A DNA stretch of 64,000 nt from Calycina herbarum (Eukaryota; Ascomycota; Leotiomycetes; Helotiales; Pezizellaceae). Location: the NCBI GenBank assembly GCA_001414485.1, contig LLEY01000187.1, forward strand, positions 50,564 to 114,563, in the 5' to 3' direction. Both the position numbers and the translations under genes were made by a program. Of this stretch, positions 1 through 64,000 are shown one piece after another. Positions within the stretch are counted from its first letter, which is position 1; the number at the start of each line of letters is the position of its first letter. Below the pieces are notes generated by a model. The model had not been told where the DNA came from, did not search any database, and saw only the letters and a program-made list of their open reading frames with translations.

Positions 1-132
1 AATAGCGGCTTGGAAAGCCGCAATCCAATTGAGCCACAGCTTGTAAAGCCTTTTGAATGGCTCGCAGTCGAATTTGAAAAGAGAGGTCGTAGTATTGAGG
101 GTGTAGCGGAAGAGGCGGTTTGTATCATTTGA
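1..132 (+). CDS. C-terminal end of a gene cut by the window start
   Basis: Frame 1 is open from the first base to a TGA at 130-132, giving 43 residues rich in Glu with a pattern like EWLAVEFEKRGRSIEGVAEE. The composition looks like real protein, with an amphipathic helical character. It is too short to assign to a family, and no start is visible because the gene would begin upstream of the window. A chance open frame cannot be excluded. Confidence 0.35.
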   Translation, partial: NSGLESRNPIEPQLVKPFEWLAVEFEKRGRSIEGVAEEAVCII

Positions 133-920
133 CCTGATTTTGTCCTTCGCTGTCTCTGTAGCACAGCCGTCTTAAGTTAGAGCTGTCAAAGTTGTAGAAA
201 GTAAAGTGTCTGGCTTACTCAAAAGATGCACCTTGGCAGATGCTACACTGAGTGCTGTCCGCCTTAGCCTTGTGCAATTTACAAGTTACACATAATTCTA
301 TTACAAGCATGATCTTTAGCCTTTATCGTATATGTGAGATGAACTGATGTGGATAATCACCTTTGCAGGTTCTGCACTCAATGCTCTCTGTCTCGGCCTT
401 TCTTTTTTTACAAGTTACACATAACGCTGATTTGGGCATGATATTTAGCCTGTATCTTATATCTGAGATAACCGGATGTGGATAGTATTTTCCTCTCAAA
501 CACCTAGAAAAGATGAAAATGCATAAAATGTGAAGCGATGCACGGAAGAGCAGCGTTGTGAAGCGGTCGCCTTGGAAGTTGACCGTTCTTGGTCGAGATA
601 GCAAATAAATAAGAATGGCATATGTTACCTTAATAAACAGCCTGCAATTTTTAGTCGGACAGACACCGGTTCCGAAAAATATAGAATACATCCTATCAAC
701 ATACTAGGGTCTCATTATTAACACTTAATTAAAAAGTCTACAATAAAGTACTTGTCGCCAAATATAGAGAGACATGGTTTTCATTCGAAAAGGTTTTAGA
801 GCTCATGGTACTATTCATTGCTAGATTTAGGTTGGCATAACTTTTCGCTAACTTGAAAAGAACCTGGATCTGCAAACTATTCTCACAGTACTTCCAGATT
901 AAAAACCCCTCGGTAAGATC
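133..920. other. Intergenic, holds the 129-bp duplication
   Basis: Apart from the duplicated cysteine-motif element there is AT-rich sequence without a convincing gene. The minus-strand frame 323-691 has no recognisable N-terminal half and is not called as a gene. Confidence 0.5.
231..492 (-). repeat. 129-bp tandem duplication coding a CxxC...CxxC motif, degenerate
   Basis: Two copies of a unit lie head to tail with a period of 129 bases, exactly 43 codons: about 235-363 and 364-492. On the minus strand each copy encodes the same pattern, CVTCK then a Lys-rich spacer then CxxC. The upstream copy reads CVTCKKRKAETESIECRTCK. The second reads CVTCKLHKAKADSTQCSICQ. The copies differ by many substitutions, so the duplication is not recent. 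A TAC in the first copy corresponds to TAA in the second, which closes the frame at 323. The first copy lies inside an open frame 323-691. The pattern resembles a small zinc-binding knuckle, but no family is recognised. It is probably a remnant of a repeat protein gene. Confidence 0.5.
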
Positions 921-2430
921 TTACTCACTCTTACTTGGGCCAAATGTAGCAGCCCAAGGTTCATAACCCGGAGAGTTGAAAATACGTTCCACCTGTCGCC
1001 TCCGAACTCCTACATTACCACCATCGAAAAGAGGGAGACATATAGCCGTATTTAGTAACTCTCCCCACGGCAAGCCAGCATCATAAGATGATCTATACCC
1101 GCAGTCAGCCCGATATTCCACCCTGTATTATCAAGAAGAAAAGAAGTCAAAACTTACATCCCCACCAAATTCATAGCATCAACAACACACTTCACAGCAC
1201 CATCCGAACAAAAGATCTTTGTCTCATAAGCGAGCTCGGCCGCGTTCTCGTTTTTCTCCAACCCCACGCAAGCTTTCCAAGTCAATGCTCGACTGGCTTC
1301 ACATCTCATCTTAATATCGATAAGAAGATCAGCAACACTCTGCCGTTCAATAACTGGTACTTTGCCATTCCTTGTGTCCTTCTTTGCAAATTCGAGGGCG
1401 AGACCAAAAGTTCTTCTCATAACACCCACCGAGATAGCTCCAACCAATGCCGCGGATAAGGTGAATGCCTTTTCAATCACAGCAGCACCTTGACCTGGTG
1501 CAGCGAGTAAATTGGAGGCAGGTACTCGGAGATTGGTGAACTTCACATGGGGTCCAGAGGTAGCGTTGTGACCGACGGTTTCTGGGTGTTTGAGCACTTT
1601 GTATGTGATTGGATCTTTGGCAATAACTTCTCGAGTGACGAGAAGGATGGCGACCTGACTAGGTGAGCCTCCTTCAAGCCGACAAGTTACACACTGGAGG
1701 TCTGCCCCTCGTTCGTCCCAGCCGGCGCAGTTTGTTGCCCATATCTGTTTGAGCGAGTTAGCTATTTGGAATAAAAGCTTTGGAAAGAGGATCAAGGGGA
1801 AAGATGATTGAATTTGCTATTTAAGGAGAATTGGATACTCAATTTCTGGATTTCTCCAAACACTTGAGAGTTACGAGAGCAACGATAACCAAAAGGAATG
1901 ACTGTACAAATGAAATCCTTTCAACATACTTTCTCTCCATTGATAACCCATTCATCGCCCTCTTGTCGCACTGTCGTTTGCAACCCCAGCCCATCTTCCT
2001 CAACAAAATTTGCAACCCCTCCTGGTTCAGAATGAACCAAACTAGCAAGCGGCGATCCCGTCCCCCTCAAAAAAGGTTCAAAAAACCTCTTATGTTGCTC
2101 CTCATTCCCCCCAATAATAAGTGGTAGCAAACCAAGTCCAGTAGCGAGAATTGTCAGAGAAGCACTTGCTTCCACAGCATAGAATTCCTCAGCACAAATT
2201 GCTGCTTCAATCAAGGGGCCACCAATTCCACCCAAGGCACTTGGAACCTGGGCTTTGATCAATCCTGCTGTTGTAGCGGTCTCGTAGATTGATTTTGTTG
2301 ATTGGAATTTGCCGAATGGGGTTTGGTGAGGGGCTTGCAGGGTGGATGCAGTGCTTAGGACTGTGGTTGCGAATTCTTGCGCTGATTTTCGGAGGGCATT
2401 CTGCTCTGGGGAGAGGGAAAAGTCGATCAT
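921..2430 (-). CDS. Nitroalkane oxidase-like flavoenzyme (acyl-CoA dehydrogenase superfamily)
   Basis: Three exons give 419 residues: 2430-1930, 1744-1158 and 1092-921. The last junction uses the TATAG acceptor at 1093-1095 in preference to an ACAG 30 bases earlier, because this restores the family spacing VGISSYDAG. The order is acyl-CoA dehydrogenase N-terminal helical domain, beta domain (SLVHSEPGGVANF, then WVINGEKIWATN) and C-terminal helical domain. Near the end is LFDGGNVGVRRRQ, where ordinary acyl-CoA dehydrogenases carry a catalytic Glu in YEG. Nitroalkane oxidase uses Asp at this place (Asp402 in the Fusarium enzyme). GYEPWAATFG close to the C terminus also fits that enzyme. Such enzymes oxidise nitroalkanes to aldehydes with release of nitrite and peroxide, using FAD. 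There is no targeting signal. The substrate is inferred from homology recalled from memory. Confidence 0.8.
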
Positions 2431-2929
2431 GGTGAAATGAATGTAGCCTGATGTTGGTTAGAAATGATTTTGTATAATGGTGGAAGGCATCGAGGGCTTT
2501 GGAGAGAGGTCAACGACTATGTAGACGAAATTGGTAAGTGCGGGGTCACCATCAACTGTGGGAGCTTACGTGAGCTTGCTTGAAAAATTACCAATGAAAT
2601 GGCGATTTTATAGCATGGTGGTGTGCTTAATCTCAATCTCCGAGGAAGAGATTAATAACCTCCAATAGGAAAAAACTGTGTTATAACAAGGACATTCGAT
2701 AGAAATTACCTGAGGCTTGGCTAATTTACAACGATAATCTATGCCTAGAGTTAGCGAACAATTTGAAAAATAGATGGGAAGAAAGTCACTAGGAAGTCAA
2801 AAGAGCGACAAAGAAACGAGGCACACGCTTTCCTATCATAAAATCAAAGAAGTATCATCCCAGTTTAGGCATACGCGAGATATTGCCAAATCGTTCGTCT
2901 ATAGGTCGCCTTTGGTCTCAATCCTACCA
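2431..2929. other. Spacer, promoter side of the flavoenzyme gene
   Basis: The spacer lies between the 5' end of the flavoenzyme gene and the 3' end of the broken epoxide hydrolase. I see no repeat, RNA gene or coding signal. Confidence 0.5.
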
Positions 2930-4426
2930 TCAATACCTACTAACTATCGCCCTCTTGCCTCCAAAAGCACCACCCCTTTTCCAAACATTCGCTTCAGATC
3001 TGAGCTAAAAGCTCTGGCTGCCCAGTAGCAAAGAAGTGGCCCCCGACATCGCGTTCCGATTCATGGACCACATCCCCAATGGCCGTACACCAAGCTTTAG
3101 GTAGAACAAAGTTTTCCTTCGCATTGAAAGCTAAAAATTCATATCAGTCTCAAGATGCAGAAATTCTCAAAAGAAAGGAAGCAATGGAAATTACCTAGCC
3201 CCAACTTAATTAACACCAGGAATATATTCCTCAACCTTGGCCCTCATCACAGAATTTGGTCCTTCTTTCGTATTGGCAACTTCATAATAGATTCTCCCAG
3301 CTGCACCTGGACCTCCAGCACTAAACTGGTACACACTAATCCAGGTAAATATCTTGTCGTCAGTCCATGGGTAGTCATCTGACCAATCATGCTGTTTCTC
3401 ATATATCCAGGCTAGAAGTGCAGTTGGGGAATCGTTTAATGCATAAGCGACAGTTTGTGGTCCGGTGTATTGTGGGAAATAGAAACCTCGCCCGGTGTCT
3501 GCAAATTTTGTTGTACGTTCTGAGATAAAAGTTAGCACTGATACCTGACAACCTTCTGAGTGAGACGCCGGAGCTGTTGAGAGTCAGTTTGTACATACCA
3601 AGTCCAGCTTTTTCTCGGGCGCTGTAAGGCGTGAATGCATATTTGAGTGCCGAAATGGGATTTTTCATCATAGTCGGCGGGACATCTCGGAACATGTTGA
3701 GATGACTAGCTTTGACATGCTCAGGATATGCCAATCCTATGCAACGGGTTAGATGAATCCCAACCCCCCCCTTGGGTAACATATTCGTCATATCCGAGTT
3801 GAAGCATCAACGTGTGGCAGTCTTTAGCGTACTGCTTGGCAGCGAACCCACGTTGCTTGACACTGGAATTGAAACCGAAATTTGGCAAAGATGGTGCTAT
3901 GATATGGAATGCTGGACCATCTGGTCGAGACAGCAATGGGAGAAGTGGTAAGACCTCTAGAAATGACCCCGGCCCTGAATAGTGTTAGTCTCCGGATCTG
4001 ATTCCTATGCGTTTGCTAATAACTTACATCCGTGGACAAACAGCAGTGGAATGGCATTCTCAACTGTGCTCTTCTGCCAAACAAAATGAATATCTAGCTC
4101 GTCGGATCCATTGACTTTGATGCCAGTGTGATACTGAGGAATTTCGTTCAAACGTTTCTCCGCTTACCTCAAATCCCATTGCTCCCATGCTTTGGTCAAT
4201 CACTTCATTTCTGCCTAGGGATGTGTCGTTAGTATCGGCTCTCCACCGAATTACCCACACCCCCTTGAACAGAAATAAGATATAAACGGGGTTCACATAC
4301 CAACGGAACACCCAGGTCCCATCCAGACTCATCAAGCTCATCGGGAAACTCGGCTAGGGCCAATTTTGTCTTCAAAGTATCTGACTTTTTCTGCGGAACG
4401 GCAATCTTATATGGTTGAGGAGTCAT
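2930..4426 (-). pseudogene. Microsomal-type epoxide hydrolase, multiply disrupted
   Basis: The reading starts at 4426 with an epoxide-hydrolase N-terminal (EHN) domain ending GWDLGVPL. After an intron with a clear ACTAAC branch site, the family sequence continues in one frame through two stops: TGA at 4200-4202 (AEMK-stop-LTKAWEQW) and TAA at 4164-4166 (DLR-stop-AEKRLNEIPQYHTG). Both could arise from C-to-T changes of CGA and CAA. The alpha/beta-hydrolase fold follows ([22 protein letters not shown]). At the nucleophile elbow, where TQGGDWG is expected, an 8-G run (3764-3771) shifts the frame and the catalytic Asp codon is gone. The C-terminal exon (SDLKRMFGKG, GGAFGGKRAIVS) needs two more frame changes. 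The intact enzyme would hydrolyse epoxides to diols. This copy cannot make a working protein. Introns and cap-domain sequence are still clear, so the decay is recent. Confidence 0.85.
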
Positions 4427-5014
4427 GGTGTTCGATAAAAGGAAAAATTGGAAAATCGGGCAGGAATAATAATGACAAGTATGCTGTAAACTGGAGAAGA
4501 TGGGACACTTTGCTTGAGATTGGCAGCTGAATAACAGCAGAATGACTGAAAGAGGAACAGAGAGTTATTTGAACTGTCTGGAATAAACATTGGCACCGCA
4601 ACACACCCTGTAATCGATTGGTAAACTTAACAAGAGTATGGAGGTCTGGAGGGCGCAGAGAAGTACATTTGAGATAAAAACATGTTGTAACTCTGGCAAA
4701 TAGAGATAAGATATATGCGATGTGGACTGTCTCAAATGTCCATAAATATAAATACTATGTCATTGGGTTGGTTAGGTTGACCTATCATTGTTGGAGCATA
4801 AATTTACTTGGAGAGAGTAGGTGAGGTGGTATCTGGGTGGTTGCTCATGAATTAGAAATAGATGTCGGCGAAAGGTCACGTGGCATCGTGCGAAGAGCTC
4901 CGAGGTGCGTCATCGAGTCCTAGCACCATCACCATTCTACCACCAGAACCCGCAGACAGTCGACGAGACATGAATTTGAAACTGGCAGCTATCCAGAAAT
5001 GATGCGAGACCACC
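4427..5014. other. Divergent intergenic region
   Basis: The region lies between the 5' end of the epoxide hydrolase pseudogene and the Rad4 start. AT-rich in the left half. No repeat or RNA gene is seen. Confidence 0.5.
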
Positions 5015-7629
5015 ATGCCACCGAAACGAAGAGGACGTCCATCGAAGACGCCTGGAAGATTGAACGATGATACGAACACCAGCGAATCTTCAACGTCGAT
5101 GACTAGAAAGCGGGCTTCGACTGGCAGACGAGGGAATGCAGGCACATCGACCCAAAATGCAGTTCCAGATGTTTATCGAGAAATGCTGGAGGACTCAGTC
5201 GTAGAACAGTCGAATATACCCGAAAGGCCATTAAAAAGGCGAAGGACTGGCTCTCGTGTGGCCACCGGAGCGGTAGTTCCTCCGCGAGAGCATACGAAAA
5301 AGACTATAGACGAAGAGGACGAGCTCGAATTTGAGGACGTTCTTGATACGGAGGCAGTCGATGGTGGTTCCGATGGCGAGGGCACAAAGAAAAGGCAGGC
5401 CCAGACGGCATATAGGGACTCGGATGAGGAGTCAGATAATGAAAGCATTGGTTGGAATAACTTCGAGTTTGGAGCCCTTCCTCAAGATGAAGAGCCTACG
5501 GGTGATCTCGAATTGACTCTCAAGAAAAATGAGACAACGCCTACACGAGGGAAGGCCAATCCCCGCAGACGGTCGTCCACCAAGGCGGACAAGGTTGCAC
5601 GACTGGAAACCCATCGGATGCATGTTTTATGTCTTCTGTCGCATGTTGATCGAAGAAACAATTGGTGTAATGATTTAGATGTACAAAGATCGCTCAAATC
5701 ACTGTTGGATAAAAAGGTCTTGGCCGACCTGAGACCAAAATCTGATCTCTCGCAGTTCGGAAAAACCGAGTTTCTCAAAAGAGGTTTAGAAAAGGTTGGT
5801 AGAATGTGGAGGTCTAGATTCAGTATCACAGCGAGGGGGTTGCGTAGAGCTCTATGGGCCGATGATCAAGAGGACCTTGAAAACGCAAGTATTGACCTGT
5901 CCGGAAGGGGTGTTTTTTCTTGTAAGTTATCTAACACTACACAGTATAAGCTGCCAGATGATACTGAACTTATCTTCGATAAATCTGACTTCAAAGACGC
6001 CGCAAAAACTCTAAAAGGATCACGAGATCTTGGTGCGCAACTTTATTGTGCTCTCTTGCGTAGTGCGGGTTTAGATGTTCGCCTAGTATTCTCTCTTCAA
6101 CCATTATCTTTTGCCTCTGGGGGACCTTCAATGCCTAAGAGCTATGTAGCAGCATCGAAACGGGGCAGTCCAGCTACCAGTGATGACGAGGCTAAAACTT
6201 CCAATGTTCCTGCTAAGCCACCGGGTCTTGGTGAGGCCCTCCCTCATGTCCCTGGCATGTTTTCCTCTCCAAGGCGGCGTCTTGGGCACCCCAGTGCGGC
6301 AGATTACGATATACCTGAAATGAGTGCTCCTCCGCGACCATCTCGACCGCCCCAAAAACCAAAACCGAAACCTATAACGGAATCGCCCTACCCAGTATTC
6401 TGGGTCGAGGTCCTTGATGAAGCTCACCAGAAATGGCTTCCTGTTGATCCACTCGTCACGGATACCATTGCAAAGCCTCGGGCCTTCGAACCACCGATGG
6501 CTGATCGTGAAAACAGTATGTCTTATGTTGTCGCTTTTGACGATGGAGGCAGTGCCCGGGATGTCACCAAAAGATATACTAAAGCGTTCAATGCAAAGAC
6601 TAGGAAAACTCGAATTGAGGCTACCCAAGGCGGGGAGAAATGGTGGAGGAAAACCATGAGAATTTATTCTCGGGATACCAAGAGTGACCTGGATCAAATA
6701 GAAGACATCGAACTGGCGGCAAATGAGGCCAAGGAACCGATGCCGAAAAACATTGCGGACTTTAAAGATCATCCGGTTTATGCCTTAGAAAGGCATCTGA
6801 AAAGGAATGAACTTCTCGTAGCTACACGAGAGGTTGGAAAAGTGGCTGCTGGCCGCGATTCTAGTTTGCCCGGTGGGAAGAAACTCGAAAGTGTTTATAG
6901 GAGACGAGACGTTAAGATTGCCCGGAGTGCAGATGCTTGGTACCGACTCGGCAGAGACATTAAAATGGGGCAGCAACCAGTCAAGACTGTGCCTGCAAAG
7001 CGAAGACCGGATAACGATCCTTTTGAAAACGGGCTTGACGAGCGACCTGGCACGAATCTCTATACGCAGGATCAAACGGAGATATATCAAGCTCCTCCTG
7101 TCGTCAACGGCCAGATACCCAAGAACACATTCGGAAACATCGACATTTATGTTCCGAGCATGGTTCCCAAGGGCGGTGTTCATGTACGTCGTAAGTCTTC
7201 CACATCTCGGAAACCAAGGCTTGCTTGCTAACAGTGGTAGATGATGATGCTCTACGGGCCGCTCGTCTTTTAGGAATCGATTATGCACCAGCACTAGCAG
7301 GCTTCGATTTCAAGGGTAGACATGGAACTGCAGTCTTCAAAGGAGTCGTAGTTGCCGTTGAATTCCGAGAGGCTATGGAGGCTGTGATTGAGGGCTTCAG
7401 AGATGAACGAGATCGTGAACGAGAACATAAACGTGAAATGGCGGTACTCAACATGTGGAAGAGATTCGTCGTTGGTCTACGCATCAAAGAGCGTGTTGAT
7501 GCATATGCTGTTGAGGGCGAAGAGGATGACGTTCGGAACTGGAAGGCGAACGTTGATGAGGAAATGGATGATTCTAACGATGAGTACGTGGATGACGAAG
7601 ACGGGGGCGGGGGCTTCTTTCCAGAATGA
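5015..7629 (+). CDS. RAD4: Rad4/XPC nucleotide-excision repair damage sensor
   Basis: Two exons (5015-7190 and 7241-7629) encode 854 residues. The intron has GTAAGT, a GCTAAC branch site and a TAG acceptor at 7238-7240. The N-terminal 200 residues are acidic, Arg/Lys-rich and probably disordered. The transglutaminase-like domain runs from about 200 to 560, with the paired segment YPVFWVEVLDEAHQKWLPVD and later SYVVAFDD. BHD1 follows (IADFKDHPVYALERHLKRNE), then BHD2 (ESVYRRRDVKIARSADAWYR) and BHD3, which spans the intron (NIDIYVPSMVPKGGVHV, then AARLLGIDYAPALAGFDF). The tail is acidic. In yeast Rad4 recognises helix-distorting lesions with Rad23 and starts global-genome repair in the nucleus. 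Domain order and length fit the family. Confidence 0.93.
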
Positions 7630-8949
7630 GACTTTTGTTGTTCTGATACCCCATACGCCCAATGTGGAACATTGAAGTGCTCCAATAGCTCGCCAAGACA
7701 ACACCAAAAGAGAACAAGCATCCAAAGCCACGTCAAACTTTCAGCCACCCATCGACACCAGAAAGTATCAACTTTGGCGGCATCTTCAGCAGAGCTTTTC
7801 GGCCCGGCAGATATGTATTCCCAACATACAATAGTTCCTCGAAAGTCGCATTACACTCGGCGAGTGCCGGAAGTATCTTTCGGGGTACCTAAAAATACTC
7901 TCATTTCATCCATTCATACTCCCTGTTGGCAGTTTACTTTTCACGAGATCTGTCAGCGACCCGGCTGGATTGTCAGCACGCTGGACAAGGCGGCCTAGAA
8001 GCTTGCTTATTATGATAACTGGTCTGAATAAATGAGTCTTCGCTTCCAAGTTTTCATTGGGATAGTTTATGAGTGTTTCTTGATTTTGGTCATTTGGATT
8101 TATCAACCACTCGCATTCTCTCTCAAGTGTACTTCTGTCTATTTTGTAACCCCCTTTTAATACTGTTATTCTCCTCCGGTTCTTGAATTTGGGTTATCAT
8201 GCTCCTATTAGGGCTCGGAGCGTAGAAACAAGGCTGGAATAGGCAGGTTCATCGCCGATCAGCCTGAACTCTAGTAACGGCAAGAGCTATTTTCGAGGAC
8301 TTCCTTATTTAGGTGTCTAAGAAGACTCAATGTTGCTCATTGTGCATGATATCTCCTTGCCAAGCCTGATTTCAGGGCTAGATACAACCGTCAGATTTTA
8401 GTGACGAAGAGTAAAGTATGCCCTGACTTATTCCGGATACATTCTAGTGTTTTAGGATGTCCGTCGATGTTGTTAAATTCCGAGCGGGTTTAACGAATAT
8501 TTAGGGTGATATTCTCAGCCCTAGAGATAGGTCTAGTCAATACTGCCAGGCCATGTTACTAGTGGGGCGTGGCTTCGTATCTTCTTCGCGCTGGGTTAGG
8601 AAGCTGGTTCTGATTCTGGGCTCATCCAGCTTCAATATTCAAGTGTAAAGGCAGGAGGGAAAATTGGAAGTATGGGAACGCTGACGCTACCCGGTCAGTT
8701 CGTGATATTGTGCCGCATAGAGTTGTGATGTTTCTCTTTTGCGGAGGATAAAGCTGAAAGCGCTCAAGTCTTTTCATGGCTTGCCGTTATATATGTTTCT
8801 CTGGCTTTCGGTTTTGCCACTCTTGCTCGGAGAACGAGTCTCGTTTCTCCTAACCAGTTCGCATATAGCTGTCATTGCCCTGATCATTTTCGCACATTAG
8901 AGATCAATTCTCCCAACTCGTACGGATATTCTCCACTGTTCTTGTCACC
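7630..8949. other. Intergenic, 5' flank of the ferric reductase
   Basis: 1.3 kb without a supported gene. I looked for the ATCWGATAA iron-regulator GATA motif upstream of the reductase and did not find a clean copy. No repeats stand out. Confidence 0.4.
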
Positions 8950-11189
8950 ATGAGTTTGAATTCAACCAAAAGCAGCATTCTGCCTTATACCAAAGGCCTC
9001 ACGGGTGTCAACTTATGGCTCAACGATATAACCAGGTATATCAGTTCCCTGAAATCTACTTGAAGCCCTTTTCTGATTATCTCTGGTCCGCTGAAGCGAT
9101 GTCCTTTACTCGTCTTTAGGGTTGCTAGCAATCTTGGTGCTTTTGTTTCGAGCAGTGGTAAAAGGGCAGGCACATCTCCGGCTTCTCTCGACTATCGCCC
9201 TTACCAACGACCAGCAAAAGTACTGGACAATTACTTCTGGCAAAATCTGGCCAAAACTAAAACTACACGTTCTCACAGCCCCTCTCATTCACAAGAGGCA
9301 CAACAAGGAGTTTCAAATTTCGGCAGCAACGAGCATTGGCACGTTGCCATCAAGACTCCATACTTTATTCCTTGCATTTTATATTTTTACCAACATCCTC
9401 TACTGCTGCCTACTCGATTATGAAAATCAACCTAAGGCAGCCTTGCTTGCTGAAGCTCGAGGTCAGTCAGTTTCTCGGGGGATATTTTCCTATTATTCTA
9501 TTTGAAGAGGTTCTTCGGTCCTTCCCCAAATATTTGCCATTACCCGAGAAGGATTAGAACAATTGGAAATTTGACTCATCCATTCTCCTAAACCTTCTCG
9601 GATATTGCATTTAAACTCTCTCGCACATTTTCCCAGAGAATTAAACTGAATCCTGGTAAATAGGACGTACTGGCCACCTCGCTGTTATGAATATGGCATC
9701 CCTATTCGTATTCTCTGCTAGAAATAACCCATTGATACCACTTCTTGGTATTCCATTCGACACTTTCAACTTGTTTCATCGTTGGGTTGGTCGAATTGTA
9801 GTTGTTCAGTCACTTGCTCACACTTTTATCTGGGGCGTCAACAACTACGATGTGTGGGGCTTAAAGGGGCTTGCTTCTAATATTCGTGCAGATTCCTTTC
9901 TGATATATGGTGTGGTAGCTACGGGTTCCATGGTTGCGATATTGTTCCAGTCGATCTCGGTTATTCGGCATGCCTTTTACGAGTCCTTTCTTCACTTGCA
10001 CCAGTTACTGGTTGTTATTATTCTGTCGGGCATTTTGTTGCATTGTGAAAAGGAAATGCTACCCCAGAAGCCTTTTATTTATGTTCTCATCTCTCTCTGG
10101 GCACTGGAACGCTTTACTCGTCTCATTCGGATTTTCTATCGGCGTGGGACTACTGTTCAAGTCGAGGCTCTTGAGGGTGGAGCCTGTCGTCTTACATTTG
10201 ATGTTGTGGGTATTCTCCGAGTTATTTTTTCCCTCTTTCAGGTTGTCTCAGGGGGACTGAAACAGTATTTCCTCCTTAGACAACTCTGTTTCCTCTTCAA
10301 TACCTTGCTTCTCTCAGCCATACTTCTCGAAACAGCAAACTAACTCCGAGATCATCCGTAGCATGGTACTTGGACAAAGCCCCCGGGATGCCACATTTAC
10401 GCCTACATCCCAAGCGTGTCACATTGGATGTCCCATCCGTTCAGTGTAGCTTGGGTTGAGGGTAAACAATACAACGACAGCCCGACCCTTGAGAGTTCTG
10501 ACTCCAGCGATACAGAAGCCGACTTCAAGACCGCGGCAAAGGGCCAAAGAACTGCTGTATCATGCATTGTTGCCAAAAGAACCGGCATGACAGCCGCGCT
10601 TTATCAGAAAGCGAGTAAAGCGCCAACCGGTATCATTAACATGCGTGCTTTCATAGAAGGTCCTTATGGGGGACTCGAAAACATGAGGTCATATGGAACG
10701 GTTGTTCTTTTTGCTGGTGGCGTAGGTATAACGCATCAGCTCAGTCACGTTCGGGATCTCGTAAATGGATTTGCTGACGGCACTTGCTCTACGAGGAAAG
10801 TCGTTTTGGTATGGTCTGTTCGATCGGCTGCGCAATTGGAATGGATCAGGCCATGGATGGACGAGTTATCGTCGATGCCAAAGAGAGGTTGCGAACTTAT
10901 TGTGCTGCGATATGTCACAAGGGCTCCTCCTGATTCGGACGACTCATCTGTTACGGAAAAGGCAGAAGGAGTGTCGGCGAGGGTAAAAGAAGTTACCTAT
11001 CACCGACCCTTCTGCTTTGGGCGACCAAATATCGTCGAAATCCTGAATAAGCAGTTCAACGACCGAGTCGGTGCTATGAGTGTAGGCGTCTGTGGACCAG
11101 GTGCTCTCGCTGACGATGTACGAGCTGCAGCTCGGAGACTTATGGAGATTGGGAACGTGAATTTTTGGGAAGAGGCTTTTACGTGGTGA
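8950..11189 (+). CDS. Ferric/metal reductase transmembrane component (FRE type)
   Basis: Four exons give 606 residues: 8950-9035, 9097-9461, 9664-10205 and 10362-11189. The third junction uses a GTGGGT donor so that LTFDV joins GTWTKPPGC in frame; the more obvious GTATTC donor is out of phase. After an N-terminal membrane helix (LLAILVLLFRAVV) comes the ferric-reductase membrane domain with spaced His (FHRWVG, LAHTF, FLHLHQLL, LLHCE). An FAD site HPFSVAW follows, then an NADPH-binding stretch VLFAGGVGITHQLSHVRDL, and the end NFWEEAFTW is typical of the family. Cys in CGPGALADDVR matches the conserved CGP motif. It moves electrons from NADPH across the membrane to Fe(III) or Cu(II) for uptake. 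The 202-bp second intron contains a fold-back element. Confidence 0.87.
9544..9601. repeat. Fold-back element in a ferric reductase intron
   Basis: The ends CCGAGAAGG and CCTTCTCGG are inverted. The arms stay partly complementary inward (GATTAGAACAATTGG against CCATTCTCCTAAAC). Similar sequences occur at 44465-44510 and 45915-45972, so this is a dispersed small element rather than a chance hairpin. Confidence 0.55.
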
Positions 11190-11660
11190 GATTTGAGTTG
11201 TTACCAGTGCGCAACTTGTAGCGGTATCGCGTGGTAGACAAGCATTACTTTGATTTTTAATGGCAGGAGCGACGGCGTTCGAGTAGAAAGGGTTCACATC
11301 GGGATGCGAGAAGCGGATCCGTAGTCACGCACATGGAAATCTTAATTGGTAAGAGGTGAGGTCTGGACCTTCATGGATCAATGAATATTTACAAGAATTT
11401 TAGAAGCAAAGTCTTCGGTATCACAAACATTGCGATTATAAATTTAAATGATTTTACAATATAAATGAGTAATCCAGCATGCTGCAGCACTGGGAACTTT
11501 GAAGTGTTGCTTTAGTCCCAGCCAACACGTTCAGCGAAACCATACTATATTTCTCCAGATGTTTAGGATAATATTGAAATTTATCCTAGACAATTGAAAC
11601 AATTCAGGGCATTGCTTAGCGATTAGCTACCTATGGTCTTGAGTATTTGGCGACGTGGAA
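11190..11660. other. Convergent 3' spacer
   Basis: AT-rich spacer between two tail-to-tail genes. Poly(A)-type AATAAA-like runs are likely, but no other feature is seen. Confidence 0.4.
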
Positions 11661-12491
11661 TTAGCTGGGTTGGTTGTGTGAAATTCCTATCCGTTTGCGA
11701 GCTGATATTTTGTCCTCAAAGAAAGCAACGATATCATCCACGCCCCTTGGCTCATTGATCCAATGCCCCCCATCTTCATACTCATTCCAGTTCACCTCAA
11801 GTCCAAGCTCCCCGAGTGCCTTGCGTAGGTCCTGTCCATGTGTGATAGGAACAATTGGATCATCGTTTGAATGCGAGAGAAAGATGGGTGTTTCCAGTGC
11901 CGAGATGCCAGACAGCTCCGAGAGATCCGGTAGGGGTTTGGACTCTTCATTTGGCTTTCCCAAGATAAACCTGACATGATCCATCCTATCCTTCTTTTCC
12001 CAGTTTCGAGCAATCGTTGCGATCTCGTCCCGGAAAGGAAGCCAGCTACACAACCCAATAAAGCCACCAATTCGTATTTTCCCATAAAGAAGTGCGAATA
12101 TAGCTGTCGCACATCCTTGACTGATTCCGCCTAACACAATCTTTTCTGGAGATAACAGTTTTGCCTCGCTTCGAACAATCTCAAGAATCTCGCCGACACT
12201 TTCTCTCAACCCCTCAAGTTGAAGTTCTTTCTTTTCGGAAGGCTCTTCCACCGACCAGATATCAAACCATTGAGACATTTTAGTGTTAAATCGTGCTGAG
12301 TTTCGTAGTTTTGAGGTTGGGAAAATCCATTTTCCAGTGGGGTATATTTCCGGCAGTGTGCGGTCGTCTGAAGCTTGACTCTCGAAGAATTCGGGAGCGA
12401 ATTCAGAAGCGGTGCTGTCGCGACCGTGGAGGAAGATAATTGTGTGGGTATGGGTGGCCGATAGAGGCGCGACGATATGAGTGGAAGCCAT
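11661..12491 (-). CDS. Acyl-protein thioesterase / carboxylesterase-like alpha/beta hydrolase
   Basis: A single exon encodes 276 residues. The fold is the phospholipase/carboxylesterase family. An early FLHGRDSTASEFA forms the oxyanion region. GGISQGCA at about residue 140 holds the nucleophile Ser (GxSxG). SNDDPIVP carries the catalytic Asp and DGGHWINEP the catalytic His, in the usual order. The length is slightly above the 220-240 residues of APT1-type enzymes, with an insertion around the FPTSKLRNSARFNTK segment. Related enzymes remove palmitate from proteins or hydrolyse small esters in the cytosol. The true substrate is unknown. No signal peptide is seen. Confidence 0.82.
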   Translation of the reverse strand: MASTHIVAPLSATHTHTIIFLHGRDSTASEFAPEFFESQASDDRTLPEIYPTGKWIFPTSKLRNSARFNTKMSQWFDIWSVEEPSEKKELQLEGLRESVGEILEIVRSEAKLLSPEKIVLGGISQGCATAIFALLYGKIRIGGFIGLCSWLPFRDEIATIARNWEKKDRMDHVRFILGKPNEESKPLPDLSELSGISALETPIFLSHSNDDPIVPITHGQDLRKALGELGLEVNWNEYEDGGHWINEPRGVDDIVAFFEDKISARKRIGISHNQPS

Positions 12492-13920
12492 GACGATGTT
12501 GCTTTTGCGACGTTCCTTTGTGGCCCTTTAACGTGATATAAGGTTTGGCGATATTCTTTTGCCGTCTTCCAATGTAGAATAAGTTTTGAAGTGTGCTTTT
12601 GTTCTCTTGGAAGAGTTTGGAAAAGTTTGGGGAAATTATTGCAGCTTTATTTGAACGAGTTTTAAAAATGACTTCAGAACTGGGAGGAAAGTACAAGTAG
12701 CTCAAAGCCAAGGATCGAAACGACGGTGATTGACTGAAATTGTTTAGTGAGTCGGTCTCACTTCGGGTGAAGTTTTTTGATTTATAATATGATGCAACAA
12801 TCCGTATACTAATTTTTAGTGGTTGGCTGTCAATTTTGAGATCAGTCACGTGACAGACCCGACTACCTGAATGCATCCATACCTTTACTTGTCAGCATCA
12901 GCTGCTAAGTACCGGTGACGAGAATGGAACCCGTGGTGTTCCTTCCTTTGAACCATCTCGAGTTTCCAGTGCTATCTCCAAGCCAAAAGGTTGAAAACAA
13001 TACTACCTGCAGAAAAAGAGCAATGTTTTAATGGTCCACCTGGGTTTACTAGCGAGATCCCTTCACATTTTCACTTTCTGGCAAAATTTTAGGTTCTACA
13101 AACATACGAACACCCAAAGATAGACCATATCTAAGGGGAGTCTCGTTTCTCTGAGTGTGCTATGAAATGGCTGTTCTCCGATGAAACCACAATATCCTTT
13201 GCAGAACTTCAATTTTGCCACTCTTACCGAGTAATCCGGTCTTCCTGTCCAGGCCCTTGTACGAGCTGACCGGCTTTGAGTTTGCCGAGGGTTGTTATCC
13301 AGGCTTGATTTGAAGGTTGAAATGAAAATCCAGTAGGACTTTTTGAAACAATCGGTTGTCAGTTCTTATATTTTTCTTGTAGGGTAGTAGCGATGGGATC
13401 CCTGGCCAGCTAAATATAAATGGAATTACGAAAGAAAGATGTTAATACGTCCAGGAGAAGTCCTGATTAATGCGTGAGTCTTTTACGAAAAGTCAAAATC
13501 CTTGCCCGTTTTGGTTAAAATCTACCAGTATTTCAGAAGCGTTGATTTATTAAGAATAAATGATAAGTATACATAAACCATAAGTAAGACACGGTAGACA
13601 CTTATTCTAAGCATTATGAGAAAAGAGTTTACGAGACGGAGCAAGCAGTGGAGTAATTGGTTTAATACGTGCCTCGCTTATCCGTAGTTCCCAGAAACTA
13701 CGGTTTTTGATCATTCATGACTTATTGACAATTATACTAGAAGATTCCATTTCAAATGGGTATATTTATTCTTACATAATGGCGATATAACTCGATGCCA
13801 ACACCCTTACCCACATATAGCCCCAGACTCCTTCCTTCCCATGTATATTAATTTATATAAACAACTTCATATCTCATGAAAACACACCACATTATATACA
13901 CCAATTTCCAATATTGACAA
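12492..13920. other. Intergenic, no gene seen
   Basis: 1.4 kb upstream of the hydrolase and downstream of the surface protein. The part from about 13480 to 13900 is strongly AT-rich. A 157-residue minus-strand frame here (12403-12876) overlaps the hydrolase start and has no family features. Confidence 0.4.
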
Positions 13921-15132
13921 CTACGTTGCCAACAGTATCACTGCTTGAGTGCCAGAACCACCTTTGATAACTGATGTGGTATTCTTCAACCAACAATTAC
14001 CGCCGTCCTTGTTTACTGCCGACCAATTCGCATCAAAGGCCGCCCCTATACATAGGTTGCCCCCTCCTATGTTGCGATTGTACGAGAAGCAAGCTTTGGC
14101 GCAGGCACTGACCGAGTAAACCGTCAGTGCAATAATGTCGTTGTTGCCGCCGATAATGGGCGGAGTGAAGTCTTGATTGCAAGTGACGTTGAACGTGTTT
14201 TGGAATGTACCACCTGTAAATGTCTTGGGCGTAGTGCAATCGCGAGCTATGAAGCTTGGGGAGGGGTCTGCTGTGTAAGCTCCCGAGCTACTCGTGGTAG
14301 ATGGTGTTGCGCTGGTGGAAGCCGGCATGTTGGAAGTAATCACACTGGTAATAACATTTGAAGTAGGCGAAGGATTTTGCATCGAGTTCGCAGCAGAAGC
14401 AGAAGCTATCGCTGCAGCAACTACCGAGGCTGAAACGGCGGCTCTGAACCGTATTAGCATTTGAGAATTCGCAAAGTTAAAAGTCCTAACTCACTCTTTC
14501 TTCGCATTGTTGACTGCTATGGTACCTCCAACTCCCCCACCAATACCTGCAACTAGTATGACAGTTACCAATGCAAGAAGCCACAAGAATGTCGCAAGTC
14601 CTAGTCCACATATAGTTCTACCACTTTGCCCTTTCTCTCGATCCTCATATGGTCCCGGAAGCCCGGAGAAATTTGACGGCGCATAACCCGCAGCGGTTTT
14701 CGATGGTCTTTGAAGTTGGTTTGCTGAACTTGCCGAGTTCGACCGTGAAAAGTCAGATGGAGATTGTCTACTCATAAGTGGCTGGGCTGTATTCGAATTG
14801 GTGTAGCCAGACGGAGAGCTCCTTCCCGCCGTCGAATGCGATATCGAAGAAGCTTGAGCCAAATGTGGAGAAGAGTAGGCAGGAGAAACATGCCCCTCAG
14901 CGACTGGATGTAAATTAGGTGTAATGTGTGCTGAGTTCGAGTACGGGTTCTCTCTATTTGAAATTCCTTCATTTGCTAAATGCAAAGCATGTCCTTCGGT
15001 CGCCGGGTGAAAGTTTGTCGAGGTGTGAGCCATTGCAGCTGTTGAATAACCTTGAAGAAGAGTACCCGGCATATACTTGTCATTAGATTGAGCTCCGACT
15101 TCAAGTCCGGGCTGCTCAGAATGAGGTGCCAT
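13921..15132 (-). CDS. Single-pass (type II) surface protein with Ser/Thr-rich stalk and cysteine-rich outer domain
   Basis: Two exons (15132-14495 and 14443-13921) give 386 residues. The first 160 residues are polar, Ser/His/Pro-rich and probably cytosolic, with loose repeats around HxxTEGHA and HxVAEGHV. One membrane helix, LATFLWLLALVTVILVAG, is followed by a Gly-rich stretch, then a Ser/Thr/Pro stalk (ATPSTTSSSGAY). The C-terminal domain has six or so Cys and several N-glycosylation sites (NVTC, NTTS), with the pattern ACAKACFSYN. This layout is common in filamentous ascomycetes as apple/PAN-like outer domains, but no function is known. The start at 15132 was chosen because the longer frame adds a second hydrophobic stretch with poor fit. 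Confidence 0.65.
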
Positions 15133-17008
15133 AAGGAAGAATATGGCCAACGAAGGCGACAGTAATGACAGTAGTGATGATATTTGAGAAAAGAAAAACA
15201 TGCAAGCCAAAAGATAACGTTTTGAAAATGGATAGCGTTACAGGGCACATGTGTAATTGCGGATATCTGCGCCGCAATTTGACGTTGCGGTTGGGGGCTA
15301 GAGGGGCGAGGGGCTGGGCAGAATCCCACGCTTATGAAACCCTGCCGAGTATAAATCTCATATTTCGGTGAGGGATTTGGCTAAGACGGAATTTCAAAGC
15401 AGTCCTACACCGCAACGATTATGCTGATGTATGCTGATGTGTACTCATGTTGCAAGTCTTCAAGGGGTCGTTGCAGTTCTGCTGGATTTGAGGTTACCCA
15501 AACTACGTACAACTTTAAACCAACCATAATCAAGTGTTGACCCTTTAATTTGCCCCACAGCCCCCAGTGCTTCCAACAAAAAACAAGCCAGTTTTTGATT
15601 GGGCACAGCGCCTAATTCTTTACAACAGAGCAATTCCAAGGATCTCATGGGGTGCGGCACAGTCGTCTAGCCCCTGTAAGATTCCACGGTCCAGGCTAGC
15701 CCTAAAAAGTATTGAAGACTCTCCCCCAACCATCACCTCGTACCTTATTTAGACAAGACAAGCATGGATCGTTCCGCGGGCTCATTCCTGACTTGGGGTG
15801 CAAAAACCCCTGATTTCCGATATAAGCGATGGGGCAGGACAAGTGGTCCGACTTCAACGCCGGGTACTCCACCCCATCTATGAAGCTGGATCTGCAGAAG
15901 ACGAGATTTCGTTACATGCCAAATTGGGTGTAGCTTCCGCAACCTTAACCCCTAGGGGAAATATTTGAGCCTGTCGCAAAAGCGTGCCTGCCCTTCGTCT
16001 TTTCACAGTCTGATTTTCGTTCCCCATTTCGATTTTTGTTCGACGACTTGCAACGTATTTCATGTTAAAACTTCTGTTGTCTCCCGTGTAAGTGTAAGCG
16101 TTCCACGTGGTAAGCGAGAGCGAAAGCTGTGCTGGTGCATCATGCAGAGAAGAGGCTAGGATGGCGAATAAAGTTTCCAAATCGTGAGTCCCAAGCTTAC
16201 TCCTTCTTACCGTGGCACCGTTGCGGTCGCCTTTGACGCCGTGGAGGATCGGTTTGCCAAGAGGGGAATACGACGCGAGCAACAAACAGCCGCCGCTGCC
16301 AGTCTTTCACTCGTCTGGCAGCATTTAATGGCCAGTTGTTGAAATTTTGAGGATTTCTCAGTTGAGACCGAGACGGAACTATCCAGTACTCGAGTGAGGC
16401 TTTTTCGTCCACCGCGTGCCAGTCAATGGCCGCTCCGCTTCCTACCTTGATTCCGGTACCCCTTATTTCGTCAAGCTACGGCAAGCTGAATCAAGAATTT
16501 AATGACTCTTTTTCATGTTTTGAAGTTCTAAGGAACTTTCCTTTCAATGTGATGAAGCGGTACTGGTTCCACAGTACAAGCCAGGTCCTTGAAACGTGTT
16601 GGAATAGGTTGTACTTGAATTCCACAGTAAGTTCCGTTCCACTATACTATACCAATGGAAAACACATAAGTGACGCGGGGAATCCCATAAATACATAGCC
16701 ACCACTGTCGTAATTCCACCGGTGGATTCCGGCTCTCGAAATCCTTCCGCTCACTGAGCCCAACTCCAACTCAAGCACGGGCTGCCACGGAACTAAGCGA
16801 GTAAAGGGGATTTCGCAAATTTTACGACAAACCAAGTTGAGGAATGGGTATGTGTTGGTAGATTAAGCGAGAGCTGAAGACCGACAAGAACTCCTTCAAT
16901 AAGGAACGCGATGCCAGCACGTCAAACCTCTCACTTCCAACACAAGCGAAATTCATTTCCAAAGTTAGATTCCAGCCTAAGCGCTTCCACAGACTCCCAA
17001 ACCACCAT
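15133..17008. other. Intergenic, no gene seen
   Basis: 1.9 kb containing only short frames without family features. It flanks the 5' end of the surface protein and the 3' end of the permease. Confidence 0.4.
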
Positions 17009-19128
17009 CTAACCCGTAGGACTCTTACACCCAAAACTTGTAGCAACACTCTTTCCTCCAAACGCACTCTTCAACCCCTCCGCACTACTATAAATCCCTA
17101 GACTAGCTGTCGTCAACGCCCCCAAAAAGTAAAAGAAGTTAAACCCATTCAACAACCATCTAACCTTGAATCCCCTCATCCATCTTCCCCATCCCTTGTC
17201 TGCATAACTGTATGTCCCGGTAATGGGATCGAAAGCTTCTTGATCTGGTAACATGGCATCTTTTTGGATTTGGAATCCGAATGCTAGCATGGCGGGAAAT
17301 GTGTATGTGAATTGCAAGATACAAACTGCGCCGATGAGACCACTGACGTATGAGAATTGCGGGATAGCTGCGCAGACTACGAATGCTATGGCCCAGTAGA
17401 TAGGTACCAGGGCGCACCAGTATATCTTTCCTCGTTTCGAAGTCAGTGGTGGTGCGTTGAAGATTTCTTGAAAGACTTCAATGTAAGTGACTTTGATGCC
17501 GATATTTCCATACAGAACAGCGGTGATGAGTCCAGTAGTGATGTACATGATATTCGTTGCTGTTTGCCAGTTGTACGGAGATAGTCCTTGTATAACGGGG
17601 TTGTAGGTGTATTGTCCTTGGTAGGAGTAAACAAATAAGCCGAAAAAAAGATAAACGACATATATGAATATATCGGCCAGCAAGAGACCTTTCCAGAAAT
17701 CAAATGGATGTCGCATCTCGGAAAGGAAGGCAGGGAAGAGCATGGCTCCTCCATACGAGTAGATTGCTTGGTTCAGACCATTTACTACATGAGAATTAGC
17801 TGAATTATTCTTCAAAGTCGCAACAAAAGTAATATGCCACTTACGTGACCCAGTAAACCCGCTACCACCAGTAGCTGCTCCATCCGGTGGTGTTCCCGCG
17901 TATTTATGAATAGGTCCTTCCGAAAAGTCGGGACCAAAGGAAGCTTCAACTGCGGTGAAATTTGGCGGTGTATGAGAAACCACACCCATACTAGGTCACC
18001 GTCAGTGAAATCTTCAAGTATTGCTACCCATTAGAAGAAAGGAACCCACCAAATAAACAAAATAAGCAAATTAAGCCAAATAGCAAAGTTGGCGAACCAT
18101 CCAAACCTTTGTAGGGTCCGAATCTGTCCCAACAACATTCCCGCAACAGTAAAAATTATTAAACAAGCGACAAAACAAATACTCCCCTTTGAAACTTGGG
18201 AAATGGCTTGTCCATTGGAGAGAATGCAAAGTGACACTGCCATAAGTAGTTGAAGTGTTTGAAGCACGTTGGCGATGTGAGCTGCCCATTTTCCATAGAT
18301 TCGGAAGAAAAGGTCTGCGAAGGTTTTCACGGGATATCGATCCGAGTCGATGTATATGAAGACTTTGTAGATTTGAAAACCGGAACTATCTTCTAGTCAG
18401 TGGGTGGAGGAACCTGAAAGTGTTTCGGGAAGATGGAGAGATGTTTGGCGATAAAATTGGTTAACAAATAAAAAGATGAATTAGTAGCCAAAGCCCTGAG
18501 TATCTAAGAGGCGTGTCCTAAGTTACCAATGGAAATATGGCTTCAGTCTAATCGAGAATGATGGAGATGTACTTACTACATAGCCAGCCCACCAAAAACA
18601 GTATAAAGAGCAATGCCCGGTCCATAACCCATCTGAGCAAATGCCCATCTACAACCCAAATCAGCACAATTCTCTCACCAAAAACACAAGAAGTACTCAC
18701 GGCACACTAAAAGGACCTAAAATATCCGTAGTAATCAAATAAAAAATGCTACTCCACCCCGCTGTCCTAAGAGCCCGACTAGCATTCTTCCACTCCTTAT
18801 CCGAAACATTTCCTAAATTCCTTTTTTCTCCCTCCTTTACTTCTTCCCCAGTTTCATTTCCAATCACCACCTCCCTATTCCCCTTCGAAAATCTACTCGC
18901 AAGTACAGATTTCAGAGTCTTAGGTCCAGAAGCGATAACATGTTTCTCATTATCTGCCTTCTCCTCCGCTCGTGTTATGGTAGCGTAGTAAAAGTATTCT
19001 TCGAATGTAATGCTGGGATCGTGCTTGGTGTTTACTAGTGATGGAGGGAGGGTGTGAGTTGCGGATATTATTGTTTCGTTTGCGATTCGGGGGTCGTTGC
19101 CTTCGATTGAGAGGGCTTCTTTGCTCAT
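17009..19128 (-). CDS. Amino acid permease, AAAP (Mtr-like) family
   Basis: Five exons give 585 residues: 19128-18701, 18648-18577, 18385-18050, 17990-17845 and 17784-17009, and all phases close. A 140-residue hydrophilic N terminus precedes the first helix (GWSSIFYLITTDILGPFSVP), typical of fungal AAAP carriers such as neutral amino acid permease MTR. About eleven membrane segments follow, including GQIRTLQRFGWFANFAIWLN, then a loop, the SYGGAMLFPAFLSEM helix and AIAFVVCAAIPQFSYVSGLI. Exon 2 is only 72 bases. The protein should sit in the plasma membrane and import neutral or aromatic amino acids by proton symport; substrate choice is inferred. GATA motifs upstream suggest nitrogen control. 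Confidence 0.82.
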
Positions 19129-20753
19129 TGTAGGATTTTTTGTTTTGAATAGAATATTAGAGCTTAAGGAACTGACTGCAAGGAGGATATCAGGAAATAA
19201 GAGAGTGGAGATAGCTCGGGTAATAAGAGGGGGGTTTGGAGGATGTGTCCTTCCGAGAGATATCACGATCGATTCACACGATTTCGGTAGATATACTTAC
19301 CTACTGCCGCCGGGTTATCTAAAGATAAGGTACAACAGGGTTTTCGATGAGGTTATCTACCCTGTAGATACTTATCCAACGGTTCTTTACCGGTGACATG
19401 CATTTTGAATGGCTGAGGATTTTCGAGTCGCACTGGAATCTTGAGAGATAATTGGTGGCATTGCAATACAACATGGGCCATTTTTGGTTGCAGCATGCAT
19501 AAAAGTTTGAGTTAGTGATATCAGTATCCACGACTTCCTAAAATTAATGATAGATGTGCAGTTCAGCAAATGTCGTTTCAAATAGAAAAATAGAAGACCG
19601 CCTTCTGTTCCACCGTAGGGCGAAATAGCTATTTTAATCAATCCATCAACCCATCAACTCTCGTGGTGCGGGGTAACAGGATCGTTCCTTCGTCGATATG
19701 CAGCACCTTTTCTACCTTCCTAATTAGACAACCATCTCGTGAAATGATAGGATGTCGTTGTTTTAAATGCATCTGTCTGATGAACTGAACTCGTATTCGA
19801 ATCCAATGCTATCTTTGGTCTTATCGCTGATGTTTCTTCTTCTTCAGATCCTTTGTAGATCCAGAATGATATGTGGTGGTTTAACTACCGAAGGTTAAGA
19901 AAGCTTGTTGAGAACCCCTGTTGATGAGAAATCGACAGGGAAGGTGGATAAGAATATCGGGACTTGATATTGACGGCGATGAGTACCTACAAGAGATGGG
20001 TTATTCCAGCATTGAGAGGTTTCCGTGTGTGGGAGGTACTGGTACTTATCAAAAGCCGATTATTTTGTCCACCGCGAATCATCAACTTGAATAACAATTG
20101 GGACTGTTTTAGTATTATAAGTAATGACTGAGCTTCAAATTTCCACCTCTTACTTCCCTCTTAATAGACTTTTGAGAAGAAGCAGCAAAGATGAAGTTTC
20201 AGCTTCCTCACCCGATCCCGACTCGGAACAAGCCTGTGTCCTCTACCTTGTACCTTCCCCTCACCAGCTTCCTCTTGACCAACATTTCGAGCAATGAAAG
20301 ATCAAATAAGAACAAGCAGAGAAGGAGAATCTTGGACTTCCACCAAAAGAAACTCCGAACTTTCAGAACCATCCACCTCCTCCCAGCCTCTCAGCCTTCC
20401 AGATTTTGAATATGCACCTCAATCCAAAAGGGGGAAGAGCGGGGTAGATGTAGAGGACACGTGAGTGGCTGCATAATTTCTAGCAGCTTACTTGGTGGCT
20501 TACTCAATTGAGAACAGCTTATCCGATGCAAGAACAGCTTACTCAATAAAAGTTAGACAATTAGAGGGTGAGGGTATCGATGGAAATCACGAGATTCCGT
20601 GAACCAGTCCAAAGAAATTCATTCCTTTCACTTCCATAATTCTTTCTCCTACAATCCCAAGCAATGCTAGCACTGAAAACCAACCCCGATACCACACCAA
20701 TCAAACCACCCATATCCAAAAGAATACCCTTCACGAACCAAACCAAAAAACCC
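19129..20753. other. Intergenic 5' flank of the permease
   Basis: It holds the GATA cluster. A plus-strand 72-residue frame at 20191-20409 has no recognisable family and is not called. Short repeats of ACAGCTTACTCAAT type occur near 20490-20550. Confidence 0.4.
19315..19376. promoter_or_regulatory. Cluster of five GATA motifs upstream of the permease
   Basis: TTATCT at 19315-19320, AGATAA at 19323-19328, TTATCT at 19353-19358, AGATA at 19366-19370 and TTATC at 19372-19376 lie 190-250 bases upstream of the permease start. Two of them face each other. Fungal nitrogen regulators of the AreA/NIT2 type bind closely spaced GATA sites in front of permease genes, so nitrogen regulation is a fair inference. 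Confidence 0.45.
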
Positions 20754-22469
20754 TTAAAGCCTAACAACACTAACATCCAAAATGCCCTTCTCCCCCCTCA
20801 ACTCATCCTCAACGCCCTTCTCAACCTTCCCCTCAACCCCCAAAATCATCAAAGCCTCATCCTCCCTCTCCCCACCATTCCCACCCTCTTCATTCCCACC
20901 ACCATTCCCATGTTCCAGAGCAGCAACATTCATAAACCGAATATTAATCCCATGCTTCCCCAAGATATTCCCTACACCCCCAATCTTGCCCGGGCGATCA
21001 TAATTATGCAACACAACCAGCGTCCCCTCCGGCACAAAGGACGCGCTAAAGCGATCGAGTCTAGAGATGTAGACTGTTTTTCCGGATACATATCCAGATA
21101 TCACGCCTCCTCCACTCGAACGAAGGGTGACCAAACTCGCGTAAACAAGATCCCCCTCGCTAGCTCTCGAATGGATTTCATTCACAACGATACCCTTCTC
21201 CTTCGCGATTAAGTTGGCGTTAACAATATTAACATCTCTCCCCCCACTAGTCGACACAGAAGATGTCAATCCTTTGATCAAAGCAGCGAACAGTGGCCTA
21301 GTGTTGCCAATCCCCGCCAACTCCCCCTCATAAACCAAATCAAAGCTCCGCCCCCCAATTGCACCCTTCGCACCTTTCCCACCGAAATGTTGCGTATACA
21401 AACCCCCCATCTTCTCCACAAGCCTTACAAAAGGCTGTAACTTCCGATACTCCTCGGGTAGGATAAGTGGTGCGTTAACCGCACTCGTTGGGAGACCACC
21501 ATGTAAGATGGAGAGAACCTGCGCGCAAACATCCAGGGATACATTTTCCTGTGCTTCGATGGTAGAAGCTCCGAGATGGGGAGTAGCCACAACTTTGGGA
21601 TGGCGACAGAGTGCTTCAGCGGGGGAACCAGGGGATGGTGGTTCGGAAGTAAACACGTCGAGGCCTGCGCCTGCGATTGTTCCGGTTTCGATGGCTGAGA
21701 GGAGGGCGGATTCATTATAAACGCCTCCTCGCGCGACGTTGAGGACTTTTGCTGTGGGTTTCATGGTTGCTAATTCGTTCGTGCTGATCAGATCAAGCGT
21801 AGATGCAATAAGCGGCGTATGGATCGTCAAAAAATCAACCTTAGGAAGCAGAGATTCGAGATCCGAGACCAGAATAACAGAAGCACTCGCCGCCAAATCA
21901 GGACTCGCATAAGGATCCATAGCCAAAACCTTCATTCCCAACCCCACACCCATCCTCGCAACCTTAAACCCAACCTTCCCCAGACCAATAATCCCCAAAG
22001 TCTTCCCCCCAACCTCCGTACCAACAAGTTTACTCCTCTCCCACCCCCCATTTCTCAAACTCCGATCCCCAGCCGGAACATTCCTCGCAACAGCCATAAG
22101 AAGCGCAATAGTATGTTCCGCAGCCGCAACAATATTCCCAGACGGACTATTCACAACAATAATCCCATGTGTAGTCGCCGCCTCCACATCAACATTATCC
22201 ACACCCACCCCCGCTCTCGCAACAACCTTGAGATTCTTAGCGGCTGCTAGGACGGTGGCAGTGACTTTCGTCTCAGAACGTATGATGAGGGCTTCATATT
22301 GAGGAATGATAGAAAGTAAGTCTTCGGCGGAAAGACCTTTTGGCTGATCGATTTGGAAGTGTGGGGAGAGGAGAGCTAGGCCGTCTGGTGAGACTTTCTC
22401 GGGGATGAGGATTCGAGGACGGGAGGTGTTAGACTCCTGTTCCTGAGGATCGACTGCTGAGGGTGCCAT
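20754..22469 (-). CDS. D-3-phosphoglycerate dehydrogenase, long (ASB plus ACT) form
   Basis: A single exon from the ATG at 22469 gives 571 residues. An in-frame ATG at 22559 would add 30 Arg/Thr-rich residues that could be a mitochondrial presequence. The order is the catalytic domain start (ILIPEKVSPDGLALL), hinge (ARAGVGVDNVD), NAD-binding fold (LGIIGLGKVGFKVARMG), active-site Arg (NVARGGVYNE) and His (ATPHLGAST). The allosteric-substrate-binding domain (EKMGGLYTQHFG and after) follows, then a C-terminal ACT domain starting at VVLHNYDRPGKIGGVGNIL. The ACT part has an unusual Gly/Glu insert (NGGGNEEGGNGGERE). It catalyses the first step of serine synthesis from 3-phosphoglycerate. This long form differs from the yeast Ser3/Ser33 type. 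Confidence 0.9.
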   Translation of the reverse strand: MAPSAVDPQEQESNTSRPRILIPEKVSPDGLALLSPHFQIDQPKGLSAEDLLSIIPQYEALIIRSETKVTATVLAAAKNLKVVARAGVGVDNVDVEAATTHGIIVVNSPSGNIVAAAEHTIALLMAVARNVPAGDRSLRNGGWERSKLVGTEVGGKTLGIIGLGKVGFKVARMGVGLGMKVLAMDPYASPDLAASASVILVSDLESLLPKVDFLTIHTPLIASTLDLISTNELATMKPTAKVLNVARGGVYNESALLSAIETGTIAGAGLDVFTSEPPSPGSPAEALCRHPKVVATPHLGASTIEAQENVSLDVCAQVLSILHGGLPTSAVNAPLILPEEYRKLQPFVRLVEKMGGLYTQHFGGKGAKGAIGGRSFDLVYEGELAGIGNTRPLFAALIKGLTSSVSTSGGRDVNIVNANLIAKEKGIVVNEIHSRASEGDLVYASLVTLRSSGGGVISGYVSGKTVYISRLDRFSASFVPEGTLVVLHNYDRPGKIGGVGNILGKHGINIRFMNVAALEHGNGGGNEEGGNGGEREDEALMILGVEGKVEKGVEDELRGEKGILDVSVVRL

Positions 22470-23264
22470 TGTTTTCTTTAATTTGGTAAATGGGGGCCTG
22501 TCCGAGTTTGTTGTTTGAAGTATTGGGGTAACTGAAAATAGCCTTCTGGGAAAGTTCACTCTAGAAAGCTGTTAGTACTGTACTTCGAAATGCGGGGTAT
22601 TGAACGAGGTGAATACAACGAACCGGGTTTGTTGGGATTTCTCGGAAGCGGGAATTTGAAGATAATGCAGTGAAACGATTGAGGAGAAAACAGTATTCAA
22701 AGTAAGACAAGATAGAGAAGAAGAATTCATGAGCACAGCAGTAGAGATGTCGGGTCCATGAAAATGGTGGGGTAAAAAGATCACCCTTAGCCCACCCCCG
22801 CGTTTTATGCAAGAGGACTAGTTCATTTAGGGTGCCTTTGGCTTAGACAATAAAGCGGCAGTAAATAGCTCTCGTTGTTCGAGTTCTCTGAGACAATTCA
22901 AGTCCTTATTCCAATCGCTTAAACCTTTTTAGAATATTAACCCCGATCTTCTGAAACAATCAACTTCAATTGTCCCAGAAGAGGCAGTTTAACACTGCCA
23001 GAAAACTTGAACAATTTACTGCCGCTTTATCGTTTCTTGTAAGCCCCCATCAGTTAATGGACGCCACCAAACCTACCCCACCATCCAGGAACGAGTATCA
23101 AGTGGCCTGGCTGCACCTTCAAGGATAACATAATGGCTTCGTGTAAGCAAGCAAAGAGTCACCTGAGTTCAGCAAACAAAGGGTTCGGGGAACACGGATA
23201 GAAATCAACGGGATTTTTCTTTATGCTTATTTGACACATGCTTCATGCAACATAGAAGTTTGTT
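22470..23264. other. Intergenic between the dehydrogenase 5' end and the glyoxalase 3' end
   Basis: Promoter side of the dehydrogenase, with the optional 30-residue N-terminal extension (22470-22559) and the MITE-like element. Nothing else is seen. Confidence 0.4.
22850..23030. mobile_element. MITE-like element, 17-bp perfect terminal inverted repeats
   Basis: ATAAAGCGGCAGTAAAT at 22850-22866 and its exact reverse complement at 23014-23030 bound 181 bases with no coding frame. Inside the ends, GTTCGAGTTCTCTG and the mirrored GTTCAAGTTTTCTG extend the similarity. A further GGCTTA lies outside both ends, so the real ends may be slightly wider (about 22840-23045). This is the size and form of a non-autonomous DNA transposon. 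The target duplication is not certain. Confidence 0.65.
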
Positions 23265-24761
23265 TTAGATCCGATATTTGCTATCCGCCTTCGCAAGGCT
23301 GTCGTTCTGAACGACTTCAATCCCTACAGAAGATGTAAAGGTTAGCTTCGACTTTCTAATTAAATATCGGAGGAATGAAGAGGAAATGGGAGGCTCGTTC
23401 AGTGCTCTGTGCACAGCCACCCGTATTTCTCGAGCAATTGACGAATGGTCAAAAGTATTGTCCGCGGATGTCTTGAAGAATTAGAAAGCCCGGTCTGTAA
23501 TTCTTCCAAACACCCTCGACCAATTTGCAATTATCCTCGTACACTTTTCGGCGGTGTATGCAGAGTAATGACCCCCTTACAAGCAGATCTCGAGTGAGCT
23601 CCAACATATTTTTAACATAGTGAGACCTACAATAGTTATCCGGATCAAGAACGAACGCAACATTCTTCATACGACCATCAGTGAGCCTCTTCTTCCAGTT
23701 GACACCCAGGTCTTCAAATCGCTGACAAGCAGCATCAAGATCATCAACAGAAATACCTAATGCAATTAGCGTCATGCTTGTCCAGATGTAGATATGCACT
23801 TACAGATGTGTCCGAATCCCTGAGGCTCATCGTTACCATTATGATACTTGAAATCAGCATCCTTCTCCGTTCCGTAGTTGTAAGTCAGTTCCAGGATTCC
23901 TTCTCTATCAGACGTAATCGTATTTCCCTCTGCGTTAGTAGTTGGAGATCCCTTCTTTCCCGGATAACCGAGGAAGTAAAGATTGAAGTTTGCACCCTTA
24001 TTCTCACTCGTTCGGAATAGCTCCATGCCCATAACCTCCTTGTAGAACTTCAAGGACTTTTCGTGGTCCTTGACTCGAATCATAGTGTGATTCTATGAAT
24101 CGTTAGTCTAGTCTAGTGAGGTATGGTTCAACTGAAGATACTTGCCATTCGGTACGTCTTGAGATCAGTTGTAGTAATACCCTCGCTCTTCTCAACAGGT
24201 TGTTGCCCAATAACCTCAACCCAATATCCATCCGGATCTAGGACAAAAGCAATACTTCGCATACGTCCATCAGTCAATTTCTTTTGGAATTTGTAGCCCG
24301 CATCTTCGATTCTTTGACAAGCTGCCTGGATATTGTCCACGCTGATGCATGTATGTCCGAATCCTTTTCCCGGTTCGCTGTTTCCGGTTGCCACCTTGTA
24401 ATTTGGATCATCCTCTGTGCCATAGTTGTGTGTCAACTCGATTAGACCCTCGCGATCGGTAAAGTGGTTGTTGTGAGAGAGAGCTCCGGGAGAATCGTAG
24501 CCCAGGAAGTATAAGTCGAATTTGGCTTCGGGGATTTTGATATTCTTGATGACTTTCATGCCCAGGTGCTCATAGAACTTGACTATAGTGTATTGTTAGA
24601 TATACTTCGTTTGTAATTGATCGACTTGGAACTTGCCTGATTCTTTAGGGTCCTTCACTCGGATCCTATTTCCACTATTAGCACTGTATTTCGGATGGCA
24701 GATGATTTCCGATAACATACATCGAGTGATTGAACTTGTACGTCTTCAGATCCGTAGCCAT
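23265..24761 (-). CDS. GLO1: Two-domain glyoxalase I (lactoylglutathione lyase)
   Basis: Six exons give 326 residues: 24761-24721, 24665-24637, 24582-24146, 24092-23804, 23756-23631 and 23323-23265, with all phases closing. Two glyoxalase folds are in tandem. Domain 1 has NHSMIRVKDPKES, LIELTHNYG, GFGHTCISVD and VLDPDGYWVEV. Domain 2 has NHTMIRVKDHEKS, ILELTYNYG, GFGHICISVD and, after the last intron, NYWIEVVQ. Each set provides the His and Glu metal ligands. The final exon is a 59-base piece found only by expecting the conserved W-I-E. Introns 2 and 3 begin with GCAAGT instead of GT. The enzyme detoxifies methylglyoxal with glutathione in the cytosol. The 307-bp last intron is long for this genome. 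Confidence 0.88.
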
Positions 24762-25920
24762 GGTTGCGTATTTTCTGCTGGCTATCAAGTTCCCTAAGTC
24801 AGAGAATCTACCCCACCATGAAAGGTAGCGGGGTTCTTGGCCGACGTACCTGCGCTTACAATGGGGAGTAGAGGGAAGCTTATCCTGTTGATTGTTTGCA
24901 GTGTGCGGAAGGATTGCATGAGACTTCCTAGTTGAGTTGTTGCGAGGGTGAATTATTTCGGGGAGTGGATAGGAGGGGAGGGTAGGTATAGGCAGAGTAC
25001 AGCTGTCATAGGAATCGGGCGGGGTATATGTTATGGGCCAATGCAACTGCAACTGCCTCCAACCAACCAGGCACGTCAATTTTGGAGCTGTGCCTATGAC
25101 GCTCTTTCTCTTTTCTGCACTCACTAGATTGAATTGAATAGCCAATTGGGAAAGAGGTATAGGTCAAAAGGAACAGAAAAGGAGAAGGAATAGCCTAGCT
25201 TGAAGATTCGGGAGTTTGGGTTGGATATCGAGCCTCTTTTTCCGAATGGAAGGAACTACTACCCTACCAGACAACTATTGAGGCAAGCGCAGCCGTTTTT
25301 AATATTCTCTTCCGGGTTCTTCAAGCACAATAGGGCTCAGGCCGGAGCCTGTTGGTATTGTCAAGCGAGCTATGGCAGAGTGATGTGGTGTTGGGCATGG
25401 AAAGGGTCGAAAAGGCAGTTCAGGGGCAATAGCAGTGGAACGGATTTTGGCGGTGTACTTATAGTGACAATGTAAATAGTGAAGCAATTGCAATTGACTC
25501 GGTCTCCAATCGTTACCTATTGTCCCTATTGTCCCTATTGTCCAGTAGCACTTCAAGGCTGTTGTGGTGAAGATGGTTCGGTTGACGGAAACTTGCTCGA
25601 GCTCAAGCTCAAGCTCAACCCCGCGACTGCCCAAAATTCTCTTCCCCGAATGCTCCTTCTCCTTCTTCCTTCAACCCCAAGGACATTTCCACGCACCTGC
25701 CATCCCAACAACACCAACAAAAGCTGCCAGGCGCAGTAAGTGCGATTGACCGCAGCTGGAGTAATTGTCAAGAGTCGAGTCGACAGAGGAACTGGTACGT
25801 ACATCACTCAATCAGCTGAGAAAGATGATTTACCTTCAAAAATGCCGCTATGGCATCTGCCATCCTTTTCCTGCTCTATACCAACTCATCATAGGTCCCT
25901 TCTCTACCCACTCTAACACC
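24762..25920. other. Divergent intergenic region with a 9-bp microsatellite
   Basis: Shared upstream region of the glyoxalase and the LAMTOR2-like gene. CCTATTGTC is repeated three times at 25516-25542, followed by GAGCTCAAGCTCAAGCTCAA-type repetition near 25595. No gene is supported. Confidence 0.45.
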
Positions 25921-26610
25921 ATGTCCCAGACAATGCTCCTCACCAAACCTCTCACCACATTCCTCTCGCAAAACACCTCTCCCCAGCTTCCAACGCTCCT
26001 CCTGGTATCACCCGATGGCAAGCTCCTCTCCAGCTCTTCCCCCCTCCCCGCCGCCCTCCTCCGAACCCAATCAACCATAGCTTCCACACTCTGGAACCTC
26101 TACAACCCCTTTCAATCCACCAACAACCTCATATCCACCGCGCTTCCCCAATCGAAAGATGCCCCCTCCGAAGCTACGTCACGCGACAATGATATGAACT
26201 CCATAACCATCCAACTCTCCCACGGCATCATGGTTCTACGCTCTCTATCCTGCGGTCTCCTTTTCGTAGCGATCGGTCCTATCACCACGCCTTCTGCGAG
26301 CGCTAGTTCACCAAATCATAACCCGCACACCCTTCTCACTCCGCATCTTTCTTCGACTCCTACATCTCCTCCCTCCTCACCACCAGCGAATCATGAAGGA
26401 AACCACGAAATCGGGGAGAGAGTATCAAGTGGGACACACATCTCAATCGGAAGTCGGGCGCCTTCGATCAGTGGTAGCATTGGAAGTTCCGTCACAGGAG
26501 GTAGAGCACAAGCTAGTATACTGGGAGTCAAGAGACAAGCGGATGAAGTTGGGAGATGGTTGGAGAACCAACTTAAGGGCTTCATTTTGAGTTCTGCCGA
26601 GTTTCGATGA
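25921..26610 (+). CDS. Roadblock/LAMTOR2-like protein (possible EGO/Ragulator subunit)
   Basis: A frame of 229 residues from the ATG at 25921; the frame is open further upstream to 25765 but that part looks like leader. The N-terminal part, MLLTKPLTTFLSQNTS then TLLLVSPDGKLLSSSS, fits the roadblock/LC7 fold of LAMTOR2-type proteins, and the end VGRWLENQLKGFI looks like its last helix. The middle (about residues 115-190) is a Ser/Pro/Thr-rich disordered insert usual in Pezizomycotina versions. In yeast the EGO complex anchors Rag GTPases at the vacuole for TORC1 control. The assignment rests on pattern only. Confidence 0.5.
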   Translation: MSQTMLLTKPLTTFLSQNTSPQLPTLLLVSPDGKLLSSSSPLPAALLRTQSTIASTLWNLYNPFQSTNNLISTALPQSKDAPSEATSRDNDMNSITIQLSHGIMVLRSLSCGLLFVAIGPITTPSASASSPNHNPHTLLTPHLSSTPTSPPSSPPANHEGNHEIGERVSSGTHISIGSRAPSISGSIGSSVTGGRAQASILGVKRQADEVGRWLENQLKGFILSSAEFR

Positions 26611-27861
26611 AAGATAGTGGAATGGTGGAAAGAACATGATATTTGCTACATAACGACATACAACTGGGGGAAACCAGTGTCGATAAGGGCCTATTTTGGA
26701 AGGAACCCCCCGGAATTCGGTGGGAGGAATATAGACGGGCCGGGCATCAATGGAGATATGGGAATGGAAAGGAATGAAGATTTGGCTTAGCATTTGGCTT
26801 CACACTGCCACGGAAGGATGGCTGATCAGAGGGGGTTCAATCAAACATTCCATGATATGAGAATGTTTGAAGGGATACAGAAAAAGGAGTGGGAGGTTGC
26901 AACACGAGATTTGTATTATATTCGGTAACTGGTTGATGGAGCATGTTCAAGATACCCAACCAGAAAAACGTCGGATTGATAAAACACAGCAGTACATGAA
27001 ACAATAAGATATGGCTTAGCATCAGAGGGATCCAAGCATTGTGATATTGACATAGTGATTTACTCCTTGACAATTACGCATGGAGTAAGAATTGTACTTT
27101 TATGTTGACACTACGGAGTTCGCATTCCTCCTCCCTCTATCATCTTGCCATTTGCTTATTTGTTGACCGGAAAATCATGTCATCCCGTCGAGATACCGCC
27201 TACTCATTACTTGTTGACCCCAAAGACCGGGTAACAAAGTACGCAACCAAACGCGTGTTCTGCCTTATCAGATGGAGTGGAGGTTCATCTGATAAGGAGG
27301 AAGAGGTGAATTGGGCTTTTCTGAATCAAAAGAAAGTAGTGCGCGATGCTATTGGCTATGCAGATGGATGTATCAGTGATGTCACGACGGAGATCGGTTA
27401 TTCGATGAATATTGCTCACTCCGTTGTTCATTCACTATTATTCTTGAATGGTCTTTGCTAGCTTACAATAGAGGACAAACTAGACTAGATGAGTGAGTCA
27501 CTTGCACTCATTGTTCCTGGTAATACGAGTGGAGGTTAACTCCGTGGTTGTTTTGCGGAGTTGGGATGATTCCTGAGGTCGTTATCGTAGGTGGTGTGAA
27601 TGGTGTGAATGGGGTGAATGGAGTGAATGGGGAGAGGGGGAAGTTTTTGTATAAATAGACGTTGAATTTCCTAGTTTGGTTGGGCTTTTTTTGGTTCTTC
27701 ATCAAGTCCTTCGAGTCTTTTGCAGTCTAGCTCTTTTACAAAACAATACAATACAACTTACCTTTTCTCTACTACTATCGTCACCTACACCACCTACACC
27801 ACATACACAACAACACCACAACCAACGCCCCTCACCCTACAACCCTCACCCTACAACAATC
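26611..27861. other. Intergenic with a 9-bp minisatellite
   Basis: GGTGTGAAT-type units repeat four times at 27593-27628, and further CACC/CCTACA repeats lie at 27782-27857 just before the methyltransferase start. A plus-strand 119-residue frame at 27102-27461 has no recognisable family and is left uncalled. Confidence 0.45.
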
Positions 27862-29123
27862 ATGTCTTCAACAACCATGTCTTCAACCCCCGCCAACAAA
27901 CCCCTCTTCCAACCCCAAGGCTCCCACCAAATCCCCCTCTCAATCTTCAAGAAATTCGAAGCTGTAGACAACTACCTCGTCGACTCTCTCATCCCCCAAG
28001 ACGCTTCGTTGAAAGGAGCTCTGGAGAGAAATGAGAAGGAGGGATTACCTAGTATCGATGTCTCGCCCAACGATGGAAAATTCTTGTACCTTCTGGCGAA
28101 GATGAATAATGTTAAGAGAGTACTGGAGGTTGGTACGTTGGGAGGATATTCAGGCATTGTAAGTACTTTTTTTAAGATCTTGATTTTCTTCTTCTTGAAA
28201 TGGAGTGGTAGATCTGGGTGAGGGGGAGGGGTGAAGCTGAAAACTTCCTTTCTAAATTTCAGAACTGGGTAAGCTCCAACTTCTTGAATTTCAGAAAGGA
28301 GACGTCTGACCCCTGGGGGAAAAAAAGTCTTAGGTTAATAGTCGGGTCTCCTTTAAAGAGGAGACCCAAACTATTTGCCGGTAAACTTTTTCTCTTCATT
28401 GGGATGTAGATCTCTGTCTCAGACACACAACAATGTCTTAGATGACTTTGTCACAGACTCGGACCCTCGCTCTCCAATGTCTCCGTCTCCACTCCCGAGG
28501 TCGGACAATTCCATTATCATTTCTTCATTGTTATCTACCGGTAGCATCGTCGCTCCTCATCAGCTCTAAATCCAAGATCTTCCAAACTATCAAAAAAAAG
28601 AAGAAGAATTTGAAGATCACAAAAACGAATAAACGATGATACTAACGTGTACTCACAGTGGTTACTCAAAGCCCTCCCACCCACCGGGCATCTCACAACC
28701 CTCGAACTCTCCCCCTCCAACGCCGCCACCGCCCACCAAAATATCTCCAACGCCGGCTATGCCGACATGGTAGACATCAAAATCGGTCCCGCCCTTGAAA
28801 CCCTCTCCGCCATGTCCCAAGCCTCCCCGCCAATTGAGCCCTATGATATGATCTTCATAGACGCCGATAAAGATAATAATCTCGAGTACTTCAAGTATGC
28901 GTTGAAATTGGGGAGGGTCGGGACGGTGATTGTGGTTGATAATGTTGTGCGGGGAGGAAAGGTGGTTGATTGGGAGAATGAGGAGGGGAGTGTGGTTGGG
29001 GTTAGGAGATTGATGAGCTGGTTGAGGGAGGGGAAGGAGGGGGCGGAGAGGGTTGAGTGTACGGCTCTTCAGACTGTGGGGGGGAAGGGCTGGGATGGGT
29101 TTTTGATGAGTTTGATGGTTTAA
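27862..29123 (+). CDS. Cation-dependent O-methyltransferase (CCoAOMT type)
   Basis: Two exons (27862-28158 and 28659-29123) give 253 residues. The split codes VLEVGTLGGYSGI, then WLLKALPPTGHLTTLEL, forming the S-adenosylmethionine site. MIFIDADKDNN carries the metal-binding Asp residues and VVDNVVRGGKV the third metal-site region. The length is right for the family, which methylates catechol-type hydroxyls with Mg2+. The substrate is unknown, and no cluster partner is seen beside it. The intron is 500 bases, much longer than others here, and contains a strong hairpin (28344-28367). Confidence 0.88.
28344..28367. repeat. Perfect 9-bp hairpin in the methyltransferase intron
   Basis: GGGTCTCCT and AGGAGACCC are separated by six bases (TTAAAG). 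It sits in the middle of a 500-bp intron that also has two internal acceptor-like TTTCAG sites. Confidence 0.5.
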
Positions 29124-30917
29124 GATGTTTGATGGGAAACGGAAGGAAACGAAACCGGTGCTGGCGCTTCTTGAAATGTTCGTGGCTGGTATAATGGGGG
29201 TTTTTGGTTATTCGAGCGAGCGTTGGGGTTAGAGGAATACAAACCCTCTCTCTTTTTAGAGCATATTTTTCCGTGAGCCAACTTTTCCCAACCAATAAGC
29301 CAAATCATGAGAGAGATAAGACGGAAGGAGCGACCTCGTCGAGTCCATTTTCCGTACCGTACAGCGTGCAGGCCTAGGTTGAGTTGAGGTTAAGTAAGGG
29401 AAGGAAGGACCTTAACAAAAGCAAGAGTCGTCGCCCACCAGCAACTGCCGTCTTGACCTCGACATCTTCACAGGTAGGTCGCTCCTTTCCCCTCTTTCCC
29501 AAAACGTCCCGACCTTGACAGTAGATGCCGGTGCGGTGGTCCACCACGCATTTCTATTGTGGTTGTGGAAATCTGGAAGTGTTTCAACCCGCCACAGACT
29601 CTAGAAAAGAAGCTTGCGATGTTGAGCCACAATCGCATGAATGATAATCGTGAGAAATCGTGGGGTTGGGAGAGCGAGGTGATAGGTCATTTTGTTTTCA
29701 GAAGAGGTTGAAGAAGTGAGCTTAAATTTTTGACAAGTGATGCAAGAGAGTCAGTGCTGATGATCAGTGCCGGAAGATCCATCTGCCGCACGGAGGAGGA
29801 GGCTGAATTGAGGATAATTTTTTTGTGATTAGATTGTGTTGGTGTAACCCTCCACTTGATTTTTGTGCTGGTTTTTATCCAAATGGTACACGAAGTTTTG
29901 TGTTTCTAGTTTATGAATGGCATAATCAATTGTTCAATCTCGAAATGCATAATCAATTGTCTTGTGTCGCTGTCCCGAGATTGAACATCTTTTACCTGGG
30001 AGGGTGTGATGGTTTCGATGGTTGTTGTCTCATCCATCAATCCCTCCCAACCGTGTTTGCACGCGCCACTCGTTCCTCCGTGTTCCTTTCAAAATCCTCA
30101 TCCGCAACTTCACGAAGCGCCTCATCCTTGATCAACACCCACTCTTCTCATCTCTCCACCAGCCAGCCTCCCCGATTTCAATCTCGGCCACGATCCCGTC
30201 CGGAATCGAGTCCAGTATCTCCTGGTTAATAACACGTTTATATATAGTTATCCACCCTGTCAACGGTCCATTAATTTGGAGAGGGTCGTGAGGGTCCAAT
30301 GTCCATCACACTCCATTTCGCTTTCAATGAGACCTCCGTGTATGGAACCCAACCTCGCTTCCAAACTCCAGAGCCTTCCCAATGGCAACCAACACCAATG
30401 CTAGACGACGATCTCCTGCAAGCAGTTTAGTGACTTTAACTCCCCAATCTAGAGATTAGACGGTGAGCCAATGGCAGAGCTGCTTTCATTTTATTTAATG
30501 CGGAATGCCGGTAAACCACTGGTTTTGAGCGGTTTTGGGGGGTTTGCGTCGCGCACGATGCTGGGCCTGGTCTGGTCCTGCATGCGCCGGCTGCTGCAGA
30601 TAATCCATGAGGTGGGAATGTCTTATGTGTTTTTGGCACCGGGGAAAGCGAAGTTGTGCCCCCCTTACATATATGGACTGTGCTGCACATTTGTTTTTTT
30701 GGGTTCTCTGCTTGTCACGTTTGTTCGATGATTCAAGAGGTGGAGAGAAAATTTTCTTAGGTACGGACCTATGAAAAGGAATTGTTTGCTAGGAACCGCG
30801 AGTGCGGAAGTCGACAGGGAGACGTGTTTGTGTCGATGAAATGAGGCAATTACACGATACTGAGAGGATGGCGATGCCCAATTCCTTTCCTCGGCGGCGT
30901 CGTTCTTCTATTCGACT
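29124..30917. other. Intergenic, no gene seen
   Basis: 1.8 kb with several short frames but no family features, clear start context or RNA gene. Confidence 0.4.
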
Positions 30918-32093
30918 ATGGTTTTCTCCTACGAAGGGAGACGGAGGATGGAGTGGGAAAGGAAGCGATCATATATCGCCATTGAGAATCGATCGATTGC
31001 TAAAACGAAAAATCTCAATTCGAAAGAGAGTGCCGCCTTCGATGCAGAGATATCTCGACGAGGAAATTTTCGAATTCGATTTGAAGGAGGATTACCCAAT
31101 AGACGCCTTTATTGGTGCTTCATTCGGGGCTTCATTCGGGGAAGGGAAGAGATCGCGAGTGTCTGGAATAACTTTCAACCCGTTAGTCTTCCTCTGGTCT
31201 TGACTGAAATACGGGCTAGCAGAGCTAATCGTAATAGGAATTCACATACTGAAAGAAGAACTCTTGCCACAGGAGGAGTTCGAGTAACACGAAGACCAAC
31301 TTGCAATCAATGTCCACACCCAGGCCAGATATGCAATTTCCAACAATACAACCTCCCAAAACCCTCACCTCCAATACCACCCAGAAGATCTTCTTCATTA
31401 CCAAAAGAATCGCGTGTCATCGAGTGTATCTCGAATCCAACCGCGCCTCTTACTCCCTTCTCTCTTTCAACGGAAGATAGTTACTTCCTTCAATTTATGC
31501 TCACAGGCTCTCTCAGTAAACTCGACTTCTTCTCCAAAACAAAACTCTGGCCAATGGCCCTGCATAGATTTCATACCGAACCCGCCATCCGTCATATCCT
31601 CCTTGGAACAACAATGGTCCATCGACAACGCGCTCATCCCAACGATTCCCAATATGGAAATCCGGAACGAAGTGCGACTCGACATTACGGCAAAGCAATT
31701 CGCCTCTTAAGTGCTTCTCTCGCCAATGTAACACAAAGATTGCAGGGAGAAACACGAGAAATCACCATCTTAACGACTTTCCTCCTCGCAGCATTTGAAA
31801 TTCTCAGACGCAACGACGATAGAGCGACGTATTGGATGGAAAATGGGATGAAATTACTTGGTCGCGCAACTAACGCGACACCGACATTGCCAACGCGAAA
31901 AATAGAACAGGATGCAAATTCCAAACAGTTGGCTCAAGCCTTCGAAATGATGGATGTAAACCTCAAGATCAAACGTATGAAGAACAGTAAAAGGATTCAA
32001 AGAAGCATAGGACGCTGTGGTGCAGGTGGACTAAGTAGGAGGAAACTTGAGAAGAGGAGAAGTTGCATTGGATTATTTCATCCTGATGGTTGA
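30918..32093 (+). pseudogene. Zn2Cys6-type regulator lacking half of the zinc cluster (probable remnant)
   Basis: The open frame is 391 residues, but the first 110 do not look like protein of this family. From about 31270 it becomes recognisable: TRRPTCNQCPHPGQICNF is the second half of a fungal Zn2Cys6 cluster. The first half, CxxCxxxKxKCD, is absent from this frame, replaced by GGVRV. After a Ser/Pro linker comes a fungal transcription-factor middle domain: FLQFMLTGSLSKLD, FHTEPAIRHILLGTT, RHYGKAIRLL, TTFLLAAFEILR. The C-terminal part that should follow is missing, because the frame turns basic and ends at about half the usual length. The first half could lie in an unseen upstream exon, but I found no candidate. 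A truncated gene or pseudogene is likelier. Confidence 0.5.
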
Positions 32094-33332
32094 TGTTAAA
32101 ATTTCCGAAACGAAACAAAATGATTCATCGCAAAATGTGATGGAAACGCGAAAAGTGGGATGAGCGGATGCGCGAACGGGTGGGCGAATATATACCAATC
32201 TTGTCAGATTCATTTTCTTTGTGTCTTCTGTCCATCTTTTAGGATGCTTCAGTGGGAGGTCGGAGTTATATAGAGTGCGATTGTCCTATGTTGGCACCGG
32301 AAAAGACGTGCAAACGTTTGGGATGAACGAATGGGAATGAGGAGACGTTGAGATATCTCTCGTATTCGCCGTGAACATGAGGTGGAATTGGGTAATCTTC
32401 TAGAATTAATGGAAGGAAATCTAATCGGATGAAATGTTTTTGTTTGGTGGTGTTCTGGAAGGTTTCTTGGGGGTGTTTCCTTGAAGAAGCGGTCTGAGCG
32501 GGGTTGTTCCATGGTGGCTTTTTATGTATGACAGAGGAGGGACGACAAGCCAGGACTTGGATGTTTTGTCGCTATTATGAATTTTTTTTGAGAATGATTG
32601 GGATACTCGAGTAAGTAAGTTCATTGTTCTGACTATCTGGATTACTTTGGGTTGGTAGATAAATTCAATTGGGAAAGATCATTTTGAAGCAACGTTCACA
32701 CAGCCTCAATTGGAGCTGGAAAAGCAAGTGCTTACCCCCAAGCTGTCAAGCCCAAAAAAATACATCAAATTATTCTAGCCTACGTCATCTATATTGGTCC
32801 CAACTATCAAAAGATAACGGTCTCCCCAAGCTCTTCCTTGTCGAACTCAACACCAACCTCCCGGATTTCTCCTTATCTCCTCCTCTCCCCCTCACGGGCA
32901 AGCCCCAAGTGGGGTATCTCCCCTCCTTACGAGAAGGGCGTCGCCTCGGCTGCGTTATCTAGTCGCTTTTCTTTCTTGGTACCTGGATGTCTAAGGTACA
33001 GAAGTCCCCAAGAGTGGGTGCTGTTACTGGCAGCTTCCGGTACCAAGAGAATTTTCTTTTGACTTCGCGGATACGCCAGTTATAATGACAAGACTTTTTT
33101 ACTTGTTGGTCTTTTGATCTACTGATAAGTAGCCGTCTTTGTGGATTTCAAGAATAGAAATGGGATGGATGGTAGCTTGAGGGGATGGGATATTCCGAGA
33201 GATGGGGAGGTATAAGAGAGGGCGAGTGTCTTCTGGAAGCTTTTTTTCTTCCCTTTCTCTTGTCTTGTTGTTCAGGGTTTGTTGTATCTTTGAATCTCTA
33301 TTTGTTGAGTTCTTAATATACCGGTCCTCAAG
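32094..33332. other. Intergenic with a 10-bp inverted repeat
   Basis: TCTTGGTACC near 32983 and GGTACCAAGA near 33041 are exact inverted copies about 50 bases apart. No coding content is supported. Confidence 0.4.
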
Positions 33333-34592
33333 ATGTTGTCTCGAAAAGCTTTGTTACTCGCTTTGGCGACAGTGGGATCCGCCTCTCCGTTGCTCTTTCC
33401 TAGAGAGGAAAATCCATTCGTCTTTACCAATTCGAATGGTCTCAATTTCACACAGATGAATGGTTCTTTACCTAATGTTACCATCTTCGCTACTGGTTCG
33501 TTCCACCCTTTCCATCCCATCAACTTCCCCCTGCCTCTGTTCACTAGCATAAAACTAACAAACAAATAGGAGGAACGATTGCGGGCTCCTCATCCGACTC
33601 AACAGCAACAACAGGCTACACAGCTGGAGCCCTCGGTATACTCACCTTAATATCCGCCGTCCCCGAACTCCTAAACGTCTCCAACGTAGCCGGAGTTCAA
33701 ATCTCCAACGTCGGCTCCCCAGACGTCACCTCCTCCATCCTCCTCACAATCGCCCACCAAATAAACACCTACGTCTGCAACGACCCCCTCATGAGCGGCG
33801 CAGTAATCACCCACGGCACCGATGTCCTCGAAGAAACAGCTTTCTTCCTCGACACAGTCATAAACTGCCAAAAACCAGTCATAATAGTCGGCGCCATGCG
33901 TCCAGCAACCGCAATCTCAGCCGACGGACCCTTCAACCTCCTCCAAGCTGTTACCGTAGCAGTTGATCCAAAAGCAAGAGATAGAGGCGCGATGGTGGTG
34001 ATGAACGATAGGATTATTTCCGCATACTATGTGACGAAGACTAATGCTAATACAATGGATACATTCAAAGCACCCGAACAAGGGAACTTGGGCGAGTTGG
34101 TTTCGAATACTCCTTATTTCTTTTATCCGCCTGTGAAACCGACTGGGAAGAGGGGGTTTAGTGTGCAGAATGTTACGGCGATTCCGAGGGTGGATATTTT
34201 GATGAGTTATCAGGATATGAGTAATGATACTCTTTATAATGCTGTTGAGAGTGGGGCGAAGGGCATTGTTGTAAGTATTCCCTTGATGAGAACGATACGA
34301 TAATGGGCTAACAGCCGAACAGATCGCAGGCTCAGGCGCGGGCTCAACCTCAACTCCTTTCTCCCTCGCTATGGAAGATATAATCAACAACAAGGGAATC
34401 CCCATCATCCAATCTACTCGAGCAATGTCTGGAGAGGTCCCTTCTTCGGGAATTGAGAGTGAGACTGCTATCCACATTGCTTCTGGATATTTGAACCCTT
34501 ATAAATCAAGAATCCTCTTGGGAGTTCTTTTGGCCAATGGAAAGAATATCACGGAAGTTAAGGAGGTGTTCTCTTTTGCTACTGGTGCTTAG
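33333..34592 (+). CDS. Secreted L-asparaginase (type II)
   Basis: Three exons (33333-33495, 33570-34270 and 34323-34592) encode 377 residues. A signal peptide (ALLLALATVGSASP) opens the protein. The first active-site signature is built across intron 1: FATGGTIAG, with the nucleophile Thr. The second is THGTDVLEET. GAMRPATAISADGPFNLLQA and MSYQDM are also family features. Several N-glycosylation sites (NVS, NVT, NIT) fit secretion. It converts asparagine to aspartate and ammonia outside the cell or in the wall space, for nitrogen scavenging. The first intron has an unusual GTTCGT donor, supported by the restored ATGGT motif. Confidence 0.92.
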
Positions 34593-34982
34593 AGAAGAGT
34601 GGAAGGGGAAGGGCGGATTTAATGACTTTATGGATGTGTATATATTTCTGGAATGGGAGTAATGATTGATGAGGTTTTGGAAAAAGAACGTGGAGGGTTT
34701 GGGGCTGGAAAAAGCTAGAATAATTCATAGAACTTAGAAATGACAAGAGTTTATAAAGATGTTATAGCAGGTCCTTTACTTTTGAAATGGAGAGGGTATC
34801 ATGAAGTCTACAGACCATCGGTCTACGGGAATTCTTGTGAATTACAAGGTATATTATAATGGTTGACTTCATGCGGTTTTGACATATAATACAGTCTAAT
34901 CATAAGATATAATACATAAGGGTATACAGGATTCAGCAATCGCAAAAATGACAACAAAACCTAAATCCAAATGAAGCTTCAG
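34593..34982. other. Convergent 3' spacer
   Basis: AT-rich region between two tail-to-tail genes. Nothing else is seen. Confidence 0.4.
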
Positions 34983-35948
34983 CTATACCTGTTCTTCATT
35001 TTTTTCAAACCTCACCGCAGAGGACAAACACACTACCCCTCCATTAACATTATCCGTAGCTTCCAGTGTACACACCACGCCAAACGACCTATCCCCAGGA
35101 AGTCGGGGCTGGGGCACTGCCCTTATAACATAATAACTCAACGTTGAAACAGGACTTTTGTATTCCACACTCTGAGAAACAGCCCTCAGATCCACATCAT
35201 GCGAATAAAGCTCCGCACAAACCGCCGCTACCTCACTAATCATCGTAGCCGTTACACCACCATGTGCAACCGCAGGCCAGCCAGCAGTCCCTTTTCCAAA
35301 TCGAATGACGGTTACCACTTCCCCAGTCCATCGATTGAGGAAGGTTCTCCGTAATGCTACCCCTCGGGTACCACCTATTGCTCGCTGTATATATTTGTGT
35401 TCTTTCAATTCGCACGGCTTCCAGTCGGGGCTGTTGGAAAGGGATTGCACTATTGGGAGTCTGTCGAAATTATTCTGGTGTTTTTCTAGTGCCAATCGAT
35501 CTTCTTCTGAGCCGGGTTCTAGTGTGTCCCCTGTGAATGCGAGAGAGGCGACTGTGCCGAAAAGTAAACCGACGAAGAGGAACGAGGCTGCGAATATTGG
35601 TGTGCGCAGAGAGCGCGGTTTCTTTGGTGGAGGTTGTACTGGTATATTGTAGATCTGTGAATCAGGGCCGAGGGATGCTACATTTTGGGAGTCGAGAGGT
35701 TGGAAATATGTCTTGGGAGGAAGTGGAGGGGAGGGAGGAGAATTCGGTGTTTGCGAGTTTGGATTGAAAGGATCTCCGGGCTGGAAATATGTTTTTGGAG
35801 GACTCGAGTATTGTCGTAGCTGACACTGGGGTTGGAGGGGTATTCGCGTGGTAGGTTTGATAGGTTTGGATTGTTTAACTCGCTGTATTGAAGCTATTCG
35901 CGGTTTTGGAGCCGCCGCGAGAATGGAGGTGGGTATTCGGGTTATCAT
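34983..35948 (-). CDS. Hotdog-fold thioesterase with predicted mitochondrial targeting
   Basis: A single exon encodes 321 residues. The N terminus is rich in Arg, Ser and Pro without acids, as in a mitochondrial presequence. It contains two copies of PPKTYFQPxD separated by a Pro/Ser spacer. One membrane helix, FAASFLFVGLLFGTVASLAF, precedes the soluble part. The C-terminal hotdog domain includes GWPAVAHGGVTATMISEVAA, the helix and loop typical of PaaI/THEM4-like thioesterases, then YKSPVSTLSYYVIRAVPQ. It probably hydrolyses acyl-CoAs in mitochondria, facing the matrix or intermembrane space. The substrate is unknown. Confidence 0.78.
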   Translation of the reverse strand: MITRIPTSILAAAPKPRIASIQRVKQSKPIKPTTRIPLQPQCQLRQYSSPPKTYFQPGDPFNPNSQTPNSPPSPPLPPKTYFQPLDSQNVASLGPDSQIYNIPVQPPPKKPRSLRTPIFAASFLFVGLLFGTVASLAFTGDTLEPGSEEDRLALEKHQNNFDRLPIVQSLSNSPDWKPCELKEHKYIQRAIGGTRGVALRRTFLNRWTGEVVTVIRFGKGTAGWPAVAHGGVTATMISEVAAVCAELYSHDVDLRAVSQSVEYKSPVSTLSYYVIRAVPQPRLPGDRSFGVVCTLEATDNVNGGVVCLSSAVRFEKNEEQV

Positions 35949-36288
35949 CGTATTGGGGGACTTTTGTGTTAGGAGGGGAAGAGGGTTTTGTGTTGAATCT
36001 TTTGAAGCTTTGAGTGCTCCGGGATGTGAGCCTCGGCGACCAGGCTGTCACAGACAGCTGCGATAAGCTCTCTAAATCAAAAAGAAATCAAAAAACTCAA
36101 CGCAGACCACAAAACACCCAATTACTCTAGAGAATTCTCTGGAATTGTTGTAACAGCTGTATGGTCGCTATGCCATCGCTAGTAAGATAATACTCGAGCA
36201 ACTTCCGCCATGCCATCCCTCCTACCACAATAACATCTCCCTCCCCGAGCACCTCGACATTCGGAAGAGCTCTCCAATCTCCATCGCG
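35949..36288. other. Divergent promoter region
   Basis: 340 bases shared by the thioesterase and the ArsH-like gene. No clear motif is seen. Confidence 0.4.
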
Positions 36289-38275
36289 ATGGCTTCGCAA
36301 CTCTTTCCTCGGCGAATGGCATACATCGCTTCTAAGAGGGCTATCGCTACGGATTATGGCATGCCATTGCCTATCACAATTGTCCGCTATGGCAGAGGCT
36401 TTCGAACACTAGCTGAATTCCCCAAACTTCCTATTCCGCGAAGTGGTATTCCAAGACAAATTGCCGAGAAATACCAACCATTCTTGCTACATCCACGGGT
36501 CGAATCATCGGATTGGATTTCCGAATTGCAGTTGGAAGTTGTTGCCACAATGGTAGAAAAGTCCATGGAAGAAGACCACAGGCGGAAGAAGGTACTAGTT
36601 GTATTTGACAGCAAGTATAAACAGTAGGCTTTCTTTCCTCTTTTCTCGTGCGGTAGTAACGCTGACTTCCGCCCCAAGTTCACCTGGAAAGTATGTAGCA
36701 TACGAAGCCTGCCGGCTGCTTCATAAACTCGGCTTTGTTGTACGGGCACTCGATATCGATTCTCTGGAAGATCGTAGGTTGTTGGGGAACAACAAAAAAC
36801 AACAGCCACAGAGTTCTCTCAAACAGAGGTCATCTAAAAATGTATCTGCAGACTCTCCTCCACCTGTTCAAGAAGTTTCAGAAAACGAAACCCAAGATAC
36901 ACTTATCCCAAAACCTCTCGAAAACATGCCCCAAAGCTCACCTGACTACGAATCGCAAAACCATGCTCATCATGGGGCTACTATGCAAGAGTCTACTATT
37001 CAGCATAACCAAGAACCTCAAAATGACTCCAAAGAAATTCATGAGCACGAGGCCCAGAACTCCCGCTTAGAAGAATTATCCCCAGTGGAATCGCAGGCTC
37101 CTCCTGCTACGCAAGAAGCATCCAGCCATGAATTCGAACCCCCCTTTGCTTATATTGAAGATCCTTTCAAGAAGGAACCCAAAGCAATTACCCACTCCAT
37201 ACAAGAACACCCCGAACTCAAAGATCAGGTCCGCCCTGTGGACAGACCACCTGTTCACACCCCGCGTCCTGAAAAAGAATTCTTCGAACTTGTCATGTGG
37301 GCTGATGCACAAATTTGGTGTTTTCCAGAAAAGACAAATGATCTGCTCTCCATTTGCAACAGACACTTCAAAGAAGAAACAAGCCCAGTCCTGCAAGGCC
37401 AACCTGTACCCATCATATACTTCAACGACACCCCTAGCCCGGTATATCAAAGCCATGCTATTCGACATACCATAGGAAAGCATAGAAAACTGGTTCCGAT
37501 TCCCGCACGCACGGATTTGCAGGGAATTCGTGCTCACTTCAGCGAAAGAATGACTGAGTCTGGAATTAGGACCAGATTTGTGGATGCTGTGGAGGATCTC
37601 GCGAAATATACGCTACTGTTATGCAGGAAGAAACATGATTCAATTTTCAAGTATAAGTATAGCACCGAGAAAGCGAAGGCAAAGAAGCATGCGGCAAAAT
37701 CTGCAGCTCTGGCGGGGGTTGCTGAGGGTATGGATGGTAATGAGAAGCCACAAGATGCAAAGAAGATTGTCGAAAAGAAAGAGGCTTTCACAAGACTGCT
37801 AAATATACCGAAAGAAAAGGTCATAATAAGTCCTCGAACGAAAAACGATGCGGTTTCGAAAAGTTTTCAAAGTGAAGAGGTGTCACAAGCTAAGAAGATT
37901 GTTGAAAAGAATGAGGCTTTCGTAAGGTTGCTGGATATACCGGAGGAAAAGGTCATAAGAAGTCCTCGAAAGAAAGAAGATCCGGTGTCAAAAAGTGTGC
38001 AAACAAGTGATGAAGTTTCACAAGAAGCCAAGCTACTCCGGTTGAAAAGGCTGCTGGGGATAGAGGTCGCAAGGGACCAAGCTGCAGAAACCACGTCAGG
38101 AGAAGAAGATGAATCCTCAAAAGATATCCAAAGCACAGAGGATTCGCAAGTTACAGACGAAGTCCGGTTGCAGACTCCACCAGCAGGAGAAGCTGGTGGT
38201 GCAGGGGACTCCCAAGTCCAAGAAGACACCCATACTCCGGTGGATCCTCAAGCTACAGAGAAAACTATGCTGTGA
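36289..38275 (+). CDS. Divergent ArsH-like flavodoxin-fold protein with large insert and C-terminal repeats
   Basis: Two exons (36289-36614 and 36679-38275) give 640 residues. The conserved parts line up in order with fungal ArsH (NADPH-dependent FMN reductase) as I recall it: PFLLHPRVESSDWISELQLE, then VLVVFDSNSPGKYVAYEACR, RALDIDSLE, VMWADAQIWCFPEK, VPIIYFND and VEDLAKYTLLL. Two things are off. The FMN phosphate loop GSLRxRS of ArsH reads DSNSPGK, and the SPEQHG loop reads FPEKTND, so flavin binding is doubtful. Between the RALDIDSLE and VMWADAQ strands sits an insert of about 160 polar residues (Glu, Pro, Ser, Gln). After the fold there is a Lys/Ala-rich helix, then two tandem 44-residue repeats (37757-38023) and a third partial copy. 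Function is unknown; a scaffold role is possible. Confidence 0.6.
37757..38023 (+). repeat. 132-bp (44-residue) tandem repeats in the ArsH-like gene
   Basis: Two full units start at 37757 and 37889. Each encodes AKKIVEKxEAF, RLLxIPxEKVI, SPR and VSKS, ending EVSQ. A third shortened unit (AKLLRLKRLLGIE) follows. The differences are scattered and keep the frame, so the units appear to be under protein-level constraint. Confidence 0.75.
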
Positions 38276-39275
38276 GGCCCACTGGCACGAGCGGGCTCTC
38301 GAGGTGCAGAGAGCGAGGCTGCTAAGCCAAATTCCCTTGACTCTAGAGATTGATCGGATGGCGGGTGCTCCCGAATTTAGATACAAACTTCCCCGCTGTG
38401 GTGAGACGATTTGCACATCGCAACCGATTCATCCATAAGGTTGAAAACAGTTGATAGTCATGTCACGCTCATCTCAGAAGTGTTGCTGGGGAATGTAAGA
38501 ACATTGTTTTTGGTATATGTACTCAGTCAATATGTATTATCTATCGCTATGTCTTCGGTCCATGTTTTTTTCTCTTCTTGAACTTTGTTTGATGGTTTGA
38601 AGATATTTGTCTTTGCTTGAGCCCCCTATTGGCCCTTGGAAAAGCGGTGCTTAGATTTCGGAGACAGACTCCAAGCGGTGTTTCCACACTTGCGCCAGTG
38701 GGTTGGGACACCTCTCTCTCTCTTCGAAGGCATTGTTCCCTTCAATGAGCGGGGTTCAAAGCCAAATTGGGATGTAAGCCTACTTTTTGGTGATGTTTGC
38801 TTGCTTCGTGGTTACATGTAGGAGATGCGAGTCTGGGGGGGATGTCCTACACCAAGTGGTTCCATGAATCGAGTTGATTCCAAGATCATCGAAGTATCGT
38901 TTTGGAGAATTAAGAGTTGTTGTTATCATTCAAGTCTAGTAGTGGACTCGAATATCCCTCTTTTTACTCTACTATCGTCGATCAGCCTGTGCTATATACA
39001 TAAAACCGTTCGGGTATTAGGTCTGGATGCGAGAATTCTTGTTAAAGTTTTGTTGGGGCAAATTTAGCCATTATTTTGTACGAGGAACACCAGATCCGAG
39101 ATGGCGAAGTGCCACGAAAACGTTCAGCAAGTGCAACAATTCTTTCCATGCGGGCGATGCGGTGTGGACCTGTGATGTGATACTACCCCCTATAGACGTA
39201 AGTAACGCCAAGACTCCGTCAACAAGGCAGTTTACTTTTCTTATCCAAAGTACATTCTACTCAGATTGATTTTTT
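38276..39275. other. Intergenic, no gene seen
   Basis: 1 kb with only short frames lacking family features. Confidence 0.4.
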
Positions 39276-41895
39276 ATGGTGCATTCATTACTTGCGACTC
39301 AAATGGATCACCCCAAACCAGCGAGCGGCGACATCAATGTTCACGGCTTCTCAGCGGCGGGGGGAGAAGGTAACGGCGAGCGCGGTGGGGATGGCATTCT
39401 GAATATTACCGCGGAGGGACTGTCCGAAAATGAGTCTGGAGATCCGGGGGAAGGAACTGAGCATGGAATTTCGAAAACTTCATCTACCGATGCAATTGCC
39501 TGCGGACGAGATACAATTCCTCCTTCTGACCAAGTTTATGAACAACCCCAGCATTTACTCCAACAAGCCAGTAGTGCAGGTGGCGAGCGAGACGACGACT
39601 CTATTCTGGGAGTTCCGAGGGAAATGGTCGAGGAGATGATGAAAGTGTGGAGCAAAGTTCTGATATAGAGCTTGAAAGTCCAAAATCGAAACACAGCCTG
39701 GGTTGGATCGGACATAGAACTTGAACTTGGGAAGCCTGTCAAGAAGCCCTCGGGCTTGATTTCAGGAAATGCGCTGCACCCTTTCCAGGGGCTGGATGTT
39801 CGAACGATAGCGCAGAAATCGCTCGATACATGGTAGGGCTGCTTCATTATTCCGGTATAGCCCGCCCGAGTCTGGCGCCAGCCAACAATTATGGATATCC
39901 ACCTGGCCAAAAGCCATGGCTGGGTGAGCCAGTTGAGGCCATGAGCAATGAAGAGATAGAGAAGGAAGACGCAATGTGGGAACGGAACTAGCCCTCAGAG
40001 TCTAAAATTCCACGAAATCTATGGAGCTTCATGACAAAAACATTACCATTCATGAGGGAAACACCATGGCTAGGGCCAACATCCGAACTTTTGAGATCAC
40101 TCACTCAAATAATGGAGTCCTTATACGAGTCTGGGGGGTGCTTCCCCAGCTCCAAATATGGTCACTGCCATTTGATACTTATCGGGATGCGGATTGATTA
40201 CCACGAGTATCAAAGAGGTAAATGGTCCTTCCAATATCCTCTCGTAGACCGGTATTTGGAAAGCTTGGGTCGAAGGAAGAGAGCCGAAATTCTAATAGAA
40301 TACTTGAAAGCACAAGGGGGGCTTTCTATTGCCGCCCTGCTCAAAAAGTGCTATGAGAGGGGCATTTTTAAACAAACGCTCGAATTGCCTCGAGGCATGT
40401 TTCACTCGTGGAATACATCTCACTCTATTTCTTTGGGCGAGTTGCCCATAACGCTCACGCAGCCTCAGACCCACTCATTAAATTCCTTAATTATAATATC
40501 TATAATACCACTTTTCGACATATGGAATGTTTATCCAACTCCTGAGGGATCTCCTTTGGTCAGCACACCAACCAACGAGTTCCGGGACGTATACGCTCAA
40601 AACGGGCTTTACTCTCATATCAGTCGTTACTGTCACAATGAGCCTCATTATCATGACGCTTCGCCCACCAAATCCACTTCTCAATATTTAATACAGCGCC
40701 TGAACATTTATGGGGAGAATTTAAACGTCAGGGCTGAGCAATGTCGCAGCATCGCAGTCGACCAGCAATTGACAGATGCGGAGCTCGGGGAAGCGGCGTT
40801 CCCAATAAGTGATTTGAAAATAGCTTCATTACAGTCCTTAGGCCAAATTAAGATAGAATGCAAGTCTTCTGTTCATCATTGTACTTCGTCTACTTTATCG
40901 ATTTTTCCTGGACTAATTATTTATACGCAGGGGTCCAGGAATTGAACCACCACTTGCGTCTTCGTGAATGTCGTGGTTAATACTTACTCGACGTGTTCTG
41001 GTTCAATAGCGAATATTCGAGCGGATTGTAATATTTTTTTGAAACTACCTGGTGTACTTTGAGCGGAATCTGACAAACCTATTAGGGCGAGAAGAGACCT
41101 TATGTGGGAAGAAGTGACGGAAACTTGGACCATCTTATTTGGCTTTGACGCCAGCAGTTCGAGGGACAGAGAAGCATTTCTCGCCGCTTACAATGCGATA
41201 GACTCGCCTACGTGGTATTGTTGTATTCCCGAAAATCGGAGTTTGTCTCAAACCCGAGCTGACAGAACTATTCTACAACTACTGGTAGAGATTAAGTTCT
41301 CAGATTGTGGAGATTCGAGAGGTACGTCAGAAAAATGCTTTATGTATGTTTGGATGCCTCACTCACTAAAGCGGTATTAAAGATGCATTAATGAACGAGA
41401 AATTGAAAGACACATGTGGAGACGTAATAGGCCACCTAGGCGCCCATCAAGAGTTCAAAAGGTTACCGAGATTGGTTCCCTACAAGAAGTTTCCAGTATA
41501 TGGAAACAGATTGAGAGAACTTCACGCCTAGTAAGTTACCTTTCGGTATCTTGAAATATACCTGCTAAAAGTAATAGCATGAATAGACAACAACCAAAGG
41601 GACTTCGAGATTTGTGGCGGGATAGACGAAACATAGCTAGTGAGTTTTAATCTCCTCGAAGAATTTCTAGTGGAACTAACAATTATTAGACGTCTGGGCA
41701 TTCTGGCTTGTGGTAATTTTCGGTGGTGTTAGTGTATTTCTTGCTGTTGCCTCTTTGGCTGTGTCTTCCATTCAGGCATGGGCTGCTTTTCATCCTCCTG
41801 GTAATTGGTTCGGGGGGATTTCATATGTTGAGATAACAGGCGTTGGAATTTGGAAAACGTTTACGTCACTTTTATTGTTCTCAAATCTACCTTGA
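39276..41895 (+). pseudogene. Decayed gene of a fungal family of unknown function with C-terminal membrane helix
   Basis: Fragments in several frames read as one gene. A Ser/Gly-rich start lies at 39276-39668. ARYMVGLLHYSGIARPSLAP appears near 39810, followed by a TAG at about 39990. A long frame at 40031-40945 contains VDRYLESLGRRKRAE. A stretch at 40940-41100 reads only through stops. The end is well preserved: TWTILFGFDASSSRDRE, DRTILQLLVEIKFSDCG, then across three short introns RLPRLVPYKKFPVYGNRLRE, QQPKGLRDLWRDRRN and VWAFWLVVIFGGVSVFL. The final pattern (LRDLWRDRRN followed by one membrane helix) is common in hypothetical proteins of filamentous ascomycetes; no function is known. The middle stops argue for a pseudogene, though missed introns could explain some. 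Confidence 0.5.
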
Positions 41896-41993
41896 CCTTG
41901 GATGGGGTCGCGACTGTGATTATAACGGTGGGTAATATGAGATTGTTTCATTTCTTACTGTCTTTGTTCACTTATTTTACAGGATGCAACTCC

Positions 41994-44053
41994 TTAGCAT
42001 ACACTCCTATGAACACCTTGACTCATAGGATTCTTTCCACCTCTTCCTTGGCCCTTTTTGTTGCCATGCTCCCCAGAACTTGAATGCATCTTCTCAGCAC
42101 TTGCATGGCCCTTACTCAAGATACTCAAATCAGTCTCGTCGTTATCCTATCAAAAGCGCGTTAGCGAAATCACTCCCCGGACACGATATTTGGACGCGGG
42201 AATCGAAATGAACTCACAATCAAACTCTGCGTTGTGTCACAGATATCCGAAATCAACCTATCCAAAAGATCCAAACTCATACTCTCTCTAACCACCACTC
42301 TCAAAATCTCAAGCTTATCCTCGCTAGGCGGCAGTGGATAATTGGGAATTATGTACTGTTTCGCTCGCAATAAGTTACTGATATTCACTTGTTTGATGTG
42401 TGGGAATTCTTTTTTGAAATCATCACTGAAGCGGAATGCCACGACTGGAAGTCCAGCGTTGTAATCCGCGGATGTTTCATCCTCGGCTTCGTAGACTGGA
42501 TCCTTAGGATTGAACGAATGAACTCCCTTTTTGCGATGGATGGAGGAGACACAAGTATACCAGCCTGTTGCTTCGAGGGATTTGGAAAGGAGTCGAGCAT
42601 TTGCGAGGCAGCTTTCCATGACTGAGCGGTAGCCATTGAAACCAAGATGGACAAGGTTGTAGTATTGAGCGATGACTTGTGCTCCAGGCCGTGAGAAGTT
42701 GAGTGTGTAGGATTCTTCTGTTCCTCCAAGATAATGCTAATGATGTGTTAGCAACGGCCTACATAATAATTAAAGTCGTGTTCCTCACAAGTTCAAAGAT
42801 CAAATATTTTGGAAGATAAGACTCGTCTCTCCAAATAATCCATCCGACACCAGCATAAACGAGACCGAACTTGTGACCAGACACATTGATAGACTTCACA
42901 CGAGGAAGTTGAAAATCCCATTTCGGTCCTCCAGCTTGAGCATTAGTAAAAGGAGCAACAAAAGCACCAGAAGCACCATCAACATGGATAGGAATATCAA
43001 CCCCAGTCTCCTTCTCGTAAGCATCCAAGATATTGCTTATCTCTTCAACTGGCTCGTAATGACCGGTATAAGTACTTCCAAGAATTACGAAAACACCGAT
43101 AGTGTTCTCATCGATGTTCTTTTTCACCAGCTCCGGATCGAGCCTGAATTCGCTTTTCTCCGATACCGGTAGTATACGAGCTTCGACCTCAAAGTAGCGA
43201 GCGAACTTTTCAAGTGCTACTTGCGCATTTGCTCCCATGATGATATTGGGTTTGGATTTATCTTTTCCTTCGGCGTCACGTTTTTCTTGCCAGCGACGTT
43301 TCATTGCTAGGCCACCGAGATGAATGGCTTCAGACGAACCAGTTGTTGCTGAGCCGATTGCTTTCTCTCCCTTCTGGACACCCCAAAGGTGGGCAAGGAT
43401 GCTGATGCATCGTGCGTGTATTCTGATTGACTTGTTTAGTTTTGATCCTGTAGATGTCAAAGGACTTTGGAGCCTTACTGCATCATTGCTGGATATTCAT
43501 CTGCATCGCTCTATGTTCGAGATTAATAAAGTTCTTTGGGTAAGTTATGATTATTATCTACCATACCATGTTTTTAGCGATGTTTTCAAACATCAGTTTC
43601 TGAGCATTTTCTTCCATGTACGTGCCACTACGGTAAAATCAGCGTTTGCACTTCTTTTTCGTTTATCCAAGGGAAATGGTGAGTATATCTTACACGAAAC
43701 TGCAGAAAGGTTAGCTGATACTCAAAAAAGACCCATTGATGATCACAAACCTAGCCAAATTTAAGTTTGGAATTCCATCAAGATCCAATTCATCTTTTAT
43801 CATTTGATGGACGGCATCGGCGGGTGCTCCTTCTTCGCCTATCTTGAATTTCGGGATCTCCTGTTTACTAGCAAATCGGGTAGAATAGGGGGTCACTGAA
43901 GAAGTTCCTCCTTTGGTGTGTTTATGGTGTCGACCCGCTTCTTTCATGTGCATGTGAGAAAGGTTTTCGATAAGTTCATCGGGGTCAACCTAGAGATGTC
44001 AGCTATTGGCCGAGATTGTAGGATAGGGAACTTACGTGTCGGGCGAGAGACAT
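41994..44053 (-). CDS. Glutamate decarboxylase, with a 6-nt microexon
   Basis: Eight exons give 553 residues: 44053-44036, 43989-43751, 43699-43694, 43627-43567, 43510-43479, 43422-42789, 42736-42218 and 42146-41994. All phases close. The third exon is only six bases (TTTCGT), needed to make the conserved LNLASFVGTYMEENAQKLM. It is flanked by CAG and GTAAGA. PLP-enzyme features follow: PAMMQIHARCISILAHLWG, SEAIHLGGLAMKRRW, HVDGASGAFVAPF and VSGHKFGLVYAGVGW with the PLP Lys. The last exon adds the polar tail ending GVHRSVC. The enzyme makes GABA from glutamate in the cytosol, feeding the GABA shunt and acid or oxidative stress tolerance. It lies tail to tail with the decayed gene. Confidence 0.94.
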
Positions 44054-44844
44054 GTTGGGTGGTACTGTTTGGGGAAGATAGGTAAACTGAAGGGATAATT
44101 TGGAGAGTTGATAGCAATATTTTATTGTTTGTTTTGTACAGGAATGTAAGCTGTATTCGCTGGTGTCTTACTACGTATGACGACACCTGAAATTCACCAG
44201 TAGCCGTTTTTCCCGTGGGACTCCACCCAACCACGAAATCTAGAACTTCTACATGTTTTATCATTGGCTATCAATATTTCCTATCGATCCCAAGTGGAGT
44301 TTCCATGTTTTATTCTGGGAAGCCAAGACGTAATGGTCCCTAGGGCTGCAGGCTGGAAAAGCTTGATTTGCGTCTCCACAGTCGCCCGGGTTTTATCCGT
44401 GGTTTCCGTCATCGTTCAGTAAGAAAAGTAAGCATTACTCTACGATCACCCATTTCTCATTAGTCGAGAAGATTTCGAATACTTATTTCTCATTCTCCTA
44501 AAGCTTCTCAAACAATACTGTTGCTTAACCTACACAACTATACACAATCATGGTCAAAGTAGGCGTTTGCAGAGTAATGTCTTTCATCCGGTACTGCCTT
44601 CCAATAAAACCACGATTGCAAATATAAGCTAAATGTAGTGTTAGAAATTAGTAGCTTTTAAGGAATTGGCAGAATTTCTTTTCAGATTTTCAAGGTACTA
44701 GCTCAAGAAGGGCTTTTGTGTGGTTGGCACGGGCCGGTGTTTGATTTGGCCTACTTTCGCACTCCATCACTATAAAAAGGGGCTAGCAAACTTGATTCCT
44801 GTGTTCAAGTTCTTCCGAGGTAAGTTTTTCTCTTCCAGTTCTCG
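44054..44844. other. Spacer with a fold-back element
   Basis: 5' flank of glutamate decarboxylase and 3' flank of the MFS gene. It contains the small repeat at 44465-44510. No gene is seen. Confidence 0.4.
44465..44510. repeat. Fold-back element, diverged copy
   Basis: CGAGAAGATTT at the left and CATTCTCCTAAAGCTTCTC at the right match the arms of the copies at 9544-9601 and 45915-45972. CATTCTCCTAAA is identical to the ferric reductase copy. The inverted pairing is weaker here. Confidence 0.45.
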
Positions 44845-47101
44845 CTAAACTCTGGCAATTCCTTCCCCCTCCATTTGCCCTACCTGTTTCTCACCCCCTT
44901 TTTCCATCATCTCCCGTCGCTCCTCAGCTTTAGCGTTTTCCCTCTGAATTGAAACATCTTTGATGTTCAGCCACTTCATTCCGAAAGCGATTGGTATGGA
45001 AATGCAAATAGTCGCAAGCAGGAATATCATGGTATGAGAGATGGCTACGGTGTAAGCATCTCTAAGTCTTGCGACCAATGCAATGTCTTTGGTTAGAGAG
45101 GTTAATCCCGTAGCACCGGCATCAATCACTGCTTGCGAAGATATTTCCCCGGAGGTGGCTTTGGGGATAGAATCACGCAGACCGTTGACGAGTAAGGCAT
45201 TGGCAATTGGTATGCCAAGCGCACTGAAAAGAGAGGAAATTAGCAAGAAAATTTTGTATCTTGGAACGGAGCCAGGGTACTTACCCTCCCAATTGACCGA
45301 AGAAACTTGCTATGCCGTTGGCTAGGAAGATATCGTTATCACTGGTTGACAAAGAATTAGTACTAAAAAGCGTCTTCGAAGTCAAACCTTATGACTTACG
45401 TTTCCATTACAGCTTGTATCGCAATATGTGGTACGTTGACACCTAGTCCGAGTCCAAGACCTGTCAGAACCAAGTACGTAGCCCACTTGGCGGTTGAGGT
45501 GTCCGTCTTGAGAGTTATCAAAAGGCTTGAGCCAATAACGCAGAGGACCTGAGCGAAAAGAATGACAGGCATCTAGGATATTTGTTAATGACTGACGAAA
45601 AAAGCCGAGAAAGAAATGAATTCATTTCATCGCGAAAACTTACGTAGTGTCCAGTTTTGGTGGTGATGCCTCCACCAGCTAGCAAGCCAATCATTTGTGG
45701 TATTGCTAGAGCCATGTAGCTTACTGCACTCCTGATAGGAGACTGTGCGAGTGCAGCTTGAAAATAAAATGGAATGTAATAGATTGTCTAGTTTTCAAAG
45801 TTAGAGTTGAATATGGCACGGAGTCATGAGTAAGAGTCCTAAGCTTTGCTCTGAGTACACTCTATCCCGCCATTACCTCGACCTCGGGAGTTTCGTAACA
45901 AGTTAGAACATTATGCGAGAACGTTTAGAAGAATGGAAATTTAGAGTTTTTCATTGTTCTAAACTTTCTCGGACAATATTCCTAGACTAGTGCGTATAAT
46001 GAAAGTAAAGGAGGTGTACTCAGAGCAAAGCCCATGTTTCTTACATACCACATAAGATGCCATGTTATCCCAGAACAAATAAATCGAGCCCCATAGGACT
46101 GTTCTATCCTTCAAATAACGCAGAGGAATTGTCGCATTTTCTCCAGCTTTCCATTGCCATAGTCCGAAAATAATAAATAGCAGTCCGAAACCAACGAGTA
46201 GGCCAATCGGTTTAGCAGAGTTCCATGGTGTAGTCACACCCCCTTCTTGTAGTGCCAAAAACAGGCAGGATACAGAAGCAATGATAAGAGCAACTCCTGG
46301 AAAATCTAGCTTGATTAATTTTGTACGGAATGGAATTTCGCGTGTCGATTTATCGACTCCTTTGAGATCAAGGAATGCAACAACTAGGAGGAACACAACG
46401 CCTCCAATGGGAAGGTTTCTGTTAGAACAGTTAGCAGCTGTTACAGGTACCTATTTTTGATTTCAAGCGGGGACTTACATCCAAAAGCACCATCTCCAGG
46501 TGGCTCTCTGTGTCAGAACTCCACCAATGAGAGGACCAACACTTGAAAATAAACCAAATATGCTGACGACAATACCCAGAAATAATGGTCGCATTTCGAG
46601 AGTACAAACGTAAGTAAGAATACCAAAAGCACCCTGGAGGAGGGCGCCCGCGCCGAGTCCGGTGACCGCTCTACCCGCAATGAAAGCTGCTGAGGAGGGA
46701 GCCAGAGCAGTAACCAGAGAACCAACTAACAAAGTTAGTTTCTGAAGTCAAAAGCAACTATCGGAGTAAAAAGTACCTTCAAATATTGCGATAGCTGCCA
46801 GATAGACGTATTTTGGATTGAAGTATTTGTAAAAGTTGGCACTGATTGGCGTTGTTGAAGTCAGTGTCATGAGGTAAGCTGCTCCATACCACCCAACATC
46901 ATTCAAAGTATGAAACTCTGCTGTTATGGTGGGAGTTGCGACTGAAATAATTGTGGTATCCAGTGACATCAGAGTTGTACCAAGTAATAATGAACCCATA
47001 ATGATGACTAGTTTGAGACCGGTGGGATACACGGTTTCTGATCCCTCTATCATGGCAGAAGTCACGGAAGAGGGGTTTTCTTTGTCATTTTTACTTTCCA
47101 T
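44845..47101 (-). CDS. MFS exporter, DHA14 (14-TM) drug/toxin efflux type
   Basis: Seven exons give 564 residues: 47101-46777, 46725-46479, 46418-46049, 45787-45644, 45572-45400, 45341-45285 and 45223-44845. The first helix is GLKLVIIMGSLLLGTTLMSL, followed by the DHA signature LDTTIISVATPTIT and DVGWYGAAYLMT. Motif A/C regions include AGRAVTGLGAGALLQG and SSVGPLIGGVLT. Fourteen hydrophobic segments fit the plasma-membrane proton antiporters that export fungal metabolites and fungicides. It is the gene nearest the diterpene cyclases on their left side and could export their product, but that is inference. Intron 3 (262 bp) carries an inverted-repeat element. Confidence 0.88.
45843..46031. mobile_element. 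189-bp fold-back/MITE-like insertion in an MFS intron
   Basis: GCTTTGCTCTGAGTACAC at 45843-45860 and its exact reverse complement at 46014-46031 are 18-bp ends. Nested inside, 45915-45972 is a second inverted repeat (GAGAACGTTTAGAAGAATG against CATTGTTCTAAACTTTCTC, 17 of 19 matching), related to elements at 9544 and 44465. The right end lies 17 bases from the splice donor. No target duplication is clear. Confidence 0.6.
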
Positions 47102-47935
47102 ATTGAGAACACTCCGATGGTAGTAGAAGTGGATGGACGTTAAAGAAGTTGAATTTAAGGACTTATTCAAAAGTACGACTGATGAGAGACTTTCTTTTTG
47201 GAGGGACAGCCAAAACCCGGTGGACTTGGGGTAGATGGAGCTTCAACCGGGGTTCAACAAAACACCAACATCACTCTAACAACAAGTACCTTCCGAAATT
47301 CCTACTCGGTCGTCCTGAGCGAGATGTTTGACTAGGTTGTGTTGGTTGTGTTGGTTGTGTTGGTGTCAGGTTCTGCAATCGGAAGTTGGTCCGTGGACTA
47401 CCCAAAAAACGAGGATCAACTAGGCTGAGTAAATGTTTGTGCCCACTTACTACCCTGTAAGAGGCACGAGGGTGACATTGTAGTGGAATAAGTGCCATTG
47501 CATGAATATAGTGGGCGAGTGCATATGCAGGTCATTTAATTTGCGGAAGCGAAAGCGACCAAGAATTGATGACAGGGGGGTTAAGCAAACATTTCTGTAG
47601 GTCAATTCTTGAAACAGTGGTTAGTTCCCCAAGTCAATGTTGCTTACCGGGAATTTGAGAAACAGAGGCTACACTGACCAACGTCTCCACTTCTAACAGG
47701 TGCCATCCGGCTTCAACCCTGGTAAGGCATTCTACGGCCCCTTTGAAATGTGCAAATATTGATCATAAGCGACTGCGAATGATGTGAGATAGGTGATTAT
47801 TCTGCAAGTGCTACAGGGAGGTTGATCAGCACCAAGCGAGAAGTTGGAGTTACGGTCATGAGAAGTTTCCCCTTTGCTCACCTGTTCGTGTCGTCTTCAT
47901 AAAGAAAGAGTAATTAATGTTGTATCCAAATTACA
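47102..47935. other. Divergent region between the MFS gene and the class I cyclase
   Basis: It holds GGTTGTGTT repeated three times at 47335-47361. It may contain promoters for both genes. No other feature is seen. Confidence 0.4.
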
Positions 47936-50272
47936 GTGGAGAACGTCGCATCTATGGCGAATATCAGCACTGTTGATCTGGGAGCTTTGAAACTCATTCG
48001 TGAACTTGACGCCACTTTGACTGTCGCCAACGGCGAGCCTGGTAACGAGAAGGAGATTCTTGATGTGGAATTATTGGAAGTAAGTGAACAAGAATTAGTC
48101 CTGAACTCGAAAAATTACTGATTTGACGAATGGTAGATAATAAGCATCCTGCACACAGCATTTGGGGAGGTCAACGTTGGCTGCCATTTGATCCCAAACC
48201 TTGCTCAACTGTTAGTTGGAGCAGAAAAACAGGATAACAAACTTGGGGCCGGTAATTTCTTTCCATTTGAAACCAATTCCTCAGCTCTTTTCCAATACTA
48301 AGGTTTTGCTAGAATTTGAAATTTCAATCCATCGTCTTTATGTTTTGTCACTGGAACGGAAATCAGAAAGACAGCAAGGCGATGATGTACGTTACCATGT
48401 CCGTAAAGAGAGTCTAATTATAAATCTCATATCTAATCGAAAGAATAGGGTGATGGGTTCGATTCCAGGTCTCAAAAGCTGTGGAAGCTTTTGGTAAATG
48501 CGTCGCCAAGCATCGAGAGCTCAGAAATTTTGGATGTAGCACTGTCACTTTGCGACTCGTGGTGGAGAGGAAAGGTGATCTATGAGAATGTGAGTCCAGG
48601 ATACCGATTCTCGATGACAATATCTAATTCAGCAAAGAGTTTACCAGAAGGATTTTCTTATATGACCTTTTCAGAATCGATTATCCGCCTAGATCAACGA
48701 CTTAGTCAAGATGAAACTTTGCCCGCAACAAAAGAATACATCCGGCGTGCGCCTATAGTTCTGATTCAGATGGTGGCCAAACTCATCTCATCTCAGAACG
48801 AAGATGGATCTTGGGGAATTGATGGTGATGTGGAGACGACCACGTTCGCTATACTTGCGATCATTTCAATCTCGAGCTTCTCGTATACGCACGTACTTGC
48901 GGATGAAATCCTGGAGGCTTTGGCGAAAGCTGGTGATGCTTTGACGTTGTTGAAAGATGGTATATCAAGCCCCAATGAGAATGTCAACCGCACCACAGTC
49001 GGTGGCATCTCCGAGGCATATTTACTTACGGCTCTGAAACGTCTTCGGAAAGATGGAACTGGTCTCTTTCCGAATGACAGAGATTCTGCTTTGGCAACAA
49101 AAGTTTCCCGATTTGCAAAATGGTTTTCAAACACAGACTATCTCAACGGAGAACCCAGTTTCATGATCAAAGTCTCGATCCTTGAGGCCTCTTTTTACAA
49201 ACCGATACTTCAAGATTTGAGAACAAAGGTTTTTCCTCAAACCAACACGAAGGAAGGCGATAAATACATGGAATATATCCCAATCATGTGGGTTATACCC
49301 TCTACCTGTCGCAAGCTTTTTTTGTCGCCTGAATATATTCTGGACATGCTGGTACTATCAATGTGGATCTTTCTCGTGGATGAATACATGGAATCCAACG
49401 TAATCCACTTTTCAGCCGACGAGTTTGCACAATTCAGAAATGCAATGGGCGAGCTTTCTGCCTCTGACCGAGAAGAGATTGATTTTGGAGTAAAACAAAC
49501 AACGGAAAGTCCAGCAAAGACGAAAGATCTTTCTCCTCGAAGCACTAGGCTGGAAGGCGCCATTTCGGTCTTCACACAATTCATGGACGATGTTCTCGGC
49601 TATTCCAATGTATGCAATGCATCACTATCCGATAGATTTGAGCTTCGACTAGAAACCGTGAAGTATCTGCTCTACCATATCACTCAATCGGAGGACAATA
49701 TCCGTTTTAGCAAACAACAGCATGCACCAGGCAGAAATACCAAGTTTCTCACACCAAGAATGCCATACCATACATGGGTTCATACCATTGGAGCCGGCCA
49801 CGTCTCTGGGCCGTTCGCATTTGCGTTTCTGACGTGTCTATTAGGTGGTTCAGTTCGCAAGGGATGCGACTGCTTTGGCACCATCACACAAAAGCTCATT
49901 GCCTTCAAGATGAACTCGCACATTGGATCCTTTTGTAGAATTTACAACGACTATGGGTCCGTCAGTCGAGACAGGGAAGAGTTCAACATCAACAGCATAA
50001 ACTTTCCAGAATTCTTCTCTGCGAATGATCAATTGGAAAGGGATGACGAAACATGGCAGCACGAAGAGAAGAAAGCGAAAGAGGCGCTCCTTGAAGCTGG
50101 AGTTTTTGAGAGAAAATGCGCAATTGAAACTTCGAAAATTTTATATAAAGCCCTTGGAGCTGACGGAGAGGAGGGTGAAAGAATATCGGATTCCATTCGA
50201 GTATACATGGGAGGCTGTGAACAATTTTCCGACATGTATCTGACAAGAGATGTTACCAATAGGGTCAAGTAA
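47936..50272 (+). CDS. Class I diterpene synthase (ent-kaurene-synthase-like half of a fungal CPS/KS)
   Basis: The main exon, 48449-50272, is certain and adds 608 residues. A preceding exon ending at 48386 (VLLEFEISIHRLYVLSLERK) joins in phase. The first exons (47936-48078 and from 48137) are less sure. A beta-like domain has SLWKLL-type LWKLLVNAS, then SSQNEDGSWGIDG. The alpha domain has IPIMWVIP and, after LDMLVLSMWIFL, the metal motif VDEYMES (DExxE form of DDxxD). The second metal motif is RIYNDYGSVSRDREEFN, followed by INFPEFFS. The end has QFSDMYLTRDV, all as in the KS half of gibberellin-type CPS/KS. No DxDD is present. An upstream piece, VNVGCHLIPNLAQLL, resembles the gamma domain, as if the class II centre had been deleted. 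It should ionise a copalyl-type diphosphate. The product is unknown. Confidence 0.8.
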
Positions 50273-50758
50273 CCTCCAGTAACATGCATGGAACTCGTGC
50301 GGCGAATTCGGATCATTACATCACGCTCATTTAGGAATTTTATTTTATTTTTGTAGAATTAGGGAAATAAGCTGAACGGGACCAATGCTTAAGCCATCGT
50401 GTCTCGGGTGTTTAAGCAGATACGACGATATTCCTTGGCAGGCTTGGCATTAGAATATCATTCATTAGCCACGCTATTAATTGATAAAGTGAAGATATCA
50501 GCAACATAGGGATTGAGAAGTCTAAACACAAAATTGTAGATCAATAGAAGTGGTGGCTGTCGAGTAACTAGATTTTGAATTCTAAGCCTTGTGAATAGCT
50601 TCATAGATGTGGCTGTCATGTGGCTGTGGAAGAAGGACCAGGGGGAGATTGTCCTGATAACACAAAAAGTCTGGATATACTTCAGTATTTTCCCTCCGCC
50701 ACTGACGTTATCTCATTGAAGTTCTATTACAGATTTCATTCCTACTTTGCTGCAATTG
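50273..50758. other. Convergent 3' spacer
   Basis: AT-rich, between the class I cyclase and the SAT4-type gene. Nothing else is seen. Confidence 0.4.
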
Positions 50759-52074
50759 CTACACTGACCTCTCTATGAAAACATCCTTGCGCACAATTAT
50801 GGAATTCTTCGTCCCCAAGGTATTGGATCCCCAGGCACCAGGATGTTCCACATCCATATAATTTGTGGATACGTATGCTCTCCCGGGTATGTCAAGAGGA
50901 GCAAGGTTAACATTGTCAAGACCTCTGAATTGACCGGATGAATCAGCTCGAATGCCACTCCCTCGCTTGGTATTTACGGTGCCTTTTGTACTTGATCTTG
51001 TCGTTCTCGAAAGCCGCGAGATAAATTTCGATTTGCTGACGTGGGTGACCATGACTGGGAAGAAAGGTAGGCATACGTTTATGACACCAAACATCGGCTC
51101 CAACCCAGTGATAAATCCAACAATCGCGGCTTGTCTTGTGTAGTTGTCCAATTTATAGTACTGGGATATGAGAAGTCTGGCCAGTGTCATTGCGCAAATA
51201 CTGAAAAGGCAGTTAGAGAAGCCCATGAACTCATTCAATTCGAATTTCTTACAGTATACCCATTCCAAACACAATCGCAAGTCCAACTTTTTTCTTCTTG
51301 GCCATCTGAAGTCTCCAGAGCATGGGCATTGGGAGAACCACAATGATGAAATCATTGATCAGACTCGTTGTTGCTGTATAGAGTTGGAAGGATGTCAGAC
51401 TCCCACAATGACCACCTGGTGTAACTGGGGCAAAGCTGTAGGATATCGGTCTGCATATGAGGAAAACCGAAAATATGACAGATACCAAGATGGCCACATT
51501 AATGACCAACACAATCCAGCAAATCAGTTGGAAAGGTCGCACGACAAAAATCCGGATATAAAGGAGCAACATCGAAGCACGCACAGCTACCGATGCAGCG
51601 TTCCACACAATGTCAATAGCAACAAAAATCTGAAACTGTTAGAGGTATTTGAAGCGGGAAATTATGAAAGGTTTGAACTAACATTTGCTGCAAAGAATCC
51701 TTCATCTAACGTAAAAGAAGCGATATCCTCTCCCCAGCCATGGGAATAAACTGTCCAGATGTTAAAGGGGTTCTTATTTCCCGCAATACAGATGAATAAA
51801 AGAGTGATTTGACTGACCTCCAAACATTATAACAACTAAGCCCAAGTCCAAAACCTGGCAACGATTTATGATGAGTTTATAGGTCAAACAAGAGGGATTG
51901 GGTACTCACCAATCCAAACAAGCAAGCATAATCGCTCAAATCCAAAGAAGCTTTGTGCAGTTTACGAGAATATACACGAACTGCAAAAGAAGAGATTGCG
52001 AGAATGGCAACAATAACGATGACGATGAAAAAAGCACGACCTTCGGCATTTTCTTTGGGGATTATCCACATCAT
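50759..52074 (-). CDS. SAT4/rhodopsin-domain (PTH11-like) seven-helix membrane protein
   Basis: Exons are 52074-51910, 51854-51818, one from 51750 to about 51690, one from about 51630 to about 51251, and one from about 51215 to 50759. Start MMWIIPKENAEGR is chosen because the first helix (FFIVIVIVAILAISSFAVRV) follows at the usual distance. Family marks are DLSDYACLFGLVLDLGLVV, HGWGEDI, SMLLLYIRIF, CRPISYSFAPVTPGGHC, ATTSLINDFIIVVLPMPMLW and the last helix FGVINVCLPFFP. The tail is polar. Proteins of this kind often lie in secondary-metabolite clusters or act as receptors. Its job here is unknown. It lies between the class I cyclase and the P450, divergent from the latter. Confidence 0.75.
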
Positions 52075-52746
52075 GCGGTTCTTTGAGGGGGGAGTCGCCG
52101 TAGATTTCGATAAAATAAAACAAATACTCAGGAAAAGAATCTGAGAAGTCAAGAGACAAATTACCAGTGAAGGAACTCTCGTTATAGACACACTAGACAG
52201 ATGCAATGTTCCCTTGTTGGGAATTGCATATTCTGAGCTCCACGTGAATGACAAGCAGGGATTACCTAAGTGTTAAAGACCGTACCGCTATATCATACTG
52301 AAGAACTTGAAAATCTGCCCTGCAATACTCGCTAGATTCGTTGGGTATTTGTAGGGTGTAGGGCAATGTAGGCAACTGCGTTGAAGTGAAAGCTACCTAC
52401 CCGAAGGGATACTGTTGGTCCACGCCCAGAGAGATCTTACGAGTTGGAAGTGGATACAGTGGACACTCTACCCATAATATGCAAGCAAAGCCCTGCATAT
52501 TTTGTGATTTGCTTTCGACGTCCATGCATATCTTTGGCATATTGTCCGGGTTGGTAAAGAAGATCCTTCATGTTGGTCGCCCCACCCACACGCATTGCGA
52601 GTTATAAGCAAGGTTGGCTCCAGCCACCAAAGAAGGTGTTGCCTTTCCATACTCCCCCGATACGATATGAAAATCAGTCTTCTCATGAAATCGCCCAAAA
52701 TCACAAGCTCGACTCTCACTGTTTCTTTGTCTAACAAATTTCCACC
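52075..52746. other. Divergent promoter region of the SAT4-type and P450 genes
   Basis: No repeat or known operator is recognised. The frame upstream of 52074 stays open to 52254 but lacks family features. Confidence 0.4.
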
Positions 52747-54451
52747 ATGGGTCTCTTAAAACATGTTTTTGAATTTTTGGACCAACACCAGATCGCCGTT
52801 GCAATCTGTGTCTTGCTTTCGGTTAGTTAAACCCGGATTTGAAGTACTCTTACCTCCAATATCTCTGACTTGAAAGTAGTATCCAACTATCAATGCAGTG
52901 TATAATGTGTTTTTTCATCCTCTCTCGAAATTCCCTGGTCCGAAACTATGGGCTGCTTCCAGACTACCGTTCATATACTGTCTCATTACCGGTCAACTAG
53001 TCCAACGCGAAAAAGAATTTCACGAGAAATATGGAGATTTTTTCCGCCTTGCTCCCGACGAGGTCTCATTCTCAAGTGAAGAGGCATGGAATGACATCTA
53101 TAACTTTCGTAAAGGCCATAAACGAGCATTGAGAGACAAGGCTTATTACATGAGTGAGAAACATCTTTGAAAATATTTTGTCGACAAACTAACAGCTCAG
53201 CACCTGATGCAAAGGTCGACAATATCATAACAACTACCGATTTTCGTTTCCACGCTCGCATTCGTGGAATTCTCAGTAATTCATTTACCGAAGCCTCTCT
53301 TCGAAGCCAGTACCCGCTCATTCTCTCAAAAGCCGACTTACTCATATCACAACTTCAACTTCTTACGAATAAACCTCAGAACATGGGAAAGGGGGGTCGT
53401 ATTAACATGACGGAATGGCTCAACTTTTTTACCATGGACACAATTAGTGACCTTGCATTTGGGGAATCCTTTGCTTGCTTGGAAAGAGGAGAGTATCATG
53501 AATGGGTTCGCACCCTATTCAGTTTTCTAAAATATATGTCACTCGGTGCTGCACCCCGATATTACCCGATGTTGGAATTCCTGTTGATGAAACTGATGCC
53601 AAAGAGCGTAATGGAGGGCCAGAGAAAGCATATGCAGTACGCGTACGAGAAGATCAACCGTCGCATAGATCTCAAGAGCGAGCGACCGGATTTCATGACC
53701 CCTTTTATGAGGAACAACGTCAATTTCGAAAGTATCTCCCGGGACGAAATTCTAGCGACATTCAACTTCATTATCATCGGTGGTTCCGAGACGTCAGCAA
53801 CTGCTTTGACTGGCATATTCAACCATTTGTCTAAGAATGAGAACAAGAAAACCCTCCAAAGGTTATGTGCCGACATTCGCGCTAAATTCATGACACAACA
53901 AGAAATTACTTTCGACTCAATTCAAACCGTTCCGTACCTCGAAGCAGTTATCAACGAAGGGCTACGAGTCTGCAATCCTATCCCCGGAGGACTTCCCCGG
54001 GTTGTACCAGAGGGTGGAGACACTTACTGTGGAATTTTCCTGCCTGGTGGTGTAAGTTTCACCTTGAGGTGGTTCCAATCAAGTACTGACCTCCCTTTAG
54101 ACTCGCCTAGCCGCCCGGACCTTCGCAACAAATCGGTCTCCAAAGCTCTTCAGCAATCCAGACAAATTTGTGCCTGAAAGGTGGTTACCAGAAGGTCAGC
54201 GTTCAGCAACTTATTCAAAAGATAGCCTTTCGGCTAGCAGACCTTTCAGCACAGGTTTTCATAGTTGTCTTGGGCGACCTCTAGCCATGCTTGAGATGCG
54301 ACTTATCATCATCAAGGTTCTCCTCGCGTTTGATTTGTCGGTGGATTCGGAGGACACTGTTGAATTTGATGACTTTCCAGTGATCATGTTGATTCAAAAG
54401 CAACCTATGGTACTCCGACTCAAGCCAAGAACTTTGCAAGGGGTAGTTTAG
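52747..54451 (+). CDS. Cytochrome P450 monooxygenase of the diterpene locus
   Basis: Four exons (52747-52821, 52880-53153, 53201-54051 and 54101-54451) give 516 residues with closed phases. An N-terminal helix anchors it in the ER (IAVAICVLLS), followed by the proline hinge HPLSKFPGPKLW. The oxygen-binding I helix reads IIIGGSETSATALTG, ExxR is EGLR, and PERWLPEGQR is the PERF-like motif. The heme loop is FSTGFHSCLGRPLAMLEMRL with its ligand Cys. The layout resembles fungal P450s of terpenoid and trichothecene pathways (isotrichodermin-hydroxylase type). It probably oxidises the diterpene made by the flanking cyclases; the substrate is inferred from position only. Confidence 0.9.
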
Positions 54452-55955
54452 AGATGGCGAGCAATAGCTTGTTGAATAACTGGAAATAACATCGTATTTG
54501 CCTTCGCCATAGCCATCCTATCAATATCACGATCATTTTGAGCGTGGAGTTTTAGAAGCTATAGATGTTATTACTCTACGACCTTTAATATCTAATTACC
54601 ATGTGGTTTATTGTGAAATTCATTGAACAAAATCCCCACTCCCAACCTTGTCGCTACCCAACTTTTGTCCCTATCACCAGGTCAACTTCCCCAATGTCAT
54701 ACGTCGAAGCGGATGGCTCAGATCCGTTCCAAGGAGCGCAGCATTTTGACTTTACAATGTAACCAACGGGTTGTTGTGATCTTCGAAGGATCATATACAG
54801 AGTCGTAGTTGTTGGGAATTATGCAATGTCTTCAGTTGAGTTGCAACTACTACCCTATTTCTTGCCAAAACTTGAATCACGGACGTGTTGATGTTGGTAG
54901 CCTGGCGTGGTGACCAAACGCCCACGAATCTGTATGCACGGGATGCAGACGTTGGTGGGCGAGTACATATTTAAGTCGTACCCATTTCGAATGTTGGTTG
55001 GTACTATACATACATGTACATGAGGGGATGACTGGGAAGTGTAGAGATACGATGTATGACTGCAGCTGTTGGTACTGTACATGCAAGGGTATGCTACAGA
55101 AAAATGTATGCGGGATAACTTCAACTACGGTACCGGTACTGGAGTTTCGTCAGCCAACAATATTGCATGGAATACACAGCCCTACATAATAACCGGAAGC
55201 AGACGCCCATCTCTTCTGTAGGAGATGTTGGAAGGCACAGTAAATTTGCCACGCATCTTTCTACTATAGGCCTTTACCGCAGACTTCATTTATTTGAAAG
55301 CGATCTACCTTCGTAATTAGAGATAGAGACGTAACGAAGAACGCCTTTATCAACACCATTTATTTTCCCGCCCCTGCATATGGCCGGAAGAAGTGTCTGC
55401 CTTGCCGTTATCTTTGTTTATTTGGTGTCGCTGGTTGCAATATGCACTGCAACAGTTGGGTACCATTTACAGGAGGTGAGTAAAACACTCAAAGTTTCGT
55501 TATTAGAATGACGAGCCAATTGCCTGGGTAACATCTTGGTTCCAACATGTTTTGGCACGAGACTGTTATTGGATCGTCCAAAAAGCGGCCACAAAAAACT
55601 CGGTCTTCAAAATCTCACCCATCCGCCTCAGCTTGGTGATAAGCGATGTTTTATTGCCAACATCGTCAGTTTGGCTGTTTCCAAGATAGGTAGCAACACC
55701 GGAGGCGCAGTAAATAATTGTTGCTTTGTTATTTTCGTGAGCTTGCCCAAGTTGTTGTGGGATTTTGGGATTCGTTGGAAAGACAGTAATGGAAGTGACT
55801 TGAATTCAAGGTCATTGAATGTAAACTAGCCAAGAGCCCGCTTGAAAATACGACATTGCGAAATTTTCTATTCCACTGAAATTTTATGATTTTCCACCTA
55901 AAATTCCCGCCTGTAGAACACCAAAATAACCCGAAACACCGTGGTAGCCGAAGAG
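54452..55955. other. Intergenic 5' flank of the class II cyclase
   Basis: 1.5 kb without a supported gene. Short GTACAT/ATGTAC palindromes lie near 55008-55085. A 97-residue plus-strand frame at 55536-55829 has no family features. Confidence 0.4.
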
Positions 55956-58853
55956 ATGACCAATTCAAAGTTAGAAGATCGAGTGGAGAAATTACTTGGA
56001 GGAATGTTAAACCACTACGACAGCTCCTATGGCTTTGGCTCTATGAGCTGCAGTGTCTACGACACAGCTTGGGTTGCAAGCATCACAAAAACAGTCTCCA
56101 GCCGTGAACAATGGCTTTTCCCCTCCTCATACACTTACATCTTGAATTCTCAACTCTCCAATGGCGGCTGGCCAGCCCATCCCAATTCAAACGACGCTGA
56201 CGAAGTCGATGGCATATTATCGACAATGGCAGCAATATTTTGCTTAAAACAGCATCTTCGTAATCCCCTTCAACTACGACATGAGGGGGATGGGTTGTCG
56301 ACGAGAATCTCAGCAGGGTCAGCTCGTCTCGTTGTATTGTTGAATGAATGGGATGTCGGGAAGTGTAACTCTGTCGGTTATGAGGTACTTGTTCCATCAC
56401 TTCTTGGACTTCTCGAGGATGAAGGTCTTTTTATCGATTTCCCGGATAAGGAATATCTTTTAGAAATTCGGGACAAAAAGCTCGCCAAGGTCCGACCTGA
56501 AATTCTTTACGAGGGCAAACACTTTGCATTACTGCACTCACTTGAGGCCTTCCACAGATGGACTGAATTTGATGTCGGCAGAATCTCTCACCACAAGATT
56601 GGAGGTAGTATAATGGCGTCACCATCAGCAACTGCGTCGTACATGATGCGAAGCTCGGCATGGGATGACGAAGCGGAGGCCTATCTTCGCTTGGTACTCT
56701 CAAATGGAGATGGGAAGAATTCAGGAGGGGTACCTAGCGCATACCCATCTACAAATTTCGAACTCATATGGGTAAGTACAAAACATCTCGTATCAACAAT
56801 TAGTGCTAATAGTTAGTAGGTCACTGCAACCTTGATAGAAGCGGATTTGGTGTCCCGGAACCCGGCTTTTGGCTACAACGAAACACTCCTCAGTATATTA
56901 GAGGCATCCAGGCAAAGTTCCGGAGGACTCGTCGGCTTCGGTACGCTTTGTTCTTTTTAGAAAACCAAAACCCTATCATCATGGGCACCGGGGATCGAAC
57001 CAGACTTAGATGATAGTTCTAAAACATCAATAATTTTCAGTGCATTGGGCAGACCTGGCATTACAGACTCCATTGTGGCTCGATTCAATTCGACAGAGTG
57101 TCTGAAAACCTACCAAGCAGAACGAAACCCCAGTCTGAGCGCAAACTGCAACGCGCTTTTAGCATTGTTATTGGACTCATCCACACACCCGGCAAAACAA
57201 GCGACGATAGAAACAGTAACAAAATTCATTTGCCGGAAGTCGAAGCTCAGCAGTTCACTTGAGGACAAATGGGTATGATGATGTCTAAAATTTTGAAGCA
57301 TTTCATCCCAGCTAATTTGATACTAGAATATTTCACCCTTTTACTCGGCTATGCTGATGTCCCAAGCCCTCACAGAATACCTCCGGGTTTTCGAAAAAGG
57401 AGCCATTGCACGCAGACTGGATTCAACAGTTGAACAAAGTGTAGTGGCGGCATTGTTTCATTGTTTGATTCAAACTCTGACTTCCCAAACTTTGAGTGGC
57501 ACTTGGGGAACCAAGGGGCCGAGGGAAGAGACAGCATATGCCGTATTGACATTGGCAAGATTGCTTGTACTACCACATGCGCAATTCATCCGTCCCCAAA
57601 TACTCTCAGCGATTGATCGAGGGCGCACCTTCCTTTTGAACTCAAAAGCCAGCACCCCCGAGCACTTATGGATCGAGAAAGTCACTTACGGCTCAGCAAA
57701 TCTCGCAGAAGCGTACATAGTAGCTGCTTTGTACATACCAATAGATGGGCCTTCACTTGGGAAACCAGTGGTTGAGATTTGCCCCTTGAATAACGAGGAT
57801 TTAGCCAAATTCGGCATGCTGATCTGTCAAGGACCGTTGTCAAAAAGTCCACGGTGGATCGTTCTTGCATCCTGGATTGAATCGCGTCTCTATGTCTTAA
57901 GCCAGCAGTGGTCTCCCGAGGAGAAATCGCACTTCGAAACCATCGCCTTCTGGTGGTTTTTTGCAAACAACAAAAGAGAGTCTGCATGCTCATGGAACTT
58001 CGTCTATGATATGATTAGCCTGTCGACGCGAATCCACAAAGTGGCGATATTGACACAAGAAAGTATTGCTCGTCAGAATGAGAGCAAAATACAAGGGCTT
58101 GTTGAACAAATAAACAAAACTGTCCTACAATTTGACGTGCTGGACTCGCCATTTGATACTGGAAATAATATCGAGAAGCCGGCCCTGAACGGTGTTGACA
58201 AGATTCTCAAGAAGCACCCCACAACCAATGGCCATACGACAAGCGGAAATCTAGCAAATGGAATCGATAACAAAGCATCGAAAACACTCTCTTCCTTCTT
58301 CGATTATTTCCGTGACCGCGTCCACCTATCAAGCGCCAGTGAGAGCGACATCAACCCATTGAACTCCGAAGCAAAGAAATTTTTAGATTCACAGATCACG
58401 CACCTGGAAACCCAAAAAAGGTACCCTAACAGTATCCTAAATAATGGCCGTTCAGACTCTCTATTCGTCTTCCCAGATTCCTCTGCCCTACTGGCAGTTC
58501 CTGCTGGATTTACTGGGATCCCCTTACTATTTTCTCTCGCACTTTCCCTCCAAAACAAAAAACATTCTAAAAACCCATCTCGCTTCAAGGATATCGTGTT
58601 GAAGGATATTCGGGAACGCGCGGAAACGTGTTTCCTCCTCAAGCAAAGATATATTGGGTCAGCGCGGGGAAAAGATGTCGACTTGTTTTTGTCGTACCAA
58701 AAGAGCTTGTTGTTAGAAGCGCTCCAACAAATCAATAGATTCGAAGAGGGGGATGATATCGTGAAGAACGTAATGGTCATTTTGGACTATACGGAGATAG
58801 GGTTAGTGGAATCTGCTATACCACAGGTTGGAGATGGGCAGCAGAATGTTTGA
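55956..58853 (+). CDS. Class II diterpene cyclase (copalyl-diphosphate-synthase-like) with dead class I domain
   Basis: Four exons (55956-56771, 56820-56940, 56986-57272 and 57327-58853) give 916 residues. The gamma domain starts SCSVYDTAWVA, then WLFPSSYTYILNSQLSNGGW and VDGILSTMAA. The beta domain has the class II acid motif in APGIEPDLDDSSKT (DLDD), then ERNPSLSANCNALLALLL, DKWNISPFYS, LSGTWGTKGPREETAYAVL and LWIEKVTYGSANLAEAY, all CPS/KS features. The alpha domain is present in length but lost both class I motifs: the DExxD place reads FVYDMISLSTRIHKVAILTQ, and no NDYGS is found. It should cyclise GGPP to a copalyl-type diphosphate and stop there. The exon 2-3 join at 56940/56986 fits the family but ends the intron in GGG, not AG; without splicing, an in-frame TAG (56958-56960) interrupts the gene. 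Confidence 0.8.
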
Positions 58854-59371
58854 GGACGAGAAAACATTTCCGAACGTTATCCACTCATAGTTAGAGAGGA
58901 AGAGCGAAGCTTGAGAAGTGAGACCGAGAGAAGAAAGCGTTTGAGCCTTGTGAAAGGAAGGGAAGTGGCATGGTAACTACTTAAATATTTGCTTGTAAAC
59001 TTATAACTATGAATTTGGATTGGCGAATGAAAACGAGCTCCTCTACCACATAATAAATTGTTACTTTTCAACTCAAGTTGGCGGAGTTTCAACAGCCCAG
59101 CACCAGTCAACTGAAAACACAGGCCCGATTTGATCGTCCGGCTGCCAAACATCATCGAGATTCGGAGGTAAATATTCCCAACCTAAAAAGCATTAGCTTC
59201 CAAAAATTTGATGATGGGGTAGGAAGAATTAGACTTACCAGGTCTATCTCCAGGATGAATCATATTGTCACGGTTATAGTACCGAATCTTACAAGGACTA
59301 TGATACCAAGATGACTTGCTCGACCCGGGGAAATCGTCTGTGTAAGGAAGTGGATAGATGACCGGTAAGTT
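58854..59371. other. Convergent 3' spacer
   Basis: It lies between the class II cyclase and the glucanase region. Nothing recognisable. Confidence 0.4.
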
Positions 59372-61229
59372 CTAAGTACACAATGGTTGATCGAGAGATC
59401 CTAGCGTTGATGAGGAATCCATCTCTCCGTCGAACTTTCCCGTCGCTTGCTGGCACTCTTCGGATCCTGTCACGATGTCCATCAAGTTGAAATTTTGGGT
59501 GGTATTCGTGGCAAAGGTATTCAATTCTTCTTTGACGGCGGAACTGAGTTGTGTTGTGAAGACGCTGATGTCGGTGTCGGTGAGAGAAAGACCAGGGCCA
59601 GCTTCAGCGTACTCAATGGCGTAGCAATTCTTGCCGTCCCAGCGAGAGAGGGGGAAGTTACATTTGTTGTGACCAGAGCCAGCGGGGTCTGAGTGAGCCC
59701 CAATGAGGATATACACACTTGAAGCTTTCATAATGAGGTTTAGAATCGAAAGGCGGATAGTTTTTCTGACAGAAGCTTCGAGGGCAATTTGGTAATCTGC
59801 CGTGGGAAGACTGATATATCGACCTTTATCGAAAAACTTCCCAAGTGGAGTGATTGCGTTCCCGCCTTGAACGAAGGACCAGGGTCGAAATTTTCCGAGG
59901 TCGCCTTCTATGAATATTGCGTTTGATGTGTTGCGAAGCGCAGCTCGATAATTGTCGAAGCCTGCCCAAAGAGCGGCTCGAATCGCTTTGGCCATATCTT
60001 CTTGTCGGTATATATAAGTGGTTAGCACTTCCACGTGCCGTGCCCTTCTCGCTTAACGAGGAGGGCAGGTATATAAACAACACCGAGTACTCCTATACTC
60101 GGTATGCATCAACGATAGTTACAACGATAATATACTCTTTTTGCATCAAGCTATTGACCACCAAGTCAAACCAACACTTCTTTTATATCACCGTAATCCT
60201 CTGGCTCGGTAAACTCTTCGATATAACCCAGAGCCGCTCCAGCAATCCCAGCAATCTTGCCTCCAGGGAGACCGGGAACTTCTGAAGCCATGGACAGAGA
60301 TCCTCCAACTACCTTGGCAAACTGATGTAGACCAGAGCCGTCGTTGCCTCTGGGTGCAAGTAACTTATCCGCAAATGTTTCAACCATATCATCGACGAGA
60401 GAATTTGTACTCTGGGATGTTGCAACGAACTGCTCCATGAGTGTTGATTTGGCAACCGCGTAGAATTGGGAGAATGCCTTCCTAATGAAATACGTCTGAT
60501 TTGTCAGTTTAAAAATGCTCTTAGTGGATAGGAATGTACAACTAACTTCAACAGTACCATGCTGAGTCTCGCAGGTCTCCTCGTCATAAGCACATATCCC
60601 ATTGGTAAGATCCGAACAACTTGAGCTAGGCGCTCCAGTATCGCGGGCTAGCATTTCCATTTGCATGTCGATATCTTTAAAGTCAGTGGTGTTCCTAAAG
60701 TGATTGCAAAGAGCGCAACTTACCCTCTTTTGGCCAATTGTTTACTGCGCAATCAAGAAATGCCTGGGCGCCGGAATCCTCCCACAACTGCTCGTCGGTC
60801 AACTCCTTATTTTTGTGCTTGGTTATAAGGGCACAAGTAGTTTTTCTGTCACGGGTGGTGGTACATATAGTAGGCTTTTGGAGCAAAATTTGACCATGAC
60901 CAGGGACACGTTGGCTGCACGAGACGTCTGCGCGCAGAGTTGTAGTGAACGGAACCACCTAGATTTACAAATTAGTTACAATAATATCATGCATGGGTAC
61001 CCATCTCGAATTTGCGCACCTCTACGTTCAAGTTGTATATTCCGTCGCTGGAGAAACGTCAGAGTATATACTATGAAACATGACGATGGACTTACGGGCA
61101 CCATTTGTAAGTGCAGGGACCACCAGAAGCAGTCCCTACAACAGCACCGTTGCTTTTCAGGGTAACTCGTGGAGGCCCCTCCTTCAAATCAAACTCACCA
61201 AAATTTAGTCCTGGCGAGAGAGTCACATC
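59372..61229 (-). pseudogene. C-terminal extension of the GH71 gene, downstream of an in-frame stop
   Basis: Coding-like sequence continues past the TAA at 61230-61232 in the same frame (DVTLSPGLNFGEFDLKEGPP, then KSNGAVVGTASGGPC). Further exon-like pieces follow: ADVSC with ELTDEQLWEDSGAQAFLDCA (about 60958-60715), then SDLTNGICAYDEETCETQHG and, after an intron, KAFSQFYAVAKSTLMEQFV through AGAALGYIEEF. The last exon is AKAIRAALWAGFDNYRAALR to the stop at 59372. The sequence has spliceable introns and normal composition, so it was recently coding. Similar tails occur on fungal secreted glycosidases, but I cannot name the domain. The stop could come from CAA to TAA. Not all exon phases close by eye. 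Confidence 0.5.
60042..60103. repeat. Two adjacent hairpins in an intron of the extension
   Basis: GCCCTTCTCG (60042-60051) pairs with CGAGGAGGGC (60057-60066) with one mismatch. ACCGAGT (60082-60088) pairs with ACTCGGT (60097-60103). Both lie in the intron between the two last coding pieces. Confidence 0.4.
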
Positions 61230-62809
61230 TTAAGTGCCATCGGATACGGAGAAGCTCGCTGACCCGTCAACGATGATAGCCCAAGTTAGTCTGTCTTGGG
61301 AAGTTTCATATCCGTCTGGCTTCGTTGCTCCTGGGATGTTGGAGCAATCGGCTGCTGACAAAACTTGTTTGTACCACATGGCACCTACAAAATGATTTGC
61401 GGTTCCGGGTGGCAACGCCATCTGAGAGATATCTCTGGCTCCTTGCTTGAAGGCGATGATAAAAGAGTGGATGAGTGGCTGCCAGCCCTTGTGGTTCCCT
61501 TTTGTGCTTGACATGTAAAGAGAAGGTGCGAAATCCGTATTCTGCTCGGGCCAAATGTTTCCAATATAATGACTCTGAGTTGAGAAAGTCAGCACAAACG
61601 ATGCGGAGACAGGAAGTTTAATTATTGACTGACCTCGGGTCCGTCGTTCCATGTGATTATTTGGATAAAGTCGGGTCCATTCGCCATTGCAAGTGTTTCT
61701 TTCATACGTTGAACCAAGTTAAGGCCCCCTACAAAATGTGAGTATGACCGGGATAAACGCGAGAATCCAACACATACCTTCGCGATATACATTGGTCTCA
61801 TATGCAGCTTTGTATTGGATTGAGCTCATTGGCATCATGTACCTAAATAATGTCAGTTTTGGCACAAAAGCGAACTTCTTAATTGTAAGATCTTACGTTT
61901 TGCCATGGACTAGTGTGCCTGGGTTTCCATCTATTCCCTCGATAACTTGTTTGTCCCACTAAAGAGACATTAATTAGCGAAACGGAAAGTTAAACTGTCT
62001 CGAAGTCCTTACCCTAGTGTCACCAGGCCAAAAGCCACCATAACCAGCTCTATAAGGCCAAGCACTCTCCCATGCAGTGACTCCATCGAAGATAGGTCTC
62101 CAGTATTTCCACCATTCTGGATGAGACGTGTTAAATCTATGTCAATCTCAGTCAATAAGATATCACAACCCAACAACGAGGAAACCAACCCCAAAGTATG
62201 ATCTAAATCTGGAACGAAATATACACCAGTACTGGAGAGAGTTTCGCGCCAACCAATGAAAGAATCATTGTTCATCCCACCATCTGAGAAAGTGGTCACG
62301 AATGGTTTCCCATTTGGACCTAGGTAATATGAGGAGCGGGTGATGAAGTCTCTGAAAGTATCACCGTAGTCGAAGGCGTTGACGTTGCTGCCATCTGCGT
62401 GTTTGTGGTCACCGGCAGCCCAGAGATCCATGCTGATGAATAGCCTGAAGTTGCTTCCTTGTGCTTTGAGAGCATCAGCATGATCGAATAGGAAAACTAA
62501 GGCGCCGAATACGTGGCCTGCTTGAGGAAAGCCACTAGATGTGGTTAGCGAGGCTGGAGATTGATCCTAGGGGTGAGGTAAACTTACATGTTGAGTGAGA
62601 AAGCATCTAATCCCATAGCAATCGCATTGTCGATATCCTGTTCTGCATGCTCTTTTGTCACCGATCCCACCTATATCATATGTTAACAGATGTTGGCTTT
62701 ACCGAAGGAAGGGTCTTACCATGTAATGAGCAAAGACAGCCCTTACATCGGCTAGACGAATTGCAAGCAGACTCGTAACCGCCCAAACTAAGTAGAATAA
62801 AGAACGCAT
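61230..62809 (-). CDS. GH71 alpha-1,3-glucanase (mutanase), catalytic part
   Basis: Eight exons give 402 residues up to the TAA at 61230: 62809-62720, 62670-62588, 62534-62190, 62136-62013, 61958-61897, 61842-61778, 61728-61634 and 61574-61230. A signal peptide (YLVWAVTSLLAIRLADVRA) leads into VFAHYMVGSVTKEHAEQDID, the family opening. FISMDLWAAGDH, YFVPDLDHTLG, the WESAWPYRAGYGGFWPGDT stretch, MMPMSSIQYK, ITWNDGPESHYIGNIWPEQ and GAMWYK follow in the usual order. The Asp in WNDGPE and those of DLDH are the likely acidic catalytic region. It degrades alpha-1,3-glucan in fungal walls or biofilms outside the cell. The catalytic part alone may work if the stop is real. Confidence 0.88.
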
Positions 62810-63979
62810 GGTATTCAACAACTCAGCCGAAGCGGGTAGTCCAAGTCTCAATTAATGGCTGTAAAGAAAGAAGGGGTGAAAATAGGACGGGAAAAGGGAA
62901 GAAGATATACAAATGATTCTCGCAACTCCACTTTAAAAGGATATCTCGTAGTACTACCCCGATAAATGGGAATGAGAAACAACCTGGAGTTTTCGGTAAG
63001 AACTAGATCTATTGAAGAAGGTAAGCACCGTCGACCAAGGTCTGGACATTATTTTATCGATTTCTTCTTTATAGGGCGGAAGATGCATGTTTAGCAGCTC
63101 GCAATACCAAATCCATCCTCATCTCCGTATAGAAGATCCAATTGTACGGAGGAGAACTCAATTCCATTTCCTTGGCGGATGACCGCTAGGCTTCATTTCG
63201 ATTAGCGAATCATCTAGTGAAAGTAGGAGAAAGGTGTAGCTTGCAAGCACTTTCGGTCTCTCGATGCAATAGAAGAAGATTGGAAATCTCCAAAAATACA
63301 TCTTCGGAGTTTTGGAGAATCGTCTTGTGAGGGTTCAAAGTTTGTCAACAAGACGCGACAATAAAGTCTCTGCCAATTTCTACAAGGGGTAATTGTAACC
63401 ACACAAAAGGCGCGCCGAAATGAGAGGGGGATTGTTGTCTTCCCTATGAAATCTAGCCCTTTTTTGGTTATAGCACTTGAAAAAATAACAGCAATTTGGC
63501 GAGTACAGTAACACAAATGGAGTAGCTCTGAAAAGACATTCTCCCCTAGTAAAGACAGCCCCCCTCCCTCCCTTTCAATCTAAAGAGTTGAGAGAAATAG
63601 AAAGCGGAAGAAAACCTCCTCTTGGAACTTATTGAGTATAAGATAGCCCAAGAGAGTTTAAAGAATCATTGGATGTAATGAAAGGCCAGAGCATAGCTTT
63701 AACAGGTTGTTCTTCAACATCCGTAAGAAAAGAAATGATAAATTCAAGCTTTTGAATCTGTACGGCACAGTCGTATAATCTCTGGCCAATCATAGCTGAC
63801 TTTGAACGAGCAGCTAAAATGGGCCAAAAATGGAGCTTTCAAAGGCTCGGAACGAGTCCACCTCATGTGGCACCTACGTGACAACATAGGTCCTCTCGCG
63901 ACTCTCCAAATGTAATAGCTGTTGAAAGGAAAGTGAGAAGAGAAAGAGAAGCCCAACCTTCACGTCGAACCGGCCAACA
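62810..63979. other. Intergenic, no gene seen
   Basis: 5' flank of the glucanase gene. Several short frames lack family features. Pyrimidine/purine-rich runs occur near 63540-63620. Confidence 0.4.
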
Positions 63980-64000
63980 CCCCAACCCCAACCCCAACCC
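63980..64000. repeat. CCCCAA microsatellite at the window end
   Basis: Three and a half CCCCAA units run off the window edge. Filamentous ascomycete telomeres usually carry CCCTAA, so this is more likely a simple repeat. Confidence 0.6.

Follow-up and report, generated by a model that had tools for sequence, protein, structure and literature searches.

Class II diterpene cyclases protonate GGPP through a DxDD-type motif, and class I enzymes ionise a diphosphate with metal ions. In passages of two reviews, the fungal labdane-type cyclases are presented as fused enzymes (PMC11795633, PMC11469919). An earlier note on the DNA described here likewise took the fungal cyclases to be single bifunctional proteins, which is true of most; the known exceptions are PvCPS, PfCPS and LabdA, in which, according to parts of one paper, a class II cyclase is joined to a prenyltransferase, the C-terminal domain making GGPP (PMC10744899). 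The split arrangement is the plant pattern; as the same review passages have it, CPS and KS of plants are distinct proteins, of class II and class I respectively, the class II protein carries an inert alpha domain, and class I lineages can lose the gamma domain (PMC11469919, PMC11795633). An excerpt of a survey of 47 fungal sequences reports DXDD failing in 3 and DEXXE not found in 11, with bifunctional signatures usual (PMC4617483), and at least one mining study, as far as the available text indicates, was restricted to long proteins carrying the two motifs together (PMC10512213), a filter by which both halves of a split pair would be discarded. In the open-access literature, subscription papers lying outside the scope of the search, no description of a split CPS and KS in fungi was found.

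The window, by which we mean the whole stretch of 64,000 nucleotides of Calycina herbarum that was analysed, lies on contig C98, one of 379 in an assembly of 68.8 Mb. Two cyclase-like genes, termed A and B, lie in it in the order A, 7-TM protein, P450, B, and the features of the locus are as follows.

44845..47242, minus strand: MFS / TRI12-type transporter adjoining A, limits approximate (PF07690 and PF06609 on its frames)
47954..50272, plus strand: gene A, 696-aa diterpene synthase of class I type, beta-alpha (spliced model, homology, tree)
47954-48079, 48137-48251, 48313-48386, 48449-48589, 48638-50272, plus strand: exons of gene A (spliced model)
49379..49393, plus strand: DEYME, class I metal motif of A (motif scan; D-E-x-x-E in 46 of 47 A-type relatives)
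49946..49978, plus strand: NDYGSVSRDRE, class I NSE-type metal motif of A (NDxGSxxRD in 45 of 47 A-type relatives)
50759..52272, minus strand: rhodopsin-type (PTH11-like) fungal 7-TM protein between A and the P450, limits approximate, unspliced (PF20684, E 4.9e-29, frame 51249-51638)
52747..54451, plus strand: cytochrome P450, 516 aa (PF00067; 86% identity to HYFRA_00010092)
52747-52821, 52880-53153, 53201-54051, 54101-54451, plus strand: exons of the P450 (spliced model)
55956..58853, plus strand: gene B, predicted 910-aa class II (gamma-beta) cyclase, alpha domain inert (homology, motifs)
55956-56771, 56820-56940, 57004-57272, 57327-58853, plus strand: exons of gene B (spliced model)
56941..57003, plus strand: intron 2 of B, modelled with the nearest downstream AG (spliced model)
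57003..57014, plus strand: codons of DLDD, class II acid motif of B (DLDD in all 10 B-type relatives with sequence at this position)

Both genes are homologous in sequence to the gamma-beta-alpha family, and their closest named relatives, as for the P450 among the matches listed, are in Hymenoscyphus fraxineus (Helotiales, Leotiomycetes). The search for relatives of A, for which an A model of 651 aa lacking one exon served as query, returned 57 proteins, 47 of which (P0002-P0048) were treated as A-type. P0049-P0057, being bifunctional or distant, were removed, and three of them (P0050, P0054 and P0055) grouped among bifunctional rows when tried in a tree. Among the 87 proteins returned for B, 15 are B-type by sequence, and the bacterial and plant proteins P0132-P0143 were excluded from the sets. 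The remaining comparison proteins include phyllocladan-16-alpha-ol synthase (P0083) and aphidicolan-16beta-ol synthase (P0075), as their sources name them. Two alignments, A1 and A2, match in a profile comparison at E 3e-193, both also containing bifunctional rows.

Judged from its predicted sequence, gene A encodes a short class I protein of beta-alpha type, like the gamma-less terpene synthases of plants. It has five exons, all four introns are GT..AG in the spliced model, and it is 61% identical (427/698) to H. fraxineus HYFRA_00010094 (690 aa) over its length, compared with 26% to ent-kaurene synthases. Its end at 50272 stands as in the earlier note, and its coding start is corrected from 47936 to the ATG at 47954; the 651-aa model, in which one exon was skipped, gave way to the 696-aa version. 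The motif scan bears out the claim that DEYME and NDYGSVSRDRE are present, both in an alpha fold, and that DxDD is missing (one of the two A-type relatives without NDxGSxxRD is a fragment). Contrary to the notion that A had lost the DxDD motif only, the spliced model and profile-profile alignment show a whole segment to be gone: A begins just before the DxDD position, has a gap across DxDD and nothing earlier, such that A lacks the gamma domain, the first portion of beta and the stretch that would hold DxDD. This segment was compared in four sequences (window A, P0003, P0038 and P0039), and most listed A-type relatives are last-exon pieces that start after the DxDD position and are thus uninformative about it. 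No convincing gamma-beta exon was found upstream of A when 66 gamma-beta queries were run against 42001-47953 (best E 0.011); the same queries gave 37 matches at E<=1 in that interval, and all 66 matched the B locus. Nineteen of the 37 weak matches are stacked on 46990-47100, antisense to the start of the MFS transporter gene, and were set aside. Spliced A, in the 651-aa version, has no Pfam match at E<=0.001, with PF19086 on A alone below threshold (E 0.071), and spliced B has none at E<=0.001, which indicates that these families are poorly covered by Pfam. Foldseek alone gave no match for the A model at E<=0.001.

Gene B has the complementary motif. As had been claimed, the gene at 55956-58853 keeps DLDD, and the motif scan finds in it neither D/E-E-x-x-E nor NDxGSxxRD. 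The acid motif lies in a gamma-beta fold, this part of B matching the class II domain of the Penicillium CPS 8v0f (E 4.4e-121, residues 4-542). Identity is 63% to H. fraxineus HYFRA_00010091 and 30-36% to bifunctional rows. The alpha domain had been called otherwise full-length; the C-terminal third is still predicted to be helical in a model of the H. fraxineus orthologue, and the class I motifs are gone. They occur in none of the 15 B-type relatives, three of which (P0065, P0066 and P0068) stop before the alpha domain, short forms that depend on outside gene predictions. In P0087 (Fulgogasparrea), too, DVDD is present and the class I motifs are absent, and some of the 11 DEXXE-less sequences in the excerpted survey could be B-like (PMC4617483).

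Neither protein, therefore, combines DxDD with class I motifs, B having DLDD only and A having DEYME and NDYGS only, and these complementary motifs suggest that B and A would likely act in sequence. From the sequences we consider it probable that B and A act serially as a split fungal CPS/KS, with the P450 predicted to oxidise the product, and we infer the substrates, products, hand-over and P450 role as follows. Through DLDD, B would protonate GGPP and convert it by cyclisation into a copalyl-type diphosphate. This intermediate would pass from B to A either free, as the diffusible compound proposed in the earlier note, or docked. A would then ionise the copalyl-type diphosphate, using metal ions bound at DEYME and at the NSE-type motif, and complete the diterpene, which the P450 would then likely tailor. 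The MFS transporter is a possible member of the cluster. Six polyprenyl synthase matches were found in the genome and none on contig C98, suggesting that GGPP would be supplied from elsewhere.

One potential complication stems from intron 2 of B, whose acceptor at the conserved place is not AG in this assembly; the four paralogues that are intact in this genome do read AG at the equivalent place. The modelled protein is short of six residues before DLDD that are found in relatives (PGIEPDLDD in all 10 B-type relatives that reach it), and placing the acceptor at 57040 instead breaks the reading frame. Thus, the class II site of window B may be altered, and B may be weakened by the unusual acceptor beside DLDD. 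It is possible, but in our view rather unlikely, that the pair is decaying and the locus is heading for loss in this species. A paralogue at C344 with in-frame stops would fit such a course, as would the 61-63% identity of A and B to H. fraxineus proteins compared with 86% for the P450. However, the in-frame AG preserves both the frame of B and DLDD, an assembly base error would explain the non-AG acceptor equally well, and all motif residues of A are intact. Moreover, the last exons of both genes are open for more than 500 codons, 545 in A and 509 in B, with chances of ~4e-14 and ~3e-13, respectively, in random sequence with the same base composition as the window.

The earlier note had called for a search of related genomes for the same pair, and relatives of A and B do share contigs in other fungi, as judged from identical contig sizes and locus tags. 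One contig of H. fraxineus carries B (tag 10091), the P450 (10092, adjoining the B tag) and A (10094), with 10093 unseen, and mirrors the window. The A and B tags are adjacent in Seirophora villosa, those of A and the P450 in Caloplaca ligustica, and B lies two tags from the P450 in Dirinaria and three in Heterodermia; A, B and P450 families are all present on contig 16835. In all, A and B share a contig in three cases (47 A-type and 15 B-type proteins). The P450 comparison covered the best 120 of 755 matches, and among these 120 the 71 P450s of at least 52% identity share contigs with A seven times and with B seven times, compared with none for the 49 that are less similar. Neither A nor B shares a contig with any of 67 other cyclases, and two of the latter lie on a contig with a P450 among the matches listed (P0087 with P0146, and P0100 with P0183). 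By taxonomy, the three families are found on shared contigs in Leotiomycetes and Lecanoromycetes, and B with the P450 in Dothideomycetes. Because relatives of A and B lie beside the same type of P450 in distant fungi, a two-step diterpene route appears likely.

Separate class II and class I genes with recurring linkage are thus what is observed, and serial action is what they suggest. Alternatively, the two genes might share a cluster and not a route, A being an independent class I synthase on GGPP or another prenyl diphosphate and the product of B being dephosphorylated and oxidised without A. A precedent for a fungal CPS-type cyclase whose product is dephosphorylated appears in the parts of the PvCPS paper cited above, namely LabdA with LabdB (PMC10744899), and in Sporormia and Periconia B and the P450 are on one contig, with no A-type protein of those names in the match list. 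We nevertheless regard this as improbable, since A and B are paired on one contig three times, A retains part of the CPS/KS-family beta domain and has a CPP-using enzyme as its best fold match, and the subset of frames scanned shows no phosphatase gene beside B.

The idea of a split pair with complementary motifs thus stands as regards two proteins and their recurrence, and falls as regards a full-length A with a mutated motif. How the pair arose was approached with quick, unrooted trees, built from 26 A-search matches and window A, 12 of the 15 B-type relatives and window B, and 35 of the 67 other cyclases; L028 was excluded because of its stops, and the gamma-beta tree held 11 B-type relatives and window B, P0129 being too short. 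Window A falls in a clade of 24 A-type rows in the alpha-region tree (support 100), and the 12 B-type rows form one clade in the gamma-beta tree (support 97), which the bifunctional Dirinaria protein P0069 joins at 100. When the tree is built from the half of beta that both proteins have, the A clade (98) and B clade (48) are separate, and AU tests did not reject joining A with B (p 0.165), A with P0069 (alpha, 0.237) or A with B and P0069 (beta, 0.33). One duplication of a bifunctional ancestor followed by reciprocal loss is accordingly possible, the trees neither supporting nor rejecting it, and any duplication would be old, as the 408 columns in which the two proteins align show only 21% identity. 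That the complementary motifs betray two halves of one bifunctional gene, or another assembly or annotation artefact, is extremely improbable and is refuted by the overlap of A and B in the second half of beta, at that low identity, and by the same arrangement in the independent H. fraxineus assembly, two genes moreover separating A from B.

The split pair coexists with fused enzymes, as four loci in the same genome (C246, C159, C347 and C44) each have DxDD, DExxE and NDxGS within one gene region, and a fifth, at C344, has all three together with its stops. It is conceivable, though we would not yet call it probable, that ascomycetes have independently rebuilt a modular diterpene system in the manner of plants. 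In this view the pair is ancient and conserved and consists of a class II cyclase with its alpha domain inert (or absent, in Sporormia and Periconia) and a gamma-less class I enzyme, with free or docked hand-over of a copalyl-type diphosphate and possible exchange with bifunctional synthases of the same cell. A split conserved in Leotiomycetes and Lecanoromycetes makes testable why fused enzymes remain fused, and also whether class I enzymes lose gamma in fungi as in plants. Furthermore, a B-type cyclase with this P450 family, with or without A, offers a search rule for overlooked diterpene clusters.

Compared to known systems, the bacterial class II and class I pairs (Sat1646, LrdC) also consist of two proteins with a CPP intermediate, and the alpha domain of A matches theirs by fold; however, the bacterial class I proteins are alpha only, whereas A has part of beta, and sequence identity is 11-12%. 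PvCPS, PfCPS and LabdA share the class II gamma-beta part with B, whose orthologue is 40% identical to 9q3i over 491 residues, but the match of B to 8v0f ends at residue 542, the last-exon frame of B matches no Pfam family at E<=0.1, and B, having neither a DDxxD/DExxE nor an ND.GS motif, shows by sequence no active prenyltransferase C-terminal domain. The bifunctional CPS/KS enzymes of fungi (gibberellin, aphidicolane, phyllocladane) belong to the same gamma-beta-alpha family and have DxDD, DExxE and NDxGS, with both sites in one protein of ~930-1010 aa, in contrast to the one site per protein seen here and an A without gamma. The window genes are members of the fungal family by sequence and resemble the plant CPS and KS in arrangement only, which argues that the likeness is convergent.

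The second intron of the class II cyclase gene B (window 56941-57040) departs from its counterparts at the 3' end, as there is no AG here at the acceptor position used by the relatives and paralogues of B; the closest in-frame AG lies immediately 5' of the sequence encoding the DLDD motif.

Three further features of the window lie outside the stretch that runs from the MFS transporter gene, which adjoins the class I-type synthase gene A, to gene B:

on the minus strand at 42170-44070, a gene for a pyridoxal-dependent decarboxylase of the glutamate type, past the MFS gene
on the minus strand at 61230-62566 and downstream of B, a gene of glycosyl hydrolase family 71
at 36599-38275, a 558-aa open frame

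The glycosyl hydrolase gene is likely the cluster edge on its side, and membership of the decarboxylase gene in the cluster is not obvious. The 558-aa frame had no Pfam match at E<=0.001.

Elsewhere in the fungus's own genome (G000), a sixth diterpene synthase locus, L028 (C344:106800-111000), has DxDD, DEYME and NDLGS stretches, and the region bearing them is interrupted by in-frame stops; L028 is probably a decayed gene. The class I terpene synthase family PF19086 has seven more matches in this genome, on contigs C359, C361, C323, C353, C156, C101 and C7.

In other fungi, the B-type proteins P0066 (Sporormia, 576 aa) and P0068 (Periconia, 518 aa) both stop short of the alpha domain, and the contig of each equals in length that of a relative of the P450 encoded between A and B; no A-type protein under either name was found among the matches to A. 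Outside the B-type set, P0087 of Fulgogasparrea decipioides (tag 001901) is a cyclase with DVDD and without class I motifs, and the adjoining gene (tag 001902) encodes a P450, P0146, with 69% identity to the window P450.
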